From an uncultured Muribaculaceae bacterium (lineage in GTDB: Bacteria > Bacteroidota > Bacteroidia > Bacteroidales > Muribaculaceae), in NCBI GenBank assembly GCA_944321865.1, contig CALUMZ010000002.1, positions 1-64,000 on the forward strand: DNA of 64,000 nucleotides, in the 5' to 3' direction. The notes below the pieces were generated by a model. The model was not told the DNA's origin and did no database searches. It was given only the letters and a program-made list of their open reading frames with translations. The position numbers and the translations under genes were made by a program. This document shows positions 1 to 64,000 of the stretch, in pieces (positions within the stretch are counted from its first letter, which is position 1; each line of letters opens with the position of its first letter).

Positions 1-30
1 CACGTAGGTGGGGGGCCCAAATCCTTGGCA

Positions 31-265
31 AGGGGCGGCGAAGCCGTCCAATGTGCATAACCGGCGGTGGAGCGACCGGCAGGAAGCGAAACCGTCGGGA
101 AGGCGAAACTGCCACTCCAACCGGCCTCGTGAGAGGTCGAATAATCACCTGACCGCACCCCGTTCGACCTCTCACGAGGCCGCCAACTGCACCATGCACC
201 ATCACCCGCAGGTTCGGCTACGCCTCACGCAGCGGTTATGCACATTGGACGGCTCCGCCGCCCCT
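31..265. repeat. Nested inverted-repeat element
   Basis: Outer arms 31-63 and 233-265 are reverse complements over 33 bp with one mismatch. Inside them, arms 122-140 and 164-182 are perfect reverse complements over 19 bp, separated by 23 bp. The whole could fold into a long cruciform in DNA or a long RNA stem. No transposase is near. It could be a MITE-like element or a large 3' structure. The arms are seen directly; the interpretation is inference. Confidence 0.7.
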
Positions 266-346
266 ACACCCCCATTCTGCTACAACACAACAAAAAAACA
301 TTTGTTTTTTTGTATTTCTGTCTAAAATCTTGCCTATAAACACAGG

Positions 347-382
347 GAGGGGGCGGGTCGCTTCGCAGCGATTCGCCCCCTC
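347..382 (-). terminator. GC-rich hairpin, likely terminator of the surface-protein gene
   Basis: A 15-bp stem closes a short TTCGCA-type loop. The arms begin GAGGGGGCG and end CGCCCCCTC, with two positions that pair only as G-U in RNA. It lies about 40 bp past the stop of the minus-strand surface-protein gene. There is no immediate T-run, so a role in termination or transcript stability is likely but not certain. Confidence 0.5.
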
Positions 383-421
383 ATCATCACAAATTATTGT
401 ATAGTCTCTGTGTATTCGAGC

Positions 422-2191
422 TTACTTAATCACCTTAACGGTGCTGCCGTCGTTGAAGCGAAGAACGTAAACGCCCTTGGCAAGCGACGAAGCATCAACG
501 GTAGTAGTGCCTGCTATTTCGCTTGTAGCGACAGCTTGGCCGGCAACATTGTAAACAGTAACGGCATTGATGCTTTCCGGTGCGTTAACAACGAAGTTGC
601 CACCTACAACCGATACACGTGCAGCCGAAGTTACAACTGCGCTCTCTACACCAACAGTACCCTGACCGATAGTCAGCTTGTAAGGAGCCGAGCCGGTCGG
701 AGTGAATGTGATGGTACACTTACGACCCGTTACACCCGAAGGAAGTGCGTCAACGTTTATGGTCAACTCGGTAACGTCAGTATCTGCATTTTCACCCAAC
801 GAGTAATCCAACCAGTCAACTTCGCCATCTTCACTCCAAATCGACGAAGTTGTGGCAGTAGAATAGAAATAAGAGTTGAAAGGAATGGTTATGGTTTCAC
901 CCGAAGTAGAAGCATTTACCACGCCTCCCCACTCTGTTTCTTCAACACGGTCGCTTTCGGGATAGAACCAACCAAATGTAGCATTAAGGTACACAGCCGC
1001 ACCGGCAATCACATAGTCCGTACCCTCATCGAACTGCTTGTTACCGTTCAAGTCATACCAACCACTTTGAGGTTGAGCTTCACCATCAACTACATTTATA
1101 TATTGGCTAACGCCCGATTTGTAATCATTACACAAAGCGATAGGATCAAAAGTGGTAACATTCTCATAGCCTCTAAAAACGACAGCAATAGGACTGTCTA
1201 CCGTCAACGTAGTCGGAGTGTAAATAAAGCCGTCACTTTCAACCGCAGAGAAAGGTATCGTTGCCACCGATATTTGACCGGCACCTGCTGTGTTTACATA
1301 ATCTTCCGCAGCTTCAAAATACGCAGACCCTATAGGCTTTTCCGACAACATGCCGTCATCCCCTACTGTATATATGTCGGCCCACAATTGTGTCCCTGCA
1401 GGGAACTCACATGCACCACACACCAAAATGGTCGAAAGAGCGTATGGAGCTGCAGGTTGTCCAAAATAAACACCAAAAGCACCGTCACCCGTATATTCTC
1501 CATCATTTATTCCAAGACCGCCTACAAGCCCGCCTGCACACATTGCAACATTCGTAGATGTCATGAATGCCCCAAACTGCATACCGGAGAGAGACAAAAT
1601 ACCTTGTCCACCAAACATTGCGTATCCATTAGGATTCAGACAGTAATTATCTGTGCCTGACCCATCTGAAGCAGTCAGCGTAGGGAAACCAACTTGGCAA
1701 TAATTATAAGTCACTTCCAAATTCTCCGAAGTAGAAGTCAACACCGATGGCTCTGCTGTATCATCGTCTTGCCATAACTCATACGACCAACTATATTGAG
1801 TTGCGCCCATTGATGCATTTTCCCATGTTACCGGGGCATATGCCGGTCCTTGGATAAGGATCATGTCCGATCCTTGGGCTGTGAAGTCAACCACATAATC
1901 ATCATCGGAGAATCCGGTTAGGGCATAACCATAATACAATTCATTAGGTGCGTAATAATATGCGCTCAAATTTTCTTCATCGGCCAAAGGACGAACTGCG
2001 CTTACTTTCGATTTTTTAATAGGAGCCGTAACCAAACGTGCACTTTGTGCCTTCGTCAAAGGTGTAGCCTCACCTTTAAACACTACAGGTACCTCATTTT
2101 GCAGAACCTGTGTTTTCGCTAATTCCTGAACATTGGCTGCTGCCATCAACGAAGCAGAAACAGCCAAAGAAACGAGTAGCATTTTTTTCAT
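422..2191 (-). CDS. Secreted surface protein with C-terminal sorting domain
   Basis: The 589-residue protein starts with a signal peptide (MKKMLLVSLAVSASLMAAA) and carries no lipobox. The middle, about residues 80-500, is rich in Gly, Asp, Tyr and Trp, as in secreted beta-rich proteins, and I recognise no catalytic motif. The last 75 residues form a compact beta-domain with 'VTVYNVAGQAV' and 'LAKGVYVLRF' and end in VKVIK, the pattern of type IX secretion sorting domains. It is the last gene of the SusC/D locus, 62 bp after the DUF4302 gene. A surface protein that captures or processes the locus substrate is the likeliest role; the substrate cannot be read. Confidence 0.7.
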   Translation of the reverse strand: MKKMLLVSLAVSASLMAAANVQELAKTQVLQNEVPVVFKGEATPLTKAQSARLVTAPIKKSKVSAVRPLADEENLSAYYYAPNELYYGYALTGFSDDDYVVDFTAQGSDMILIQGPAYAPVTWENASMGATQYSWSYELWQDDDTAEPSVLTSTSENLEVTYNYCQVGFPTLTASDGSGTDNYCLNPNGYAMFGGQGILSLSGMQFGAFMTSTNVAMCAGGLVGGLGINDGEYTGDGAFGVYFGQPAAPYALSTILVCGACEFPAGTQLWADIYTVGDDGMLSEKPIGSAYFEAAEDYVNTAGAGQISVATIPFSAVESDGFIYTPTTLTVDSPIAVVFRGYENVTTFDPIALCNDYKSGVSQYINVVDGEAQPQSGWYDLNGNKQFDEGTDYVIAGAAVYLNATFGWFYPESDRVEETEWGGVVNASTSGETITIPFNSYFYSTATTSSIWSEDGEVDWLDYSLGENADTDVTELTINVDALPSGVTGRKCTITFTPTGSAPYKLTIGQGTVGVESAVVTSAARVSVVGGNFVVNAPESINAVTVYNVAGQAVATSEIAGTTTVDASSLAKGVYVLRFNDGSTVKVIK

Positions 2192-2253
2192 AGCTGAAAA
2201 TTTTAAAAGTTAAACTTAACAGAATATTTTCATGTTTTTATGTAAATCTCCAT

Positions 2254-3669
2254 TTACTGGAGATCTACATAAAAATAATCATTGGGATTTGTTTTATTTT
2301 CAAATTTCACCTCAGCAGGGCACAGCTCATTATCACCGGTGGCAATCATTGTAAATTCACCGTTCGACAACAAGTCACATAGTCTGCCAAGTGCAGGAAC
2401 AGACTGCATAAAATTCCTACCGGCCTGCGCATCAAGCCCGATAAATATTTTGTCTTTCACGGCAGGGTCGTTGAAATCGATCGTCGTACCATTGTTCTCA
2501 TTGGGAGTCATGACACAATACACACGTGGAGTAGTGGTAGCATTTCCTTGAATTACAATGCCCATCGAATTAACATCGTTAATTGCATCATATGAGAAAG
2601 TCAAGCTCTCGAGTACATACCCGTTCAAATCCATAAGACCCGATACAAGTTCCTGATAAGCAGCAACATAACTGCCTCCAAGTTTGTCGGGGTTAATGCG
2701 CCACGATGTACCCTCCATCGGGAACAGTTCCGACAACACAGGAGCTTTAATAGTTGCACCCTGCGTACCGCCGCCGAAACCGGTGCTGACGAGGTAAGTA
2801 CCCTCGGCATTGAAAGTAAATTCCCTTACGGGGGTCGTTGACAGTGTGTCGCCCGGCACAGCATTCATGCAACGCAAGCCGTTGCGAGTAACCACATAGC
2901 CTATGACCGTCGATTCCGAAATTATATCATCGCCGTCACGCACAATCTTCAGTACTTGGTCGGTTGCATAACGATGTTCCACGGTTTCGACTACCTTATC
3001 ATTTTCATCCATAGAACGTACTGTATCGTTCATTATGGTATATCCAACACCGTCGGCAAGAGTGAGACGCAATGTAGGTATGGAGGAACTGAACATGCGG
3101 TCGTGCATTGCATACACGTCGTTGAAGTATTGCTCGCCGGTCACACCGCTTTCAAGCGGGTACATATAAATCTCGATGCCTGTTTTTTTGCCGCGCATGT
3201 ATATCTCGTTACCCGATGCCGACATTATCTTGAACTCATAGTCGCCGCCGCTGCCAATACCGTCGCTGTCGATTGTGGTGTGCTCGGGGTCGGGGTCGGC
3301 ATAACGGTGGAAGAGCGAGTTGTAAGTTTCAAACGTAAGCACCGGCCCATCGTCGGTAATCACGTCGAATATGCTTGCCTCCTCTTGGTAAACATCGCCC
3401 GTGTTGGCATTGCGCGCGCCGATGGTCACCTTGTCGCCCTGCTCAAACTTCATTACGAAGTTATAACCGGCCTCCTTGTTGTTGGCAAAGTAATACATCT
3501 CCCAACCGTTAGGGGCAGAACAGAGCAAATTATAATACTCGTTACGAGCGGCATCAAGGCGCTCGATGGCATCTTGATCCCATATATCATCTTCTTCGCG
3601 GCTGCACGATGCAAGCGTAAGCGTCACACAAGCAGCACACAAGAAATATTTTGCATAAGTCATTTTCAT
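2254..3669 (-). CDS. DUF4302-family lipoprotein
   Basis: The 471-residue protein has a lipoprotein signal ending LTLASC (Cys21). The next stretch, with 'ERLDAARNEYYNLLCSAPNG' and a following 'WEMYYFANN', is what I associate with DUF4302 proteins of Bacteroidales, which occur beside SusC/SusD and Peptidase_Mx1 genes. The rest looks beta-rich with no catalytic motif. It lies 27 bp after the metallopeptidase gene in the same operon. By position it is probably an outer-surface accessory protein of the uptake complex. The family assignment is from memory of the sequence pattern; function is unknown. Confidence 0.7.
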   Translation of the reverse strand: MKMTYAKYFLCAACVTLTLASCSREEDDIWDQDAIERLDAARNEYYNLLCSAPNGWEMYYFANNKEAGYNFVMKFEQGDKVTIGARNANTGDVYQEEASIFDVITDDGPVLTFETYNSLFHRYADPDPEHTTIDSDGIGSGGDYEFKIMSASGNEIYMRGKKTGIEIYMYPLESGVTGEQYFNDVYAMHDRMFSSSIPTLRLTLADGVGYTIMNDTVRSMDENDKVVETVEHRYATDQVLKIVRDGDDIISESTVIGYVVTRNGLRCMNAVPGDTLSTTPVREFTFNAEGTYLVSTGFGGGTQGATIKAPVLSELFPMEGTSWRINPDKLGGSYVAAYQELVSGLMDLNGYVLESLTFSYDAINDVNSMGIVIQGNATTTPRVYCVMTPNENNGTTIDFNDPAVKDKIFIGLDAQAGRNFMQSVPALGRLCDLLSNGEFTMIATGDNELCPAEVKFENKTNPNDYFYVDLQ

Positions 3670-3696
3670 ATTTTATCGTCTTTTTTTACCCGGTTA

Positions 3697-4713
3697 TTAC
3701 TGAGGTTTTTCGATAGAATAAACTAAATTGCGGAGCGAGTCGATATTGATATTCGACTGGCGGCGTTGCACCTCGGCACGCAAAGTATCAAGGTCAAGTC
3801 CCCAAGCATCGCGGAACCATGTGCGGGCAATCTGCACCTTTTGGTTGATGACGGCCACGCCATCCACGCCGTCGGCAAGTCCACCCTCATCGTCTTGAAT
3901 CTCTTCGGGATCTTCATACGTACTCCTTCCCGTTTTTTCATCCACAGTCAATTCCCAGTTGCGACCTGCATAGTAGATGAGTGAATCCCATTGCTCATCA
4001 GTCTTGGTGATATAGTTGGCTATCGTTTCGGCAAAGTCTTCGCGAGTTTCCGAACTTGCATAGTTGGTCACGCAGCCAAACGAGTTGCATACAGGGTCAT
4101 AGCGATCTTGCCAACCGGTAGAGCTATACCACGACGGCGACAGCAACTGAAACTCGGTGGGATAGGTCTTGGTTTGGTGCAAGATATGAGAAAACTCATG
4201 GTGCATCGTCTTGAAATAAAACTCGTTGAGTTCGAGGAAATTGGTGGGATCCATGTAATTCACGCGATAGAGCGACACCTTGATGCCACCTTCGGCAAGA
4301 CCCAGAATTATGGTACCGTTCACCGGATTGAAAGCCGGCGAGCCTATGAGGTGAATAATACGCGGTCCGTAAGACTTCAGGAAGTCGAGCCCGGCATGCT
4401 TGTCGTAGACCTCAAACCACAAATACTTGGTGAGAACCGCAAGATCGACCGATTTGTCATAGTCCGAAGGAACAAGGTTGTAGTTCATATCGATACCCAC
4501 ATCCTCAAGGCGATACTTAAAGTCGAGATTATAAGGAATAAGATACTCGCGCTTCAAGAAGCTGTCAAGTTGGAACGAATAGGAATTAGGGTCGAGTGTC
4601 TCGTTCACCTCGGGGAATATCGACGTAGAGTTGAGATCGTCGTCGTTACACGACACCACGCCGACCGAAGCAAAAGCCACTATTGCAATATATAATAATT
4701 TACGCAAATTCAT
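3697..4713 (-). CDS. Zinc metallopeptidase lipoprotein (Peptidase_Mx1-like)
   Basis: The 338-residue protein has a lipoprotein signal ending GVVSC (Cys22). The zinc-binding HExxH motif is HEFSH at residues 172-176 and is followed by Leu-His-Gln. A downstream acidic segment (SETREDFAETIANYI, near residues 227-241) fits the third-ligand/support helix of such enzymes. Length and layout fit the putative zinc-binding metallopeptidases found next to SusD genes. It lies 25 bp after susD and 27 bp before the DUF4302 gene. A lipid-anchored peptidase in this place suggests that the locus takes up peptides or proteins rather than glycans; this is inference. Confidence 0.8.
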   Translation of the reverse strand: MNLRKLLYIAIVAFASVGVVSCNDDDLNSTSIFPEVNETLDPNSYSFQLDSFLKREYLIPYNLDFKYRLEDVGIDMNYNLVPSDYDKSVDLAVLTKYLWFEVYDKHAGLDFLKSYGPRIIHLIGSPAFNPVNGTIILGLAEGGIKVSLYRVNYMDPTNFLELNEFYFKTMHHEFSHILHQTKTYPTEFQLLSPSWYSSTGWQDRYDPVCNSFGCVTNYASSETREDFAETIANYITKTDEQWDSLIYYAGRNWELTVDEKTGRSTYEDPEEIQDDEGGLADGVDGVAVINQKVQIARTWFRDAWGLDLDTLRAEVQRRQSNINIDSLRNLVYSIEKPQ

Positions 4714-4738
4714 AAGTTCTCGTTGTTATTGTCATTCA

Positions 4739-6415
4739 TCATTTTTTCACACATGAAGCACTTGACTTGAAGATTTTTGAATCATCGATTGCTGTCATCT
4801 TGGTAGTGCGATCGGTAGGAACCATACCCGATGAAAGCACGTCGGAGGGCAACTGGAATGCGCGGCGCGGGTCGTCCCAAGACAGGAATTCAACACGCCT
4901 TGCACCGATGCGGTGAGTTATTTCAATTCCGTAACGCCTTATGTCAAACCAACGTGTGCCATCGCCCACATTGTTGATGCGGCGGAAGTGCAACAAGCAT
5001 TGTAAATATGGTTCTATGCCATCGGTTAGTGCATATTTATCAGAAGGGAACACCTTGTCGATATTCAACGGTTTAACAATGCCGTAGCCCGGGTCACGGT
5101 CGCGGTAAAACGACATGATAAGTGCGCTCGTCAACGGCCTTAGGCTCTCTTTGTGAGAGGTGTTGGCAATGTTTTGACGCGAATCGTCCCAAGCCTTCAA
5201 GTCGGCAAGCCCGCCGGTGATATCACCTGTGTAGAACTTGGCCTCGGCGCGGCACAGCACAGTTTCTTCGGTCGTAAACTCAGGTCTTACGATATGCACA
5301 TATCCGATACCGGCAATCTTGTCGGTGTATTCAAACAATTCATAGAAGTTCGGGAAGAAGCTGCCATACTCATTGTTACCGGCAACATAAAGTTTACCAT
5401 CGTAGCAAGGGTGGAAGTTGAAACTCGACCATGTCGGTCCCGACGACATATAAGTGGCATTCTCTCCATCGCCATTGATAGTGTAACGGCCTCCGGCACG
5501 ACGCAAATATGCCGAATATGTGGGGATAAGCATGAAATTACATTGACGCTCCACACTGATGAAATATTGGCAAATCTGCTCGGCATCGGTGAACGATTGC
5601 GCCCAAATGTCGTTGAACAGCGAAGCCGACGGAGTACCTGCTGTACCCAACGCGGCATTAGCGTATTCAATGCACTTGTCATACTGGCGTGTGAACAAGT
5701 AGAAACGTGCAGCAAAAGCATTGGCAGCCGTTGAATTGAAGTGATACTTCGGCTGGTCGTATGCGGCATCGTCGATAAGCGGCATACCGGCCAACATGTC
5801 GGCTTCAATCTTAGTATATACGTCAGCAAGGTTGCCGCGGTCATACAGCACCGACAGTGTGGTTTCAGGTTCGGTTGCGTAAGGCACACCTTGCAACGAT
5901 TTGCTCAATTCGGGGCCGCGGTAAGGCTGGCAGAATAGATTGGCAAGCAAGAAGTGGTGATAAGCACGAATGAGCAAAGCCTCACCCTTGATCGACGCTA
6001 CCTCGCTGCCGCGTCCTTCGGCCTCATACTCGGCCACACGTTGCAACACTTGGTTGGCACAGGCAATTGCATGGTAGCAGCCTTCCCACAATGCGGTGGG
6101 AGTGTCAACATCGGTATCGCTAACAGCTTCCTCCCATGCAAATATCTCGTTGTCGATACGGTTATATTCGGCAAGGTTGTAACGCATTCCCATTGCATTG
6201 GGGGCGTTGTTATCGACATAGTTATCACCCGACAATTCGCCCATCACCGCAAGGTTACCGGTCATGTAGGCATTTACAAGCAGCAAACGCATCTGGTCGG
6301 GAGTATTGATTTCCACACGATTATCGGGGTTCTTGCTCAGGAAATCTTCGCACGAAGACGTTCCCACAGCCACAAGAGCCAACAATGCGGAATATGCAAT
6401 ATATCTTAATTTCAT
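4739..6415 (-). CDS. susD: SusD/RagB-family substrate-binding lipoprotein
   Basis: The 558-residue protein has a lipoprotein signal ending GTSSC (Cys22), followed by the typical SusD opening 'EDFLSKNPDN'. Helical TPR-like segments (for example 'IKGEALLIRAYHHFLLANLF') and a C-terminal 'RWFDIRRYGIEITHR' region are hallmarks of the SusD/RagB fold. It caps the SusC barrel on the cell surface and binds the nutrient. The gene starts 35 bp after susC, the standard arrangement. Substrate specificity cannot be read, but the adjacent metallopeptidase favours peptides. Confidence 0.95.
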   Translation of the reverse strand: MKLRYIAYSALLALVAVGTSSCEDFLSKNPDNRVEINTPDQMRLLLVNAYMTGNLAVMGELSGDNYVDNNAPNAMGMRYNLAEYNRIDNEIFAWEEAVSDTDVDTPTALWEGCYHAIACANQVLQRVAEYEAEGRGSEVASIKGEALLIRAYHHFLLANLFCQPYRGPELSKSLQGVPYATEPETTLSVLYDRGNLADVYTKIEADMLAGMPLIDDAAYDQPKYHFNSTAANAFAARFYLFTRQYDKCIEYANAALGTAGTPSASLFNDIWAQSFTDAEQICQYFISVERQCNFMLIPTYSAYLRRAGGRYTINGDGENATYMSSGPTWSSFNFHPCYDGKLYVAGNNEYGSFFPNFYELFEYTDKIAGIGYVHIVRPEFTTEETVLCRAEAKFYTGDITGGLADLKAWDDSRQNIANTSHKESLRPLTSALIMSFYRDRDPGYGIVKPLNIDKVFPSDKYALTDGIEPYLQCLLHFRRINNVGDGTRWFDIRRYGIEITHRIGARRVEFLSWDDPRRAFQLPSDVLSSGMVPTDRTTKMTAIDDSKIFKSSASCVKK

Positions 6416-6450
6416 AATTATATCTTTCCTTAATTATATATGTGAATAGA

Positions 6451-9400
6451 TTATAGACCGAAACGCACGGTGAATGTGAACTGGCGCGGTTGCGGTATTG
6501 CCACACCACCCGAGTTCATGAATTCGGGATCTTGGCCGTTAAGAGCCTTGTCGGCATATATCAGCCACAAGTTGGTTGCTTGGAACTTAAGCGAAGCCGA
6601 ACGCAGGCGCAACTTTTCAAGCACGAGCTTGGGTAGGTTGTAAGTGAGCGAAATCTCCTTCAAGCGGATAAAATCACCCTTTGCCACGCGGGCAGTCGAG
6701 TAGTTGTAAGCGTTGTAAGCTGTTGAAAGCTGAGTATCCTCGTAAGATTGACGCTTGCTGGCGATTGACGGAATGTCGGTGTACAGTTCATCACCCGGCA
6801 TCACCCAACGGTTGGCGAATTCCTTCGGCATTGCAGTTTCATCACTATAGCTCGACGAGAATACATCATCAAGACGAACCTTGTTGCCAAATGCGTAGGT
6901 CAAGAACACATTAAGTGTGAAATCCTTGTACTTGAAAACGTTTCCGAAACCACCGGTGATTGGCGGGTCGATGGGACCTTCATACTTCAGGAAACCAAGT
7001 TTTTCAAATTCTTGGAAATTGATATCCGATGTAGTCACCTCGCCATCTTCGTTAATGAATTGCGGCAGACCCTCGTCAGTCAATCCCACAAACGGAATCG
7101 AGAACAATGCACGTTGTGGATAGCCTACCAAAGGATAACCGGTTGCTGCAACCAAGTCGATTACACGCGACTGAGCATCGAGATCGGTAACTTCGGTTGT
7201 TGCATACGAGAATGTCCAGTCGGTATCCCACGAGAAATCTTTAGTCTTGATATTGTTGGTAGAGAGCGTAAATTCCACACCGCTCGACTTCATCGAAGCA
7301 ACGTTACCATACTTCATGTTCTGTCCACCGACACCCGAGGTGTAGATAGGACCGATAAGGTCGTAGTTGTCGCGGGTATACCAGTCAACGGCAAGGTTGA
7401 TGCGGTTGTAAAGGAAACCGAGGTCGGCACCTATGTTAAGCTCGCGTTTCTTTTCGTAGGTCAAGTCGCTGTTGGCAAGTTCGCTCAAGTCGATACCAAG
7501 TTCCATCGCGTTTGATAGAGGACGCCACGGACGTGAAGCAACAAATATAGGAGTCGCACTTGCATAGTCGATAGGACCGGCATCGGCAGTCAACGAATAA
7601 GAAGCCTTGAGTGTGGCATGACTCAACACGGGATTGGCAAACCAGTCTTCGCTCGACAAATCCCATGCGCCCGAGATGTTCCAAGTAGGCAACCAACGGG
7701 CTTGGCGTGTGTTACCAAGGCGGTTAGAACCTTCGTAACGTACAGTTCCGTTCAACGTATACTTACCTTGGTAAGAATACGCAACGTTTGCAAAGAATGC
7801 CGCATCGCGGTCGTAAGTGTAGGTATCGTGGTAATACTCACCATTTTCCTCGTTCATCTGCTTGAACAGGTTCGGGTCGATGTAAGGCAGACGGCCATTG
7901 TCGTATACAACACCCCATGCTTGCAGATACTCCTCGTGGCGGGTTACAGAGCTGATTTCCACACCACCGAAGAAGTTGGTTATGTGAGTATTGTCAAATG
8001 TCTTGGAATATTGACCGGTTGCACGCAAGTTATATTGCGACAAGCTGTTGATAGTGTGATACCACATACCGCCCTTAGGCAGAACCGACACAGGGAGCGA
8101 AGTTTCCTCGTTGGGGTCGGTATAAAGATACGGGTTAAGGTCGCGTATCGTTGCATCTTCGGGATCAACACCGGCACGGTAAGCATTGGCTTGGTTGGAG
8201 TTGTCCATTATGTAGTGGTTCTGTTCGGCCTGTTGGAAACGATATGCACCGAGTACGTGGAAGTTAAGTCCGGTGATCGGTTTCCAGTCAAGTTCGCCTT
8301 GGAACTTCACATCGACAATCGAAAGGTCGATATAGTTTTGTTCAAGCTCGTCAAATATGTTGAACGGAGCGTAGTTACGTGTATAAGTTGCTTCAGGGTC
8401 AAGAGCACGCGATGCGTTCATTGCGTAGCTGAACGGGTTGATATCGAAACTACGGTTAACCGAACCGGTCACAACATCGGTTTCTTGGCTCAACGTACCG
8501 GGAGCGGTTTGCTTACGGTAAGAGTCTGAAGTCAAGAACTTAACCTTCAATGTTTTTGAAAGATTATAAGTTGCATTGGCATTGAACGTATAGCGCTGAA
8601 CGTCGCTCGAAATATTCCAACCCGGGTCGTTCATGAACGAGAACGAAGTATAGAAGTTACCCTTGTCGGTACCACCCGAGATGCTCACGGCGTGGTTTTG
8701 AACAATGTTATTGTTGAACAACAAGTCAAACCAGTCGGTATTGCGGAACTCTGCGCTGCGCAAATAAGCATTCTTTGCAGCTTGCGTATTTGCCAAGCCG
8801 TATGCTCCATTATTATATTGGTCTATAAGATTATACATGTGACCATAAACGCCCGAACTTGAAGCCGATGCAAGAGTTGCGAAGTCGAGCCAACCCTTGG
8901 CTTCCATTTCACGGTACACACCCATTTGCTCTTGCGAGTTCATGATGTTATAATCGTTGTAGCTCGGCTTCAAGCGATAAGTGAACTCACCTGTATAGTT
9001 AATCGAAGTGGTTCCCGCACGACCCTGCTTGGTGGTAACGACAATCACACCCGCCATGGCCTTTGCACCATATATAGATGTAGCCGAACCGTCCTTAAGA
9101 ATCTGGAAACTCTCGATGTCGTCGGCGTTAAGACCGGCAATGGCCGAAGAAATCAGCGTAACTGCGTCACCCGAAGAGAGTTCGTCGGCCGAGATGTTCA
9201 CGGCATCTTCGAGAATCACACCATCGACAACCCACAAGGGAGTAGAGTTACCATAAATAGATGTTGCACCACGTACACGGATTTTCGGGGCAGTACCGAA
9301 AGTACCAGAAACGTTCTGCACCGAAACACCGGCGGCCTTGCCTTCGAGGGCGCGGCTGATGTCGGCCACACCGTCAAGCTTGGTGGTCTCGCCTCCCAAC

Positions 9401-9768
9401 TTCGTGGTGGCACCGGTAAAGAGTCGCTTATCCATCGTTGACATACCGGTAACGACCACTTCGTCAAGCGTTTGCGATGACACTTGCAGCGTCACCTTCA
9501 CATTTCGCTCCGAAGCCTTGATCGACTTGCTTTCGTACCCGATGTAGTTGATGTTAATTGTAGAATTTTCTGATGGCGCCTTAATAGAGAACTTGCCATC
9601 GAGATCGGTAGCCGTTGCAGTCGATGTTCCTTCAACAGAAACTGTCGCACCAATGGCCGGCTGTCCGTCATCCCCTTGAATTACGGTACCTGTTACCGTC
9701 ACCTGGCTCACCGCCGCAAACGATACCAGTACCATAGCAAATAAGAAAACTAACTTTTTAAGACACAT
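6451..9768 (-). CDS. susC: SusC/RagA-family TonB-dependent outer-membrane transporter
   Basis: The 1105-residue protein has a signal peptide (about 1-22) and a carboxypeptidase-D-regulatory-like domain (about 24-105) ending in a SusC-type 'LDEVVVTGM' segment. A plug domain with 'ALEGKAAGVSVQNVSG' and 'IRVRGATSIYGNSTPLWVVD' follows, then a long beta-barrel ending FTVRFGL. It imports substrate across the outer membrane with TonB energy, together with the SusD lid. It is first in a five-gene minus-strand operon. No anti-sigma, hybrid two-component or SARP regulator is adjacent, so the control of this locus lies elsewhere or in the leader. Confidence 0.95.
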   Translation of the reverse strand: MCLKKLVFLFAMVLVSFAAVSQVTVTGTVIQGDDGQPAIGATVSVEGTSTATATDLDGKFSIKAPSENSTININYIGYESKSIKASERNVKVTLQVSSQTLDEVVVTGMSTMDKRLFTGATTKLGGETTKLDGVADISRALEGKAAGVSVQNVSGTFGTAPKIRVRGATSIYGNSTPLWVVDGVILEDAVNISADELSSGDAVTLISSAIAGLNADDIESFQILKDGSATSIYGAKAMAGVIVVTTKQGRAGTTSINYTGEFTYRLKPSYNDYNIMNSQEQMGVYREMEAKGWLDFATLASASSSGVYGHMYNLIDQYNNGAYGLANTQAAKNAYLRSAEFRNTDWFDLLFNNNIVQNHAVSISGGTDKGNFYTSFSFMNDPGWNISSDVQRYTFNANATYNLSKTLKVKFLTSDSYRKQTAPGTLSQETDVVTGSVNRSFDINPFSYAMNASRALDPEATYTRNYAPFNIFDELEQNYIDLSIVDVKFQGELDWKPITGLNFHVLGAYRFQQAEQNHYIMDNSNQANAYRAGVDPEDATIRDLNPYLYTDPNEETSLPVSVLPKGGMWYHTINSLSQYNLRATGQYSKTFDNTHITNFFGGVEISSVTRHEEYLQAWGVVYDNGRLPYIDPNLFKQMNEENGEYYHDTYTYDRDAAFFANVAYSYQGKYTLNGTVRYEGSNRLGNTRQARWLPTWNISGAWDLSSEDWFANPVLSHATLKASYSLTADAGPIDYASATPIFVASRPWRPLSNAMELGIDLSELANSDLTYEKKRELNIGADLGFLYNRINLAVDWYTRDNYDLIGPIYTSGVGGQNMKYGNVASMKSSGVEFTLSTNNIKTKDFSWDTDWTFSYATTEVTDLDAQSRVIDLVAATGYPLVGYPQRALFSIPFVGLTDEGLPQFINEDGEVTTSDINFQEFEKLGFLKYEGPIDPPITGGFGNVFKYKDFTLNVFLTYAFGNKVRLDDVFSSSYSDETAMPKEFANRWVMPGDELYTDIPSIASKRQSYEDTQLSTAYNAYNYSTARVAKGDFIRLKEISLTYNLPKLVLEKLRLRSASLKFQATNLWLIYADKALNGQDPEFMNSGGVAIPQPRQFTFTVRFGL

Positions 9769-9999
9769 AAGTACTTTAAATAATTATAACTAAATTTCCT
9801 AAGCAGTTTTTGAGAGCCGCAACCAGTACGGCCTTTTTCACACCTTAAAACAATCTACCCGAACCGGCTCGCTACCACCACATTAGCATGTCGGGAAGCG
9901 CACATTTCGAGAGACAGTTTGCCAATAATTTGCGATGCAGACATGATTTTTTGTTACCGTGACAACAAAAAAGCTATCCTTTCGTTTTAATTGCAACTG

Positions 10000-10031
10000 C
10001 AAAGTAAACACTTTTTATTGACAAAAACCAA
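10000..10031 (-). promoter_or_regulatory. Candidate susC promoter
   Basis: On the minus strand a TTG (10029-10031) is followed after 21 bp by TTACTTTG (10000-10007), one base off the Bacteroidales -7 consensus TAnnTTTG. No exact TAnnTTTG was found in this intergenic region on that strand, so this is the best candidate rather than a firm call. Confidence 0.4.
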
Positions 10032-10355
10032 GTTTTTTATAAAAAATTCATTCCGCCGACAAAGTTGGTCAATAAAAACTATAAGCAAATAGCGCAAATT
10101 GACATAAAATTGACACTCACAACCATCATTACGTACCTATCAACGGAGCAACCACATTGCAGAAATGTAAAAAACAGAAGTCTTTCACAGTGGTTGTAAT
10201 ATAATTTTAACAACAAATAGTTAATAATCTTAATATTTACGTCTAATTTCACTTTTTCAACAAAAAAGCACCCGAAAATCGCATTTTGCCAATCTCCGGG
10301 CAACATAATATGCGTTTTGCCACAATTGGCCATTAACAACGAGCCACACGGCAAT

Positions 10356-10386
10356 TTTGTTTCTTTGGCTTTTTTGCGTAAGTTTG
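10356..10386 (+). promoter_or_regulatory. Bacteroidales-type promoter of the RluA gene
   Basis: TTTG at 10356-10359 and TAAGTTTG at 10379-10386 are separated by 19 bp. Both boxes match the Bacteroidales primary sigma consensus exactly. The predicted transcription start is about 10393, giving a leader of roughly 18 nt before the ATG at 10411. Confidence 0.75.
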
Positions 10387-10410
10387 CATCATATATAATA
10401 ATGTGTAACA

Positions 10411-11100
10411 ATGGAGATAGTATACGAAGACAACCACATAATAATAGTAAACAAGAAACCGGGCGAAATAGTACAAGGCGACAAAACCGGCGACCGACCC
10501 ATTAGCGAAATGCTAAAAGACTGGTTGAAAGAAAAATACGCAAAGCCCGGGAACGTGTTTTGCGGGGTTATACACCGCCTCGACCGCCCCGTTGGGGGAC
10601 TTGTGGTGTTTGCAAAAACAGGCAAAGGACTGGCACGGATGAACGAACTGTTCCGCAACGGCGAAGTCAAAAAGACCTACTGGGCCATCACAAAGAAGAT
10701 GCCGCCAAAGCAGGAAGATACACTGACGCACTACATAACCACACGCGAGCGCATCAACAAGTCGTATGCCTCGACCACTCCAAAGGAAGGCGCGGCCAAA
10801 GCCGTGCTGAAATACCGCGTCATTGCCCGTGGCGACCGTTACAGCCTGCTTGAAATAAACCTGCTCACCGGACGCAAGCACCAAATAAGGGTACAACTGT
10901 CGGCAATAGGTTGCCCCGTAAAGGGCGACTTGAAATATGGAGCCGAACGCAGCAACCCCGACGGGAGCATCAGCCTGCTGTCGCACCGCATTGAATTTGA
11001 CCACCCGGTGTCGAAGCAACACATCGACATCACGGCCCCGCTGCCCGACGACCGGCTATGGCAAGAACTCGGAAAGATTGCAGCCGAAAACGGGTACTGA
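10411..11100 (+). CDS. RluA-family rRNA/tRNA pseudouridine synthase
   Basis: The 229-residue protein carries the catalytic signature HRLDRPVGG (about residues 53-61) with the nucleophilic Asp, plus 'TGRKHQIRVQLSAIGCPVKGD' of the RluA/RluC/RluD family. There is no N-terminal S4 domain, so it is the short single-domain form. It isomerises uridine to pseudouridine in structured RNA; the exact target base cannot be told. A strong promoter lies just upstream, and the next plus-strand gene begins 172 bp after its stop. Confidence 0.9.
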   Translation: MEIVYEDNHIIIVNKKPGEIVQGDKTGDRPISEMLKDWLKEKYAKPGNVFCGVIHRLDRPVGGLVVFAKTGKGLARMNELFRNGEVKKTYWAITKKMPPKQEDTLTHYITTRERINKSYASTTPKEGAAKAVLKYRVIARGDRYSLLEINLLTGRKHQIRVQLSAIGCPVKGDLKYGAERSNPDGSISLLSHRIEFDHPVSKQHIDITAPLPDDRLWQELGKIAAENGY

Positions 11101-11272
11101 GCACCCTACCGTCAACCCGCCGAGAATCAATCATACCGTGCAACGGCCTTGCTTGCACACATTCGCCGCATTCTCGGCAGACCAAAATATCCGCATCACA
11201 TTGGCAGACACCGGTATACCACCAAAACAGACAACTGCGAATTGATTGCAGAAAAATCCACATAGTTAAAAT

Positions 11273-11821
11273 ATGCAAAACAACAACACGTTTCTGCAAA
11301 ACGAAACCATATACTTGAGAGCCGTAGAACTTAGCGACGTGGACACCCTCTACCGCTGGGAGAACGACACTACCCAATGGGCAACCGCCAACACCCATGC
11401 CCCGCTGAGCCGTACTCAACTGTGGAACTACGCCAACGATTACGACGGCGACATATATGCCCGGCGCAACATTCGCTTCATGATATGCCTCAACGAAACA
11501 AATACAGCTATCGGCACAGTCGACATCTATGACTTCGACCCGGCCAACAGCCATGCTTCGATAGGCGTATACATTTCACGCGCCCAACGCGGCAAAGGAT
11601 ATGGGAATCAAGCCCTTGAAATCGTGGAGCGGTATGCCGGACACTGCATTGGCATCAGGCAATTGATGGCAACCGTTGCAGCCGACAACACAGCCAGCCA
11701 AGCAATGCTCGTCAAGGCCGGCTACACGCTGCGCGGCACCCTGCTCAACTGGTTGCGGCACGGAGAATTGTATAAAAATGCATTGATATACCAATTATCG
11801 ACCCGGCAGGCCACAGAATAA
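11273..11821 (+). CDS. GNAT-family N-acetyltransferase
   Basis: The 182-residue protein opens 'YLRAVELSDVDTLYRWEND', the usual start of RimJ/RimL/SpeG-type GNAT enzymes. The acetyl-CoA motif A is 'YISRAQRGKGYGNQAL' with the Q/RxxGxG/A loop (QRGKGYG), followed by 'DNTASQAMLVKAGYTLRGTL' typical of motif B. It transfers acetyl from acetyl-CoA to an amine on a protein, amino acid or polyamine; the acceptor cannot be deduced. It lies 172 bp after the pseudouridine synthase gene and converges on yqgE. Confidence 0.85.
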   Translation: MQNNNTFLQNETIYLRAVELSDVDTLYRWENDTTQWATANTHAPLSRTQLWNYANDYDGDIYARRNIRFMICLNETNTAIGTVDIYDFDPANSHASIGVYISRAQRGKGYGNQALEIVERYAGHCIGIRQLMATVAADNTASQAMLVKAGYTLRGTLLNWLRHGELYKNALIYQLSTRQATE

Positions 11822-11863
11822 CACCCACCCCTCGTTCAGGCCACCCTTATGCCTGCACCGAAG

Positions 11864-12466
11864 TCAATTAAGCCATGCATTGTCGGGGCAATTAAGCCAA
11901 AGCCGATAACGCTCGCCAAGCATGGCCACCTGCGCACGCCACGCCGCATCTTCCCGGCCAAGCATTATGTCGTCGACACAGCCCAATTTCGTGACAGCCC
12001 AATCGTGATTGTCAAGTTCCCGGCGCAATTGCCCACGGCTCCAGCCACTATATCCGACAAAGAAACGAATCCGCCCTTCAACAGGGCAACCACTCGATAT
12101 ATAAGATTTCACAGCTTCAAAGTCGCCACCCACAAAAAGCCCCGGAGCCACCTCTATCGAATCGGGGAAAAGATTGCCAAGCGTGTGCAAATAATACAAT
12201 CGGTCATTATGGACCGGACCGCCGACAAACACCGGCACATCTTCTGAAGTCTCGACATTCTCTATCAGCTCATCGAGCGTATACCCCGACAAGCGATTAG
12301 TCACCAAGCCCATGGTGCCGCCATCGGCAGAATGCTCGATGATGCACACCACCGAACGACGGAAGCAGCTGTCGCCGAGGAAAGGTACAGCCACCAACAA
12401 ATCGCCCGCACGAGGATCGGGCTGGACTATTTTCACGTCGAATATGTCACCCAATGTATTTTCCAT
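11864..12466 (-). CDS. yqgE: YqgE/AlgH family protein (DUF179)
   Basis: The 200-residue protein matches the YqgE/AlgH family throughout. It has 'GDLLVAVPFLGDSCFRRSVV' near residue 20, 'GTMGLVTNRLSG' (about 50-61), 'VFVGGPVHNDRLYYLH' and 'RFFVGYSGWSRGQL', all family signatures. Family members are widespread small soluble proteins with no agreed biochemical function. The gene is convergent with the GNAT gene and divergent from thrA. Confidence 0.9.
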   Translation of the reverse strand: MENTLGDIFDVKIVQPDPRAGDLLVAVPFLGDSCFRRSVVCIIEHSADGGTMGLVTNRLSGYTLDELIENVETSEDVPVFVGGPVHNDRLYYLHTLGNLFPDSIEVAPGLFVGGDFEAVKSYISSGCPVEGRIRFFVGYSGWSRGQLRRELDNHDWAVTKLGCVDDIMLGREDAAWRAQVAMLGERYRLWLNCPDNAWLN

Positions 12467-12641
12467 GTTCCTTATTCCTCACATTGCGCCACACATGTAT
12501 TGTGCAATCCCACTACGAATATACAAAAAACGAGAACAACAAGCAAGAACGGCCGCACATTTATTTGAGCCTTACGGCCATATTACAACGCTTTATACCT
12601 AAATTTAGATTTTTATCTTAGTTTCGATAGGAAAAAAGTAT

Positions 12642-12649
12642 TACCTTTG
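12642..12649 (+). promoter_or_regulatory. Candidate -7 box of the thr operon
   Basis: TACCTTTG matches TAnnTTTG exactly, about 73 bp before the thrA start. No clear TTTG lies 19-20 bp upstream. I see no threonine- or isoleucine-rich leader peptide, so classical attenuation is not supported. Confidence 0.5.
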
Positions 12650-12721
12650 AAAAGTGAAAACTATTTCACATAATTATTCAACGACGGATAATATTTTATT
12701 CATTTTTCCCAATATAACGAA

Positions 12722-15160
12722 ATGAAAGTATTAAAATTCGGCGGCACATCGGTGGGAACGGTGGAAAGCCTGCGCAACGTCAAGCAGATAGTTGAAAGTT
12801 GCGACGAACAGGTGATAGTAGTGGTGTCGGCCTTGGGCGGCATCACCGACCAACTCATCAACACCGCACGACAGGCCTCAAAAGGCGACATGGGATACCT
12901 GCAAAACTACGCAGCCATCGTGGAACGCCACAACAAAGTAATAGATGGCATAGTTCCCGAAAACCGCAAACTCGACGTGCAGTCAATCATCTCACCCTTG
13001 CTCGAAGAATTGGGCAACATCTATCGCGGCGTGGCTTTGATAAAAGATCTCTCCAACCGCACCCTCGACATCATCGTGAGCTACGGCGAGCGACTGTCGT
13101 CGGTAATCATCAGCCGCGTAATCAACCACGCCCGGCACTACGACGCACGCAACTTCATAAAGACCGAAACACAATTCAACAAGCATATAGCCGACCTCGA
13201 CCTGACAGAAAAACTAATAAAGCAAACTTTCGAGAACTTCTCCTCGCAAGTGGCCGTGGTACCGGGATTCATATCGACCGACCGCGACAGTGGCGACATT
13301 ACCAATCTGGGACGTGGAGGCAGCGACTACACGGCAGCCCTCATTGCTGCCGCACTCGACGCACGCCAACTTGAAATATGGACCGACGTGGACGGCTTCA
13401 TGACTGCCGACCCGCGCGTGATTTCTTCGGCCTACGTCATCAACCATCTCACCTACATCGAAGCAATGGAATTGTGCAACTTCGGTGCCAAAGTGGTGTA
13501 CCCACCCACAATCTATCCGGTATACCACAAAAATATACCTATATTAATAAAGAACACTTTCAACCCGTCGGCCACCGGTACACTCATCACCGAGCACATT
13601 CCGGCCAATGAGCCGAAAGCCATCAAGGGCATTTCATCCATCAACGACACCTGCCTCGTCACCCTCACCGGCTTTGGCATGGTGGGTGTGATAGGAATCA
13701 ACTCCCGCATATTCAATGCCCTTGCGCGTAACGGGGTGAGCGTATTCCTCGTTTCTCAGGCATCTTCGGAACACAACACTTCGTTTGCCGTCCGCAACAG
13801 CGATGCCGAAACGGCAGTGGCCGTGTTGAAAGAAGAATTTGCCGCCGAACTCACCACCGGCGAGATTAGCGACATCACTCCCGAGCGCGATCTCGCAACA
13901 GTGGCCATCGTCGGAGAAAACATGAAGCACACGCCGGGCATAGCAGGAAAACTGTTCAACACGCTCGGTCGGAATGGCATTAACGTAATTGCATGCGCCC
14001 AAGGCGCATCCGAGACCAACATCTCGTTTGTAATCAAGCTCGACAGCTTGAGGAAAGCCCTTAACGTGATTCATGACAGTTTTTTCTTATCAGACACACA
14101 AGTCCTGAACCTGTTTGTGACCGGAATCGGTAATGTTGGACGAAACTTGTTACAGCAGATTAGCAAGCAACGCGCTAACCTGATTAACGACAAGGCTCTC
14201 GAACTTCGTGTGGTAGGATTAGCCAATTCACGCAAATGCGTGTTCTCGCGTCGGGGTATCGACATCGATGACATCGACAACGTGCTGGAAAACGCCGACA
14301 TTGAAGCCTCTCCAAGGCGAATCGCCGACGAAATCGTGAAAATGAATATCTTTAACTCGGTATTCGTCGACTGCACAGCCTGCAAGGAAATCGCCGACGA
14401 ATACAAGACGCTGCTCAGCCACAACGTAAATGTGGTGGCAGCCAATAAGATTGCTTCGTCATCGAAATACTCCACATATCGCGAACTGAAACAAATCGCG
14501 GCCAAACGCGACGTAAAATTCCTGTTTGAGACAAATGTGGGAGCCGGGCTGCCAATCATTAACACAATCAACAATCTCATAAACTCCGGCGACAAAATAC
14601 TGAAAATCGAGGCCGTACTCTCGGGCACGCTAAATTATGTGTTCAACACCGTCAGCAGCGACATCCCGCTGAGCCGCGCCATAGAAATGGCCAAGGAAGC
14701 CGGATACAGCGAACCCGACCCGCGCATCGACATGAGCGGTCGCGATGTGATACGCAAAATCGTCATTCTTGCCCGTGAAGCCGGATATGAGGTAGAACAA
14801 GAAGATGTGGAAACCGAAGATTTCATACCGCAAGAATGCTTCAACGGCAACGCTGCCGACTTTATCGACAACGTGAAACAGCACGATGCCGCATTTGAAC
14901 AAATGCGCCGGAATGCCGAGCTCAACCGCCGCCACATTCGGTTTGTTGCCAAGCTCGACAACGGCCACGTTTCTGCCGGCCTGCAAGAAGTCGAGGAAGG
15001 ACACCCGTTTTATTCCCTCGAAGGCAGCAATAACGTAATTCTCATCACCACCGAGCGTTACAAAGAATACCCGATGGTTATCAAAGGGTATGGTGCCGGT
15101 GCCGAAGTAACGGCTGCCGGCGTGTTTGCCGATATTATAAGCATTGCCAATATCCGATAA
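12722..15160 (+). CDS. thrA: Bifunctional aspartokinase / homoserine dehydrogenase I
   Basis: The 812-residue protein joins two enzymes. Residues 1-290 are the aspartokinase domain (KFGGTSVG at 4-11; 'GRGGSDYTAALIAAAL'). Residues about 300-455 hold the ACT regulatory region ('GFGMVGVIGINSRIFNALA'), and from about 460 on comes homoserine dehydrogenase, with the NAD(P) fold 'VTGIGNVGRNLL' and 'NVGAGLPIINTI'. It phosphorylates aspartate and later reduces aspartate semialdehyde to homoserine; the ACT domains usually allow threonine feedback. It is first in a three-gene operon with 33 bp and 20 bp gaps. Confidence 0.97.
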   Translation: MKVLKFGGTSVGTVESLRNVKQIVESCDEQVIVVVSALGGITDQLINTARQASKGDMGYLQNYAAIVERHNKVIDGIVPENRKLDVQSIISPLLEELGNIYRGVALIKDLSNRTLDIIVSYGERLSSVIISRVINHARHYDARNFIKTETQFNKHIADLDLTEKLIKQTFENFSSQVAVVPGFISTDRDSGDITNLGRGGSDYTAALIAAALDARQLEIWTDVDGFMTADPRVISSAYVINHLTYIEAMELCNFGAKVVYPPTIYPVYHKNIPILIKNTFNPSATGTLITEHIPANEPKAIKGISSINDTCLVTLTGFGMVGVIGINSRIFNALARNGVSVFLVSQASSEHNTSFAVRNSDAETAVAVLKEEFAAELTTGEISDITPERDLATVAIVGENMKHTPGIAGKLFNTLGRNGINVIACAQGASETNISFVIKLDSLRKALNVIHDSFFLSDTQVLNLFVTGIGNVGRNLLQQISKQRANLINDKALELRVVGLANSRKCVFSRRGIDIDDIDNVLENADIEASPRRIADEIVKMNIFNSVFVDCTACKEIADEYKTLLSHNVNVVAANKIASSSKYSTYRELKQIAAKRDVKFLFETNVGAGLPIINTINNLINSGDKILKIEAVLSGTLNYVFNTVSSDIPLSRAIEMAKEAGYSEPDPRIDMSGRDVIRKIVILAREAGYEVEQEDVETEDFIPQECFNGNAADFIDNVKQHDAAFEQMRRNAELNRRHIRFVAKLDNGHVSAGLQEVEEGHPFYSLEGSNNVILITTERYKEYPMVIKGYGAGAEVTAAGVFADIISIANIR

Positions 15161-15193
15161 ACACTTAATGCTCACAAAAGGAACTCAAAGCCA

Positions 15194-16408
15194 ATGAAAC
15201 ACATAATCATATTAGGCGACGGAATGGCCGACGAACCAATAGCGGCCTTAGGCGACCGAACCCCGATACAAGCCGCCGACACCCCGGCTATGGACTGGCT
15301 CGCAGGAGCCGGACGCACGGGAAGGCTTTTTACCGTTCCTCCCGGATACGAACCGGGCAGCGAAGTGGCACACCTGTCATTATTGGGATATGACCTTTCA
15401 AAAGTGTTTGAAGGGCGCGGCACCCTCGAGGCTGCAAGCATGGGAATACCTGTCGAAAACGGGGAGATGGCCATGCGATGCAACCTCATCTGCATCGACA
15501 ATGGTATCATCAAAAACCATTCGGCCGGGCACATAAGTGATGCCGAGGCACACGAACTGATAGCTTTTCTTGAATCGAAATTAGGCAACGACGCCATCCA
15601 CTTCTTTCCCGGAGTCTCTTACAGGCACCTGCTGAAGATTTGCGGAGGCGATAAACGGTTGCATTGCACACCGCCTCATGATGTTCCGGGAACTCCGTTC
15701 CGGAATGTCATGATAAGGGCATTGACTCCCGAAGCCGAAGATACCGCCAAGCTGATTAACAACCTGATACTGCAATCGCAAGAATTGCTTGCCTCTCACC
15801 CGGTTAATTTACGACGCATCGCCGAAGGGAAAGACCCGGCCAACAGCATCTGGCCTTGGTCGCCCGGATACCGTCCGGCAATGGACACCCTAAAAGTAAA
15901 GTACGGGGTAACGCGCGGCGCCGTGATTTCGGCTGTCGACCTCATTCGCGGCATCGGCGTTTATGCCGGCCTTGAACCTATCGCCGTAGAAGGTGCAACC
16001 GGACTATATAACACAAATTACGAAGGCAAGGCACACGCTGCCATCGAGGCTTTACGCAACGGTTACGACTTCGTTTTCCTCCATGTCGAGGCAAGCGACG
16101 AAGCAGGGCATGAAGGCGACTACGAACTGAAAGTAAAAACCATCGAAGCCCTCGACCACCGCATCTGCCAACCTATCATCGATGCAACGCTCGAAATGGA
16201 CGAACCTGTCACCATCGCACTGCTGCCCGACCACCCCACCCCGTGCAGGCTGCGAACCCACACGGCGGCTCCGGTGCCGTTTGCCATTTTCCGCCCGGGC
16301 GAACGCCCCGACCGTGTTCCTCGTTTCGATGAAGAAGTAACCCAATACGGAATGTACGGGACTCTTTACCGTGATGAATTTATAAATGCTTTGTTCAACG
16401 ACAATTAA
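15194..16408 (+). CDS. Proposed homoserine kinase of the phosphoglycerate-mutase superfamily
   Basis: The 404-residue protein belongs to the cofactor-independent phosphoglycerate mutase (ApgM-type, alkaline-phosphatase superfamily) family. It starts 'IIILGDGMADEP' with a metal-binding Asp, then 'GSEVAHLSLLGYD' and the metal motif 'HVEASDEAGHEGD'; 'LLPDHPTP' supplies the second Asp-His pair. No GHMP-type thrB is present, while this gene sits between thrA and thrC. Proteins of this type in thr operons have been proposed as replacement homoserine kinases, so homoserine phosphorylation is the likely role. Phosphoglycerate mutase activity is the alternative. Confidence 0.85.
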   Translation: MKHIIILGDGMADEPIAALGDRTPIQAADTPAMDWLAGAGRTGRLFTVPPGYEPGSEVAHLSLLGYDLSKVFEGRGTLEAASMGIPVENGEMAMRCNLICIDNGIIKNHSAGHISDAEAHELIAFLESKLGNDAIHFFPGVSYRHLLKICGGDKRLHCTPPHDVPGTPFRNVMIRALTPEAEDTAKLINNLILQSQELLASHPVNLRRIAEGKDPANSIWPWSPGYRPAMDTLKVKYGVTRGAVISAVDLIRGIGVYAGLEPIAVEGATGLYNTNYEGKAHAAIEALRNGYDFVFLHVEASDEAGHEGDYELKVKTIEALDHRICQPIIDATLEMDEPVTIALLPDHPTPCRLRTHTAAPVPFAIFRPGERPDRVPRFDEEVTQYGMYGTLYRDEFINALFNDN

Positions 16409-16428
16409 CCAAAATCAATACTCTCGAT

Positions 16429-17739
16429 ATGGAATATTATAGCACCAACAGACAATCACCCCCGGTAACATTGCAAGAAGCCGTAATACGCGGCCTTGCA
16501 CCCGACCGCGGGCTGTATATGCCTCAACGAATAAACTCATTGCCTAAGGCTTTCTTCAACAATATTGCCCAGATGTCGCTGCAAGAAATTTCCTACGCCG
16601 TGGCCAATACGCTATTTGGCGATGACATTGAAAGCGACATACTCAAAGACATAGTTTACGACACTCTGAACTTCGACATACCACTGCGCCACGTATCGGG
16701 CGACAATTATTGCCTCGAATTGTTCCATGGCCCGACGCTTGCATTCAAGGATGTCGGCGCACGTTTCATGGCACGAATGCTTAGTTATTTCAACAAGGTG
16801 TCGGGGGAAAACCGTTGCATAAACGTCCTTGTTGCCACATCGGGCGACACCGGGAGCGCCGTGGCAAACGGATTCCTCGGCGTACCCGGCGTACATGTAT
16901 ATGTCCTATACCCACAAGGCAAGGTCAGCAAAATACAAGAAGCACAATTCACCACTCTTGGCCGGAACATTACCGCACTTGAAGTAAACGGGACTTTCGA
17001 CGACTGCCAAGCTTTGGTGAAAAACGCATTCATGGACAAGGAATTAAACGAAGCTATGATGCTCACAAGTGCCAACTCTATCAATGTCGCACGCTTCTTG
17101 CCGCAATCGTTCTACTACTTCTACGCATACTCGCAACTTGCACAGCGAGAACAAAACACAAGCAATATCGTTGTTGCTGTTCCAAGCGGAAACTTCGGCA
17201 ACCTTGCCGCCGGGCTGATTGCCAAGCGCATGGGACTGCCCATAAAGAGGTTTATCGCTGCCAACAACAGCAATTGCGTATTCTTCGACTATCTGCGCAC
17301 GGGCAAGTACGAGCCGCGCCCGTCGATTGCGACCATTGCCAATGCCATGGACGTGGGCGACCCGAGCAATTTTGCCCGAATCCTCGATTTATACGGACAT
17401 TCACACGATGCCATAAGAGCCGTCATAAGCGGCTGCACATACAGCGACGAACAGATAAGCGAAACGATTGCCGATACATACCGCAACTGCGGCTACCTGC
17501 TCGACCCTCACGGAGCCGTGGCCTACCGTGCAATTTCCGAACTGTTGCGCCCCGGCGAAATAGGCGTGGCTCTCGAAACGGCTCACCCGGCAAAGTTCTG
17601 CAACACAGTGGAGAGCATTATAGGGCAACCGGTGGAAATTCCCGACAGGTTGAAGAAATTCATGGACGGCACCAAAGAGACCGTCAAGATAAATTCAGGC
17701 TTCCATGCCTTCAAAAAATTCCTGCTGAAAACCCTGTAA
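16429..17739 (+). CDS. thrC: Threonine synthase
   Basis: The 436-residue protein is a PLP enzyme of the threonine synthase family. The PLP lysine lies in 'FHGPTLAFKDVGARFMARM' (Lys107), and the phosphate-cradle motifs 'ATSGDTGSAVANGF' and 'VPSGNFGNLAAGL' are intact. The start 'YYSTNRQSPPVTLQEAVIRG' is also typical. It converts O-phosphohomoserine to threonine. It is the last gene of the operon, 20 bp after the kinase gene; its stop codon is the first triplet of a 61-bp repeat with a strong hairpin that probably ends the operon. Confidence 0.97.
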   Translation: MEYYSTNRQSPPVTLQEAVIRGLAPDRGLYMPQRINSLPKAFFNNIAQMSLQEISYAVANTLFGDDIESDILKDIVYDTLNFDIPLRHVSGDNYCLELFHGPTLAFKDVGARFMARMLSYFNKVSGENRCINVLVATSGDTGSAVANGFLGVPGVHVYVLYPQGKVSKIQEAQFTTLGRNITALEVNGTFDDCQALVKNAFMDKELNEAMMLTSANSINVARFLPQSFYYFYAYSQLAQREQNTSNIVVAVPSGNFGNLAAGLIAKRMGLPIKRFIAANNSNCVFFDYLRTGKYEPRPSIATIANAMDVGDPSNFARILDLYGHSHDAIRAVISGCTYSDEQISETIADTYRNCGYLLDPHGAVAYRAISELLRPGEIGVALETAHPAKFCNTVESIIGQPVEIPDRLKKFMDGTKETVKINSGFHAFKKFLLKTL

Positions 17740-17797
17740 CCGGGGCAGCGGAATCAAAATCGAGGGGCGTGCATCATGTGACCGATGCACGCCCCTA
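17737..17797 (+). repeat. 61-bp repeat, copy 1, with thrC-end hairpin
   Basis: This copy begins at the thrC stop codon and matches 19126-19186 in 60 of 61 positions. It contains a 13-bp perfect stem, AGGGGCGTGCATC at 17763-17775 pairing with 17784-17796, with an 8-nt loop. Placed right after thrC, it probably acts as the operon's transcription-end or mRNA-stabilising hairpin. The duplicate elsewhere makes it a dispersed repeat. Confidence 0.85.
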
Positions 17798-17879
17798 CTA
17801 TTATATGCTTTCCTCTAATGCTATATTTTTTAGTATCAATGCACGGTCTTTAAACCCATGCGGCTAAAGAACGTTTGGA

Positions 17880-19022
17880 TTAATAACTATTTGTTTCCAG
17901 TTCTTTCTCTATTTCTTCAACAGTAGGCAGGCTGCCTCTAAAATCCTTTGGCAAGGCTTGTCCTAATTCGTAATCGGAAATTCCGATAGGTTTGTGAATA
18001 TCGCGCAAGGCATATTCAGCCTTGATACGGTCTTTTGTGCGACAAAGCAACAAACCTATGGTACGGTTGTCGCCTTGCCTGCAAAGGGTGTCGTCAACAG
18101 CAGAACAATAGAAGTTCAGTTTGCCGATGTATTCCGGTTTAAAGTCAGTGTCTTTCAGCTCTATAACCAAATACCTATGCAGGAATGTATTGTACATAAG
18201 TATGTCTATGTAATAATCATCGCCCGATACCTCTATGTGGTATTGCCTTCCCATAAAGGCAAAGCCTGCTCCCATTTCCATGAGGAACTTTTCTACGTGC
18301 CTGACTAATCCTATTTCCACATCACGCTCGTTATACCGGTCGGTAAAAGTAAGCATGTCGAATATATATGGGTCTTTGAGCATTGCCTTTACTTCGCCGG
18401 CCTCTGGTGCCGGCAATGTTTCAGTGAAATTGTTTGCCAAAGCCCCATGCTTGCCGTAATAATCAAGTTTTATGGCCTCTTGCAGATAACGGGTTGTCCA
18501 ATGCGATGTTATGCTTTGTACCATATACCAATAGCGGGCACGTATATCTTTGACTTGTTGCATTAGCACAAGGTTATGAGTCCAGTCCAAATGCCTGATG
18601 GGGAGCGTGAAATTATATTCACCAAATTGCGAAATCGGTGATTTCGTAATTGCTCCTTGCGATATGTGTGTTTGGCTCTTTGTTGGTGTCGTACCGCTTC
18701 TTTTCACCATCGTAAGGTCTTGGTTGTATTCGTTAAAGAACTGCACCATATATTGCATGTTGCGCATGGTAAATCCTTTTATTTCCGAGTATTCATTCTT
18801 CAAGTCCTCAGCCAATCTTTGCAGGGTCTTTTTGCCCCAGCCATCGGCATTCAGGTTTTGTTGTAACATACCACCGATGTCCCAATACATTCGCAGCATT
18901 TCTTCGTTGGCAGTGTATATTGCGCGGTGTTGGGCAAGCAATACCCTTTGCCTTATTTGGCGCAACAGGGTAGCATAGTTGTTGAAATTGTCGGCCGATT
19001 GTGTGTTTTTGTCGGTACCCAT
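17880..19022 (-). CDS. DUF1016/YhcG-family PD-(D/E)XK nuclease-domain protein
   Basis: About 380 residues. The N-terminal half ('YATLLRQIRQRVLLAQHRA', 'MLRMYWDIGGMLQQ', 'GWGKKTLQRLAEDLKNEY') matches the YhcG N-terminal helical domain. The C-terminal half ('YIDILMYNTFLHRYLVIELK') shows the D...ExK core of a PD-(D/E)XK nuclease fold. I chose the ATG at 19022 because a consensus -7 box (19042-19049) lies inside the longer frame that begins at 19052. Such genes accompany type I restriction systems and mobile DNA, but their substrate is unknown. Two copies of a 61-bp repeat flank this gene, which suggests acquisition. A paralogue lies at 40377-41483. Confidence 0.9.
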   Translation of the reverse strand: MGTDKNTQSADNFNNYATLLRQIRQRVLLAQHRAIYTANEEMLRMYWDIGGMLQQNLNADGWGKKTLQRLAEDLKNEYSEIKGFTMRNMQYMVQFFNEYNQDLTMVKRSGTTPTKSQTHISQGAITKSPISQFGEYNFTLPIRHLDWTHNLVLMQQVKDIRARYWYMVQSITSHWTTRYLQEAIKLDYYGKHGALANNFTETLPAPEAGEVKAMLKDPYIFDMLTFTDRYNERDVEIGLVRHVEKFLMEMGAGFAFMGRQYHIEVSGDDYYIDILMYNTFLHRYLVIELKDTDFKPEYIGKLNFYCSAVDDTLCRQGDNRTIGLLLCRTKDRIKAEYALRDIHKPIGISDYELGQALPKDFRGSLPTVEEIEKELETNSY

Positions 19023-19041
19023 ATTTACCTTTAACTTGCTA

Positions 19042-19049
19042 CAAATATA
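19042..19049 (-). promoter_or_regulatory. Candidate -7 box of the DUF1016 gene
   Basis: TATATTTG on the minus strand matches TAnnTTTG. A start of transcription near 19035 leaves only the ATG at 19022 as initiator. It therefore argues against the 10-residue longer frame. Confidence 0.45.
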
Positions 19050-19125
19050 CATTTTTTATTCCAAAAGGAGCTTCTCTCCATAATGCTAATTTAACCATTT
19101 TGAAAACTAATGACCGATTGGGATT

Positions 19126-19186
19126 TAACCGAGGCAGCGGAATCAAAATCGAGGGGCGTGCATCATGTGACCGATGCACGCCCCTA
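19126..19186 (-). repeat. 61-bp repeat, copy 2, with hairpin
   Basis: Same sequence as 17737-17797 with one substitution, in the same orientation on the plus strand. Stem and loop are identical. On the minus strand it follows the carbonic-anhydrase-like gene and is trailed by CGATTTTG, so it may end that transcript. Together with copy 1 it flanks the DUF1016 gene as a direct repeat. Confidence 0.85.
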
Positions 19187-19228
19187 ACTTATTTTATAAT
19201 TATCCAACCAAATGCCTCAGAAGTCGCA

Positions 19229-19744
19229 TCATTGCTCGTACCACTTGCTGTACATCAGGTAGTTACGGGCAATTTTCACATTGATTTCCTTGCTTTGTGC
19301 CGGATCTACCATTTTGATGAAACGTGCAGGCACTCCGCCCCACAACTCATTCGGGCCGATTTTGGTCTTGCCCGTAACCACGCTGCCGGCGGCAACTATT
19401 GCCCCCTCGCCCACTTCGGCATGGTCGAGTAACGTACTTCCCATTCCGATGAGAGCAAAATCGTGCACCTTTGCCCCATGGATGGTTACATTATGCCCTA
19501 TCGACACGTCGTTCCCTATCTCAATGGTCGATTTCTCATACAACGTGTGCAGCACCGTCCCGTCCTGTATATTCACACGGTCGCCTATAGTGATGGTATT
19601 CACATCGCCGCGCAACACGGCATTGAACCACACGCTGCATTCATCGCCCATCGTCACATCGCCCACTATGGTGGCATTGTCGGCAAGGAAGCAATCCTTG
19701 CCAATCTTCGGGGTAAATCCCCTGACGCTTTTTATCAGTGCCAT
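19229..19744 (-). CDS. Gamma-class carbonic-anhydrase-like hexapeptide protein
   Basis: The 171-residue protein is built of left-handed beta-helix hexapeptide repeats ('FLADNATIVGDVTMGDECSV'). It has the three zinc-ligand histidines expected of the gamma-carbonic anhydrase/YrdA/PaaY family: His66 ('GTVLHTLYE'), His84 and His89 ('SIGHNVTIHG'). The C-terminal helix is also present. It may hydrate CO2 or act on an unknown ligand, as many family members show weak activity. It follows the aminopeptidase gene by 9 bp, probably as an operon. Confidence 0.85.
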   Translation of the reverse strand: MALIKSVRGFTPKIGKDCFLADNATIVGDVTMGDECSVWFNAVLRGDVNTITIGDRVNIQDGTVLHTLYEKSTIEIGNDVSIGHNVTIHGAKVHDFALIGMGSTLLDHAEVGEGAIVAAGSVVTGKTKIGPNELWGGVPARFIKMVDPAQSKEINVKIARNYLMYSKWYEQ

Positions 19745-19753
19745 ATAATTGAT

Positions 19754-21538
19754 TTATAATGCTTTGGTTTTATCGGCAAGCCATTTTTTCTCATCTTCCG
19801 CCAAATAGGGAGAAAGACGTTCGTAGACTTGCTTATGGTAATTATCAACTTGTTCTTTTTCTTGCAGTGTCAGCATAGAACAATCTATCAACGACCTGTC
19901 GTAAGGGAAAAGCGTCAACACTTCAAACTTGCAAAAGTCGCCAAACTCATCGGTATGCTCACCCTCTACAGTCAGCACAAGGTTCTCTATACGTATCCCG
20001 TATTTCCCGGCCTTGTACACTCCCGGCTCGTCGCTCGTTATCATGCCCGGACGCAACGTGGTGGGATTTTCGTTCAGGCGTATATTTTGCGGGCCTTCAT
20101 GCACGGCAAGGAAGTGTCCCACGCCATGTCCGGTTCCGTGCAAGTAACTCATTCCCTCTTCCCACAAGTATATGCGGGCAAGGGCATCGAGTTGCGAGCC
20201 ACGAGTTCCGACGGGGAATTGCGCACGAGCCAACGCAAGGTGCCCCTTCAGCACAAGCGTGTAATCATGTATTTCATCGACTGTGGGATTACCAAGCGTA
20301 ATGGTACGCGTAATATCGGTCGTTCCGTCGAGATACTGAGCTCCGCTGTCAATCAGCAGCAAACCATCGGCGGCAAGCGTCGATGCGCTCTCCTCGTCGG
20401 CAGTGTAATGCACTATTGCTCCATGTTCCTTATACCCTGCAATCATGCCGAAGCTGTCGCCACGGTACAGCTCGCTGCGGCCGCGGAACTCCATCCCCTT
20501 TTTCCATACGTCAATTTCGTTATACTTGCCTGTTCCCGCATTCTCCTCAAGCCACATAAACAGCCGCACCAATGCTGCGCCGTCTCGCTCCATGGCCTTA
20601 CGTGTACCGGCAAGCTGCACTTCATTTTTCACAGCCTTCAACATGGCAACAGGCGATGGCGCATACACCTTCATGCAATCAAGCGCCCGGGCAAGCGTGT
20701 CGCTCACCTTGACGGGATCGAGCATGATGGTTTCATGTACGCTCACTCTTGCAAGGTAATCCTTCACGCTGTCGTATGGTTTGACCTTCACGTCCATGCT
20801 TTTCAAGTAAGCGCGCACATCTTCGTCAAGTTTTACTTCGTCGATAAAGAGCACCTTTTCTTCGTCCGAAAGATACAAGTACGACACAAACACAGGCGTG
20901 AAAGTCACATCGCTGCCGCGCAAGTTAAGCGTCCATGCAATTTCGTCGAGCGACGGTATGAAAATAGAATCGGCACCCACAGCCTTGACTTCGGCAAGCA
21001 CACGGCCGATTTTGCTCAACGCGCTTTCTCCTGCATACTTTTCTTCGTGTATGAAAACCTTCCCCGTCGGGCGTTCCGGACGATCTTCGGTCCACACGCG
21101 GTCGGCTATGTCGAAGTCTGACGCAAAGCGCAACCCATTGCGCCCGCACAGCTCCTCAAGCTCGGCGGCACGGTTAATCGAAAACAGGTAACCGTCAACG
21201 GCAAGCACCGCACCATCTTCCAAATTATCCACAAGCCACTCCTCAATCGAAGCCTCGCCGGGAACATCCTCCTTATGCAAGACAAAGCCCGAGCCGTCAA
21301 GTTCGGCAGCCGCCTGCAAGAAATATCGTGAATCGGTCCACAGTCCGGCTTGGTCGAGTGTCACCACAGCCGTCCCGTTGCTGCCGGTGAATCCGCTCAC
21401 CCAGTTGCGCAACTTCCAGTGGTCACTCACATATTCGCTTTGGTGCGGGTCGGTGCCGGGAATTATCACGGCATCCACCCTCAGGCGGCGCATTTCGTCG
21501 CGCAACGCCTCAAGATTTTTTACAGTCTCCTTGCTCAT
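19754..21538 (-). CDS. Aminopeptidase P family metallopeptidase (M24B)
   Basis: The 594-residue protein has two creatinase-like N-terminal domains ('YVSDHWKLRNWVSGFTGSNG') and a C-terminal pita-bread catalytic domain. Metal ligands appear in the expected order: 'LLIDSGAQYLDGTTDITRT' (two Asp), 'GTGHGVGHFLAVHEGP' (His), 'SDEPGVYKAGKYGIRIEN' (Glu) and a final Glu in the last motif. It removes N-terminal residues ahead of proline from peptides in the cytoplasm. The length near 600 is normal for the long, eukaryote-like APP type. A -7 box lies about 35 bp upstream. Confidence 0.93.
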   Translation of the reverse strand: MSKETVKNLEALRDEMRRLRVDAVIIPGTDPHQSEYVSDHWKLRNWVSGFTGSNGTAVVTLDQAGLWTDSRYFLQAAAELDGSGFVLHKEDVPGEASIEEWLVDNLEDGAVLAVDGYLFSINRAAELEELCGRNGLRFASDFDIADRVWTEDRPERPTGKVFIHEEKYAGESALSKIGRVLAEVKAVGADSIFIPSLDEIAWTLNLRGSDVTFTPVFVSYLYLSDEEKVLFIDEVKLDEDVRAYLKSMDVKVKPYDSVKDYLARVSVHETIMLDPVKVSDTLARALDCMKVYAPSPVAMLKAVKNEVQLAGTRKAMERDGAALVRLFMWLEENAGTGKYNEIDVWKKGMEFRGRSELYRGDSFGMIAGYKEHGAIVHYTADEESASTLAADGLLLIDSGAQYLDGTTDITRTITLGNPTVDEIHDYTLVLKGHLALARAQFPVGTRGSQLDALARIYLWEEGMSYLHGTGHGVGHFLAVHEGPQNIRLNENPTTLRPGMITSDEPGVYKAGKYGIRIENLVLTVEGEHTDEFGDFCKFEVLTLFPYDRSLIDCSMLTLQEKEQVDNYHKQVYERLSPYLAEDEKKWLADKTKAL

Positions 21539-21572
21539 TATCTTATTTCGTTTAATCTTTCCAAGTATACCA

Positions 21573-21580
21573 CAAACTTA
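21573..21580 (-). promoter_or_regulatory. Candidate -7 box of the aminopeptidase P operon
   Basis: TAAGTTTG on the minus strand, an exact TAnnTTTG match about 35 bp before the start codon. No TTTG lies at the expected -33 position. Confidence 0.45.
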
Positions 21581-21676
21581 CGCATTTTTCTTGAAACCAC
21601 CCCCCCGCAAGTGCGGTAAATGTGAGCCATCGTCAAAATTTACTCGCTCATACCGACTGTTATCATCTCTTTTTGC

Positions 21677-21684
21677 TAATTTTG
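21677..21684 (+). promoter_or_regulatory. Candidate -7 box of the racemase gene
   Basis: TAATTTTG matches TAnnTTTG, 25 bp before the TTG at 21709. The predicted transcription start is near 21691. Confidence 0.5.
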
Positions 21685-21708
21685 TACTACTAGAATCGCA
21701 ACACACTG

Positions 21709-22449
21709 TTGGAAGGAGAATACAAATATCTGCAAGACAGCATTTGCAAGGTAATCGGAGTAATTGGCGGCGTTAGCTGGGCATCGTCTGACACATATTA
21801 TCGCCGTATGAACGAAATCATGCGCGACCGCTACGGCTCGCTTTACTCGGCAAACTTGCTGCTTTACTCGATACCATTCCACAGCTTCGCGGCACAAGAG
21901 AGGCTTGCAGCTGCCGGTGACTGGACCATGATGACAGCCACAATGGTTGATGCCGCAATGCGGCTGAAAGCCGGCGGCGCCGAAGTGATTGTAATCGCTT
22001 CAAACACTCTTAATTCATTGGCTTCGATAATCGAAGAAAAAGTGGGCGTGAAGGTACTTAACATTGTCGACGTGGTTGGCCGCAAAATAGTGGATGCCGG
22101 TGTCAAGAAAGTGATTCTGCTCGGCACCAAGCACACCATGGAGAACCAGTTCTACAAACCCACGCTTGAAAAGAAATTCGGCCTCGAAGTGCTCGTTCCC
22201 ACACTCGAAGAGCGCAACTACATTAACGATGTAATATTCGACGAGTTATGCAACGACATCGTGACCGACAATTCACGCAAAGGGTACTTAGACATAATCA
22301 ACCGCCTCGAAAAAGAAGGTGGCGAGGGTGTGATACTCGGGTGCACCGAGATTCCGCTGCTCATAAGCAAGCACGATGTGGACATTCCCATCTTCGACAC
22401 GGCCGAACTGCACTCAGTTGCAGCCATCGACTACGCCACCGCCAAGTAG
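21709..22449 (+). CDS. Aspartate/glutamate racemase family protein
   Basis: About 246 residues from a TTG start; no ATG fits, and a purine-rich GGAAGGAG lies inside the frame, so initiation may be slightly downstream. 'VIGVIGGVSWASS' and 'GCTEIPLLIS' identify the Asp/Glu racemase family. The second catalytic Cys is present (Cys212), but at the first site, where classical racemases have Cys-Asn-Thr, this protein has Ser98-Asn-Thr. As I recall, E. coli YgeA has Thr there and acts asymmetrically, so this enzyme may be one-sided too. Substrate unknown. Confidence 0.85.
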   Translation: MEGEYKYLQDSICKVIGVIGGVSWASSDTYYRRMNEIMRDRYGSLYSANLLLYSIPFHSFAAQERLAAAGDWTMMTATMVDAAMRLKAGGAEVIVIASNTLNSLASIIEEKVGVKVLNIVDVVGRKIVDAGVKKVILLGTKHTMENQFYKPTLEKKFGLEVLVPTLEERNYINDVIFDELCNDIVTDNSRKGYLDIINRLEKEGGEGVILGCTEIPLLISKHDVDIPIFDTAELHSVAAIDYATAK

Positions 22450-22557
22450 CCATAAAGCACTGAATATAAATCATACTATTATCAATCATCATTTGTAGAG
22501 AGTGTATCAATAGAACATAAAACATTGAATATCAGAATTATATCCCACCCGATTGTA

Positions 22558-22767
22558 GAGGGTGTATCAAAATTATCATTTCAATGTGGCAGTAGAGACG
22601 CAAAATTTTGCGTCTCTACAATCTGGCTGGATAAACTATTGATATTGAATGTTTTATATGTTGTTGCGAACATCGAGACGCGGCACGCCACGTCTCTACT
22701 CATGGCAAAATCGCATTTTGATACACCCTCTACTGCCACAATGGAATGATAATTTTGATACACCCTC
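22558..22767 (-). repeat. MITE-like composite palindromic element, copy 1
   Basis: A core of 173 bp (22558-22730) has perfect 16-bp terminal inverted repeats, GAGGGTGTATCAAAAT and its complement. A second right end continues to 22767, so that 22558-22597 and 22728-22767 are reverse complements in 38 of 40 positions. Inside are a 28-bp perfect palindrome with arms GTAGAGACGCAAAA (22592-22619) and a second GAGACG/CGTCTC hairpin (22675-22696). Read on the minus strand, it matches 26683-26850 nearly throughout. No transposase is encoded, so it would need help from elsewhere to move. Confidence 0.85.
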
Positions 22768-22808
22768 GCTATCTCGACATGTGCCTTCGCTGCCATTGCG
22801 CGCAAGGG

Positions 22809-22845
22809 CAAAAAAAATCCCACTCGCGACATTCCGCCAAGTGGG
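22809..22845 (-). terminator. Intrinsic terminator of the winged-HTH gene
   Basis: On the minus strand, CCCACT pairs with AGTGGG around an inner GGCG/CGC-containing loop (22819-22845). The hairpin is followed by a run of eight T (with A at the junction). It lies about 55 bp past the stop codon. Confidence 0.8.
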
Positions 22846-22898
22846 TAAATCATAACACTCCTTTTTTACAAAAGGAATTCATGATGCGTGGTGCGGCA

Positions 22899-23099
22899 TT
22901 AAACCAATGCTACCATTACATCGGTTTCAGTGTCTTCGACACTCACCTTGCCTTCGCGGGCAAGCCAACCGAGAGCTGCATAAATTTCTTTTTCTTTGAG
23001 CTTTGTGGCTTTCTTCAATCCCTTAACACCAAGTTTGCCTTGTTCGTTAAGTGCAGTCCATACCAGTCCGGCCCAGTTTCCAATGACTTCTACGTTCAT
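22899..23099 (-). CDS. Small winged helix-turn-helix protein
   Basis: A 66-residue protein whose sequence ('VIGNWAGLVWTALNEQGKLG', 'LKKATKLKEKEIYAALGWLA', 'REGKV') has the helix-helix-recognition helix-wing pattern of a winged-HTH domain. It resembles the small DUF2582-type family common in Bacteroidales. There is no other domain, so it may be a compact DNA-binding or protein-protein module. It stands alone, with its own -7 box and terminator. Confidence 0.8.
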   Translation of the reverse strand: MNVEVIGNWAGLVWTALNEQGKLGVKGLKKATKLKEKEIYAALGWLAREGKVSVEDTETDVMVALV

Positions 23100-23161
23100 A
23101 ATCTTAACTAATTTAATTCTACTTCTTTCTCAATCGTGTGATTTTGATTATAAAGTTGTTG

Positions 23162-23169
23162 CAAATTTA
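23162..23169 (-). promoter_or_regulatory. Candidate -7 box of the winged-HTH gene
   Basis: TAAATTTG on the minus strand fits TAnnTTTG, about 62 bp before the start codon. The region up to rsgA is a divergent promoter region. Confidence 0.45.
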
Positions 23170-23295
23170 CAATTATTTTAGCTAAAAACATGATTTTCTG
23201 ACAGATAATTTTATCGCCCCTTCCAACTACACACCGACATTACTGTATATCAACACTTTACACAAATCCTTAAAAATATCATTTTTCTGCTGTTT

Positions 23296-23327
23296 ATTGC
23301 CTCTTTAGAAGATTATTCTTACTTTTG
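23296..23327 (+). promoter_or_regulatory. rsgA promoter, giving a near-leaderless mRNA
   Basis: ATTG at 23296-23299, a 20-bp spacer and TACTTTTG at 23320-23327. The ATG is at 23335, only 7 bp past the -7 box, so transcription would begin within a few bases of the start codon. Confidence 0.6.
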
Positions 23328-23334
23328 CCACGTC

Positions 23335-24279
23335 ATGAAAGGAATGGTTGTAAAAAACACCGGAAGTTGGTACATCGTAAAGACCGAAGAAGGGAACTTG
23401 GTCAATTGCAAAATCAAGGGCAACTTCCGCCTGCGAGGAATACGCACCACCAATCCGGTGGCGGTGGGCGATAATGTGGAACTGTCGGAGCTGTCTCCCG
23501 ACGGCTCGGCTTTCATCACGGCAATAGCCCCGCGGCGCAACTACATCATTCGCCGCGCCAGCAACCTCTCGAAAGAATCGCACATCATTGCCGCAAACAT
23601 CGACCTCGCATTCCTCATCGTCACCGTCAAGGAGCCCGAGACAAGCACCACATTCATCGACCGCTTCCTTGCCACGGCCGAAGCCTACGGCATACGCGCC
23701 GTGCTTGTGATAAACAAGACCGACCTGCTCGACGACGAAGATATGCAATATGCCTGCGCAATGCAATACCTCTACAAATCAATAGGCTATGACGTGATAA
23801 TGATGTCGGCCACCGATGATGACACGCACCAAGGCATCAGGCAAATTCTGCAACTTGCCGAGGGGCGCACTTCGCTATTTTCGGGCAACTCGGGCGTAGG
23901 CAAGTCAACCATCATCAACCTGCTCATTCCCGGTGCCGGGCTGAAGGTGGGCAACATAAGCTATTCTCACCACACCGGTATGCACACCACCACATTCTCC
24001 GAGATGTTCCCGCTGCCGCAGGGGGGCTACATCATCGACACACCGGGAGTGAAAGGATTCGGCACCATCGACTTCGACAAAAACCAAGTGGCACACTACT
24101 TCCCCGAAATATTCCGCACATCAGCCGGCTGCCGGTATGGCAACTGCACCCACACCCACGAGCCCGGCTGTGCCGTGCGCGAGGCCGTCGAAAACAATCT
24201 GATAAGCCAATCGCGCTATGCCAGCTACCTGAGCATACTCGACGATGCCGACGACCCCAAATACCGCAAGCCCTACTGA
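23335..24279 (+). CDS. rsgA: Ribosome small-subunit GTPase RsgA
   Basis: The 314-residue protein has an N-terminal OB fold (about 1-70) and a circularly permuted GTPase domain. G4 (NKTD, 127-130) precedes G1 (GNSGVGKST, 184-192) and G3 (DTPG, 235-238). The C-terminal zinc site Cys266, Cys271, His273, Cys279 fits the family pattern. It assists late maturation of the 30S subunit. The promoter lies unusually close to the start codon. The MBOAT gene starts 23 bp after the stop, so the two may be co-transcribed. Confidence 0.97.
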   Translation: MKGMVVKNTGSWYIVKTEEGNLVNCKIKGNFRLRGIRTTNPVAVGDNVELSELSPDGSAFITAIAPRRNYIIRRASNLSKESHIIAANIDLAFLIVTVKEPETSTTFIDRFLATAEAYGIRAVLVINKTDLLDDEDMQYACAMQYLYKSIGYDVIMMSATDDDTHQGIRQILQLAEGRTSLFSGNSGVGKSTIINLLIPGAGLKVGNISYSHHTGMHTTTFSEMFPLPQGGYIIDTPGVKGFGTIDFDKNQVAHYFPEIFRTSAGCRYGNCTHTHEPGCAVREAVENNLISQSRYASYLSILDDADDPKYRKPY

Positions 24280-24302
24280 CACCCTCTTAATTAACGACAA
24301 CT

Positions 24303-25745
24303 GTGCTGTTCAACTCTTTTGAATTCCTCATATTCCTGCCCGCGGTTTTCCTGCTTTATTGGTTTGTGTTCAAGCCCCTGAAGTGGCAAAACCTGTTTGT
24401 AGTGGCAGCAAGCTACCTTTTCTACGGGTGGTGGGATTGGCGCTTCCTCATATTGATTGCCATCACCACATTTTGCAGCTACGCAAGCGGGTTGCTCATA
24501 CAAGAATATGCCGGCCGGCGCACACGCCGACGCATAGTGTGTGCCACAAATATTCTGCTCAACTTGATTATATTGGGCATATTCAAATACCTGAACTTCT
24601 TCGGCGAGAATTTCGCCCTGTTGCTCGACGCATTGGGTTTCAAGTGCGACTGGGTGACACTCGACATACTGCTACCCGTGGGCATCAGCTTCTATACTTT
24701 CCAAGCCCTCAGCTATACAATCGACGTTTATCGTGGAAATATACAGCCCACGCGCAACATAGTGGCATTCTTTGCGTTCATCAGCTTCTTCCCGCAATTA
24801 GTGGCCGGTCCCATAGAACGTGCCACCAACCTGCTGCCGCAATTCCTTGTCCCGCGGAAATTCGACTACGCGAAAGCCGTTGACGGCATGAGGCAGATAC
24901 TGTGGGGTCTGTTCAAAAAGATGGTTGTGGCCGACAATTGCGCCGTCGCCGTGAACATGATATTCGACCAATACCAAAGTCTCGACGGGTTCACCCTTTT
25001 CATTGGAGGATTGCTGTTCACGTTCCAGATTTACGGCGACTTCTCGGGATATTCCGACATAGCGATAGGCACAGCCCGGCTGTTTGGCATCAACCTGATG
25101 CGCAACTTCAATTACCCGTATTTTTCACGCAACATTGCCGAATTCTGGCGGCGGTGGCACATTTCGCTGACCACATGGTTTCGCGACTACGTGTACTTCC
25201 CCCTTGGCGGCAGCCGCCGGGGCAAGTGGAAAACCATTCGCAACACGTTCATCATCTTCCTCGTGAGCGGAATGTGGCACGGAGCCAACTGGACTTTCAT
25301 CTGCTGGGGTGCCTACAATGCGCTACTGTTCATGCCGCTGCTCATCGTCGGGCGCAACCGGCGTTACACCGATGTGGTGGCTCAAGGCCGCCTGTTGCCC
25401 TCGTTCAAGGAATTGCTGCAAATCGTCGTGACATTCCTGCTCGTGGTAATCGGGTGGATAATTTTCCGTGCCGAAAACATCAATGATGCCTTCAATTACA
25501 TCACACTGATGGTGACCGACTTCACGCCGCACCTGCCCGAACATGGCAAAAGCGCGCTCCTGTATATCGCCATCCTTATGATAGTGGAATGGCTTCACCG
25601 CGACAGGCAATTCGGCTTGCAAATCAGCGATGGCGGCGGCCTGCTTGCCCGGCGGACGGTGCGTTGGACGATATACGTCATCCTCGCCCTGTTCACCCTG
25701 CTGTGTGCAGGCACACAAGAAGAGTTCATTTACTTCCAATTCTAA
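24303..25745 (+). CDS. MBOAT-family membrane O-acyltransferase (AlgI/DltB-like)
   Basis: The 480-residue multi-spanning membrane protein starts at GTG. It begins 'FNSFEFLIFLPAVFLLYW', as AlgI-type proteins do, and has the signature 'FWRRWHISLTTWFRDYVYFP' (His286) and the catalytic 'SGMWHGANWTF' (His326). Such proteins move acyl groups across the membrane onto extracellular polysaccharides or other acceptors. The SGNH protein that follows 8 bp later is the usual partner. The acceptor is unknown; the exopolysaccharide made by the locus at the right edge is one option. Confidence 0.93.
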   Translation: MLFNSFEFLIFLPAVFLLYWFVFKPLKWQNLFVVAASYLFYGWWDWRFLILIAITTFCSYASGLLIQEYAGRRTRRRIVCATNILLNLIILGIFKYLNFFGENFALLLDALGFKCDWVTLDILLPVGISFYTFQALSYTIDVYRGNIQPTRNIVAFFAFISFFPQLVAGPIERATNLLPQFLVPRKFDYAKAVDGMRQILWGLFKKMVVADNCAVAVNMIFDQYQSLDGFTLFIGGLLFTFQIYGDFSGYSDIAIGTARLFGINLMRNFNYPYFSRNIAEFWRRWHISLTTWFRDYVYFPLGGSRRGKWKTIRNTFIIFLVSGMWHGANWTFICWGAYNALLFMPLLIVGRNRRYTDVVAQGRLLPSFKELLQIVVTFLLVVIGWIIFRAENINDAFNYITLMVTDFTPHLPEHGKSALLYIAILMIVEWLHRDRQFGLQISDGGGLLARRTVRWTIYVILALFTLLCAGTQEEFIYFQF

Positions 25746-25753
25746 GTCTCGCT

Positions 25754-26680
25754 ATGAAAAGATTTCTGATTCAAGTCACCATATTCTCCCTCATCATCGC
25801 CGGCTTCCTTGCGGCAGGCGAATACGCCATACGCCAAATGCCCAACCCTTACAAATACAAGCACCGATGGATGCAGCAAAACGCCGGCAGCGTGGAAACA
25901 CTCATCTTGGGCAGCTCGCACACCTACTATGGCATCAATCCCGCAATGCTCCCCGGCAAGGCTTTCAACTTGGCCAACGTGTCACAAGACTACAAGTATG
26001 ACTTGCTCCTGCTCGAGCAATATGCCGACAGTTGCAAGTCGCTCCGCAACGTCATCATTCCTGTATCATATTTCTCGTTTTTCGACCCCGACCTTGAATG
26101 TAGCAATGAATGGTATTGCGCCATTTACTACAAGATATACATGGGCATCGACATCCACCCTGCACTGTCTAAATACAACTTTGAACTGTCGCACCTGTCG
26201 GTTTACAGTGGTAAAATAAGGAATTTGTTATCTTTCTCATACCCCGACATTGATTGTGATTCATTGGGATTTGGGAACAGATTCACCCTTGCCGACAGGC
26301 AGCAAGATTGGGAAAGCCTTTCTATTCAAGCCGTAAATCGCCACACTGCCAAGGATTGGAATAATGTCAGCGCCCAAGTCAGACGGTTGACCGAAATTAT
26401 CACCTTTTGCCAAAGCCGTTCAATCAATGTGATACTAATCACCACCCCCACTTGGCACAAATATTATGAAAACTTGGATCCACGCCAGTTGCAAAAGATG
26501 TACGACATCGTCCGCGACCTGCAAGCCCGGTATGGCGTGACATACATCGACTACCTGAATGATACGCGCTTCACCGCCGACGACTTCCACGATTGCGACC
26601 ACCTGTCAAGCGATGTCGGTGCAGTGAAATTCACCCGCATCTTTTGCCAAGACATATTCCGCGACACAATTGCCCGATAG
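25754..26680 (+). CDS. SGNH-like acyltransferase partner (AlgJ/DltD-type)
   Basis: The protein is 308 residues from the ATG at 25754; the frame is open further upstream but overlaps the MBOAT gene. It has an N-terminal membrane anchor (about 5-22), the nucleophile block 'LILGSSHTYYGINP' (Ser54 or Ser55 with His56) and a C-terminal Asp-x-x-His (Asp280, His283). This is the arrangement of AlgJ/AlgX/DltD-like proteins that complete O-acylation with MBOAT proteins. The repeat element at 26683 begins three bases after its stop codon. Confidence 0.8.
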   Translation: MKRFLIQVTIFSLIIAGFLAAGEYAIRQMPNPYKYKHRWMQQNAGSVETLILGSSHTYYGINPAMLPGKAFNLANVSQDYKYDLLLLEQYADSCKSLRNVIIPVSYFSFFDPDLECSNEWYCAIYYKIYMGIDIHPALSKYNFELSHLSVYSGKIRNLLSFSYPDIDCDSLGFGNRFTLADRQQDWESLSIQAVNRHTAKDWNNVSAQVRRLTEIITFCQSRSINVILITTPTWHKYYENLDPRQLQKMYDIVRDLQARYGVTYIDYLNDTRFTADDFHDCDHLSSDVGAVKFTRIFCQDIFRDTIAR

Positions 26681-26995
26681 AAGAGGGTGCAGCAAAATGC
26701 GATTTTATCCCCCCGTAGAGACGTGGCGTGCCGCGTCCCACAACAATAGCACATAAAACATTTAGTATCAATAGCTTACCAAACCGATTGTAGAGACGCA
26801 AAATTTTGCGTCTCTACTGCCACATTGAAATGATAATTTTGATACCCCCCTGCCACCCGACCGCAAAAGGGTACACCGTTACGAGGCAGTATCGCATTTT
26901 TTCAAAAGTTAAAACATCGCAAAATTTAAACAGGCTCTGAAAAATTTACTATCTTGCAATAAATAATTTACACCATTTATATAACACACACCAAC
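26681..26995. other. Intergenic region holding composite repeat copy 2
   Basis: No gene. It is filled by the repeat element to 26850. The remaining 145 bp before the YbjN-like gene is AT-rich, with TATCTTGC at about 26951, one base off a TAnnTTTG box. Confidence 0.6.
26683..26850 (+). repeat. MITE-like composite palindromic element, copy 2
   Basis: It corresponds to copy 1 (22558-22730) in reverse orientation. It runs from GAGGGTGCAGCAAAAT through GTAGAGACGTGGCGTGCCGC to the 28-bp palindrome with arms GTAGAGACGCAAAA, and ends ATTTTGATACC. Its left end is 2 bp past the stop of the SGNH gene, so it may also serve as that operon's 3' hairpin. Confidence 0.85.
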
Positions 26996-28345
26996 ATGAA
27001 GAATACACTACCTTTCATTCCTCCTGTGGAGGATATTAAGCATAAACCAATCCGCAGAGAGGTATATGAACAAAGCATCGACCTTTACGATGAGGGGAAA
27101 CATATCGAAGCCTTCCATCGATTGCTCGATTACCTTAACGATGAAATTCGCACAAAGTATGGCAACGAACAAGGCACGGAATTCCACATTCCGCACGGCT
27201 CGATTGTTTTAGACATATATATACACGATGATTCCATCCACATCGAAGCCGACTTCTTGAATATCCCCGAAAAAGGGCGCGTGGCCATGCTGCGGCAAGT
27301 TGCCGACCTCAACATCAACCGGCTGCTGCTTGCCGGTTTCGTCAAAGAGGGCGACAAGCTGAAAATGCGATACGTGACGCCGCTTGCACAGAGCCACCCA
27401 CACAAGATATACGGCGTGCTGCAAAACATCTGCTACGTGGGCGACAGGTATGACGATGAATTTTGCACGAAATTCAAGGCTACACGTTGTTATGAACCAC
27501 AAGTCACCCCTTATAATGCCGATGCCGTCACTCACGTGTATGAGGGACTGCAAACCGTGGGCAAAGCCACACTCGAGGCCATTGCCGAATACAATTCGAT
27601 GCGAGCCTATGGATACTCATGGAACGTCTTATGCACCACATTCTACCAAATAGCCTATTTTGCCAATCCTCAAGGGCAATTCTACAACGACCTTGAAAAG
27701 GCCATCGACGACATGGACGACGAGCGTCCCATCGAAGAGCTTGTTTCAAAAGGCACAGAGTACCTGAAACGGCTGCTTGCCACGCCCAAGGAAGATTTGG
27801 CCAAGGACCTTTACATAATCGACAAGCTCGTTTCCAACCGCCGCAGCGCATCGTTGCAGAACATTCAGGAATTGTTCAAAAGCGTATATGAAGATGCCAC
27901 CGAAGCCATGCAACAAAGCGACTTCGAGCGCAGCGCAGTGAGAATGCTTTATATCCTGTATGAAGCTTATTTCTACAACGACATTCCCGACGATATAAGT
28001 TCCATGCTGACTCACGCACTCAATGAGGCCGGAGGAATGCCGGTTGAAAAAGCTTCTGAAATCCTATACGACACTCTCGACGACATCATGGAAGGAAACA
28101 TATCGGCCAAAAGCCCGGCAGGAACACCTGCCTCGCCGATAAACGATGCGGCAGCGCAAATGATGCAACAGGCCTCGGCAGCAGCCGCCGAAATGCAAAA
28201 GAAGATGATGGAGAAAATGAGTGGCAGCGACATCGCCGAGCTGCAACAAAAAATGACCGAAGCCATGGCCCGGGGCGACATGCAAGAATACATGCGGCTT
28301 GCCGGAGAATTACAACAGAAAATGATGAACAACCTTTTTAATTAA
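26996..28345 (+). CDS. YbjN/T3SS-chaperone-like domain protein with helical tail
   Basis: 449 residues with no signal peptide or membrane segment. Residues about 30-165 show an alternating beta-beta-helix-beta pattern ('SIVLDIYIHDDSIHIEADFL', then 'KGRVAMLRQVADLNINRLLL', then 'GDKLKMRYVTPL') that resembles YbjN or type III secretion chaperone folds. The middle is helical. Residues about 380-449 are rich in Gln, Met and Ala and probably coiled ('AEMQKKMMEKM', 'ELQQKMTEAMARGDMQEYM'). The next gene starts 17 bp later, and its C-terminal domain seems to share this fold. Function unknown; the pair probably works together in the cytoplasm. Confidence 0.7.
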   Translation: MKNTLPFIPPVEDIKHKPIRREVYEQSIDLYDEGKHIEAFHRLLDYLNDEIRTKYGNEQGTEFHIPHGSIVLDIYIHDDSIHIEADFLNIPEKGRVAMLRQVADLNINRLLLAGFVKEGDKLKMRYVTPLAQSHPHKIYGVLQNICYVGDRYDDEFCTKFKATRCYEPQVTPYNADAVTHVYEGLQTVGKATLEAIAEYNSMRAYGYSWNVLCTTFYQIAYFANPQGQFYNDLEKAIDDMDDERPIEELVSKGTEYLKRLLATPKEDLAKDLYIIDKLVSNRRSASLQNIQELFKSVYEDATEAMQQSDFERSAVRMLYILYEAYFYNDIPDDISSMLTHALNEAGGMPVEKASEILYDTLDDIMEGNISAKSPAGTPASPINDAAAQMMQQASAAAAEMQKKMMEKMSGSDIAELQQKMTEAMARGDMQEYMRLAGELQQKMMNNLFN

Positions 28346-28362
28346 AAAAACACACGATTTCC

Positions 28363-29442
28363 ATGGAACATAACATATATAACTTAGTATTCAAGGTGAC
28401 ACACGCCGGAGGGTCGGGAAGTTGCTTTTACTTGAAATCATGCAACTTGTTTGTCACCAACTATCATGTCGTCGAAGGATTCCACTCTGTCGCCCTGCAC
28501 GATGTCAACCGCAATCCCTACCTCGCCCGGGTGGTGCTGGTAAATGCGGCCCTTGACATTGCCCTGTTGTCTGTCGACCATGATTTTTCATACCTGCCCG
28601 ACTTGACCATCGCTGCCGAGGATTCCCTTGGCATCGGCGGCAAGATTCGCGTGGCCGGCTACCCCTACGGAATGCCTTTCACCGTTACTGAAGGTACCGT
28701 CTCGGCTCCCAAGCAGCTCATGAACGGTCAATACTACATACAGACCGATGCCGCCGTCAATCCCGGCAATTCAGGTGGTCCCATATTCAACGACCACGAT
28801 GAAATTGTGGGGATAACGGTGAGCAAGTTCACCGATGCCGACAACATGGGGTTCGGTATACGCGTCGAGGCTCTGCGCAAAGTGCTTGAAGCAACCGACG
28901 GCTTAGACCGCAACACATTCCAAGTGCAATGCGAGAGTTGCGACGAGCTGATTTCAGAGCCTGATGCCTATTGCCCCTCGTGCGGCGAGGAACTGCCCGA
29001 AGGCATCTTCGACGAACGCCACGTATCCCCACTCACCGAGTTTTGCGAAAGCGCAATCGAGAAGATGGGAATCAACCCTATTCTCGCCCGCGACGGATAT
29101 GAAGCATGGCTCTTCCACAAGGGGAGTTCCGAAATACGCATCTTCGTGTGCAACCGCGCCTATCTTTTCATGGTGGCTCCAATAAACCTGCTTCCCAAGA
29201 AAGATGTCGAGAAAGTGCTCGACTACATGCTCAGCACCGACTTCACGCCCTACAAAATGGGTATCGAGGGGCGCCAGATATTCCTGATGTACCGCATTCA
29301 CCTCTCCGACATCACCGAGCAATACGAAGACACCATACGTCAAAACATCGTTGACTTCGCATTCAAAGCCGACGAAATGGACAACATGCTTGTAGAGCAA
29401 TTTGGTTGCGAGTTCTCGGCCTACACCAAGCAAGATGCCTGA
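28363..29442 (+). CDS. Intracellular trypsin-like serine protease with zinc ribbon and YbjN-like domain
   Basis: 359 residues, no signal peptide. Residues 1-180 form an S1-type protease: His35 ('VTNYHVVEG'), Asp65 ('LDIALL') and Ser137 ('NPGNSGGP') are all present, so it should be active. Residues 190-207 form a zinc ribbon (Cys190, Cys193, Cys204, Cys207). Residues about 225-350 have a beta-beta-helix-beta layout like the N-terminal domain of the preceding protein ('SEIRIFVCNRAYLFMVAP', 'QIFLMYRIHLSDI'). There is no PDZ domain, unlike DegP/HtrA. The 17-bp gap shows co-transcription. Substrate unknown. Confidence 0.8.
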   Translation: MEHNIYNLVFKVTHAGGSGSCFYLKSCNLFVTNYHVVEGFHSVALHDVNRNPYLARVVLVNAALDIALLSVDHDFSYLPDLTIAAEDSLGIGGKIRVAGYPYGMPFTVTEGTVSAPKQLMNGQYYIQTDAAVNPGNSGGPIFNDHDEIVGITVSKFTDADNMGFGIRVEALRKVLEATDGLDRNTFQVQCESCDELISEPDAYCPSCGEELPEGIFDERHVSPLTEFCESAIEKMGINPILARDGYEAWLFHKGSSEIRIFVCNRAYLFMVAPINLLPKKDVEKVLDYMLSTDFTPYKMGIEGRQIFLMYRIHLSDITEQYEDTIRQNIVDFAFKADEMDNMLVEQFGCEFSAYTKQDA

Positions 29443-29461
29443 CCGACATATTGTGTGATGG

Positions 29462-29492
29462 ACACTATAAATCGCGTTCCTCACGCAACATA
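29462..29492. repeat. 31-bp direct repeat, left copy
   Basis: Starts ACACTATAAATCGCGTTC and ends TCACGCAACATA; it matches 33592-33622 in 30 of 31 positions and in the same orientation. The two copies bound the AT-rich lipoprotein region. On the minus strand each copy lies just past a terminator hairpin. Confidence 0.8.
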
Positions 29493-29499
29493 GGCAAAT

Positions 29500-29534
29500 A
29501 AAAAACCGGAATAAGATTTTAAATCTTATTCCGG
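29500..29534 (-). terminator. Intrinsic terminator of the GLUG lipoprotein gene
   Basis: A perfect stem of CCGGAATAAGATTT and its complement (29506-29534) is followed on the minus strand by TTTTTTATTTG. It lies about 35 bp past the stop codon. Confidence 0.9.
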
Positions 29535-29569
29535 CACCTTAAAAATCTACGTTGTGCCATCAAGCATCA

Positions 29570-30970
29570 CTATCTTACCACCCACTCAAGCATCGGATAG
29601 CCGTCACTGCCCGTGACCCACAAGCTGTTCCCGCTACCCTTGTGGCTATTCAGTGCAGCAAGGACATCTGCCGACCGCATCTCAAGATCAGAACATGGGT
29701 TAATTTCACGCTTTGACACACCATACAAATTATCATTTGCGTCTATATAACCAATTGCTTCACTGCACTTTGAAGACAAGTAACAACAATATTGGACAGT
29801 AGTCATAGATGCTTTGCCATACGAACGTACATATGAAACAAGTGCTGCATTATAATCGGCTCCAACTATGCTGCCCAAGTTAACACAATTAGTGATTGTT
29901 GTACTCCAAGCCCCGCCACATATACCGGCACCATACTCTATTGCCGTAACTGTTCCCTTATTCAAACAATTTATTATAGTCTTACCATAAAAGCGACCAA
30001 CGATGCCGCCAGACATGTTTCCATCAATATCACCAAAATTGACACAATTGCTCAATCTGCTATTGTCGCTATCGTCACTGCTCTCATAAAATCCTACTAT
30101 GCCTCCACACCGACTATCAGATCCTTTGGACTTGATTCTCCCATGATTAGAACAACGGCTGATTTTACATCCATAAGATGTCTTCCCAACCACTCCACCT
30201 ACTTCATATTTTCCGTAAACGGTCGCACTAACATGGCAATTATTTACATACCCATTGCCTGTTGTAGAAATATTGTCAAAAAAGCCAACAATACCGCCTA
30301 CACGCTCTGTACCATAAATATATGAATCTTTCAATGTTATATTTTTAATGCCGGCTCCTGCTACGCTCCCAAATAATCCTACACGCCAATTATTGCGATT
30401 TATGTATAATCCCGAGATAGTGTGTCCATCACCATCAAATATCCCTTGGAAAGCATTCACTATCCCTCCACCATAGTATCTTCCTATCGGAATCCATCTC
30501 TCAAAATTGCTGTCATCGTTAGGTTCGCCCGTTACTGGGTTCAACACATTCTGATTAATTGTGATATCGTCTGTCATTTTGAAGTATTTTCCGTCAAATA
30601 CGTTGCCGGCACGGCATTCATCGGCAAGCAATCGTAAATCGGCCGCCGAAGAAATCAAATAAGGCGACGCCGACGTACCGCGGCCCTGGAAACTGGTTGA
30701 CACCGGGCCACGACGAGGATCTTGTGCATCTTTCATATCCAATTCTTCATCCGAAAGATTTGTATCGATAGAAGACCCATCATCATCTGTTCCATCTTCA
30801 TTGCCGTCACCATCGTTTTTACCATCATCTGTTTCATCATCATTGTTGTCACCGCCTGAGGTATTTTCCGTCGGATTAGGATTTATAGGGTCATCATCAC
30901 CACACGAAATGAATCCAACACTCAACATTGCCACAACGAGCAACATCATCCAATTTTTCAAATATTTCAT
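29570..30970 (-). CDS. GLUG-motif surface lipoprotein
   Basis: 466 residues with a lipoprotein signal ending GFISC (Cys23). An acidic Asn/Asp/Gly-rich linker (about 25-75) follows, as in surface-exported lipoproteins. The segment 'GTSASPYLISSAADLRLLAD' opens a repeat region in which 'VGLFGSVAGAGIKNITL', 'VGGIVGFF', 'VGGVVGKT', 'CGGIVGFY' and 'SGGIVGRF' mark GLUG-type beta-helix repeats. These are seen in adhesin-like proteins of Bacteroidales. The final 'SLWVTGSDGYPMLEWV' is a common end of this class. The gene is more AT-rich than its neighbours; its leader shares a motif with the small secreted protein gene at 32603. Confidence 0.8.
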   Translation of the reverse strand: MKYLKNWMMLLVVAMLSVGFISCGDDDPINPNPTENTSGGDNNDDETDDGKNDGDGNEDGTDDDGSSIDTNLSDEELDMKDAQDPRRGPVSTSFQGRGTSASPYLISSAADLRLLADECRAGNVFDGKYFKMTDDITINQNVLNPVTGEPNDDSNFERWIPIGRYYGGGIVNAFQGIFDGDGHTISGLYINRNNWRVGLFGSVAGAGIKNITLKDSYIYGTERVGGIVGFFDNISTTGNGYVNNCHVSATVYGKYEVGGVVGKTSYGCKISRCSNHGRIKSKGSDSRCGGIVGFYESSDDSDNSRLSNCVNFGDIDGNMSGGIVGRFYGKTIINCLNKGTVTAIEYGAGICGGAWSTTITNCVNLGSIVGADYNAALVSYVRSYGKASMTTVQYCCYLSSKCSEAIGYIDANDNLYGVSKREINPCSDLEMRSADVLAALNSHKGSGNSLWVTGSDGYPMLEWVVR

Positions 30971-30992
30971 GTCCTTAATAGCACTGTGTCTG

Positions 30993-31009
30993 TGTCGTGC
31001 GCAACTTTG
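30993..31009 (-). promoter_or_regulatory. Shared 17-nt leader motif, GLUG gene copy
   Basis: On the minus strand AAAGTTGCGCACGACAC ends 22 nt before the start codon at 30970. The same 17 nt lie at exactly the same distance from the small secreted protein gene (32850-32866). In both, the GCAC inside the motif can pair with a GTGC 12-13 nt downstream. Shared regulation or RNA-level control is inferred. Confidence 0.6.
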
Positions 31010-31076
31010 TATGAATTAAACTATAACTTGTTTTGTGTCCGCAAAAGCATGACAAAACAGAATCACTTATCTTGTT

Positions 31077-32390
31077 CTATGAAGGAAAATCATTGGTTTC
31101 TTGAATCTTTCCAAAATCGCTCCAATAGCCGGCCTTAGAATATGCCGATGAACAACGTACCGGCACATACAGCGTCCAGTTCTTTATCGAATTAGGGTCG
31201 AGAATGGGGTATGATAGTCCAATAGGTGTCTTTTTATTCACGTATATCGAGCCTTCTGATGAGGGGTAAAAAGGAGTCCCAGTTACACTTGTAAGTCCAC
31301 TGCCTATGTAAATCGTTTCTATCCCCCTGTCCGAGAATGCCCCATGTCCAATAGTTTTAAGCGAGTTGGGCAATTCTAAAGTGGTAGTAAAATTGCAATC
31401 TGTAAAAGCATATATTCCTATTTCTTCAAGTACCTTTGAATCAGGAAAAGAGCTGACGGTACATCCGGCAAAAGCAAAATCACCAATATGTTTTAATTTA
31501 TTCTCCCCATAGGTAAATCTCGCACTTTTGCAATCATAAAAGGCGTAATTGCCAATATCTTCTACTTCGGCATTTATCGCAGCTTCAAAAGCTGTACACC
31601 CTGCAAATGCCTCCTCTCCTATCGTTTTCAGTGTAGAGGGGAAATACATATCCGTTATGCATGAGTTTTCAAAAGCTCCTTTACTTATTTTTGTCAAGGA
31701 AGAGCTGTTGGATGGAATTTCGGCTACCGAGACATTGGCGAAGGCATACGAGCCAATCGATGTTACATCATCGCCAACGTAAACGTATGACACATATAAA
31801 TCATTCTTTGCCCATGGTGTTTGTGAATAAGATGTGTAATCGGCCATGTCTCCATCCCCTTCAATCCAAATGGAACTTTTAAGGTTGTGATACCATTTAC
31901 ATTCCCCGGTTGTGCCGTGCGTTGTATTAATCCTCTTAGTGTCGGAATAATCAATTGTACCTTTTGAAAAAGTCGTGCCGTTGGAAGTGAGTACGGAACC
32001 ATCAATAGTCAAATAATATACGTTATACACCGGGTCTGTGATGTAATTCAACGTTATTTCATTTCCGTTCACCGTATAAGTGAAATGAGCAATATTACTG
32101 TCATAAGATGTACCATCGTCGGAGTATGAATCTTTCCGATAATAATATACCAGTCCCTCAGTTGAATTGTAAAAGTAGATGTAAGTAACTTCATCCATAG
32201 TCGAGATCCAATCATCTCCGAAATCGATATCCCAATTTTCTGTAGTCCACTTTGTTCCCTCCAGATTGCCAATGCCGGTCAAACCATTTCCGGACAAAGC
32301 ATTTCCGTCGTCATCGTCGCTGCACGAGGAGAAGCATACACTCAACGCCACCAACATAAGCAGCGCCATAAATTGTCGTAATATTTTCAT
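31077..32390 (-). CDS. BspA-type leucine-rich-repeat lipoprotein
   Basis: 437 residues from the ATG at 32390; a frame nine residues longer exists, but MKILRQ is the natural lipoprotein-signal start. The lipobox is VCFSSC, followed by an acidic Asp run. Residues about 200-400 carry LRR_5 (BspA-like) repeats: 'VTSIGSYAFANVSVAEIP', 'LKTIGEEAFAGCTAF', 'VEDIGNYAFYDCKSA', 'LKHIGDFAFAGCTVSSFP', 'LKTIGHGAFSDRGIETIYIG'. Such proteins bind host or matrix proteins on the surface. The gene is AT-rich and belongs to the repeat-bounded island. Its specific ligand is unknown. Confidence 0.85.
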   Translation of the reverse strand: MKILRQFMALLMLVALSVCFSSCSDDDDGNALSGNGLTGIGNLEGTKWTTENWDIDFGDDWISTMDEVTYIYFYNSTEGLVYYYRKDSYSDDGTSYDSNIAHFTYTVNGNEITLNYITDPVYNVYYLTIDGSVLTSNGTTFSKGTIDYSDTKRINTTHGTTGECKWYHNLKSSIWIEGDGDMADYTSYSQTPWAKNDLYVSYVYVGDDVTSIGSYAFANVSVAEIPSNSSSLTKISKGAFENSCITDMYFPSTLKTIGEEAFAGCTAFEAAINAEVEDIGNYAFYDCKSARFTYGENKLKHIGDFAFAGCTVSSFPDSKVLEEIGIYAFTDCNFTTTLELPNSLKTIGHGAFSDRGIETIYIGSGLTSVTGTPFYPSSEGSIYVNKKTPIGLSYPILDPNSIKNWTLYVPVRCSSAYSKAGYWSDFGKIQETNDFPS

Positions 32391-32602
32391 AAGCCTAAAA
32401 AAACTATTGTTTAACAATTTTTCTCAATTTGTCCAAAAAAACATCATATAGAACTTTATTATATCCATTAGTGTCCACCCATATTATTGTATGATGCCTG
32501 CCGCCCTACCGTCATGATTTCCCATTCTTCTCTTGAATAGTCTGAGCCATCGACTTTTTTATTTGTTTCGCAAAATTCTGCATAGGTTTTGCCTACGGCT
32601 TC

Positions 32603-32827
32603 TTACTCGCTCCAAAACCTTTCCAACATTGCCGAAGTTTCCTGTGCCTCTCTTTCTTTTTGGGCATAGTAATTATTCCACATTGCCGAATAATCCTGAT
32701 TGGAAAAGTACGCCGCTGCGGCTGCATTGGCTGCGGCGTATGGATTTGGAAGCGGTGTGAACCATTGACCAAATGACGGCGTGAACATCGAAAACATGAT
32801 AAACACAGGCAAAATACAATGTTTCAT
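32603..32827 (-). CDS. Small secreted Ala/Tyr-rich protein
   Basis: 74 residues from the ATG at 32827. A signal peptide (MKHCILPVFIMFSMFTPSFG) is followed by a mature part of about 54 residues with 'NPYAAANAAAAAYFSNQDYS' and a charged helical end. I recognise no family. Reality is supported by the signal peptide and by a 17-nt leader motif at the same distance from the start as in the GLUG lipoprotein gene. A longer frame to 32917 would run through that motif. Confidence 0.5.
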   Translation of the reverse strand: MKHCILPVFIMFSMFTPSFGQWFTPLPNPYAAANAAAAAYFSNQDYSAMWNNYYAQKEREAQETSAMLERFWSE

Positions 32828-32849
32828 AGTGTAATGGCACTTCAATCCG

Positions 32850-32866
32850 TGTCGTGCGCAACTTTT
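32850..32866 (-). promoter_or_regulatory. Shared 17-nt leader motif, small-protein copy
   Basis: Identical to 30993-31009 and also ending 22 nt before the start codon (32827). It can form the same small GCAC/GTGC stem with a different loop. The sequences on both sides differ, so this is not merely a long recent duplication. Confidence 0.6.
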
Positions 32867-33064
32867 ATTTATGGATTTGTTATAGTTACTGCACAGATTG
32901 AGATACGGCATTAGCACCCCTACAAACTGAACAACCGCAATGGTTGCAAATAGAATAAAATGAATAATGGTTGTTTACCGACTCGAAATCTCTTGACTCG
33001 AAAAACATACAATATAAGTTATACCATGGCCTATAGACTCACCCGAATTTGGCACATACGTATA

Positions 33065-33164
33065 TAAAAACAAAAAGACGTGGGAGTCTGTACTTTTACT
33101 TATCCCAACTTCAGGCTCTCGCATTGCCCACTCACAAGGATAAGCAACGCAGCTAGCCCACGTC
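33065..33164 (-). ncRNA. Possible structured RNA ending in a T-run
   Basis: On the minus strand GACGTGGG (33157-33164) pairs with CCCACGTC (33077-33084). It encloses a second stem CTTATCC/GGATAAG with a large 12/14-nt internal bubble, and the closing stem is followed by TTTTTGTTTTTA. Another hairpin (AAGACAC/GTGTCTT) lies just upstream in the same orientation. This looks like the 3' end of a stable small RNA with its own terminator. I cannot assign it to a known class. Confidence 0.35.
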
Positions 33165-33591
33165 GAGATATTCATATACAAGACACCTCGCCCTATAATG
33201 TACCTGTGTCTTCGCAGATACACTCCATGGCTCAATGTGAAGATACGATATCTACACATGGACGCTTCCTGTTGCCTCATCTTCCTGTGAGTTCAAATTT
33301 GCGAGATTCGAAGTTAGAAGATAACGCTTGGTAACGTCTTTCCAATAAAATCAGCCCACTACCCCCTCCGGGCTAGCTTGACTGTCGCAAATTTAAGAAA
33401 ATTTATTCACACAGTAAAATTATCCCAATATATTTTACCGTTTTCCAAATGAACTTTGTATATATTTCCAAACTTATTGGCCACCTCTATTTCGTTGCCA
33501 TTGATTGGCAACATACTCCCAAAAAATTTCTACTTAAACACAATTGTTTGTTTGTTTATCTGCACACTTTGTTTTCCTGCCCACAGTAGGA

Positions 33592-33622
33592 ACACTATAA
33601 ATCGCGTTCATCACGCAACATA
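33592..33622. repeat. 31-bp direct repeat, right copy
   Basis: Matches 29462-29492 with one substitution. It lies about 20 bp past the secA terminator hairpin on the minus strand. Confidence 0.8.
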
Positions 33623-33642
33623 AGGGGGCGAACAAACATATA

Positions 33643-33671
33643 GGGAGAAACGGCATTAAGCTGTTTCTCCC
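33643..33671 (-). terminator. secA terminator hairpin
   Basis: GGGAGAAAC pairs with GTTTCTCCC (one bulge) around AGCTTAATGCC on the minus strand, about 36 bp after the secA stop. A moderately T-rich TATATGTTTGTT follows. Confidence 0.7.
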
Positions 33672-33706
33672 TGTATGTTATTTACCGCGTAAGTCGATAA
33701 TCCGGA

Positions 33707-37084
<3,378 letters not shown>

Positions 37085-37201
37085 TTTTTATGCAGTAAAT
37101 TCTTTTTTGTTTTTTATTCTTTGATTTCAATTCTTGGAATTTCGGTTAATGTGCACATCCGCACCGTGCGTATGATTACATACATGCACGCAAACCGGCT
37201 A

Positions 37202-37209
37202 CAAAGGTA
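37202..37209 (-). promoter_or_regulatory. Candidate secA -7 box
   Basis: TACCTTTG on the minus strand, an exact TAnnTTTG match. The leader to 37084 would be about 110 nt and contains a GCAC-rich possible hairpin (about 37150-37190). Confidence 0.5.
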
Positions 37210-37282
37210 GCAAATAGTTTTAAATTATACCACTATAATATAGACGATTAGCACTCTTGTTCCACAATGGAATGGCAAGTTC

Positions 37283-38887
37283 TCAATAGCCAAGGTATAG
37301 CGGCGTCGACTGTGCCGCATTGGGAGAACGTATGCGCAATATGCTTGCCACGGTGGGGGCAATGGCTGTTGCCTCCACAGGTGTTGTTATCTTTTGTGGT
37401 TTTACGGTAGGCCCCATGATAAATACCGGCGTACTCACGGCATTTGTGCGTATCAGCTTGGCTTCGTCAAAATTGTCATTGCCTCGATCCATAATGAGCC
37501 ATCCGGGACTCACCTCAACCACCACATCGCCGCAATAGGCAGGCACTGTCGACTTGTGCAATGCACGCGCCTCGGCACTGGCAGGATTGTTAAGTATCTC
37601 CTCGAATGTATAAGCCGCAGTTATGCCGCTCATTTGGCGCAATAATTCACTCGACTTGGCGCGGACCTCATCAAGCGACAATTTCTTCTCTTTAATCAGT
37701 TCATGGTTAAGGAAAAAATGCCGGTTGAAATATCCTTCCACCCACTGCCCGTTACCGTAGATAGCCATGAGATACATGTTGAGCAGCGATATGGCACGCT
37801 CGGGATAAAACTCTCCCGTCGGTATGTTAAACCGTTCGGCGGGACGAGTGTTGTCATAATAATAACCCGTCGATGCCACGAACACCAATGTATTGCTCAT
37901 GCCCACATTCTTGTCAATCTCGGCAAACAGCCGTCCGAGTTCTTGATCAAGCCTCAAATACAAGTCTTGATTTTCCACGCGGTTGTCACCATCGGTCGAA
38001 TACATGTAAGGAGCCGCCGTATACCCCAAGCAGAGCATGTCGGTCTGTCCGCGGCGTCCCAACTTGAGCGTGTTAAGGTACTCGATTGCCACCGTGGTCA
38101 CCTCGTTGTTGGCAAGTGCGCTCTTCTTAAATTTTCGGAAACGGTCGCGGTCGGACGACGAATAAATATACCTGAACGGATAATATTTCTTGAACGACAA
38201 TATGTCGGGATAACGGTCGAGCGGAATCGACGGCACCCACGACATGGTATCGAGCCGTGTGGCCAAAGGCAGGCGATAATTTCGCCCGGTGAGAATCTGT
38301 GGCGAGGTACGGTAGAATGTGGTCGAAGCCCAATTTCCGGTAATATCGTTAATCCAAAAGGCGCTGTTTGCCGCATGGCCGGCAAGTAATATTGCCTGCT
38401 GCGGGTCGGCAGCCAGCGAATGCACATATCCCATGCCACTGGTGTGAACCCGCAACTCATCGGCCAAGGTCGATACCTTGTAGGCCGCCGGCGAATAGGC
38501 ATCGTCGGTGAAATTACCCATCGACGACGGGTCGGCAAGTATATATTGAGGCTTGCCATGCTTGCGGTCATACACATACGTGCATTGTATGCCGTTGACA
38601 CTCGGATATGCCCCGCTCATCAGCATCGCCGTGCCCGATGCTATGTCGAGGTCGGGCACATCAAATTCCACATTTTCAAGGAAAGCCCCTTCGCGCATCA
38701 ACCGCTTGAAACCGGCTTCGCCAAAGCGTGACTGCAACAAGTCGAGGCAGTCGCTGTTCAACTGGTCTATTACAATGCCTATCACCAACCGCGGGCGGTC
38801 GCCCGGGTCTTGCGACAGGGCACTGAGTGCCACCATCGAAGCCACTATCGACGTGAGTATGCGGTTTATTTGCTTGTTTTTATGCAT
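37283..38887 (-). CDS. PafA-like alkaline-phosphatase-superfamily protein, catalytic residues lost
   Basis: 534 residues with a signal peptide (about 1-25). The body follows PafA-type phosphatases: 'VIGIVIDQLNSD' with a metal Asp (Asp41), 'AGHAANSAFWINDITGNWAS' and 'NQDLYLRLDQELGRLF'. However, the nucleophile block reads 'ASGTAMLMSGAYPSVNG' where relatives have GHA(T/S). The Asp-x-x-x-His segment is 'YTAAPYMYS' (289-297), the Asp-His-Gly pair is 'ASTGYYY' (338-344) and the last His motif is absent. It is therefore probably a periplasmic pseudo-enzyme with a binding or scaffold role. It overlaps the DUF4105 gene by 22 bp. Confidence 0.75.
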   Translation of the reverse strand: MHKNKQINRILTSIVASMVALSALSQDPGDRPRLVIGIVIDQLNSDCLDLLQSRFGEAGFKRLMREGAFLENVEFDVPDLDIASGTAMLMSGAYPSVNGIQCTYVYDRKHGKPQYILADPSSMGNFTDDAYSPAAYKVSTLADELRVHTSGMGYVHSLAADPQQAILLAGHAANSAFWINDITGNWASTTFYRTSPQILTGRNYRLPLATRLDTMSWVPSIPLDRYPDILSFKKYYPFRYIYSSSDRDRFRKFKKSALANNEVTTVAIEYLNTLKLGRRGQTDMLCLGYTAAPYMYSTDGDNRVENQDLYLRLDQELGRLFAEIDKNVGMSNTLVFVASTGYYYDNTRPAERFNIPTGEFYPERAISLLNMYLMAIYGNGQWVEGYFNRHFFLNHELIKEKKLSLDEVRAKSSELLRQMSGITAAYTFEEILNNPASAEARALHKSTVPAYCGDVVVEVSPGWLIMDRGNDNFDEAKLIRTNAVSTPVFIMGPTVKPQKITTPVEATAIAPTVASILRIRSPNAAQSTPLYLGY

Positions 38888-40080
38888 TGTCCTCTATAAA
38901 TCAGCATATAGCTTAACGACCTCACTGCCAAGCACAACATAAGCGGAAATGCGGCCGCATTGGCTGCCTGCGGCAAGAAATACCATGATGCAAGCAGCAA
39001 AATAATGAGCGCAAAGTTAGCAAAATGATAGAAATATAACAGTCTTTTTGCCTTTTTTATCCAAATAAATATCGCCGGCAACAGCGCAAACGGATGCAAC
39101 CAGAAGCCGTTAAAATTGGGCGACGTGGCCGCATGCGTCGATATGAATATCAAAAAGAATATAAGCAAGCCGCACAATCCGGCCACTCCAAACAGTATGC
39201 TGTCGGCCCAACGGCTTACCTGCCTGCGACGCACATCATGCCACGACACACATAGCGTGACGGCAAGCACCACCAAAGCCACCGCCATTGGCGACATCCA
39301 CCACGGTGTAGGGGGCAATATATCGCCTGTGTCGCTGCCATCGTTCAGCACTACTGTCTCTTTCACAAGTGCTTCCGAGCCTGCCGCACGTTCCACCCGG
39401 GCTTCGGCAAAGGCTCGCATGAGCACCATCGGCACAAACATCTGCTCGCGGTATGTGAGCGTGTAGTCGATTCCCGACCCGAGCACAAGGTCGATGCCAA
39501 ATTGCTGCCATGCGTAGTTTGAATTATAATGGCGCATCTCTTCTCGAAAGGTGATGGTATCGTGCATTGCACCATAACGCAATTTATCGCCAAGCACCCT
39601 TTCTATTATATCGCGCGGACGGGTTGCGCAATTGTCATACACATAATTATACCTGTAAGTGGCATTCTCGGGGCGTGCATTCTCCACGAGTGCCACCAGC
39701 ACGCGCATCGACTCCTCGGGAGTAAGATTCAACCGTTGCTCCACCACTTTGCGCGAGCCATATCCCTTTAGCATGTATGCCGCATCATAACCCGCAACTT
39801 TATAGTCGGTTTCGCCTTTCACAAAACGATACATGAAATTGGGAGAATCAAAATCAAAAATACCGTAATTATACACCATGTCAATATCATTGTAGCGCAC
39901 CCTCAACATCGTATGCCCATACAACTCATAAATGTCAGGCCCCGGGTAACAAGTCACAAGGCTTATCTCGGCACGGTCGCGCATCATGGCAACGCTGTCT
40001 CCATGCACGGCGGCCACCGACGGCAGCGATAACAACACCACTGCGGCAATCGACAATATTTTGATTATAATTTTATTCAT
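38866..40080 (-). CDS. DUF4105 membrane protein, possible lipoprotein N-acyltransferase
   Basis: 404 residues from the ATG at 40080. After a signal/anchor, the periplasmic DUF4105 domain spans about 30-240 with 'YELYGHTMLRVRYNDIDMVY' (conserved His) and 'YVYDNCATRPRDIIERVLG' (conserved Cys). Four or five membrane segments follow. As I recall, DUF4105 proteins of Bacteroides have been reported as the lipoprotein N-acyltransferase Lnb, which would fit the His/Cys pair; this needs checking. A consensus promoter lies 39-69 bp upstream, and the downstream PafA-like gene overlaps it by 22 bp, so the two are co-expressed. Confidence 0.75.
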   Translation of the reverse strand: MNKIIIKILSIAAVVLLSLPSVAAVHGDSVAMMRDRAEISLVTCYPGPDIYELYGHTMLRVRYNDIDMVYNYGIFDFDSPNFMYRFVKGETDYKVAGYDAAYMLKGYGSRKVVEQRLNLTPEESMRVLVALVENARPENATYRYNYVYDNCATRPRDIIERVLGDKLRYGAMHDTITFREEMRHYNSNYAWQQFGIDLVLGSGIDYTLTYREQMFVPMVLMRAFAEARVERAAGSEALVKETVVLNDGSDTGDILPPTPWWMSPMAVALVVLAVTLCVSWHDVRRRQVSRWADSILFGVAGLCGLLIFFLIFISTHAATSPNFNGFWLHPFALLPAIFIWIKKAKRLLYFYHFANFALIILLLASWYFLPQAANAAAFPLMLCLAVRSLSYMLIYRGQCIKTSK

Positions 40081-40118
40081 AATTTTACGGCCAAAGAACA
40101 TTCATCATTTCAGCCCTG

Positions 40119-40149
40119 CAAAAATATACAGTTTTCCCCAAATTGCAAA
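40119..40149 (-). promoter_or_regulatory. Promoter of the DUF4105/PafA-like operon
   Basis: On the minus strand TTTG (40146-40149), a 19-bp spacer and TATTTTTG (40119-40126), a full match to the Bacteroidales consensus. The predicted start of transcription is near 40112, giving a leader of about 32 nt. Confidence 0.7.
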
Positions 40150-40376
40150 CAATCCCACATACCTCCACATTCATCTCAATACATTTGTCCATAATCTCAT
40201 CAAACGTGGTTTCCGGCATGTGCTCAATGACTTGGAGCGTTTCGGAGAAATGCAAGCAGTTGGCAAAAAGTAAATTCACCTTTTGGAATCTGTTGCAGGC
40301 ATTTTAGCCCAAAACAATCATTAGAGCGCAAATAATTGTTTTGAGAGAGCCTTTTATCTCTTCCATAAATGAGAAT

Positions 40377-41483
40377 TTAGCGGTTCGTTTGACCATCTAA
40401 TTTAGCTTCTATCTCCTTGATGGACGGCATTGTGCCTTCTACCTTCTCGGGATATAGCTTTTCAAGCTCATATTCTGATATTCCGAGGGGTTGGCTGCTT
40501 GATTCGAGCGCATATTGAGCCAATGTATTGTTCTTTTGTTTGCAAATGAGCAATCCTATCGTGGGGTTATCACGCCCCTCTTTACGGAGAAGATGATTAC
40601 AAGCCACGACATAGCCGCCCAACTGACCGACATCGGCAAAGTCAAACTCACCTATTTTAACCTCTACCACCACATAACAGGATAGTTTGAGGTTATAAAA
40701 GAGCAAGTCGATAAACTTTTCCTTTTCCGCTATTTGTAGGCGGTACTCCTTGCCTACATAAGCGAACCCTGTGCCAAGCTCCAGCAAAAAGTTTGTGATA
40801 TTGGTGAGCAATACGTCTTTAAGGATACGCTCATTGTATTTTCCTCGTAAGCTGGTGAAAGAAAAGTTATAGGGATCACGTGTCATTTCCTGCGCTAAAT
40901 CGCTGTCAGCATCAATAAGCGTACTTTTGAAATTGGTCTGCGCCTTGCCGCTGCGCTCGTATAGGCTTGTTCCTAGCATATTAAGCAACAGATCCCTGCT
41001 CCAACCGTTTTCCAATGTTTGCCGGACATAGAATAATGCCTTTTCCGGGTCGTTCGAGCATTTGTCTATGATATAGCGGTGATGCCCCCATGGGATTGAG
41101 AATAAGTCGGTCTGCAACCTTTCCACAAGCTGTGGAAGATTTGTCTTCTCAGATTCTTCCACAACTCGTGGAAGATTTGCAATGTGCTGGCTGTAAAGAA
41201 CATAAAAGCGTTTTGCATAACGTATAGAAGTTTCCGACAGCCCCTCTACATTAGGCATTTCATGGCGCAAATCACGGCTTAGAGTAGCATAGAACTTACT
41301 GCCATACTTATTGTCCGCTTGCTTTTCTTCAATGTCTTTACCAAGTTCCCAATAGTAGCGAAGCATTTCGTTGTTCACCTTTACAGCCGCCTTGATTTGG
41401 CTGCTTCGGTAACGCTTTACAAGTTCCTTAACCCATAAAGCGTAATCCTTATCTAATATGCCGATTGATTTATCCATAACCAT
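40377..41483 (-). CDS. DUF1016/YhcG-family PD-(D/E)XK nuclease-domain protein
   Basis: 368 residues; an alternative start two codons later (MDKSIG) is equally plausible. The N-terminal YhcG domain is seen in 'VNNEMLRYYWELGKDIEEKQ' and 'LSRDLRHEMPNVEGLSETS'. The C-terminal nuclease-like core is 'KFIDLLFYNLKLSCYVVVEVK' with the D...ExK pattern, followed by 'NPTIGLLICKQKNNTLAQYAL'. Its start codon abuts the stop of an hsdS remnant, so it was once, or still is, part of a type I restriction operon. It is only distantly similar to the paralogue at 17880-19022. Biochemical role unknown. Confidence 0.9.
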   Translation of the reverse strand: MVMDKSIGILDKDYALWVKELVKRYRSSQIKAAVKVNNEMLRYYWELGKDIEEKQADNKYGSKFYATLSRDLRHEMPNVEGLSETSIRYAKRFYVLYSQHIANLPRVVEESEKTNLPQLVERLQTDLFSIPWGHHRYIIDKCSNDPEKALFYVRQTLENGWSRDLLLNMLGTSLYERSGKAQTNFKSTLIDADSDLAQEMTRDPYNFSFTSLRGKYNERILKDVLLTNITNFLLELGTGFAYVGKEYRLQIAEKEKFIDLLFYNLKLSCYVVVEVKIGEFDFADVGQLGGYVVACNHLLRKEGRDNPTIGLLICKQKNNTLAQYALESSSQPLGISEYELEKLYPEKVEGTMPSIKEIEAKLDGQTNR

Positions 41484-41669
41484 TTATATTTCTATTTCAT
41501 TAATTTTCAATTCGCCAGACATTAATTTTGGTAGAATTGAGTACCTCAATGAGGTCAATTTATCATTTTGATTGGTGTTCCGGGTCATAACCTCTTTCAT
41601 TTTAAGATAGAGTTTATTAAACTCGGTCTCTACATCGGGGTAGTATATATTGTCCTTATCAATGAAAAG
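41484..41669 (-). pseudogene. C-terminal remnant of a type I restriction specificity subunit (hsdS)
   Basis: An open stretch of 61 codons on the minus strand, preceded by TGA and ending TAA, encodes 'YYPDVETEFNKLY' and the ending 'LRYSILPKLMSGELKINEI'. This ending is the hallmark of HsdS C-termini (Leu-Leu-Pro-Lys-Leu-Met-Ser-Gly-Glu). No start codon, target-recognition domains, hsdM or hsdR are present, so this is a decayed relic. Its stop is directly followed by the DUF1016 start, the order seen in intact Bacteroidales type I loci. Confidence 0.8.
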
Positions 41670-41785
41670 TCATTATAACCGAGAGTGACTGCCTAACGCC
41701 ACCGATAGCTCTTAATGCAACCTCGTCTTTGAATACCGCAGTCCTTTTATAGGGATCAAAAAAACAATGGTAATTAGGCTCGCAC

Positions 41786-42649
41786 TCAAAAACGGTCATT
41801 TTGGCTCTTTGAATCATCAATGTTGGCACTTTGGAGTGCAGCGATATGCATTGTCCGGTTATGTAACTCGTTTTTCTCGCCAAACAACAAGTTCCTGAAA
41901 AACAGTTCCAAGAAGGATGCGGTGGCGGATATTCCTTTTGAATAATTGTTGTAATTGGCTCTGACCAATGCATTTCTGAAATACCATGAGTGTTCTTGAA
42001 ATACACTGTTGCCGAATGTGAATCCGAAGGTGTGCAGGTATTTCATGGTGAACACGGCTATGGTGCGTGTGTTCCCTTCTCCAAAAGGATGGATTTGCCA
42101 AATGTCCGAAACAAACTTGCAGATATGCCTCAATGCTTGGTTGGCATCAAGTGACGGGTAATCGACACTCTTTTCTTGTCCGAAATCATATTCGAGCGTT
42201 TGACGGATTAATTCATGATTAGAATACAAAACGGTATCTCCGTCAAGCACCCATTCTTTCTTTGTTATGTCATAATCGCGTAGTCTGCCTGCAAATTTGT
42301 ACAAGCCCTCAAACAGTCGCCTGTGAATGAGTATCAGATAATCCGGCGTGAAAGAGAAGGATTTTTCAGACAGTATTTCAGTGATTCTTGCGGATACTTT
42401 ATCAGCTTCTTCAGTCCGTTCATTTTCTATATCCTTTCTGACTATCTTAGACTGATAGTAACTGTCAATCAGATGCTTTACTTCGTCAATAGTAATGTCG
42501 CCTTCAATGTGCCTGCCTGCCGTTTGCAGCAAATACTCCGAAGGTTTAAGACCGTCAACATCTTGCAGGCCGATTGCAGTCTGCCATGCTTGGGCCTTTT
42601 CTTTACTGTCCGGTTCGCCCTGTCTTATATATTTGTCGAAATCACTCAT
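41786..42649 (-). CDS. Fic-domain protein (probable AMP-transferase)
   Basis: 287 residues. The Fic motif is 'HPFGEGNTRTIAVF' (His187), close to the HxFx(D/E)GN(G/K)R consensus with Thr in place of Gly. Residues about 45-66 ('RHIEGDITIDEVKHLIDSYY') resemble a VbhA-like antitoxin helix, so the protein may carry its own inhibitory segment. It would attach AMP to a protein target. It sits upstream of the hsdS remnant and DUF1016 gene; fic genes are common passengers of type I restriction loci. Target unknown. Confidence 0.88.
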   Translation of the reverse strand: MSDFDKYIRQGEPDSKEKAQAWQTAIGLQDVDGLKPSEYLLQTAGRHIEGDITIDEVKHLIDSYYQSKIVRKDIENERTEEADKVSARITEILSEKSFSFTPDYLILIHRRLFEGLYKFAGRLRDYDITKKEWVLDGDTVLYSNHELIRQTLEYDFGQEKSVDYPSLDANQALRHICKFVSDIWQIHPFGEGNTRTIAVFTMKYLHTFGFTFGNSVFQEHSWYFRNALVRANYNNYSKGISATASFLELFFRNLLFGEKNELHNRTMHIAALQSANIDDSKSQNDRF

Positions 42650-42697
42650 TCTGTTTCATTCAGTTATAGTGTTATCCTCCAATAATTGCGAATCAGA

Positions 42698-42705
42698 CAA
42701 AAATA
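42698..42705 (-). promoter_or_regulatory. Candidate -7 box of the fic gene
   Basis: TATTTTTG on the minus strand fits TAnnTTTG, about 48 bp before the start. No -33 TTTG was seen. Confidence 0.35.
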
Positions 42706-42750
42706 CTAAACATTCGCCTATTCTCATTACATTGACAATACAAAATAAAT

Positions 42751-43986
42751 TCAGTCGCCGCGGTAGTGGGTTTGGAGGTACAGGCGGGCAAGGAAATCCC
42801 AATTTTCGTGCAACAGCGAGCGTTCCTCGTCTTTCTCGAAAGGCAGACGGGCATCGGGCACGAGATTGTTCTCAAACAGGTATTTAACAAGGTCGATTGG
42901 AGCCACTCCGCGCTCGGTGACGATGCGATGCGCCTCGCTGCGTGCGGCCTGCGGGTCATACATGGGGTTGTCGGGGTGCTTGATGTATTGCGCCACGTCG
43001 TGCGCTATCAACAACCCGCGCTGCCTGTTACCAAGCAGTACAAAGTTGCCAAAACGCTTCATGCCGGGCAGGTGTCCCGTGGCCGACTTGCCCCACCCCA
43101 TGCGCTCGCCAACAAATTGCTCCAACGCATCATAACCGTCGATAAATGCAATGCGGCTTCCGCCGGTGGCCTCGACAAGTTGTTTATAGAACCTGTGCTC
43201 ATTCCCTTGCTCCACATCTGACTCATCAGCCGTTTCGGGTGTCTTTCCGTTAACTATCAGTTCCATCCATTCGCCTATCGACAACGACAACGGCCCCGTG
43301 GTATTTTCCACCATCACGCGGCGGTTCATTTCAAGCAAGTGTTCGCGAGCCTCGTCCTTGTCGGGATAAGTATTTATTATCTCTTGCGCCTTTGCAGCCA
43401 CCATGCGCAAGGTGCTTGTGGCTGCCGGTCGCAAGAAGTAACAGTTCCAAAACAGCCAGTGCGACAGGTCGTATGCCTTCTCGGTGTCTTGCTCATCGTT
43501 GAAGTCCACATCCATCGCCATGTTATACTCGACCGGCGTGGGAGCATCTTCATACACGGCATCGAGCAGGTTGAAAAACAGGTGTGCGAGCCGCTCCACT
43601 CCGGGGTCGTATGGCGACAAGTGGCCATGCGTCTCACTCTCGCTTTCAATGACATACCACACCATGAATTGTATATCCACCTCGTTCAGTTCGCTGTCGA
43701 TATAGTCATCGGGGCGGTCGAAGAATGGCACCGGGCGGCCATACAGCTCACGGCACATCGTCGAAAACGACCGCCATATCCCGGCGTCGGCCACCACGTC
43801 TTGGAAATAACCTGTCACGGCAAGCACCACGTCGCGGCGCACCTCGTCACCGACGTTCATCAGCAACCGTGAGTTGTCCCATATCTTCGCAAGCCTTCCG
43901 GCAAGCACCATGTAATAATTGTCGCTCTCGGCAACCTGCGGGTAGTTGGGTTGCTTGAGCATGAAATCCTTAGCCGTTATTTCCAT
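42751..43986 (-). CDS. DUF3843-like cytoplasmic protein
   Basis: 411 residues from the ATG at 43986; the frame is open 33 codons further but that part is not protein-like and overlaps the promoters. No signal peptide or membrane segment. The sequence ('FMLKQPNYPQVAESDNYYMV', 'DVVLAVTGYFQDVVADAGIW', 'AYDLSHWLFWNCYFLRPAA') matches my memory of the Bacteroidales DUF3843 family, which has no known function. It looks largely helical and acidic. The gene stands alone, divergent from the large secreted protein. Confidence 0.6.
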   Translation of the reverse strand: MEITAKDFMLKQPNYPQVAESDNYYMVLAGRLAKIWDNSRLLMNVGDEVRRDVVLAVTGYFQDVVADAGIWRSFSTMCRELYGRPVPFFDRPDDYIDSELNEVDIQFMVWYVIESESETHGHLSPYDPGVERLAHLFFNLLDAVYEDAPTPVEYNMAMDVDFNDEQDTEKAYDLSHWLFWNCYFLRPAATSTLRMVAAKAQEIINTYPDKDEAREHLLEMNRRVMVENTTGPLSLSIGEWMELIVNGKTPETADESDVEQGNEHRFYKQLVEATGGSRIAFIDGYDALEQFVGERMGWGKSATGHLPGMKRFGNFVLLGNRQRGLLIAHDVAQYIKHPDNPMYDPQAARSEAHRIVTERGVAPIDLVKYLFENNLVPDARLPFEKDEERSLLHENWDFLARLYLQTHYRGD

Positions 43987-44040
43987 ATTGCAAGAATGAA
44001 TAAAAACCGGTTCTGCACAGTAGATGCGCATTTTCCATGA

Positions 44041-44048
44041 CAAAGCTA
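44041..44048 (-). promoter_or_regulatory. Candidate -7 box of the DUF3843-like gene
   Basis: TAGCTTTG on the minus strand, an exact TAnnTTTG match 55 bp before the ATG at 43986. It is paired back-to-back with a plus-strand box at 44072. Confidence 0.45.
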
Positions 44049-44071
44049 TACAATATTCCTGTTTTTTTGCA

Positions 44072-44079
44072 TACATTTG
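44072..44079 (+). promoter_or_regulatory. Candidate -7 box of the YD-repeat surface protein gene
   Basis: TACATTTG matches TAnnTTTG, 35 bp before the ATG at 44115. It supports that start over the longer frame from 44037. Confidence 0.5.
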
Positions 44080-44114
44080 TCCCAATTAAACTTATTTTTC
44101 ACTATTTAAAATCA

Positions 44115-46742
44115 ATGACCACGAATTTATTATTTTTAAGTGCATCACTGTTGGCGGCAACAGCCTTACCGTCCGTTGCACAAAACGACAGCCAAGTGAT
44201 TGACCACGTGCTCGAATATAGCGGCACCGACATCACCGGCAGAATCGACTTCACCTATGACCCCGACGGGCGAGTAACAGAAATCCTGACGCAAGTTCCC
44301 ACAGCCGAAGGCAGTTATGAGAACTCTAAGAAAGAAAGCTACGGCTACGACGACCAAGGCCGCCGTAACGTGGTGGAAAAACTGCTTTGGGACGAAACCT
44401 ACGAATATTGGTATGCCAATTCCACAGAAGACGACAAAAGGAAAGAGGTTGTTTTCAACGATGACAACCGCCCCTCCGAAATCTTTTACTACGACGAGTT
44501 TGACAGCAATACCGAAACTTGGGGCAAGCAATATAATGCCCGAGGGAAATTTGAATACAGCGGCAACAAAGGCACGGAAACACGCACTAAGTACAAGAAC
44601 GGAATCCCCATGGCAAATTCGGCCACGGTAATAAATTATACATTCGACGAAAACCGGCGCATAACCGAAAAAATAACCAACTTGTCGATGGACATTGACT
44701 TCGATTATGAACCCGAAAACATTCCGCAAGACCGTTTTGTATATGAATATGACGATCATGGCAATGTCACGCTTGAAGAGCATTTCAATAATCTCTTGGG
44801 GGATGTGGAAGCATCGTGGTCATTTATGTACAGCTACAAGTTTGAATACGAATATGATGCCGACGGCAACATAACGCGCAAGAAAGAATTCCATTACGAT
44901 GATATCGAAGCGAGCTATGTGCTTTACTCCGACCTCACCTACGAGTATTTCTATGGGTCGACCGTAGCTCTCGACCTGCCTTATTACAACGACTTCGGCC
45001 AAGCCGGCTCGTTCGACGGCTTCTCGACAAAAGACGGCAATGCCGATGGCAGCTCATGGGCACTGAACGGCAACGGAGAGATTGCTTGCACTTCAACCAA
45101 GGCTTCGGAAGAGCCCGACATCGTATATCTGCCGGCCATGAACTTCTCCACCGAACACGAAGTCTTTATTTCAATGAAAGCAAAAGCCGGCGATGCCGCC
45201 CACCCGGGACAGCTGCAATTAATATTGTGCTACAATGATGAAGAGCACACCGGCATGGGCTATATTGGCGACATAAAGCAAATAACCGGACAAGAGTTTA
45301 CCGAAATCACCGGTCGCATAGTTGTCGAAAAGAACAGCCCTTATGTGATAGGCATTTGCTTCGACAACAATCAGGTGGGGTCCACAATTGTTATCGACGA
45401 CATAAAAGTGGAAAACGGCCGCAGCACCAAGACCCCGCAGTCGCCCTTCGGACTTTCGGCCACTCCGGCTTCCGACGGGTCGCTGCAAGTGAAACTCACA
45501 TGGTACCCGCCCACACAAGACATTGCAGGCAACTACCTGCTTGGCGATGACGGTTATACCGTCGACAACATGCTCCTTTACCGCGACGACCTTGAAGAAC
45601 CATTGTTCGAGACAGGCAAGGTTGGTACTTCGCTTGCTGCCGAATTCATCGACACGACCGTTCCCGAGCAGGGGGAATATACCTACCGCGTATATGCCGA
45701 AGTTGACGGCCTGCGCAGTGATGCCGCCGTGGTTACCTTAAGAGTAGGCTACCCTGTGCCCGGCCAGATAACCGGCTTCAAGGTGGTTGAAAACAAAGAC
45801 CACTCGGTAACACTCTCGTGGGACGCTCCCGATGCCAAAGACGGCGACGTGAAATATTGGATTCTGCGCAACAACGAAGAGGTAGAACGCGAGTTTGTGG
45901 GTACAAGCTACACCGACCGCGGCATAGACACTTCGGCAGGACAGGCTTATTGCTATTACATGGTGCAACCTTACAACGACATGGGTCCGGCACCTGCCAC
46001 CTATTCCGAACTGCTCTTCGTGGGCGAGTCCTCCAAAGTCCCGTTCAAGGAATCTTTTGCCGGGAAAACACCGTCGCACATGTGGATGGACGAAATAGTA
46101 ACCGGTGGAGACCACGCATGGGGCTACGCTTCGTCAACATCAAGCATACAGCCGCAAGATAACGACGGAGGCATGGCTCTATTCCAGTCTACCCAGCTCG
46201 ATGAGGGTGATGTAGTGAGGTTCACGAGCGAGAAGATCGACCTGAGCGCAACCGCCGAACCCGAAATGACGTTCTACATGTACCATCTCACAGGCGAGGC
46301 TACCGGTGATGCTGTCGTCATCGAGGCGTCGAAAGACAATGGCGAGTATGTGACCGTCAACAACGCCATTGCCGTGTCGGGCTACGAAGAAGAGAGCTGG
46401 ACGCAACACACTGTTTCGCTTGCCGACTTTGCCGGAGAGAAAAACGTGCGCATCAGCCTGCGCGGCATATCAGCAGCCACACATGACATTGCCATAGACA
46501 ATATCGTGGTGGGCGAAAAAGGTTGTGCCGGAGTAGAAAACGTTCTTGCCGCAAGCACTGTCGTGTACTCAGCCAATGGCGAAATAATAATTTCGGCTGC
46601 CGATGAGTGTGACATAAGGATATTCGGCATCAGTGGCACACCGGTCTACTCGACAACGGCATCGACCGCCAATGTCCCCGTCGACAAAGGCATATACATT
46701 GTCACCATCGACGGCGCGGCGGTCAAAGTCATTGTAAAATAA
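44115..46742 (+). CDS. Large secreted YD-repeat/fibronectin-like protein with sorting domain
   Basis: 875 residues from the ATG at 44115. A signal peptide (MTTNLLFLSASLLAATALPS, cleaved near Ala22-Gln) is followed by YD-like repeats (about 30-280: 'FTYDPDGRVTEILTQ', 'YGYDDQGRRNVVEKL', 'YEYDDHGNVTLEEHF', 'YEYDADGNITRKKEF'). A jelly-roll-like segment, two fibronectin type III-like domains ('PFGLSATPASDGSLQVKLTW' and 'VVENKDHSVTLSWDAP') and a second jelly-roll follow. It ends in a sorting-type domain (DKGIYIVTIDGAAVKVIVK). It is probably exported by the type IX system to the surface. Function unknown. Confidence 0.75.
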   Translation: MTTNLLFLSASLLAATALPSVAQNDSQVIDHVLEYSGTDITGRIDFTYDPDGRVTEILTQVPTAEGSYENSKKESYGYDDQGRRNVVEKLLWDETYEYWYANSTEDDKRKEVVFNDDNRPSEIFYYDEFDSNTETWGKQYNARGKFEYSGNKGTETRTKYKNGIPMANSATVINYTFDENRRITEKITNLSMDIDFDYEPENIPQDRFVYEYDDHGNVTLEEHFNNLLGDVEASWSFMYSYKFEYEYDADGNITRKKEFHYDDIEASYVLYSDLTYEYFYGSTVALDLPYYNDFGQAGSFDGFSTKDGNADGSSWALNGNGEIACTSTKASEEPDIVYLPAMNFSTEHEVFISMKAKAGDAAHPGQLQLILCYNDEEHTGMGYIGDIKQITGQEFTEITGRIVVEKNSPYVIGICFDNNQVGSTIVIDDIKVENGRSTKTPQSPFGLSATPASDGSLQVKLTWYPPTQDIAGNYLLGDDGYTVDNMLLYRDDLEEPLFETGKVGTSLAAEFIDTTVPEQGEYTYRVYAEVDGLRSDAAVVTLRVGYPVPGQITGFKVVENKDHSVTLSWDAPDAKDGDVKYWILRNNEEVEREFVGTSYTDRGIDTSAGQAYCYYMVQPYNDMGPAPATYSELLFVGESSKVPFKESFAGKTPSHMWMDEIVTGGDHAWGYASSTSSIQPQDNDGGMALFQSTQLDEGDVVRFTSEKIDLSATAEPEMTFYMYHLTGEATGDAVVIEASKDNGEYVTVNNAIAVSGYEEESWTQHTVSLADFAGEKNVRISLRGISAATHDIAIDNIVVGEKGCAGVENVLAASTVVYSANGEIIISAADECDIRIFGISGTPVYSTTASTANVPVDKGIYIVTIDGAAVKVIVK

Positions 46743-46769
46743 ACGGCACACAACCACACTACCGACAAC

Positions 46770-46804
46770 AAAAATCCCTGCCTCTTGCTGAAGCAGGGAT
46801 TTTT
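46770..46804 (+). terminator. Intrinsic terminator between convergent genes
   Basis: AAAAATCCCTGC pairs with GCAGGGATTTTT around CTCTTGCTGAA. T-runs on both sides make it work in either direction. It separates the YD-repeat gene from the ABC importer genes. Confidence 0.9.
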
Positions 46805-46830
46805 ATTTTACCATTTCTTATATCCCCCGT

Positions 46831-47844
46831 CTACCGCTTGTTCCTTATACAAGACACAAGCCCGGCCATCGACCGGCACTTCACCCTTTTACCATCGGGA
46901 CACGATACCGTAATATCACTGCGTGACGAAACCTCAACCTTGCCTTCGGTGCCGCCGTCGGGCGATATACCGTTGCGCCGCAAAGCATTTGCCACCCACC
47001 GGCGCAACACAGGGTCGGCACACTCCACATCATACCGGTACTCCGGGTTCAACGACATTTCAAAATCTCCGTGCAACATGTCAAACGCCATGCCGCTGCA
47101 CGAAGGGAACAACTGTTGCATTCCTCCCGAAAGTATCAAATCCTCGGTACACCCGCACAGCACCTTGCGGTCGTCGGTTACAATCCACAATTCATCGGCA
47201 AGCAGCAATGTCTGCGAAATGTCATGGGTTGAAAGCAGCACAGCCTTATTCTGCCCGTGGGCAAGATTATGCAACAACGTCATTACTTCTATGCGGCTTG
47301 CCACATCGAGGAATGCAGTAGGCTCATCGAGCATAATAACAGGAGTTTCCTGAGCCAACGCGCGTGCTATCATGGCTTTCTGGCGTTCGCCGTCGCTCAA
47401 TTCGGCCACAAACGAATCCCGCTTATGGTCTATACCGGTGGCAGCCATGGCATTTGCCACCACGTCCCGGTCGTGGCTGTCAAGGCGGCCGAAAAAACCG
47501 GTGTAAGGGTACCGACCAAGTTCCACCAACTGCTCTACCGTCAAGCCTCCGGCCTGTGTGCGGTCGGTATATACGAGCGACAACTTCCGCGACACTTCCC
47601 GCGGAGAATAGCTGCCCACGAAATTGCCGTCAAGCCACACCGCCCCGGCTAAGGCCGGCTGTGCCCCCGCAATGGTGCGCAACAGCGTGGACTTGCCTAT
47701 GCCGTTCCGCCCGAGCAATGCAGTGAGACACCCGCGGTGCAGCTGCAAGTCAAGCCCCTGCATGACGGTGGTAACATTCCCGCCCTGCCTGTAACCAATC
47801 GACAACGACTGTGCCGACAATATCGAATCATTCTCCTGCATCAA
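46831..47844 (-). CDS. ABC importer ATPase (FecE/BtuD-like)
   Basis: 337 residues. Walker A 'GRNGIGKST' (45-53), signature 'ELSDGERQKAMIARAL', Walker B 'VIMLDEPTAFLD' and switch His ('LSTHDISQ') are all present. About 80 residues follow the ATPase domain, longer than FecE/BtuD; the extension ends 'CRSMAGLVSCIRNKR' and is not recognised. It powers import of a siderophore, haem or corrinoid. It overlaps the permease gene by 4 bp. No cobalamin riboswitch was found in the leader, which weakens but does not exclude a B12 role. Confidence 0.93.
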   Translation of the reverse strand: MMQENDSILSAQSLSIGYRQGGNVTTVMQGLDLQLHRGCLTALLGRNGIGKSTLLRTIAGAQPALAGAVWLDGNFVGSYSPREVSRKLSLVYTDRTQAGGLTVEQLVELGRYPYTGFFGRLDSHDRDVVANAMAATGIDHKRDSFVAELSDGERQKAMIARALAQETPVIMLDEPTAFLDVASRIEVMTLLHNLAHGQNKAVLLSTHDISQTLLLADELWIVTDDRKVLCGCTEDLILSGGMQQLFPSCSGMAFDMLHGDFEMSLNPEYRYDVECADPVLRRWVANALRRNGISPDGGTEGKVEVSSRSDITVSCPDGKRVKCRSMAGLVSCIRNKR

Positions 47845-48899
47845 TTGAAATATTTAATCTTTTTTCGGTTCAATATTATATATATTATAATCGGCACTCC
47901 CACTATGGGTGTTATGGCATTTATGGGTATTATCCCCACCGATGTGGGCAACACGCTGACAAACTGGCACAACAGTGCCACTACAACTCCGGCAAGCATC
48001 GTACAAGGCATCAGTACACGATGATCCGATGAATTAAGCATCAATCGCGCAATATGTGGCACGACAAGCCCGATAAAACCTATCGGGCCGCAAAATGCAG
48101 TAACCGTTGCCGTAAGTATGCCCGTTACAAGCAGCAGCACATTGCGCACCCGCCTCAGATTCACCCCGAGACTCTCGGCATAGCGGCTGCCAAGCAGCAA
48201 TGCATTCAATGGCTTAACCAACAGCATCGACCATGCCAAAACAAACAATATAACCATGGAAAAGAGCGGCAGGCTGCCCATAGTCACTCCCGAGAAATTA
48301 CCCAATCCCCAAATCACGTATGAGTGTACCCCTTCTTGCGTTGAAAAGAAATTAAGTAGCGAAATGGCACTCGATGCAAGAAAACTTATCATAATGCCCA
48401 CAATGAGCAACATAGTGGTACCCTTCACAAGCGAAGAAAACAACATCAATGCAGCAAGTATCAATGCAGCCCCGGCCATAGCCCCGGCAAGGATGCTCAC
48501 GTAACCGCCCACGGTGGTGCCAAACAGAGTGCCCAATTCTCCTCCAAGCAACAGCATGACGATGGCGACACCTAAACTCGACCCCGACGACACACCCAGA
48601 ATAGACGGGTCGGCAAGAGGATTGTTAAAAAGCGTCTGCATCAGCAGGCCTGCAATGGCAAGCGCACCGCCCGACAGTGCAGCCGTGGCAATAAGCGGCA
48701 AGCGTGACTGCATGACGATGAGCTCCCACACGGCATCGCTACCCCCCTTGCCGGTAATTATATTCCATATCTCGCCCAACGGTATCTCCACCGCGCCTGT
48801 GGCAAGGTTGGCTGCCGCCAACATGATTGCCACCACGCACAATATGACAATAACCACACCGCTGCGCACATTGCCCCTGTCTTTCCTTTCTTTCGACAT
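47841..48899 (-). CDS. FecCD/BtuC-family ABC importer permease
   Basis: 352 residues with about ten membrane segments. The family motifs 'SRLPLIATAALSGGALAIAG', 'QTLFNNPLADPSILGVSSG' and 'FCGPIGFIGLVVPHIARLM' are intact; the last is the coupling region for the ATPase. It forms the channel of a siderophore/haem/B12 importer. The ATPase gene overlaps its end by 4 bp. The RhuM gene ends 3 bp before its start, so RhuM lies between it and the binding protein. Confidence 0.95.
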   Translation of the reverse strand: MSKERKDRGNVRSGVVIVILCVVAIMLAAANLATGAVEIPLGEIWNIITGKGGSDAVWELIVMQSRLPLIATAALSGGALAIAGLLMQTLFNNPLADPSILGVSSGSSLGVAIVMLLLGGELGTLFGTTVGGYVSILAGAMAGAALILAALMLFSSLVKGTTMLLIVGIMISFLASSAISLLNFFSTQEGVHSYVIWGLGNFSGVTMGSLPLFSMVILFVLAWSMLLVKPLNALLLGSRYAESLGVNLRRVRNVLLLVTGILTATVTAFCGPIGFIGLVVPHIARLMLNSSDHRVLMPCTMLAGVVVALLCQFVSVLPTSVGIIPINAITPIVGVPIIIYIILNRKKIKYFN

Positions 48900-48902
48900 A
48901 AC

Positions 48903-49799
48903 TCAAAATTTGCCAATTAACTTCTCAGGATTTATTTCAAGCCTTGAAAAGGCAAACAACTTCTTGCCAAGGTCTTTCAAGGAAGCCCCTATGTGGTAAA
49001 CATTTTGCCGGTCGGTTATCAAAAATCTGTCGTGAAAATTCTTGCACACTTTGACCTCTATCGCCCTGTACTGCTCGTTGTGCCGTTTCAGGTCCAATTC
49101 CAATTGCCTGCTTATGCGGCTCGTGTAAATCGTGGCCGACACATCGTCGCCGCGCTTGTCGAGCATCGTCAATACCGTCTCATCCACATAATTGTCTATC
49201 ACTATGACAGACCGACGCGCCGACTTTATCAACTCTGTCACAAATTTGTAAGCATCAAATATCTGTCCGTCATAAAATATGCCTTCAACAGGCGGCATGG
49301 AGGTTCGCACAAAGAAGTCTATTTTCTTGTCAATCGCATCAAGCCTCATCTCATGCTGCATGAACTTGTCGTCCATTCTTTGTTCTATGCTTGTCAGGCG
49401 CCGGTTCACCGAATACCCTTTCAGCAAATACTCCTTTAACACCTTGTTTGCCCACTGCCGGAACAAGATTCCACGCTTGCTGTTTACCCTAAAACCTATT
49501 GATATGATGGCATCTAAATTATAGTACGTAAGAGTTCTGACGACCTGTCGTCTTCCTTCCTGCCTAACTGTTCGGAAATCCCGAACAGTTGAAGCCTCTT
49601 CCAACTCTTCCTGTTCATATATATTCTTAATATGTTCACTTATGTTGGCCTTACTGGATTGAAACAGCTCTACAATTTGCGCCTGCGTCAGCCAGACGGT
49701 TTCATCCTCCAATCGCACCTCCACCTTTACCGTTTCGTCGGGTTGGTACAATATTATTTCACTCTGGGAATCCATGCTTGTTTTTATCATTGCATTCAT
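48903..49799 (-). CDS. RhuM-family protein with PLD-like C-terminus
   Basis: About 298 residues; start uncertain (ATGs at 49799, 49790 and 49775, or a GTG at 49820 overlapping the upstream stop). The N-terminal part ('EVRLEDETVWLTQAQIVELF', 'YNLDAIISIGFRVNSKRGI', 'FRQWANKVLKEYLLKGY') is the RhuM domain. The C-terminal part ('FHDRFLITDRQNVYHIGASL' followed by KDLGKK) resembles the phospholipase-D-like module found in some RhuM proteins. RhuM genes normally travel with type I restriction systems. Here it sits inside an ABC importer operon between binding protein and permease with almost no spacing. Function unknown. Confidence 0.85.
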   Translation of the reverse strand: MNAMIKTSMDSQSEIILYQPDETVKVEVRLEDETVWLTQAQIVELFQSSKANISEHIKNIYEQEELEEASTVRDFRTVRQEGRRQVVRTLTYYNLDAIISIGFRVNSKRGILFRQWANKVLKEYLLKGYSVNRRLTSIEQRMDDKFMQHEMRLDAIDKKIDFFVRTSMPPVEGIFYDGQIFDAYKFVTELIKSARRSVIVIDNYVDETVLTMLDKRGDDVSATIYTSRISRQLELDLKRHNEQYRAIEVKVCKNFHDRFLITDRQNVYHIGASLKDLGKKLFAFSRLEINPEKLIGKF

Positions 49800-49816
49800 A
49801 TACACTTGTTGCACTT

Positions 49817-50923
49817 TCACTCCTCGGCCATCGGCATGAAATATTGCGTCGGTTCGGGCAATACCTCGGGATGGAATATGCGCACATATTCGCGCAGCAA
49901 CACTTCAGGATGGAATGGGAAATCGCGGTACAGCGACGTGTTGAGCGACGGGCATTGATACACCCCCCGCTCCTTGAATGCCTTGAAGCGCGCATTGAGA
50001 GGATATTGTGCGGCAAATTCATCGTATGTCATCTGCGTCAGTGACTTCACGAGCCACACGTCAGCATCATGTGCAGTGGCATATACCTGTTCAACGCTTA
50101 GCGACAACGACCCGGTGCTTGTATCGTTGCTCCATGGATAATCGGCACCGGCATCTACGTATAAATGTGCCATATAACTGTCGCCGCCGGGCACATACCA
50201 CACCCCGCTTGTAACCGACTCGCAAATCACTTTCGGCCGAGTCCTCACGCTGTCGACAAGTGATTTTACCTCCCCATACCGTTCTACGACCGTAGCAAAA
50301 ATAGAATCGGCCTTGGCCCGACAGCAATATAATTCGCCGAAAAATTTTATCCATTCCGCACGGCCAAGCGGAGTATTCTCCATATAATCGGCACATTCTA
50401 TCAACGGAACCCCCATGTTGGCCAATGCACCATATCCACCGTTCTGGAAAGGAGACAAAATTATGCCATCGGGACGCAACTGCACCACCTTTTCCATCGC
50501 AGGTTGCATGGAATTGCCGGCATCGATGATTTTACCGGCTCTTACACCTTCTTGCACTTCGGGCATGTCGAAATATTGCACGTCACACACCCCCGTCACC
50601 GATTGCATGGCTCCAAGTTCCTTTATCACACCTGCGTGTACCGATGAATACACCAGCACCGACTGCAACGGCGTGCGCACCACCGTGCCGGTTATGCCCT
50701 GTGGGACTTCGCCATCCTGTGGCACAAGCAAATACGTTTGTAACACAGCTCCCGGCCGCCACGGATTTTTTACCGTCACCAAGGTGTACCCGGCATGATG
50801 TTCCATGTCAAGCCAACGAGCATATTCCATGTCGTGCCCTGTGCCGGCGGAACGGCCGTCACGACCGCACCCGGCCGCGAGCAGGCACACCAATAACAAG
50901 GCTGTTATGCCGCTTAATTTCAT
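49817..50923 (-). CDS. Substrate-binding lipoprotein of the FecCD/BtuCDF-type importer
   Basis: 368 residues with a lipoprotein signal ending LLAAGC (Cys19). The type III periplasmic-binding fold is seen in 'VLVYSSVHAGVIKELGAMQS', 'LRPDGIILSPFQNGGYGALA' and 'GVPLIECADYMENTPLGRAE', as in FepB/BtuF-like proteins. It delivers the iron or corrinoid ligand to the permease. It is first in the operon, with a full consensus promoter about 105 bp upstream; the transcribed leader would contain a copy of the GTAGAGACGC palindrome. Confidence 0.9.
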   Translation of the reverse strand: MKLSGITALLLVCLLAAGCGRDGRSAGTGHDMEYARWLDMEHHAGYTLVTVKNPWRPGAVLQTYLLVPQDGEVPQGITGTVVRTPLQSVLVYSSVHAGVIKELGAMQSVTGVCDVQYFDMPEVQEGVRAGKIIDAGNSMQPAMEKVVQLRPDGIILSPFQNGGYGALANMGVPLIECADYMENTPLGRAEWIKFFGELYCCRAKADSIFATVVERYGEVKSLVDSVRTRPKVICESVTSGVWYVPGGDSYMAHLYVDAGADYPWSNDTSTGSLSLSVEQVYATAHDADVWLVKSLTQMTYDEFAAQYPLNARFKAFKERGVYQCPSLNTSLYRDFPFHPEVLLREYVRIFHPEVLPEPTQYFMPMAEE

Positions 50924-50990
50924 AATTTACCGTATACTAAAAATTTAATGCAGATAAAAAATTATATGACTGTCCGTACTCATCCAAATT

Positions 50991-51018
50991 GTAGAGACGC
51001 AAAATTTTGTGCGTCTAC
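50991..51018. repeat. GTAGAGACGC palindrome, third site
   Basis: A slightly imperfect palindrome of the arms seen in the composite elements (GTAGAGACGCAAAATTTTG followed by TGCGTCTAC). The surrounding element is absent. It lies between the ABC operon promoter and its first gene. Confidence 0.8.
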
Positions 51019-51029
51019 GGCCAACAATA

Positions 51030-51061
51030 CAAAACTATAAAACAATTGCCGCATACACAAA
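51030..51061 (-). promoter_or_regulatory. Promoter of the ABC importer operon
   Basis: On the minus strand TTTG (51058-51061), a 20-bp spacer and TAGTTTTG (51030-51037), matching the consensus in full. The leader is about 100 nt and includes the palindrome at 50991-51018. I see no Fur- or B12-type element. Confidence 0.7.
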
Positions 51062-51078
51062 TATGCCAAATGATTTTG

Positions 51079-51086
51079 TAATTTTG
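51079..51086 (+). promoter_or_regulatory. Candidate -7 box of the MFS gene
   Basis: TAATTTTG fits TAnnTTTG, 28 bp before the GTG start at 51115. It is divergent from the ABC operon promoter. Confidence 0.45.
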
Positions 51087-51114
51087 CACCGGCTTTTATG
51101 AAAGGGCAAAAATA

Positions 51115-52527
51115 GTGAATACGGCAAATATCGGCGATGATGCCCAACAAGTAGTGGGCGACCTCGATTGGGACGGCCTGCACCGTCCGCGCATTTATTA
51201 TGCAATGGCTGCTACATTCTGCGGCCTGTTCCTGTCGGTTATAGACGGAACGATTTGTAACGTGGCCCTGCCGGCCATCGCCGACCAACTCGACGTGCCG
51301 TCGTCCGATTCCATTTGGGTTGTCAACGCATTCCAGCTTGTGATAATGATGCTGTTGCTGCCATTCTCGTCACTCGGCGAGTTATGGGGTTACAAGCAAG
51401 TTTATATGCGAGGAATAGTGGTGTTCACCATCGGCTCGCTGTTTTGCGCCTTGTCGGGGTCATTGCCCATGTTGGTTATATCGCGTGTGGTGCAGGGACT
51501 TGGTGCTGCGATGATAATGAGCGTCAACACCTCGATAGTGAAACTCATCTACCCCCGCCGCCGCCTTGGCGAGGGCGTAGGGCTTAATGCCACGGTCGTT
51601 GCCATCGCATCGGTCACAGGCCCCTCGCTGTCGGCAGCCATACTTGCCATTGCGCCATGGCCTTGGCTATTCGCAATTAACATCCCTTTAGGCATTGCCA
51701 CATTCTACATGGCACGCCGCTACCTTCCCAACAATCCGGTGCGCATCGTCGGCCGGCGGTTCAATTGGCGCGACGCATCGCTCAATGCAGCCACATTCGG
51801 GTTGTTCATCGGCTGCGTCGAAGCCTATTCCCACGACGTTTCCCCGCAATTGGTACTGGCAGGGGTGATATTGCTGTTATTTATCGGATTCATATACGTG
51901 CGTTCGCAACTTGGCCGCCGCTATCCCATGCTGCCGTTCGACTTGCTCAAAATCCCCATCTTCACCACATCGGTGGCCACGAGCATACTGTCGTTCACGG
52001 CACAAATGCTCGGCATGGTGGCAATGCCGTTCCTGCTGGTCAACACATTCGGCTATGATGCCGTCGGCACGGGGTTGCTCATGACGTCGTGGCCGCTCGT
52101 GATAGTGTTTGTTGCCCCAATGGCCGGGTGGCTCATCAACAAGGTGCACCCGGGAATACTCGGCGGCATCGGGTTGACGATAATGAGCATAGGCTGCTTC
52201 TCCCTGTCGTTCGTTTCGCCCGACGAAGGACATTTCGGACTTGTTTGGCGGTTGATGCTCTGTGGTGCCGGGTTTGGCATGTTCCAGTCGCCCAACAACC
52301 ACCTGCTGCTAAGTTCGGCACCACCTCAACGCACAGGCAGTGCCAGTGGAATGCTTGCAACCGCACGCCTCACCGGGCAAACCACCGGGGCAGCCCTCGT
52401 GGCACTAATGTTCCACCTCTTTGGCGACATGGCCCCGCACGATGCAATGCTCCTTGCCGGCTGTCTCACACTGTGTGGAGCCATCTGCTCCCTCACCCGC
52501 CTGAAAGAACACATGCCCGGCAAATAA
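51115..52527 (+). CDS. MFS drug/proton antiporter, DHA2 (EmrB/QacA-like) family
   Basis: 470 residues from a GTG start; the first 35 residues are a polar cytoplasmic tail. About 14 membrane segments follow. The DHA2 hallmark 'SVIDGTICNVALPAIADQL' (motif D1), motif A-like 'GELWGYKQVYMRG' and motif C 'TGPSLSAAILAIAPWPWLF' are present. It probably exports toxic compounds in exchange for protons. It stands alone; no regulator is adjacent. Confidence 0.88.
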   Translation: MNTANIGDDAQQVVGDLDWDGLHRPRIYYAMAATFCGLFLSVIDGTICNVALPAIADQLDVPSSDSIWVVNAFQLVIMMLLLPFSSLGELWGYKQVYMRGIVVFTIGSLFCALSGSLPMLVISRVVQGLGAAMIMSVNTSIVKLIYPRRRLGEGVGLNATVVAIASVTGPSLSAAILAIAPWPWLFAINIPLGIATFYMARRYLPNNPVRIVGRRFNWRDASLNAATFGLFIGCVEAYSHDVSPQLVLAGVILLLFIGFIYVRSQLGRRYPMLPFDLLKIPIFTTSVATSILSFTAQMLGMVAMPFLLVNTFGYDAVGTGLLMTSWPLVIVFVAPMAGWLINKVHPGILGGIGLTIMSIGCFSLSFVSPDEGHFGLVWRLMLCGAGFGMFQSPNNHLLLSSAPPQRTGSASGMLATARLTGQTTGAALVALMFHLFGDMAPHDAMLLAGCLTLCGAICSLTRLKEHMPGK

Positions 52528-52563
52528 TTATTCGCAACCTTTTTATTTTCACGCAAATTTTCG

Positions 52564-52571
52564 TATCTTTG
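52564..52571 (+). promoter_or_regulatory. Candidate -7 box of the superoxide dismutase gene
   Basis: TATCTTTG matches TAnnTTTG, 62 bp before the ATG at 52634. No exact -33 TTTG was seen. Confidence 0.5.
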
Positions 52572-52633
52572 AATATTGCCTTGATTCTCAAAATGGGAAA
52601 TTCAAGGCAAGAACCTCTCAAAACATATTAATC

Positions 52634-53215
52634 ATGAAAAATGAAATGCCAAAACTCGGATACCCTGCCAACGGACTGGAACCGATTATCAGTGCCGAAA
52701 CCATCGAATTCCACTATGGCAAACACCTGCAAACCTACGTGACAAATCTTGCCAACCTGATAAAAGGAACTGAATTTGAAAACCGGGAAGTGGAAGAAAT
52801 AGTTGCTGCCGCTCCCGATGGCGGAATATTCAATAATGCCGGACAGGTTCTCAACCACACCTTATACTTCACCCAATTCACGACGCCGGGACAGGGAAGC
52901 CTACCCCAAGGCAGGCTTGCCGAACTTATAGTCCGGGACTTTGGCAGCTTGGACCAACTTAAACGGCAGATGGAAGAGGCTGCAATCGGGTTGTTCGGCT
53001 CCGGATGGGCATGGCTGTCGCTCTCGCCCGAAGGCCGGTTACTGATAACACGGGAAAACAATGCAGGCAATCCGTTGCGCAAAGGCAGCAAACCGCTACT
53101 GTGCATCGACGTGTGGGAACATGCCTACTACATCGACTACCGAAACCGCCGTGCCGACCACGTGAAACAACTGTGGGAGATAATCGACTGGCAAGCCGTG
53201 GCCGACAGACTGTGA
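52634..53215 (+). CDS. sodB: Superoxide dismutase, Fe type or cambialistic
   Basis: 193 residues. Metal ligands are His27, His75 ('NHTLYF'), Asp159 and His163 ('DVWEHAYYIDYRNRRADHV'). Gln71 in 'NNAGQVLNH' is the N-terminal active-site Gln typical of Fe and cambialistic enzymes; Mn enzymes have Gly there. It removes superoxide in the cytoplasm, useful for an anaerobe meeting oxygen. A -7 box lies upstream; the membrane-protein gene follows after 48 bp and may be co-transcribed. Confidence 0.95.
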   Translation: MKNEMPKLGYPANGLEPIISAETIEFHYGKHLQTYVTNLANLIKGTEFENREVEEIVAAAPDGGIFNNAGQVLNHTLYFTQFTTPGQGSLPQGRLAELIVRDFGSLDQLKRQMEEAAIGLFGSGWAWLSLSPEGRLLITRENNAGNPLRKGSKPLLCIDVWEHAYYIDYRNRRADHVKQLWEIIDWQAVADRL

Positions 53216-53263
53216 CACAAACCCAAATCGGTCATTAGATTTGGTTTAAACGATACGACACCC

Positions 53264-54331
53264 ATGCAGAATGCTCGACAGGAACAAAACGGAATAAAAA
53301 TACGTCCCGCATATGTCGCAATTCCGGTAATAATAGGCATCGCAGTGGTGGCATGGCTGTTCTGGGACGAATTTGCCAATTTCGATTGGCAGGCCGTGAG
53401 CCTCACACCGACAGTATTGGCCGGATTGACACTTGCCTTGGCAGCACTTGCCGGACGCGAAATGGGATACATGTGGAGATACAAGCGGCTCACCGACGGC
53501 GACTTGTCGTGGCTGCAATCGTTCAAAGTGTGCATGCTTTGCGAGTTCACGTCGGCAATAACTCCAACGGCCGTCGGTGGCAGCAGCATGGCAATGGTGT
53601 TCATGAACCGCGAGGGCATCAACTTCGGACGCGGCACGGCTCTGATGATAATCACATTGTTTCTCGACGAACTGTTTTTTGTCATATCATGCCCGTTGAT
53701 AGTGGCGCTCACACCGTTTGACAGCCTGTTTGGCACATTCGATGTAGAATTTTCCATCGGCCTCAAATGGGTGTTTTGGGGCGTATATGCACTCATCGCT
53801 GCATGGACGCTACTGCTCTTTATCGGCATCATCGCCAAGCCACAAGGCCTGAAGCGGTTATTAGTTATGCTGTTTTCGTTACCTGTGCTGCGCCGTTGGA
53901 AGACTAAAGCCGCACGCATGGCCGTCAACATGCAGTCTGCATCGGTCGAGGCCAAATCAAAATCTCTGAAATGGTGGGCCGAAGCATTTGCAGCCACGGC
54001 ATTGTCATGGACGTGCCGGTATGTCATGGTGTGCTTTCTGTTCCTCGCTTTCGTTCCCGGCAGCAACCAATGGCTCGTATTTGCCCGGCAGGGCGTTATA
54101 TGGTTATTACTGCTCGTATGCCCCACACCGGGCGGCAGCGGAGTGAGCGAATGGCTGTTCAGCGAATATTATGCCGACATCATGGGCTCGGCGCAAATAG
54201 GATTGGTGATTGCCCTCACTTGGCGCATACTCAGCTACTATATTTATCTCATAATTGGCCTTGCAGTTATTCCATCATGGCTGTCGGGCAAGAATAAAGC
54301 ATCTCGCCCTTCAAAGCAGAAAACAGCCTGA
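53264..54331 (+). CDS. Lysylphosphatidylglycerol-synthase-like membrane protein (UPF0104)
   Basis: 355 residues with about eight membrane segments. 'FTSAITPTAVGGSSMAMVFM' and 'LLVCPTPGGSGVSEWLFSEY' are the two signature regions of the LPG synthase transmembrane family. The cytoplasmic aminoacyl-transfer domain of MprF is absent, so lysine transfer is not expected; such stand-alone proteins are often linked to lipid or glycan handling. A TAGATTTG box (53236-53243) lies in front. Function unknown. Confidence 0.85.
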   Translation: MQNARQEQNGIKIRPAYVAIPVIIGIAVVAWLFWDEFANFDWQAVSLTPTVLAGLTLALAALAGREMGYMWRYKRLTDGDLSWLQSFKVCMLCEFTSAITPTAVGGSSMAMVFMNREGINFGRGTALMIITLFLDELFFVISCPLIVALTPFDSLFGTFDVEFSIGLKWVFWGVYALIAAWTLLLFIGIIAKPQGLKRLLVMLFSLPVLRRWKTKAARMAVNMQSASVEAKSKSLKWWAEAFAATALSWTCRYVMVCFLFLAFVPGSNQWLVFARQGVIWLLLLVCPTPGGSGVSEWLFSEYYADIMGSAQIGLVIALTWRILSYYIYLIIGLAVIPSWLSGKNKASRPSKQKTA

Positions 54332-54768
54332 CCTGTTTTGCCAAGCTCTAGCCTTGCACTAACTTTCCATATTGGTCAGCCGGGAAATCTGGTTGCAAGC
54401 AAATAAAATGATGGCTGCGGAGCTGCCATACTCGGCTTAACCGTAGCGTGGAGCGTTCGACAGAACGCGTAACCTACGGACAGGCAACGTCCCCACATCT
54501 CAGTCGGCTTCGGAGATGCCGCACTAATCTGCCATCGGGCAGCGTTATCTCGTGTTCGGCATCTCCGAAGCCGCTATCTTGCTTATCAATTCCAAAGGCG
54601 GCGGCTCGGCAAACCGCAAATTCATGCAAGCATGATTTGCATTTGCTCTCGCCTTGCACTAACTTTTCATAAATTAGGCGGCGGCTCGGCAAACCGCAAA
54701 TTCATGCAAGCATGATTTGCATTTGCTCTCGCCTTGCACTAACTTTGCAATTGAGCAACATAAATAAG
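54332..54768. repeat. Composite dispersed repeat cluster, left of MntA/HepT
   Basis: No gene. The cluster contains GCCTTGCACTAACTTTCC (54351-54368), a CCGTAG/CTACGG hairpin with inner GCGTTC/GAACGC arms (54441-54479) and a perfect 17-bp inverted repeat (54505-54521 with 54557-54573). Two near-identical units of about 70 bp in tandem follow (54596-54667 and 54676-54747), each beginning AGGCGGCGGCTCGGC and ending CCTTGCACTAACTTT. Parts recur at 55489-55712. Confidence 0.85.
54716..54747 (+). promoter_or_regulatory. Repeat-borne promoter of mntA-hepT
   Basis: TTTG (54716-54719), a 20-bp spacer and TAACTTTG (54740-54747), a full Bacteroidales promoter match. The boxes lie inside the repeat unit. 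The upstream tandem unit reads TAACTTTT at the same place, so only the gene-proximal copy is intact. Confidence 0.7.
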
Positions 54769-55059
54769 ATGAAAACTGCCGATATAATCAACATATTACG
54801 CGATTTCAAACAACGCCGGGGAAAAGATTATGGAATAATATCTCTCGGACTGTTTGGCAGTGCCGCACGCGGAGAACAACACGCCGATAGCGACATCGAC
54901 ATCTGCGTTGAATTAGAGAAACCCTCTTTCTTCACCAGAATGAACTTGCGTTATGAACTCGAAGAATTGTTCCACTGCAAAGTCGACGTGATTTCACTCC
55001 GCGCCATAATGCGCCCGCTGTTCCGTAAATCCCTTAATCAAGATGCAATTTTTATTTAA
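54769..55059 (+). CDS. mntA: Minimal nucleotidyltransferase MntA (antitoxin)
   Basis: 96 residues from the ATG at 54769; the longer frame would start inside the promoter. It carries the Gly-Ser-X10-Asp-X-Asp motif: Gly30-Ser31, Asp42 and Asp44 in 'LFGSAARGEQHADSDIDICV'. In characterised MntA/HepT pairs such a protein transfers AMP to a tyrosine of the HEPN toxin and silences it. It overlaps hepT by 17 bp, so the two are translated together. Confidence 0.9.
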   Translation: MKTADIINILRDFKQRRGKDYGIISLGLFGSAARGEQHADSDIDICVELEKPSFFTRMNLRYELEELFHCKVDVISLRAIMRPLFRKSLNQDAIFI

Positions 55060-55480
55060 GGACCGCATTACCGACATGCTCGACTTCGCCATCAAGCAGG
55101 GCGAATTCATCATATCCACCACCGGCAATATCTCGTCGGGCAATGATTTCCTTGCATCACAATATGGAATGATTCTATACAATAGCACATGCATGTGCCT
55201 GCAAACAATCGGCGAAACGCTTAAGCAGATTGACAACCTGACGAACCGGCAATTTCTGCACATCAAATACCCGGCAGTGCCTTGGCGGAATATTTTTGCA
55301 CTCAGGAATATAATTTCACACGAATACGCATCGACCGACCCTGAAGAAATATTCAACATTATACATAGCGACCTGCCTCCTTTAATATGCACAATAGGAG
55401 ACATCTTAACCGACATCGATGCAAATATGCACGACGGTTTGTTTATGTCCATACAACAACAGCACACACCGACACAATAA
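55043..55480 (+). CDS. hepT: HEPN toxin HepT (DUF86 family)
   Basis: 145 residues, all helical. The RX4HXY motif is complete: Arg88, His93 and Tyr95 in 'FALRNIISHEYAS'. Arg and His form the RNase site of HEPN dimers and the Tyr is the residue AMPylated by MntA, so this looks like an active type VII toxin. It overlaps mntA by 17 bp. Repeats lie on both sides of the pair, which suggests capture or mobilisation as a unit. Confidence 0.9.
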   Translation: MQFLFKDRITDMLDFAIKQGEFIISTTGNISSGNDFLASQYGMILYNSTCMCLQTIGETLKQIDNLTNRQFLHIKYPAVPWRNIFALRNIISHEYASTDPEEIFNIIHSDLPPLICTIGDILTDIDANMHDGLFMSIQQQHTPTQ

Positions 55481-55488
55481 AGAACAAT

Positions 55489-55712
55489 TGATGGCTGCGG
55501 AGCTGCCATACTAATCTGCCGCCGGGCAACGCTATCTCGTGTTCGGCATCTCCGAAGCCGCTATTTTGCTTATCAACTCCAAAGGCGGCGGCTCGGTCTT
55601 TGAAAAAACACTCGCCTTGCACTAACTTTCTATAACTTAGGCCGCGGCTCGGCAAACCGCAAATTCATGCAAGCATGATTTGCATTTGCTCTCGCCTTGC
55701 ACTAACTTTGCA
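55489..55712. repeat. Composite dispersed repeat cluster, right of MntA/HepT
   Basis: Begins GATGGCTGCGGAGCTGCCAT, as at 54410. It continues with the TTCGGCATCTCCGAAGCCGC block, a shortened unit ending TAACTTTC (55619-55630) and a full unit from about 55638 that ends TAACTTTG at 55710. It shares most of its length with the left cluster. Confidence 0.85.
55679..55710 (+). promoter_or_regulatory. Repeat-borne promoter of ychF
   Basis: TTTG (55679-55682), a 20-bp spacer and TAACTTTG (55703-55710), identical in layout to the mntA promoter. The decayed unit just upstream has TAACTTTC. The ychF start codon is 41 bp further on. Confidence 0.7.
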
Positions 55713-55751
55713 CTCGAAATCACGAAAAAATTAACAAAAGATATATAGCTT

Positions 55752-56855
55752 ATGGCTCTCCAATGTGGCATAGTGGGACTGCCCAACGTGGGCAAGTCCA
55801 CCCTATTCAACTGTCTTTCAAACGCTAAGGCTCAATCGGCCAATTTCCCTTTCTGCACCATCGAACCCAATGTGGGCGTAATCACTGTTCCCGACGAACG
55901 CCTCAACGTGCTCGCGCGGTTGGTCAACCCGCAAAAAATCGTACCGACAACCGTCGAAATCGTAGACATCGCCGGCCTCGTGAAAGGTGCCTCCAAGGGT
56001 GAAGGCCTCGGCAATAAGTTCCTCGCCAACATACGCGAAACCGATGCCATACTGCACGTGCTGCGCTGCTTCGACGACGACAACATAACCCACGTCGACG
56101 GCTCGGTCGACCCTGTCCGCGACAAGGAAATCATCGACTATGAGCTGCAATTGAAAGACCTCGAAACCATCGAGAGCCGCATCACCCGCGTCCAAAAGCA
56201 GGCCACTACCGGCGGCGACAAACAGGCCAAGCTGCAATATGAAGTGCTCAGCCGCTATAAGGAAGCACTCGAGCAAGGCAAGGCAGCACGCACCGTGCAA
56301 TTTGAAAGCAAGGAAGAGTTGAAAGCCGCACACGACCTGTTCCTGCTCACCAACAAACCGGTGCTATACGTCTGCAACGTCGATGACGCAAGTGCCGTCA
56401 ACGGCAACCGCTACGTCGACATGGTGCGCGAAGCAGTCAAGGAAGAAGGTGCCGACATTCTCATCGTGGCAGCCAAGATAGAATCGGAAATCGCCGAATT
56501 GGATAGCTACGAAGACAAGCAAATGTTCCTTGCCGAAATAGGCCTTGAAGAATCGGGCGTAAACCGCCTCATCAAGGCTGCCTACAAGTTGCTCAACCTC
56601 GAAACATTCCTAACCGCCGGCCCGCAAGAAGTGCGCGCATGGACATTCCGCCGCGGAAGCAAGGCTCCACAATGCGCCGGTGTGATACACAGCGACTTCG
56701 AGAAAGGTTTCATTCGCGCCGAAGTAATCAAGTATGACGACTACGTTGCGCTCGGCAGCGAGGCCGCCGTCAAAGAAGCCGGCAAAATGTACGTCGAGGG
56801 CAAGGACTACGTAGTCCAAGACGGCGACATCATGCACTTCCGCTTCAATGTGTAA
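55752..56855 (+). CDS. ychF: YchF/OLA1-type ATPase
   Basis: 367 residues. The P-loop '[15 protein letters not shown]' (8-22), '[19 protein letters not shown]' (G3 region) and the altered G4 'YVCNVDD' in place of NKxD explain its preference for ATP over GTP. A coiled region and the C-terminal TGS domain ('[18 protein letters not shown]') complete it. It binds ribosomes and is linked to stress responses in other bacteria. Its promoter is carried by the dispersed repeat just upstream. It converges on the glycosyltransferase gene. Confidence 0.97.
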
Positions 56856-56909
56856 AGCGCCTAATGGCAGGGACGACATTCAGTGGTAAATACTCCTAAT
56901 GTAATCCTA

Positions 56910-58007
56910 TCAGCCTACTTTTCTAATGCAATTATAAACTTCCACCGTTTGCCGGGCTATGTGGTCCCAGTCATAATTGTGCAGGTCGTAGCTGCGGCAG
57001 GGCTGCACATTGGCTATTTTTCGCTCCAATGCTTGTCGCAGGGCGTCAATGTCGCCACACGGGAAAAAGTCGGCAGCGGCATCAAGTTCCGGCAGGCGGT
57101 TGGCGGGAATATCACTCACAAGCACATCGCGGCCGTAGCTCATTGCTTCGAGTAACGATATGGGCAGCCCTTCGTGTGACGATGGCAACACAAACAGGGC
57201 AGCATTAGACAGCAATTGACTGAGCCGCTCGCCGCGAATGAACCCGGTCAACACAACACCTTTTTCCCGAGCCTGCTGCTTCAGCGACAGCGAATACTCG
57301 TCCTCATGGTCGGCATCACCGGCAATGACAAGTTTAAAGCCACATTGTCCCAATCGGGAATAGGCTTCTATGAGTTGGTCAAAACATTTTTCTTTCACAA
57401 ACCGTCCTACGGCCACAATGTAACGCCCCGGTTCAAGCCCGAGCGAGGCAATGTAGTCGGTTCTGCCAGAAATGACGGGCTTGTTCACACCGTTGTAGAT
57501 CAAGTGCGACGGGCGCCCGTATTTCTGCCGAACAATGTCGGCTATCACTTGCGATATGACTATCACCGCATTGCTATATCGTGCACCCATGCGCTCGCCC
57601 ATTTTCAGCATCGTGCGGGCAAGTCTGCCCCACTTCTTGCGGTCATAGTCGGGACCGTGGTGCGTCATCACCACTTTCAACCCGAGCAGCCGTGCAAACG
57701 GCACCATTATCGACGGACCTATGGCGTGGATGTGCAGCACATCGGCTCGCAACCGTTTCGCTTCAATCACCGCAAGAAACGTGTGCACTATGGCTTCCAA
57801 GCTCTTTTTCCGTGGCGCATACACATCTTTCAACTGCACTCCGCGGTACTCGCTGCGGCGGTTGCCGTCGGTCACATAGCACGAGCGGCGTATAACTGTC
57901 ACATCATGTCCCATTGCGGCAATGCGCGGAAACAATTCCTCGCAATGCGTTTCCACTCCTCCCATTATGTCGGGGATGCCCCGTGTACCTGTGACTACTA
58001 TTTTCAT
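56910..58007 (-). CDS. Family 4 glycosyltransferase (DUF1972-type start)
   Basis: 365 residues. 'GTRGIPDIMGGVETHCEELF' at the start is typical of GT4 enzymes with an N-terminal DUF1972-like domain. The C-terminal donor-binding domain has 'IVAVGRFVKEKCFDQLIEAY' and the EX7E block 'PSSHEGLPISLLEAMSYG'. It adds a sugar from a nucleotide-sugar donor to the growing exopolysaccharide repeat. It is the last gene of the minus-strand locus, 22 bp after the radical SAM gene. Confidence 0.92.
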   Translation of the reverse strand: MKIVVTGTRGIPDIMGGVETHCEELFPRIAAMGHDVTVIRRSCYVTDGNRRSEYRGVQLKDVYAPRKKSLEAIVHTFLAVIEAKRLRADVLHIHAIGPSIMVPFARLLGLKVVMTHHGPDYDRKKWGRLARTMLKMGERMGARYSNAVIVISQVIADIVRQKYGRPSHLIYNGVNKPVISGRTDYIASLGLEPGRYIVAVGRFVKEKCFDQLIEAYSRLGQCGFKLVIAGDADHEDEYSLSLKQQAREKGVVLTGFIRGERLSQLLSNAALFVLPSSHEGLPISLLEAMSYGRDVLVSDIPANRLPELDAAADFFPCGDIDALRQALERKIANVQPCRSYDLHNYDWDHIARQTVEVYNCIRKVG

Positions 58008-58029
58008 GGCTGATACAGATATAACTCAA

Positions 58030-59100
58030 TCAGAATTTCTCCCGCAAGTCTCCTTGTGTGGGATCCTGTCCCACGTCATACCATTTCATGTCGAGACATG
58101 CGGGCTTGCCCTGAATGCTGCGCAACTTGTTGCGCAATGCCCATGCAGCAGGGTACTTCACATACTTGTGCATCACAGGCGATGCCGTGCCCACCATCCA
58201 GCAGTTTTTGGGGCAACGGCGCACCTTGGCACGGACTTCCTCGGCTTGCGGGCTTTCCCATATTTCGGCAAACGTAGAAGCCTGACGTATATTACCCATC
58301 GACTGTTTCCAATAGCGTTCCTCGAGTCCGTTACACGGATACACGTCGCCGTATGGGTCGATGAAAAAATTCATCATGCCGGCCTCGCACGGCAACATGC
58401 GACGCCCACCCTCGATGTAATTTATCAATCCCATGTTGAAGAAAGCTCGGAACCACGACTTCGGATGACTCTCTTTCAATTGCCACTCTATTAGTTGCTT
58501 GAAGTTATGGCACACTTCGTCGCGGTTAGTTATCACATTGTCGTCCTTGTGGAAATAATATGAGTTATGGAATGCCGCCGTGGCAAATTCCATTCCGAGC
58601 GATTTCGACAACCTGTACAGCGACAGCATATCGTGGGAATTATGGTTCGATACCGTGCAACCAAACCCTATATCCTTCAGCCCCATGTCCTTCAACGTGA
58701 GCAACGTGCGCAGTCCTTTGTCGAAGCCGCCAGCACGTCCGCGCAGTTCATCGTTCTTTTGCGACAAGCCCTCAATCGAGATGCGAATGCCTATCTTGGG
58801 GAACTTCTCGGCAAGACGTATCACGCGGTCTTCAAACCACCCCGACGTTGAAATCACTATACGGGGCGTTTTGGTGTAGCACACCCGCACCACATCTTCA
58901 AGATCCTCGCGGATAAACGGCTCGCCGCCGGTGAGATTTATGAATTTCAACCGCGGCAATATTTCAAGCTCCTCGGGGCGTATTTCCTGCTTTACGTCAG
59001 TTGGATTCTTCCAAATATTACACATCTGGCACCGCATGGGACAGCGATAAGTGAGGATTATGCTTGCGTCGGTCGGTTGCTGTATTTTATTGTTTGCCAT
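58030..59100 (-). CDS. Radical SAM/SPASM protein
   Basis: 356 residues from the ATG at 59100 (a frame seven residues longer exists). The radical SAM cluster motif CxxxCxxC is Cys20, Cys24, Cys27 in 'TYRCPMRCQMCNIW'. 'NLTGGEPFIREDL' and 'STSGWFEDRVIR' fit the SAM-binding core. The C-terminal SPASM region ('FFIDPYGDVYPCNGLEE', 'RCPKNCW') should bind a further iron-sulfur cluster. Such proteins occur in surface-polysaccharide loci of Bacteroidetes; whether this one modifies a sugar, lipid or peptide is unknown. Confidence 0.9.
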   Translation of the reverse strand: MANNKIQQPTDASIILTYRCPMRCQMCNIWKNPTDVKQEIRPEELEILPRLKFINLTGGEPFIREDLEDVVRVCYTKTPRIVISTSGWFEDRVIRLAEKFPKIGIRISIEGLSQKNDELRGRAGGFDKGLRTLLTLKDMGLKDIGFGCTVSNHNSHDMLSLYRLSKSLGMEFATAAFHNSYYFHKDDNVITNRDEVCHNFKQLIEWQLKESHPKSWFRAFFNMGLINYIEGGRRMLPCEAGMMNFFIDPYGDVYPCNGLEERYWKQSMGNIRQASTFAEIWESPQAEEVRAKVRRCPKNCWMVGTASPVMHKYVKYPAAWALRNKLRSIQGKPACLDMKWYDVGQDPTQGDLREKF

Positions 59101-59253
59101 ACTATAATTCTCTAAAAACATAATTCCCTTTTATGAAGGGAAAGTACAGCCCTAAACAAAGGACATTTAAAATCAGTCAAAGTTACAATTTTTCCACCAC
59201 TCACGCAATACCACGACATAGCGCAAGTATCCCGACACGACAGAGACGTTTCT

Positions 59254-60486
59254 TTATACTTGAATCTCTTTATATATCTCCGTCAAAGAGTCATAATATG
59301 CGCCGGGATTAAAATGCTTCTCGGCAAACGCCCGTGCCCGCCGCGACATTTCGGCATACCGCTCATCAGTTATCTGCGAAGCCTCCCTTATCGCTGCGGC
59401 AAGAGCATCCTTGTCAAAAGCCGGGAACACATATCCGGTCTTGTCCGGCTCGATAATCTCGGGTATGCCGCCAAGCGAAGAACCAATCACCGGCTTGCCG
59501 TAGGTGTAACCCTCAACAATGGTCATAGGATTATTTTCCTCCCATTCCGAAGGGACAATAATGAATGAAGCATTCTCTATCTCGTCGGAAAGTTCCTTCC
59601 CACTCCTATACCCGAGGAAATCAACATTAGGCATCTGCCTTGATTTTAATTCGTCAAGTAGCGGCCCTGTTCCTACAACATGTAGCTTTATGTCGGGCAG
59701 CCGTTGCATGGTCTCCATGAGGGTAACTATACCTTTGTTGGCTGCAATGCGACCAAAAAACAGAAAATAGCCCCCCCTATTCGGCTCGGGCTTGAATTTA
59801 CTTACGCGTGCGTCGAAGTTATAAAGCACAACTCCTTTCTTATCGAAAAAATCATGGCGTGCCGAATGGAATTCCTTATACCGCCGACTGACAAAGATAT
59901 AACGGTCGATATAATCATCATAATGGAACAGCCGCTCCTTATGCAACATTTCAAGCGCGCACATCCAACTGTTAACAAAACTCCCCTCATAACATCGATG
60001 CAATCCGCAATTCAACCCCCAAGATGACTTCAGGCAACTGTCACAACGTTTTTTATCAAGCATGTTAAAGCTGTCGGTCGGACAGATAAACCGTGTGTCG
60101 TGCAACGTTATCACCACCGGCACACCATGTCGCTTCAGCACCGGCAGTATCGACAGTGATATGCCGTTGAAGATATTGTGCAAGTGCGCCACGTCGGGAC
60201 GGAAATCGCAAATCAGCCGCTCCATCTTTCGAGCCGCATCACGGTTAGTGAAAAAACGCGGAATACTGCGCAACTTCCCTGCCACGCCTTTTATGTCGCG
60301 AATCTCCGGGGCATCTGCAAAATACTGTTGCCATTGCGACGGCTCGTTCTTGGGGTGGTTCACGCACATACGCGCCACCTCATGTCCGTGTTCTTCAAGC
60401 ATATTGATGGTGTTGAAAAACACAGTCTCCGACCCGCCGCGCAGGTAATTGTACTTATTTACTTGCAGTACCCTCATATTCCTCAT
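59254..60486 (-). CDS. Family 4 glycosyltransferase
   Basis: 410 residues; the start may be three codons later (MRVLQV). N-terminal 'VNKYNYLRGGSETVFFNTIN' and 'DVAHLHNIFNGISLSILPVL' form the acceptor domain. C-terminal 'FLFFGRIAANKGIVTLMETM' and the EX7E-like 'PSEWEENNPMTIVEGYTYGK' form the donor domain. A Cys-rich insert ('DKKRCDSCLKSSWGLNCGLH') near residues 145-165 may bind metal, as in some GT4 relatives. It works in the same exopolysaccharide pathway as the neighbouring genes. Confidence 0.92.
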   Translation of the reverse strand: MRNMRVLQVNKYNYLRGGSETVFFNTINMLEEHGHEVARMCVNHPKNEPSQWQQYFADAPEIRDIKGVAGKLRSIPRFFTNRDAARKMERLICDFRPDVAHLHNIFNGISLSILPVLKRHGVPVVITLHDTRFICPTDSFNMLDKKRCDSCLKSSWGLNCGLHRCYEGSFVNSWMCALEMLHKERLFHYDDYIDRYIFVSRRYKEFHSARHDFFDKKGVVLYNFDARVSKFKPEPNRGGYFLFFGRIAANKGIVTLMETMQRLPDIKLHVVGTGPLLDELKSRQMPNVDFLGYRSGKELSDEIENASFIIVPSEWEENNPMTIVEGYTYGKPVIGSSLGGIPEIIEPDKTGYVFPAFDKDALAAAIREASQITDERYAEMSRRARAFAEKHFNPGAYYDSLTEIYKEIQV

Positions 60487-60523
60487 GCGAATTATATCTT
60501 CACCACAGATGCAGTATATTACT

Positions 60524-62704
60524 TCAGCATATCCAGAACATCATTTTTTGTTCTTTGCGTAAAGATTCAGCCAGTTGATCTATATGCCTGCGACGTGTCA
60601 CTCCGCCTTCTACCATATACACAATCGACACGCTTTCCGACATTTTATTTATTGCGCAAGCTGCATCGTCGCTATACTCAAACAACACTATCACAGAATC
60701 ATATTTATCGTAAAGTTGTTCTAACAACTGGCAGAATTTGTCATTGAGCAACATGTCGCTCGCCACACTGCCGGTATAGCCCCAACAATCAAATCCTGCA
60801 TATTTCACCGGTTCGGGAACTTTATTTGATATGTCGTCAAGTTGTCCGCCACAGCCACACGCATTGTTCAAATCGACAATTGCAATTTTCCTACCGGTAT
60901 CGCTAATATGCCGGCAAATACTTGTCACAGCTTCCGCAACACGTCCTGAATTTGTTTCCACGGCATATCCTATCGGAATCAATTTTGAATTTCCGGAAGA
61001 AAGTATGTCGGAACGCAACTGCAACACATCTTCGTATGTGGCATACCCGCCTTTTCTCACCGACAACGGCATATCATATTCCCTTGTTATTTCCTTGCGC
61101 CTCCATGTCATATACAAGACGAATAACGATGGGAATAACAATGCAACAAACAACCCCAGAACAGGGTATATAAGACTTCGCATATTAGATGCTTTGTTTT
61201 TTTCGCAATAAGCATCTTCGATAATTGTTGCCGGCACGTCATTCGATGCCATTTTCATTTGATAATCTACTTTCTTGCTCAACAATACAAGATAAACCTG
61301 ATTGTTCAACTTCATGTCACGGGCTATATCCATGTATTGGCGTTCAAGACTCGGGCTGCTTTTCAACCTTGATGCAAACTGGTTATATTGTCCTTCAAGC
61401 ACATCCATGGCAGCTCCGACATTATTCTTTTGCTGTTCCACGCTTTCTATGACAGCACCCCGCATCGCATCTATATTTGCAGTTACCTCGGCAAGAGCCT
61501 TATTGTCGGGACGAGCCGAACGCAACAACCTCATACGTTTAAGTATCAACTCGTTATAGCTATTGATTATGGAATTGCCCGAACCGCCGGAAGCACTTTC
61601 GCCATCCCCCGAACTAATGCTCGTTGTTGCCCCGGTAGACATTGACGGCAACAGCGAATACTTGCTTTCTTCGGTTGTCAGGAATTTAAGCATCAAGTCG
61701 CATATCATTGTTTGTGCCCGTGCTGCAAGCATCCCTTCATTCAACTTGCTTGCTGCTTCAAGCATTACTTCAAGTTCGATTTGTATGTCGGTAACATCGT
61801 TCTCCGACTTGAATTTTTCCATACTGGCTTCTGAGTGTATCAAACTTTCATAAGCCAATGCAAGCTGTTCGTCTATAAACTCAACGCCCTTGCTTGCTTT
61901 ATTCGCCTTTCCATCTAATCTAAACTCATTATAAAGCCTCATTAACGTATTAAGGATGGCTTTACCACGCTTTAAATTAGGATCGGAAAGTGATAAAGTA
62001 ATAAAATCGGTTTTTGTCACAGATTTCACTTTAAGCGACTTATACAATGCGGCAGTTGCAAGCACATTGCTTGACAACGACACACTCATTTCCAATTGCG
62101 CACCCTTTACATAAGCATCGGTAGGGAGCAACGTAAATTTTGCGTTATCGACTTCTATGGTAGTCGGTAAATCAACGTCTTCCGCCTCATATACAGTTGT
62201 AAACCAACCTTTCTGCGCCTTAATATCTGCCTTACCGTTTTTTTTCAATTTTATCTTGAATTGCATACCGCCATTCACCGTATCGAAATATTCGTCGTCG
62301 GCAACGACAAGCACGGGAGAATCATTGTACAATGATTTTTTGCGCATGAAACCTTCCCGGATATAATATTTCCGGTTAAGTTGCATTTCTTTTACGGTGC
62401 GTTCCAACACGTTATTAGATTGCGCCACATATACTTCGTTCTCGGACGTCAACCCTCCAAAGCCGCCCAAAGAAGAAAACATGCCCATCATTTGATTCAG
62501 TCCCGCCAAAGCCCCGCTTCCCGAACTCTGCTCGCTTTCAACAAGCATCGATGCATTTATTTCATACTTCGGCTCGCGGGTCAGTGCAAAGAATATGGAT
62601 CCCGACATCATCACAACCAATGCAGCTATATACAACCATTTATATCGCTTTGCTGCCGCAATATACCTGCGAAGGTCTATTTTATCGTTGTTAATATTTT
62701 CCAT
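60524..62704 (-). CDS. Wzz/Wzc-like polysaccharide co-polymerase with degenerate kinase-like domain
   Basis: 726 residues. Membrane segments near 22-42 and 512-535 flank a periplasmic Wzz-type coiled region. The C-terminal part (about 550-726) follows the fold of BY-kinase/CpsD domains ('KIAIVDLNNACGCGGQLDD' matches Walker A', and 'YDSVIVLFEYSDDAACAI' matches the later core). The P-loop Gly-x-Gly-Lys-Ser/Thr is replaced by 'VETNSGRVAEAVTSI', and the last residues lack a Tyr cluster. It probably sets chain length and may bind but not phosphorylate. It lies 11 bp after the polymerase-like gene. Confidence 0.85.
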   Translation of the reverse strand: MENINNDKIDLRRYIAAAKRYKWLYIAALVVMMSGSIFFALTREPKYEINASMLVESEQSSGSGALAGLNQMMGMFSSLGGFGGLTSENEVYVAQSNNVLERTVKEMQLNRKYYIREGFMRKKSLYNDSPVLVVADDEYFDTVNGGMQFKIKLKKNGKADIKAQKGWFTTVYEAEDVDLPTTIEVDNAKFTLLPTDAYVKGAQLEMSVSLSSNVLATAALYKSLKVKSVTKTDFITLSLSDPNLKRGKAILNTLMRLYNEFRLDGKANKASKGVEFIDEQLALAYESLIHSEASMEKFKSENDVTDIQIELEVMLEAASKLNEGMLAARAQTMICDLMLKFLTTEESKYSLLPSMSTGATTSISSGDGESASGGSGNSIINSYNELILKRMRLLRSARPDNKALAEVTANIDAMRGAVIESVEQQKNNVGAAMDVLEGQYNQFASRLKSSPSLERQYMDIARDMKLNNQVYLVLLSKKVDYQMKMASNDVPATIIEDAYCEKNKASNMRSLIYPVLGLFVALLFPSLFVLYMTWRRKEITREYDMPLSVRKGGYATYEDVLQLRSDILSSGNSKLIPIGYAVETNSGRVAEAVTSICRHISDTGRKIAIVDLNNACGCGGQLDDISNKVPEPVKYAGFDCWGYTGSVASDMLLNDKFCQLLEQLYDKYDSVIVLFEYSDDAACAINKMSESVSIVYMVEGGVTRRRHIDQLAESLRKEQKMMFWIC

Positions 62705-62715
62705 ATATCGTTTAA

Positions 62716-63960
62716 TTATTTTTTATTATCTGTCAAATAAATTTGTTTTCTCTCAGCTTTGGTTATTGCACGATATTTCCCGGCAATCATGCCAAGCAAC
62801 ATCATTGGCACATATCCGCCTATTTGAATAATCGTTGCTCCGGCAATACTTTCTATTAGCACATAAGCTATGGCAATCACACCTATGCCAAATTCCAATG
62901 GCCTGCCTTTGTGTATGTAAATGCGCAGCTTCTGCCATATCCACACGAAAAAATATACAAATAATATAATCCCCACCAACCCAAACTGAGCCAGCACCGG
63001 ATAATAAGTGTCTGATATAAAATCGGGCATATCGTATGACAACCCATAAATGACATCCAAGCCATACTCATGGTACAACTCCGAATAATTGACATGTGGA
63101 GATGATGAATGATTGGCATACGATGCCAGTCCCGAGCCGAATACAGGATAATCCTGCAAAATCATGAACATTCCTCCGTATAATGCCGGACGAGCAAAAG
63201 AAGCCGCTACCGTAGGATCAAACGTATCACTGTTCCCTGTAATGAAATAATAATTAATTTTCTTCCATGACACTATCAGCACCAAAGCGAAACATACAAG
63301 CAATATTGCGGCACGCTTGAGATTTAAATTACGCACCATTCCCGGGCGGTAAACAAATAACATTATCAACGCCACCACATACTCGCCATAGAATTTGGAA
63401 CGTGTACTCAACAGCCCCACCGACAGCAACATGACCGCTATAATCATATCACGTGGTGAAACTTTACCATTTTCGTCAAGGCTGCAATACAGATATAGCA
63501 TTGATAATGACAGAGATATGGTACCATAATTTGCCACGTGTCCAAGAACGGCTTTTGTCATTCCCGACACAAATATTAGCACCAACAGTGCTTCAATAGC
63601 CACACATGTCCATTTCAGCACGGTTTTCATGCCGGATGTGAAACGTGGAACTATGGCGTATGCTATAAGGAAAGGGATAAAAGCTTTTTGTTCAAGTATA
63701 AAATCATTGATTGCAGCTCCCGTGGTATTAAAGTCCCGGAAAAAGATGGTGATTATAAGATAAAACACAAACACACCTTCAACCACAAGCAGTGCCTTGT
63801 AACGCCTGAAGTCCCTGTTGACAATCATGTCAAGGGCTATCAAAAGTAAAAACAAGAACAATACCAACTCGTCACCCATCGACAAGAAGGTTAGAGCCGG
63901 TATTTGGACCAGTACCACAAACAGGAACAGTCCGAAAAATATCTTGTTAATACTTAACAT
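62716..63960 (-). CDS. O-antigen polymerase/ligase-like membrane protein (Wzy/WaaL type)
   Basis: 414 residues with about ten to eleven membrane segments and a large periplasmic loop (about 245-330) containing 'PVFGSGLASYANHSSSPHVN', the 'P-x-x-G-x-G-x' type pattern of O-antigen ligase-like proteins. In this context it most likely polymerises exopolysaccharide repeats. It is the first gene seen of the locus; more genes may lie beyond the right edge, since only 40 bp remain. Confidence 0.82.
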   Translation of the reverse strand: MLSINKIFFGLFLFVVLVQIPALTFLSMGDELVLFLFLLLIALDMIVNRDFRRYKALLVVEGVFVFYLIITIFFRDFNTTGAAINDFILEQKAFIPFLIAYAIVPRFTSGMKTVLKWTCVAIEALLVLIFVSGMTKAVLGHVANYGTISLSLSMLYLYCSLDENGKVSPRDMIIAVMLLSVGLLSTRSKFYGEYVVALIMLFVYRPGMVRNLNLKRAAILLVCFALVLIVSWKKINYYFITGNSDTFDPTVAASFARPALYGGMFMILQDYPVFGSGLASYANHSSSPHVNYSELYHEYGLDVIYGLSYDMPDFISDTYYPVLAQFGLVGIILFVYFFVWIWQKLRIYIHKGRPLEFGIGVIAIAYVLIESIAGATIIQIGGYVPMMLLGMIAGKYRAITKAERKQIYLTDNKK

Positions 63961-64000
63961 CTATACAAATTGTATATCTCATTGACCTGCAATCACAGCA

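Follow-up and report, generated by a model that had tools for sequence, protein, structure and literature searches.

The described systems that come closest to the gene pair reported here are the HtrA/Deg/DegS proteases (S1C), the YbjN family (YbjN, AmyR, DR1245 and Tll0839) and the class I T3SS chaperones (CesT, SycN-YscB). The solved YbjN proteins and T3SS chaperones are single-domain proteins of ~120–165 aa, and for the YbjN relative DR1245 a joint action with peptidases encoded next to it had been suspected earlier (PMC3575483). Trypsin-like peptidases with a constant partner gene are also found in conflict systems (VMAP/Trypco and NucA-trypsin; eLife 2020 e52696), and the TY-Chap1 domain (PF22551) occurs in ADP-ribose-centred conflict systems (PMC9503650).

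In the window, i.e. the whole stretch of 64 000 nucleotides that was analysed, two open reading frames were found on the + strand, gene A (26996..28345, 449 aa) and gene B (28363..29442, 359 aa), which are separated by 17 bp as the initial annotation had described. Protein A is YbjN/T3SS-chaperone-like and consists of a helical N-cap, a TY-chaperone domain, a helical domain and a variable tail. Protein B shares the catalytic fold, the His-Asp-Ser triad and the GNSGG motif with HtrA/Deg/DegS, but it has no PDZ domain, signal peptide or membrane anchor, and carries a zinc ribbon and a YbjN-like domain. The latter domain, present in both A and B, has the element order of the YbjN family and the class I T3SS chaperones, and in A also their fold; instead of forming a protein by itself, it is here built into a helical protein of 449 aa and into a protease. 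A weak match to TY-Chap1 was obtained for 10/10 A proteins scanned (best 1.2e-5), and A of the window reached 14.1 bits, under the Pfam gathering cut-off of 27; unlike in the PF22551 conflict systems, no ADP-ribose genes were seen nearby. The pair resembles the trypsin-containing conflict systems in its peptidase and constant partner gene, but recurrent MoxR, vWA, NucA, EAD or STAND components are absent and the fold of the partner differs. No NCBIfam or PADLOC model was found for the A-B combination, and no paper on the pair was found in the open-access literature. The protease domain and the YbjN fold are each known; the combination of both in one protein and the pairing of sister domains are new. 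Apparently, A and B constitute a two-gene unit of some Bacteroidota that has so far gone undescribed.

Domain anatomy of the two proteins

The HtrA-type catalytic domain of B covers residues 1–180 (28363..28902; this and all features below are on the + strand). The catalytic residues H35, D65 and S137 were checked letter by letter and occur in the contexts NYHVV, LDIAL and GNSGGP, which confirmed the intact triad claimed initially, and the domain matched Trypsin_2 at 9.5e-26. The match of B to TIGR02037 was 2.8e-33, with all HtrA-family models matching B far below their own cut-offs. The AlphaFold model of B (mean pLDDT 92.5, pTM 0.88) was similar to Deg/HtrA proteases, with VIA Z of 22–25 and rmsd of ~2–3 Å over 171–200 residues at 24–34% identity. 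VIA-align of full-length B returned proteases only, which filled the list, so the absence of chaperones from it is uninformative.

The protease is followed, as had been proposed, by a zinc ribbon (28930..28983), whose Cys 190/193/204/207 form a CxxC...CxxC pattern (C190-C193...C204-C207). Over all B proteins, these four cysteines, E229, G245 and W249 were 99–100% conserved, and the triad 95–98%. As also stated in the initial annotation, neither a signal peptide nor a PDZ domain was detected in B: no PDZ model matched in the Pfam scan, and AlphaFold placed the zinc ribbon and an alpha/beta chaperone-like domain in that position. A signal-like hydrophobic run was absent from the N-termini of both A and B, and the homologues begin alike. 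Because the signal sequence is missing, B is probably cytosolic. The C-terminal YbjN/CesT-like domain of B (29029..29415, ~residues 223–351) was delimited by its AlphaFold element order and its homology to the domain of A.

For protein A, the AlphaFold model had a mean pLDDT of 89.9. Its YbjN/CesT-like domain (27167..27487, ~residues 58–164) was assigned from the AlphaFold elements at 36–160 and from VIA Z, and it is followed by the helical domain (27488..28111, ~residues 165–372), where pLDDT was mostly >90. Only weak structure matches were obtained for the helical domain (VIA Z ≤7.1), with no clear solved relative. The Gln/Met/Ala-rich tail (28112..28342, residues 373–449) consists of a linker and helices and is set behind a low-confidence stretch, the pLDDT of residues 371–410 being about 42–60. 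This tail had been proposed as a sensor or oligomeriser, and a key role of that kind was not supported: when homologues shorter than 410 aa were scored as lacking the tail, 26/115 were without it, including L006, L007 and L009 and two in the same genus, and the tail is therefore counted as dispensable.

The YbjN-like domain common to A and B

A strand-strand-helix-strand likeness between A and B had been suggested from the sequence. It was found to be real, if understated. The predicted folds of the two domains, whose comparison had been set beforehand, showed a longer and identical order in the AlphaFold models, namely a helix, three strands, a helix, two strands and a long helix at residues 36–160 of A and 223–347 of B. 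This is the alpha-3beta-alpha-2beta-alpha order described for the YbjN/chaperone fold (PMC10948618, PMC3575483). By VIA, the domain of A was aligned with 2plg (Z 12.7, rmsd 3.0, 129 aligned), SycN-YscB (1xkp; Z 12.2, rmsd 2.8, 119 aligned) and E. coli YbjN (6vu7; Z 9.9, rmsd 3.7, 129 aligned). The suggested YbjN-like fold of A and a chaperone-like domain common to both proteins were thus supported by AlphaFold, VIA and hhalign.

When the domain of A was compared with the C-terminal domain of B by hhalign using broad alignments, a probability of 97.7% and an E of 2e-12 over 104 columns were obtained; with the first ten sequences the probability was only 24%. The controls, for which profiles were reversed or the unrelated trypsin and helical parts were used, gave 0.2–0.6%. 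Because of this difference, the likeness of the two domains at the profile level is read as significant homology and not chance. HMMER cross-searches matched only the expected regions (62–163 of A, ~250–350 of B) and no unrelated ORF among 13156, and in whole-genome searches the A profile found the C-terminal part of B with E down to 5e-9. A motif in the last helix is common to both domains, which reads GDxYDDEF...FGA in A and KADxxDN...FGC or KADYYDDIL in B. The C-terminal domain of single B members gave weak Pfam matches to YbjN (1.1e-4), CesT (3.6e-4) and TY-Chap1 (4.7e-4), and a sequence search of the B domain against PDB chains gave no match. The A profile also retrieved stand-alone YbjN-like proteins of 146–175 aa from other Bacteroidota (L237–L242 and L274–L276).

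Pairing, distribution and the Arg100 split

Gene B was found directly behind A in about 90 non-redundant loci across Bacteroidota. Apart from contig ends (L069, L125, L147), the exceptions were two solo A genes (L103/L230 and L236), which belong to one family and one of which retains Arg100, and a single decayed remnant. In L203, B lies near the start of a contig and its A is on another contig of the same genome. Among 61 relatives, A was present in 10 genomes and was adjoined by a full-length B in 10/10, while the remaining genomes contained ordinary HtrA/DegP only. When genomes of 84,980 species were scanned, 71 loci could be used, which came from Muribaculaceae, Bacteroides, Alistipes, Odoribacter, Duncaniella and others; all are from named genomes, and B is directly behind A in every case in which the contig extends far enough. 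The distribution is patchy: in the order, 22/277 genomes contained full-length A (rows at E <1e-60, broad profile), and in the phylum 14/395. Between the A and B distance matrices, the correlation was 0.95 (Mantel p 0.001). The homologues of A and B therefore stay together, as the initial proposal of a two-gene system had implied, and the pairing is near-obligate. Together with the shared domain, this near-constant pairing suggests that one of the two proteins guides or activates its partner.

The decayed remnant, in Alistipes HAN006 (L186:8003-8204), contains the middle of A fused in frame to the last 34 codons of B, and is a natural loss event. The deletion joins GDRYDDE of A to DEMDN...FGCEFSVYTKQENI of B, at equivalent positions of the sister domains. 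At least two divergent copies of the pair were found per genome in G127 (L076/L077), G228 (L083/L105) and G385 (L078/L079), two dolphin-oral-type MAGs being among them.

The triad was intact in nearly all B proteins; it was lost in L071 and L073 (both QGS), L072 (NGY), L074 (HGF) and L270 (EDL), lineages which retained the four cysteines of the zinc ribbon, Trp249 and the chaperone domain. Residue 100 of A (codon 27293..27295) was Arg in 85/85 non-redundant A proteins with an active B; next to a dead B it was Lys or Glu (5/5), where active and dead were judged from the triad residues in the sequence. No other column of A was invariant alongside active B and yet changed in all of the dead cases; Lys137 (92%) was the only other separating column above 85%. 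In the AlphaFold model, Arg100 is located in helix 2 of the YbjN-like domain (residues 95–108), which corresponds by position to the dimer helix of AmyR; AmyR and YbjN dimerise via this helix and the next strand, which make up half of the dimer interface (PMC5398634). Paired A-B mutual information pointed to Arg100, but it was dominated by phylogeny and was not used as interface evidence.

In the tree of A, the active L271 and L272 were placed among the dead lineages, which fell into two groups (support 0.78); in the tree of B, by contrast, the dead lineages grouped together (0.99), perhaps via long branches. As read from these phylogenies, the Arg100 link hence reflects one loss of catalysis or two, and not five independent events. 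In the distant L064, L069, L071 and L073, the pair lies beside the same PKD/PorP-SprF-like gene cluster, with active and dead protease alike.

The surroundings of the pair were also inspected. In nine Bacteroides/Alistipes loci (L122, L125, L127, L129, L130, L132, L134, L139 and L147), the pair is immediately preceded by LemA and/or DUF3137 genes in the same orientation, and in some Alistipes a 218-aa lipoprotein-like gene lies between them and the pair; the LemA and DUF3137 genes hint at membrane or stress biology. In the window, two inverted copies of a ~100-bp dispersed repeat (22634-22740 and 26679-26774, 77% identical) flank an RsgA/MBOAT/DltD-like block, and several congeneric genomes contain dispersed shorter copies of this repeat. 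Most congeners have only A and B in common with the window, for which reason a mobile cassette was considered. It was dropped: in G000, G003 and G008, RsgA is no more than about 10 kb away from the pair, and a locally fluid region therefore suffices.

Possible mechanisms and biological meaning

Our preferred reading, which is held with modest confidence, is that of an HtrA-like protease that lacks a signal peptide and is gated by a chaperone; the PDZ domain would have been replaced in B, and A would serve as a chaperone or adaptor partner. In B, the zinc ribbon and the YbjN/type III-chaperone-like domain would stand in the place of the PDZ sensor behind an HtrA/Deg-type catalytic domain, and A would contribute the sister domain and the helical body. 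By analogy with the YbjN proteins (PMC5398634), the sister domains of A and B may heterodimerise via the helix-2/strand-4 face, and SycN-YscB (1xkp) is a precedent for a heterodimeric chaperone of this fold. A would bind exposed peptide segments of clients and hand them to B, and Arg100 may couple this binding to protease activation. Where B is dead, only a holdase or scaffold function would be left to the complex.

The near-obligate 1:1 pairing with A encoded first would also fit the order of an inhibitor or antidote, with A as a chaperone-like inhibitor or substrate that silences B until stress removes or cleaves A, and any contact of A with the active enzyme would explain why Arg100 is missing alongside a dead B. 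This explanation is considered fairly unlikely, since the YbjN-like domain of A is kept where no protease activity is left (L071–L074, L270), solo A genes occur, and no toxin-antitoxin-like mobility was seen. We regard as unlikely a general protein-quality or envelope-stress module for damaged membrane-protein clients, possibly acting with the LemA and DUF3137 membrane proteins, in which proteolysis is secondary: the nine loci above and the stress phenotypes to which YbjN-type proteins are tied (PMC5398634, PMC10948618) favour it, but the LemA/DUF3137 link is missing from most loci, the window included, and the triad is retained in nearly all B.

The initial annotation had considered stress response, regulated proteolysis and phage defence as possible roles; regulated proteolysis fits best, while no support for phage defence was obtained. 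A phage-defence or conflict system with the protease as effector, as in the trypsin-containing systems of Kaur et al. 2020, would agree with the patchy distribution, with the description of TY-Chap domains in predicted ADP-ribose conflict systems (PMC9503650) and with PADLOC matches of B to protease effectors. Nevertheless, these PADLOC matches concerned only the generic trypsin domain of B, and the ten near neighbours, checked for a location in defence islands, gave no credible defence matches apart from short sub-domain matches. The recurrent neighbours were housekeeping genes, with no recurrent NTPase, EAD or nuclease partner at the pair loci; searches of phage and viral collections (viral contigs) gave no match to the pair, and those of plasmids, where A only was searched, none to A. 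A defence role is thus very unlikely. A chance co-location of genes that have similar-fold domains and no common function is extremely improbable, as it is contradicted by the pairing in about 90 non-redundant loci and by the significant domain homology, and nothing beyond the sparse annotation of both families speaks for it.

The chaperone-gated protease reading can be carried further to a cytosolic protease that has two components and is independent of ATP; a heterodimer of YbjN-type chaperone domains would replace both the HtrA PDZ sensor and the AAA+ adaptor, Arg100 of A would be the activation switch, and some lineages would have become a pure chaperone. We offer this version only tentatively and consider it rather doubtful. 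If true, the regulation of an HtrA-like enzyme would require neither PDZ nor ATP and would probably take place in the cytosol. With its sharp split, Arg100 provides a one-residue handle on the coupling of A and B, and cultured type strains are among the gut Bacteroides and Alistipes that carry the pair. YbjN-like proteins have been linked to stress phenotypes, and their fold, fused here to a protease and accompanied by a partner of the same fold, would allow a direct test of the suspected role in chaperoning and proteolysis.

What the first reader, a model, noticed from the sequence alone, without database searches (positions are those of the whole stretch)
37283..38887. PafA-like periplasmic phosphatase that has lost its active site
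Framework segments of PafA are kept, but the nucleophile region, the Asp-x3-His site, the Asp-His pair and the last His are all replaced. Loss of several ligands with a conserved scaffold suggests selection for a non-catalytic role. Its overlap with the DUF4105 gene hints at a joint envelope function.
Basis: partly seen in the sequence, partly recalled or inferred. Interest (0 to 1): 0.55.

Follow-up and report, generated by a model that had tools for sequence, protein, structure and literature searches.

The report
Dead phosphatase paired with lipoprotein acyltransferase
A protein descended from a bacterial phosphatase has lost its catalytic site across gut Bacteroidales but is tightly conserved beside, and in some relatives fused to, the enzyme that adds the last fatty acid to lipoproteins, which suggests it now works as that enzyme's non-catalytic partner.

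Summary
The ORF at 37283-38887(-) is a full-length PafA homologue (5tj3, E=4.9e-48; 28-member profile E=2.3e-96) that has lost the nucleophile, both phosphate-binding basic residues and five of six metal ligands. Only D41 (PafA D38) remains. This is a clade property: 53 core relatives keep 0-3 of 10 catalytic residues, while 27 intact comparison sequences keep all 10.

The gene is not decaying: pN/pS is 0.146, lower than its neighbour's 0.254. The 'DUF4105' neighbour is Lnb, the lipoprotein N-acyltransferase described in Bacteroides in 2024. In 46 of 91 order-draw loci examined, lnb, pseudo-pafA and secA are adjacent. In one further family the two proteins form one uninterrupted chain (914-937 aa) in six genomes (five distinct sequences), from at least two fusion events. 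Outside the order, 0 of 27 Lnb loci have a PafA gene nearby. A helix motif marks Lnb-linked clades (59 of 84 sequences; 1 of 66 others).

Best reading: a periplasmic pseudoenzyme subunit of Lnb (inferred, not shown). Inactivation seems to predate the Lnb link, since unlinked relatives are also decayed, so a broader envelope role remains possible. I found no paper describing the pair; the main Lnb paper was not held.

The parts
37283..38887 (-). pseudo-PafA: PafA-fold protein without its catalytic site; signal peptide ~1-25, phosphatase-like domain ~30-530
38866..40101 (-). lnb (DUF4105): lipoprotein N-acyltransferase homologue; periplasmic permuted NlpC/P60-type domain with H63 and C158, then 5 TM helices
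38866..38887 (-). 22-nt overlap of the end of lnb and the start of pseudo-pafA (possible translational coupling)
   Evidence: overlap or short gap in other linked loci
40119..40149 (-). Bacteroidota-type promoter match (TTTG - 19 nt - TAnnTTTG) just upstream of lnb; 6 matches in the window, 1.82 expected
   Evidence: consensus recalled, not from a call
37763..37798 (-). codons of window residues 364-375 (RAISLLNMYLMA): helix motif shared by Lnb-linked clades
   Evidence: coordinates computed from residue numbers
33707..37084 (-). secA, downstream neighbour on the same strand, 198 bp gap; conserved neighbour in the main linked clade, not in the family with fusions

Best explanation
The protein is a secreted (periplasmic) pseudoenzyme derived from a PafA-type alkaline phosphatase. 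It cannot carry out PafA chemistry, because the nucleophile, the phosphate-binding residues and five of six metal ligands are gone (shown by sequence). It most likely works as a non-catalytic partner subunit of Lnb, the inner-membrane lipoprotein N-acyltransferase encoded immediately upstream (inferred). In the fused homologues the chain reads: Lnb periplasmic catalytic domain, five TM helices, then a further hydrophobic segment (the former signal peptide), then the pseudo-phosphatase domain. That would place the domain in the periplasm beside Lnb's active site (topology inferred). The proposed job is to stabilise Lnb or to help present the phospholipid acyl donor or the diacylated apolipoprotein to the Lnb Cys/His centre (inferred; no step shown). 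The fast variation of four old pocket positions argues for a role through conserved surfaces such as the R364...N370-YLMA helix, not through ligand binding in the old active site.
For: Homology and residue loss. All 53 core relatives keep only 0-3 of 10 catalytic residues; 27 of 27 intact comparison sequences, chosen because they are intact, keep 10. Old pocket positions 79, 100, 309 and 486 lie at the 83rd-97th percentile of column entropy within the clade, while scaffold residues are conserved. Purifying selection: pN/pS 0.146 against 0.254 for Lnb and 0.092 for SecA. Neighbour is Lnb: Lnb_N 82.3 bits (cut-off 22.2) and 5TMH_Lnb 141.4 bits (cut-off 25.2); catalytic Cys in 53 of 53 and His in 52 of 53 linked Lnb, the missing one a truncated locus. 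Linkage: 48 of 91 order-draw loci examined are Lnb-adjacent, 46 with SecA too; 0 of 27 Lnb loci outside the order have a PafA or pseudo-PafA gene within about 1.5 kb. Of 55 linked loci, 18 overlap by ATGA/TAATG and 15 overlap otherwise. Fusions: six genomes, five distinct sequences, 914-937 aa without stops, at least two events on the tree. In that family 40 of 40 genomes with pseudo-PafA also have Lnb; 19 have Lnb alone (hand count). The two core-clade genomes checked whose pseudo-PafA is not adjacent to Lnb have Lnb elsewhere. Motif R...L[LIM]N.[YH]LM[AS]: 40 of 53 core, 19 of 31 fusion-family, 1 of 40 unlinked, 0 of 27 intact (L094 is counted in both of the last two sets).
Against: No interaction or activity data. 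Unlinked Bacteroidales relatives are also decayed (39 of 40 keep 0-5 of 10 residues), and 20 of those 40 genomes have no detectable Lnb; 18 of the 20 have Lnt. So the loss of catalysis did not need Lnb. In one sub-clade of the fusion family (10 loci) the gene is away from Lnb. Lnb works without it elsewhere: 19 of 59 matching genomes of that family show Lnb only, and other orders have Lnb without it nearby. Gene order alone cannot separate co-regulation from physical partnership; the fusions are the only direct hint of contact, and they come from unnamed assemblies. The structure prediction failed (pLDDT 32), so the proposed interface was not seen in a model.
Confidence: 0.68

Rival explanations
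1. A general envelope scaffold or chaperone (for example for lipoproteins or phospholipids) that is merely co-transcribed with lnb in this clade; the fusions would be rare accidents.
For: Unlinked, decayed relatives exist at another locus in other Bacteroidales families, half of them in genomes without detectable Lnb. 18 of those 20 genomes have Lnt, and in 5 of the 18 Lnt lies within 20 kb of the gene (distances).
Against: At least two fusion events; in the fusion family the gene is never seen without Lnb (40 of 40); a new motif is nearly confined to Lnb-linked clades.
Confidence: 0.17
2. A repurposed enzyme: a new reaction using the retained D41 and the new T340-G341 pair in the old cleft.
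For: D41 is kept in 52 of 53; T340 is 46 of 53 and G341 50 of 53 in the core clade.
Against: No new Asp/Glu/His/Cys is conserved; T-G at 340-341 is not kept in the fusion family; the nucleophile column is highly variable. D41 may be structural.
Confidence: 0.1
3. A partner of SecA or the Sec translocon, as secA is the conserved downstream neighbour.
For: SecA is adjacent in 48 of 91 order-draw loci and on the same strand in 53 of 53 linked loci that hold it. Two loci (L067, L077) have SecA in reach but no Lnb; L077 is cut at its upstream end.
Against: SecA was not found in any of the 31 fusion-family loci, where Lnb is adjacent or fused in 21 (flanks held are about 1.5-2.5 kb). SecA is cytosolic while this protein has a signal peptide. 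198 bp separate the two genes in the window.
Confidence: 0.04
4. A decaying pseudogene.
For: Loss of catalytic residues.
Against: Open frames of normal length across families and pN/pS of 0.146.
Confidence: 0.01

Closest known systems
PafA, alkaline phosphatase of Elizabethkingia meningoseptica (5tj3; NCBIfam NF042991)
   Same: Same fold family by sequence over the whole length; signal peptide; scaffold residues and one ligand Asp (D38) kept.
   Different: 9 of 10 catalytic residues replaced; 270 bits against the family cut-off of 650; encoded with lnb.
PhoK (3q3q, 5xwi), second PafA-like phosphatase structure
   Same: Weaker homology, 127.7 bits with the profile.
   Different: More distant than PafA; the PhoK active site was not aligned here.
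Lnb / DUF4105 lipoprotein N-acyltransferase (neighbour)
   Same: The neighbour matches both Pfam Lnb domains and keeps His and Cys.
   Different: The pseudo-PafA is not an Lnb; the passages seen in PMC12994826 and PMC13103446 do not mention a PafA-like partner.
Pseudoenzyme subunits in general (recalled concept)
   Same: A dead paralogue kept under selection next to, or fused to, an active enzyme.
   Different: I know of none from the PafA family; one search listed one unrelated paper (search listing only).

Membership tests
PafA alkaline phosphatase (NF042991 equivalog) | Full-length homology to PafA | tested here: met
   5tj3 residues 16-529 aligned, E=4.9e-48; profile 2.3e-96
PafA alkaline phosphatase (NF042991 equivalog) | Curated score cut-off 650 bits | tested here: not met
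   270.3 bits
PafA alkaline phosphatase (NF042991 equivalog) | Nucleophile Thr79 | tested here: not met
   Ile82; 0 of 53 core relatives keep Thr
PafA alkaline phosphatase (NF042991 equivalog) | Six metal ligands D38, D305, H309, D352, H353, H486 | tested here: not met
   Only D38 (window D41) kept
PafA alkaline phosphatase (NF042991 equivalog) | N100, K162, R164 phosphate-binding residues | tested here: not met
   T103, D161, Q163
PafA alkaline phosphatase (NF042991 equivalog) | Phosphomonoesterase activity | not testable with these tools
   Needs an assay
Type I phosphodiesterase Pfam family PF01663 | Curated cut-off 23 bits | tested here: met
   65.8 bits; all 28 members of A3 match
Lnb (neighbour, 38866-40101) | Lnb_N and 5TMH_Lnb domains over their cut-offs | tested here: met
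   82.3 and 141.4 bits
Lnb (neighbour, 38866-40101) | NCBIfam NF051878 cut-off 550 bits | tested here: not met
   342.6 bits over residues 23-403; so a divergent Lnb homologue, not called by the curated rule
Lnb (neighbour, 38866-40101) | Catalytic His and Cys | tested here: met
   H63, C158
Lnb-partner subunit (proposed) | Physical complex with Lnb | not testable with these tools
   Fusions suggest it; no complex prediction was possible

The most novel reading that the evidence does not exclude
Bacteroidales lipoprotein N-acylation is carried out by a two-part machine: Lnb plus a dedicated dead-phosphatase subunit that controls or presents substrate. It arose by inactivating a PafA paralogue, then recruiting it to Lnb, and it has been sealed into one polypeptide at least twice. 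No accessory subunit of a lipoprotein N-acyltransferase is known to me (recalled, not searched exhaustively).
Probability: 0.45. Interest if true: 0.75.

Novelty: new variant of a known kind. Interest (0 to 1): 0.6.

Why it matters
Lipoproteins carry much of the surface biology of gut Bacteroidales and are ligands of the host receptor TLR2 (recalled). Lnb was reported only in 2024. A conserved pseudoenzyme partner would show that its activity is assisted or controlled. It would also correct automatic annotations that call this gene an alkaline phosphatase, and give a graded series from an intact to a dead PafA-type enzyme in which to study how a phosphatase becomes a subunit.

Tried and rejected
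Alternative alignment restoring ligands: rejected. Pairwise, profile and multiple alignments agree at the catalytic positions, and no new D/E/H/C is conserved. Pseudogene: rejected by pN/pS. Chance neighbours: rejected by conserved order across families and by fusions. SecA partnership: SecA was not found at any of the 31 fusion-family loci. The sigma-70 promoter scan found fewer sites than the shuffle mean (4 against 6.0). A paper search for locus names I recalled for B. thetaiotaomicron found nothing.

Rows dropped: L054 (frame miscalled by my script because the match began before the stop), L077 (cut at the contig end) and L106 (duplicate of the window) from alignments; L021 (partial) also from the tree. 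L095, L134 and L078 were left out of the 53-row core set. L062 and L067, which are not Lnb-adjacent but fall in the clade, were put into it. Of 174 order genomes with a match I examined 91 loci; the 83 not examined are mostly the weaker matches, so 48 of 91 is not a rate for the order. The 27 intact sequences were chosen because they are intact; L094 is counted both there and among the 40 unlinked.

Full report
Check of the observation. The ORF at 37283-38887(-) (534 aa) matches PafA of Elizabethkingia meningoseptica over nearly its whole length (5tj3, E=4.9e-48; NCBIfam PafA model 270.3 bits against a cut-off of 650; Pfam Phosphodiest 65.8 bits). The PafA numbering was fixed on the nucleophile T79, which the mutant chain 5too marks; the functions of the catalytic positions are recalled from the PafA literature. 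In the window protein T79 is I82, N100 is T103, K162 is D161, R164 is Q163, D305 is P293, H309 is S297, D352 is T340, H353 is G341 and H486 is A476; only D38 (D41) remains. A profile of 28 relatives aligns to 5tj3 the same way at E=2.3e-96. H486 sits beside a short gap in the pairwise alignment, so its exact partner is the least certain.

It is a clade property. Relatives were collected from 395 genomes of the phylum (165 with a match), 295 of the order (174 with a match), 61 of one family (59 with a match) and six named Muribaculaceae/Bacteroidales contigs (the window genome is therefore probably Muribaculaceae). In a core clade of 53 sequences, 36 keep 1 of 10 catalytic residues, 15 keep 2, one keeps 3 and one keeps none. 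D38 is kept in 52 of 53; T79, K162, R164, D305, D352 and H353 in none. All 27 sequences of the intact comparison set keep 10 of 10; they were chosen as intact: the PafA reference, 24 loci from outside the order, and two Bacteroidales loci, L094 and L153. Within the core clade, positions 79, 100, 309 and 486 are among the most variable columns (83rd-97th percentile of entropy; 162, 164 and 305 at 61-64), whereas 38, 352 and 353 are conserved (5th-19th percentile), with T-G replacing D-H. No new Asp, Glu, His or Cys is conserved at 85% or more, so an alternative two-metal site is not apparent.

It is under selection. Among the window and L031-L036, mean pN/pS is 0.146 for this gene, 0.254 for the neighbour and 0.092 for secA. 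Synonymous sites are near saturation in many pairs, so these are rough values.

The neighbour. The 'DUF4105' protein (38866-40101, 411 aa) matches Pfam Lnb_N (82.3 bits) and 5TMH_Lnb (141.4 bits) and the NCBIfam lipoprotein N-acyltransferase Lnb model at 342.6 bits, below its cut-off of 550. It keeps the His (H63) and Cys (C158) of this permuted NlpC/P60 family; among linked Lnb, Cys is present in 53 of 53 and His in 52 of 53, the missing one being a truncated locus. PMC12994826 (passages read) states that DUF4105 was identified as the Bacteroides lipoprotein N-acyltransferase Lnb, and that DUF4105 genes are repeatedly displaced by Lnt. The original Lnb paper (Armbruster 2024) is not held, so whether it mentions this gene is unknown to me.

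Linkage. Of 91 order-draw loci examined, 48 have Lnb in reach, 48 have SecA, 46 both. Among all 55 Lnb-linked loci, 18 have an ATGA/TAATG junction, 15 another overlap, 15 a gap of 0-70 nt, 5 a longer gap, 1 is fused and 1 was miscalled by my script. In 27 Lnb loci from outside the order none has a PafA-type gene in the flanks held (about 1.5 kb), against 3 of 3 inside the order. In the window a match to the Bacteroidota promoter pattern (recalled consensus) lies at 40149-40119(-), just upstream of lnb; the window has 6 such matches, 1.82 expected. secA starts 198 bp downstream of the ORF; by eye a lone TAnnTTTG box stands in that gap (sequence printed).

Fusions. In genome G435 Lnb and pseudo-PafA form one frame of 926 aa. 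In its family, uninterrupted fused frames occur in G435 and G701 (identical), G714 (937), G708 (928), G693 (914) and G698 (930): six genomes, five distinct sequences. Three more (G732, G703, G726) have the two genes in one frame with one stop inside the match. The Lnb His and Cys can be read by eye in all five distinct fusions. The family tree needs at least two changes of the fused state on starred branches. In the fusions the former signal peptide follows Lnb's fifth TM helix as a further hydrophobic stretch, which would put the PafA domain in the periplasm (inference). Counting by hand, 40 genomes have a pseudo-PafA match and all 40 have Lnb; 19 have Lnb alone; 2 (55-62% complete) have neither. 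The 10 loci where the gene is away from Lnb form one side of a branch (89/83 support).

Evolution. A quick tree of 121 rows places the Lnb-linked rows inside a Bacteroidales clade of 95 rows (100*) in which L094 is intact and lies near the base, and many unlinked members are partly decayed. The linked label needs two changes; L095 and L134 are long branches and their place is unsure. Of 40 unlinked loci, 39 keep 0-5 of 10 residues and one (L094) keeps 10. Of these 40 genomes 20 have Lnb and 20 have neither Lnb domain; 18 of those 20 have Lnt. So inactivation probably came before, or independently of, the Lnb link. This is the main result against a purely Lnb-driven story. G536 and G424, in the core clade but without Lnb next door, have Lnb elsewhere. 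The window genome has no Lnt match.

Motif. R...L[LIM]N.[YH]LM[AS] (window 364-375) is present in 40 of 53 core and 19 of 31 fusion-family sequences, 1 of 40 unlinked and 0 of 27 intact ones. L43, G124 and M374 are likewise typical of the two Lnb-linked clades, whereas R518, R520 and T340-G341 are mostly core-clade features. The shared ones are candidate contacts with Lnb, but shared ancestry explains the pattern equally well.

Mechanism. I commit to a periplasmic pseudoenzyme subunit of Lnb. Shown by sequence: loss of the site, selection, linkage, fusion. Inferred: physical contact, and help with stability or substrate presentation.

Literature. Searches (listings read) showed no paper whose listing describes a dead PafA or an Lnb-PafA pair. 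In PMC8812569 (one passage read) gut PafA sequences are said to cluster with Bacteroidales including Prevotella; the phrases 'active site', 'catalytic residues' and 'inactive' do not occur in its main text. Some of those gut 'PafA' genes may be this pseudoenzyme, which was not tested.

Noticed in passing
L082, L096, L102, L103; genomes G482, G614, G473, G490, G589: Unlinked, partly decayed PafA relatives sit beside genes that by eye look like pcrB, a phosphopantetheinyl transferase, gldD and gldE (not tested); in 5 of 18 such Lnt-bearing genomes Lnt lies within 20 kb (distances).
   Followed up: partly
window 40377-41483 and 41786-42649: A YhcG/DUF1016 PDDEXK nuclease and a Fic/DOC protein lie upstream of lnb.
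   Followed up: no
window 54716-54747 and 55679-55710: Two identical 32-nt promoter-pattern matches 963 bp apart, suggesting a duplicated upstream stretch.
   Followed up: no
window 29570-30970 and 31077-32417: A GLUG-motif protein and a BspA-type leucine-rich repeat protein.
   Followed up: no
G435:C7 and G701:C9 (L154, L155): Two genomes held as different species carry a 100% identical 926-aa fusion, so they are not independent.
   Followed up: partly
G424: This genome has two Lnb loci by the TM-domain model, and its pseudo-PafA lies between topA-like and secA genes without Lnb.
   Followed up: no
L168, L173: Next to fused relatives in the tree, Lnb and pseudo-PafA are separate frames with a short Lnb frame (331-352 aa); possibly a fusion split again or a frameshift.
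   Followed up: no
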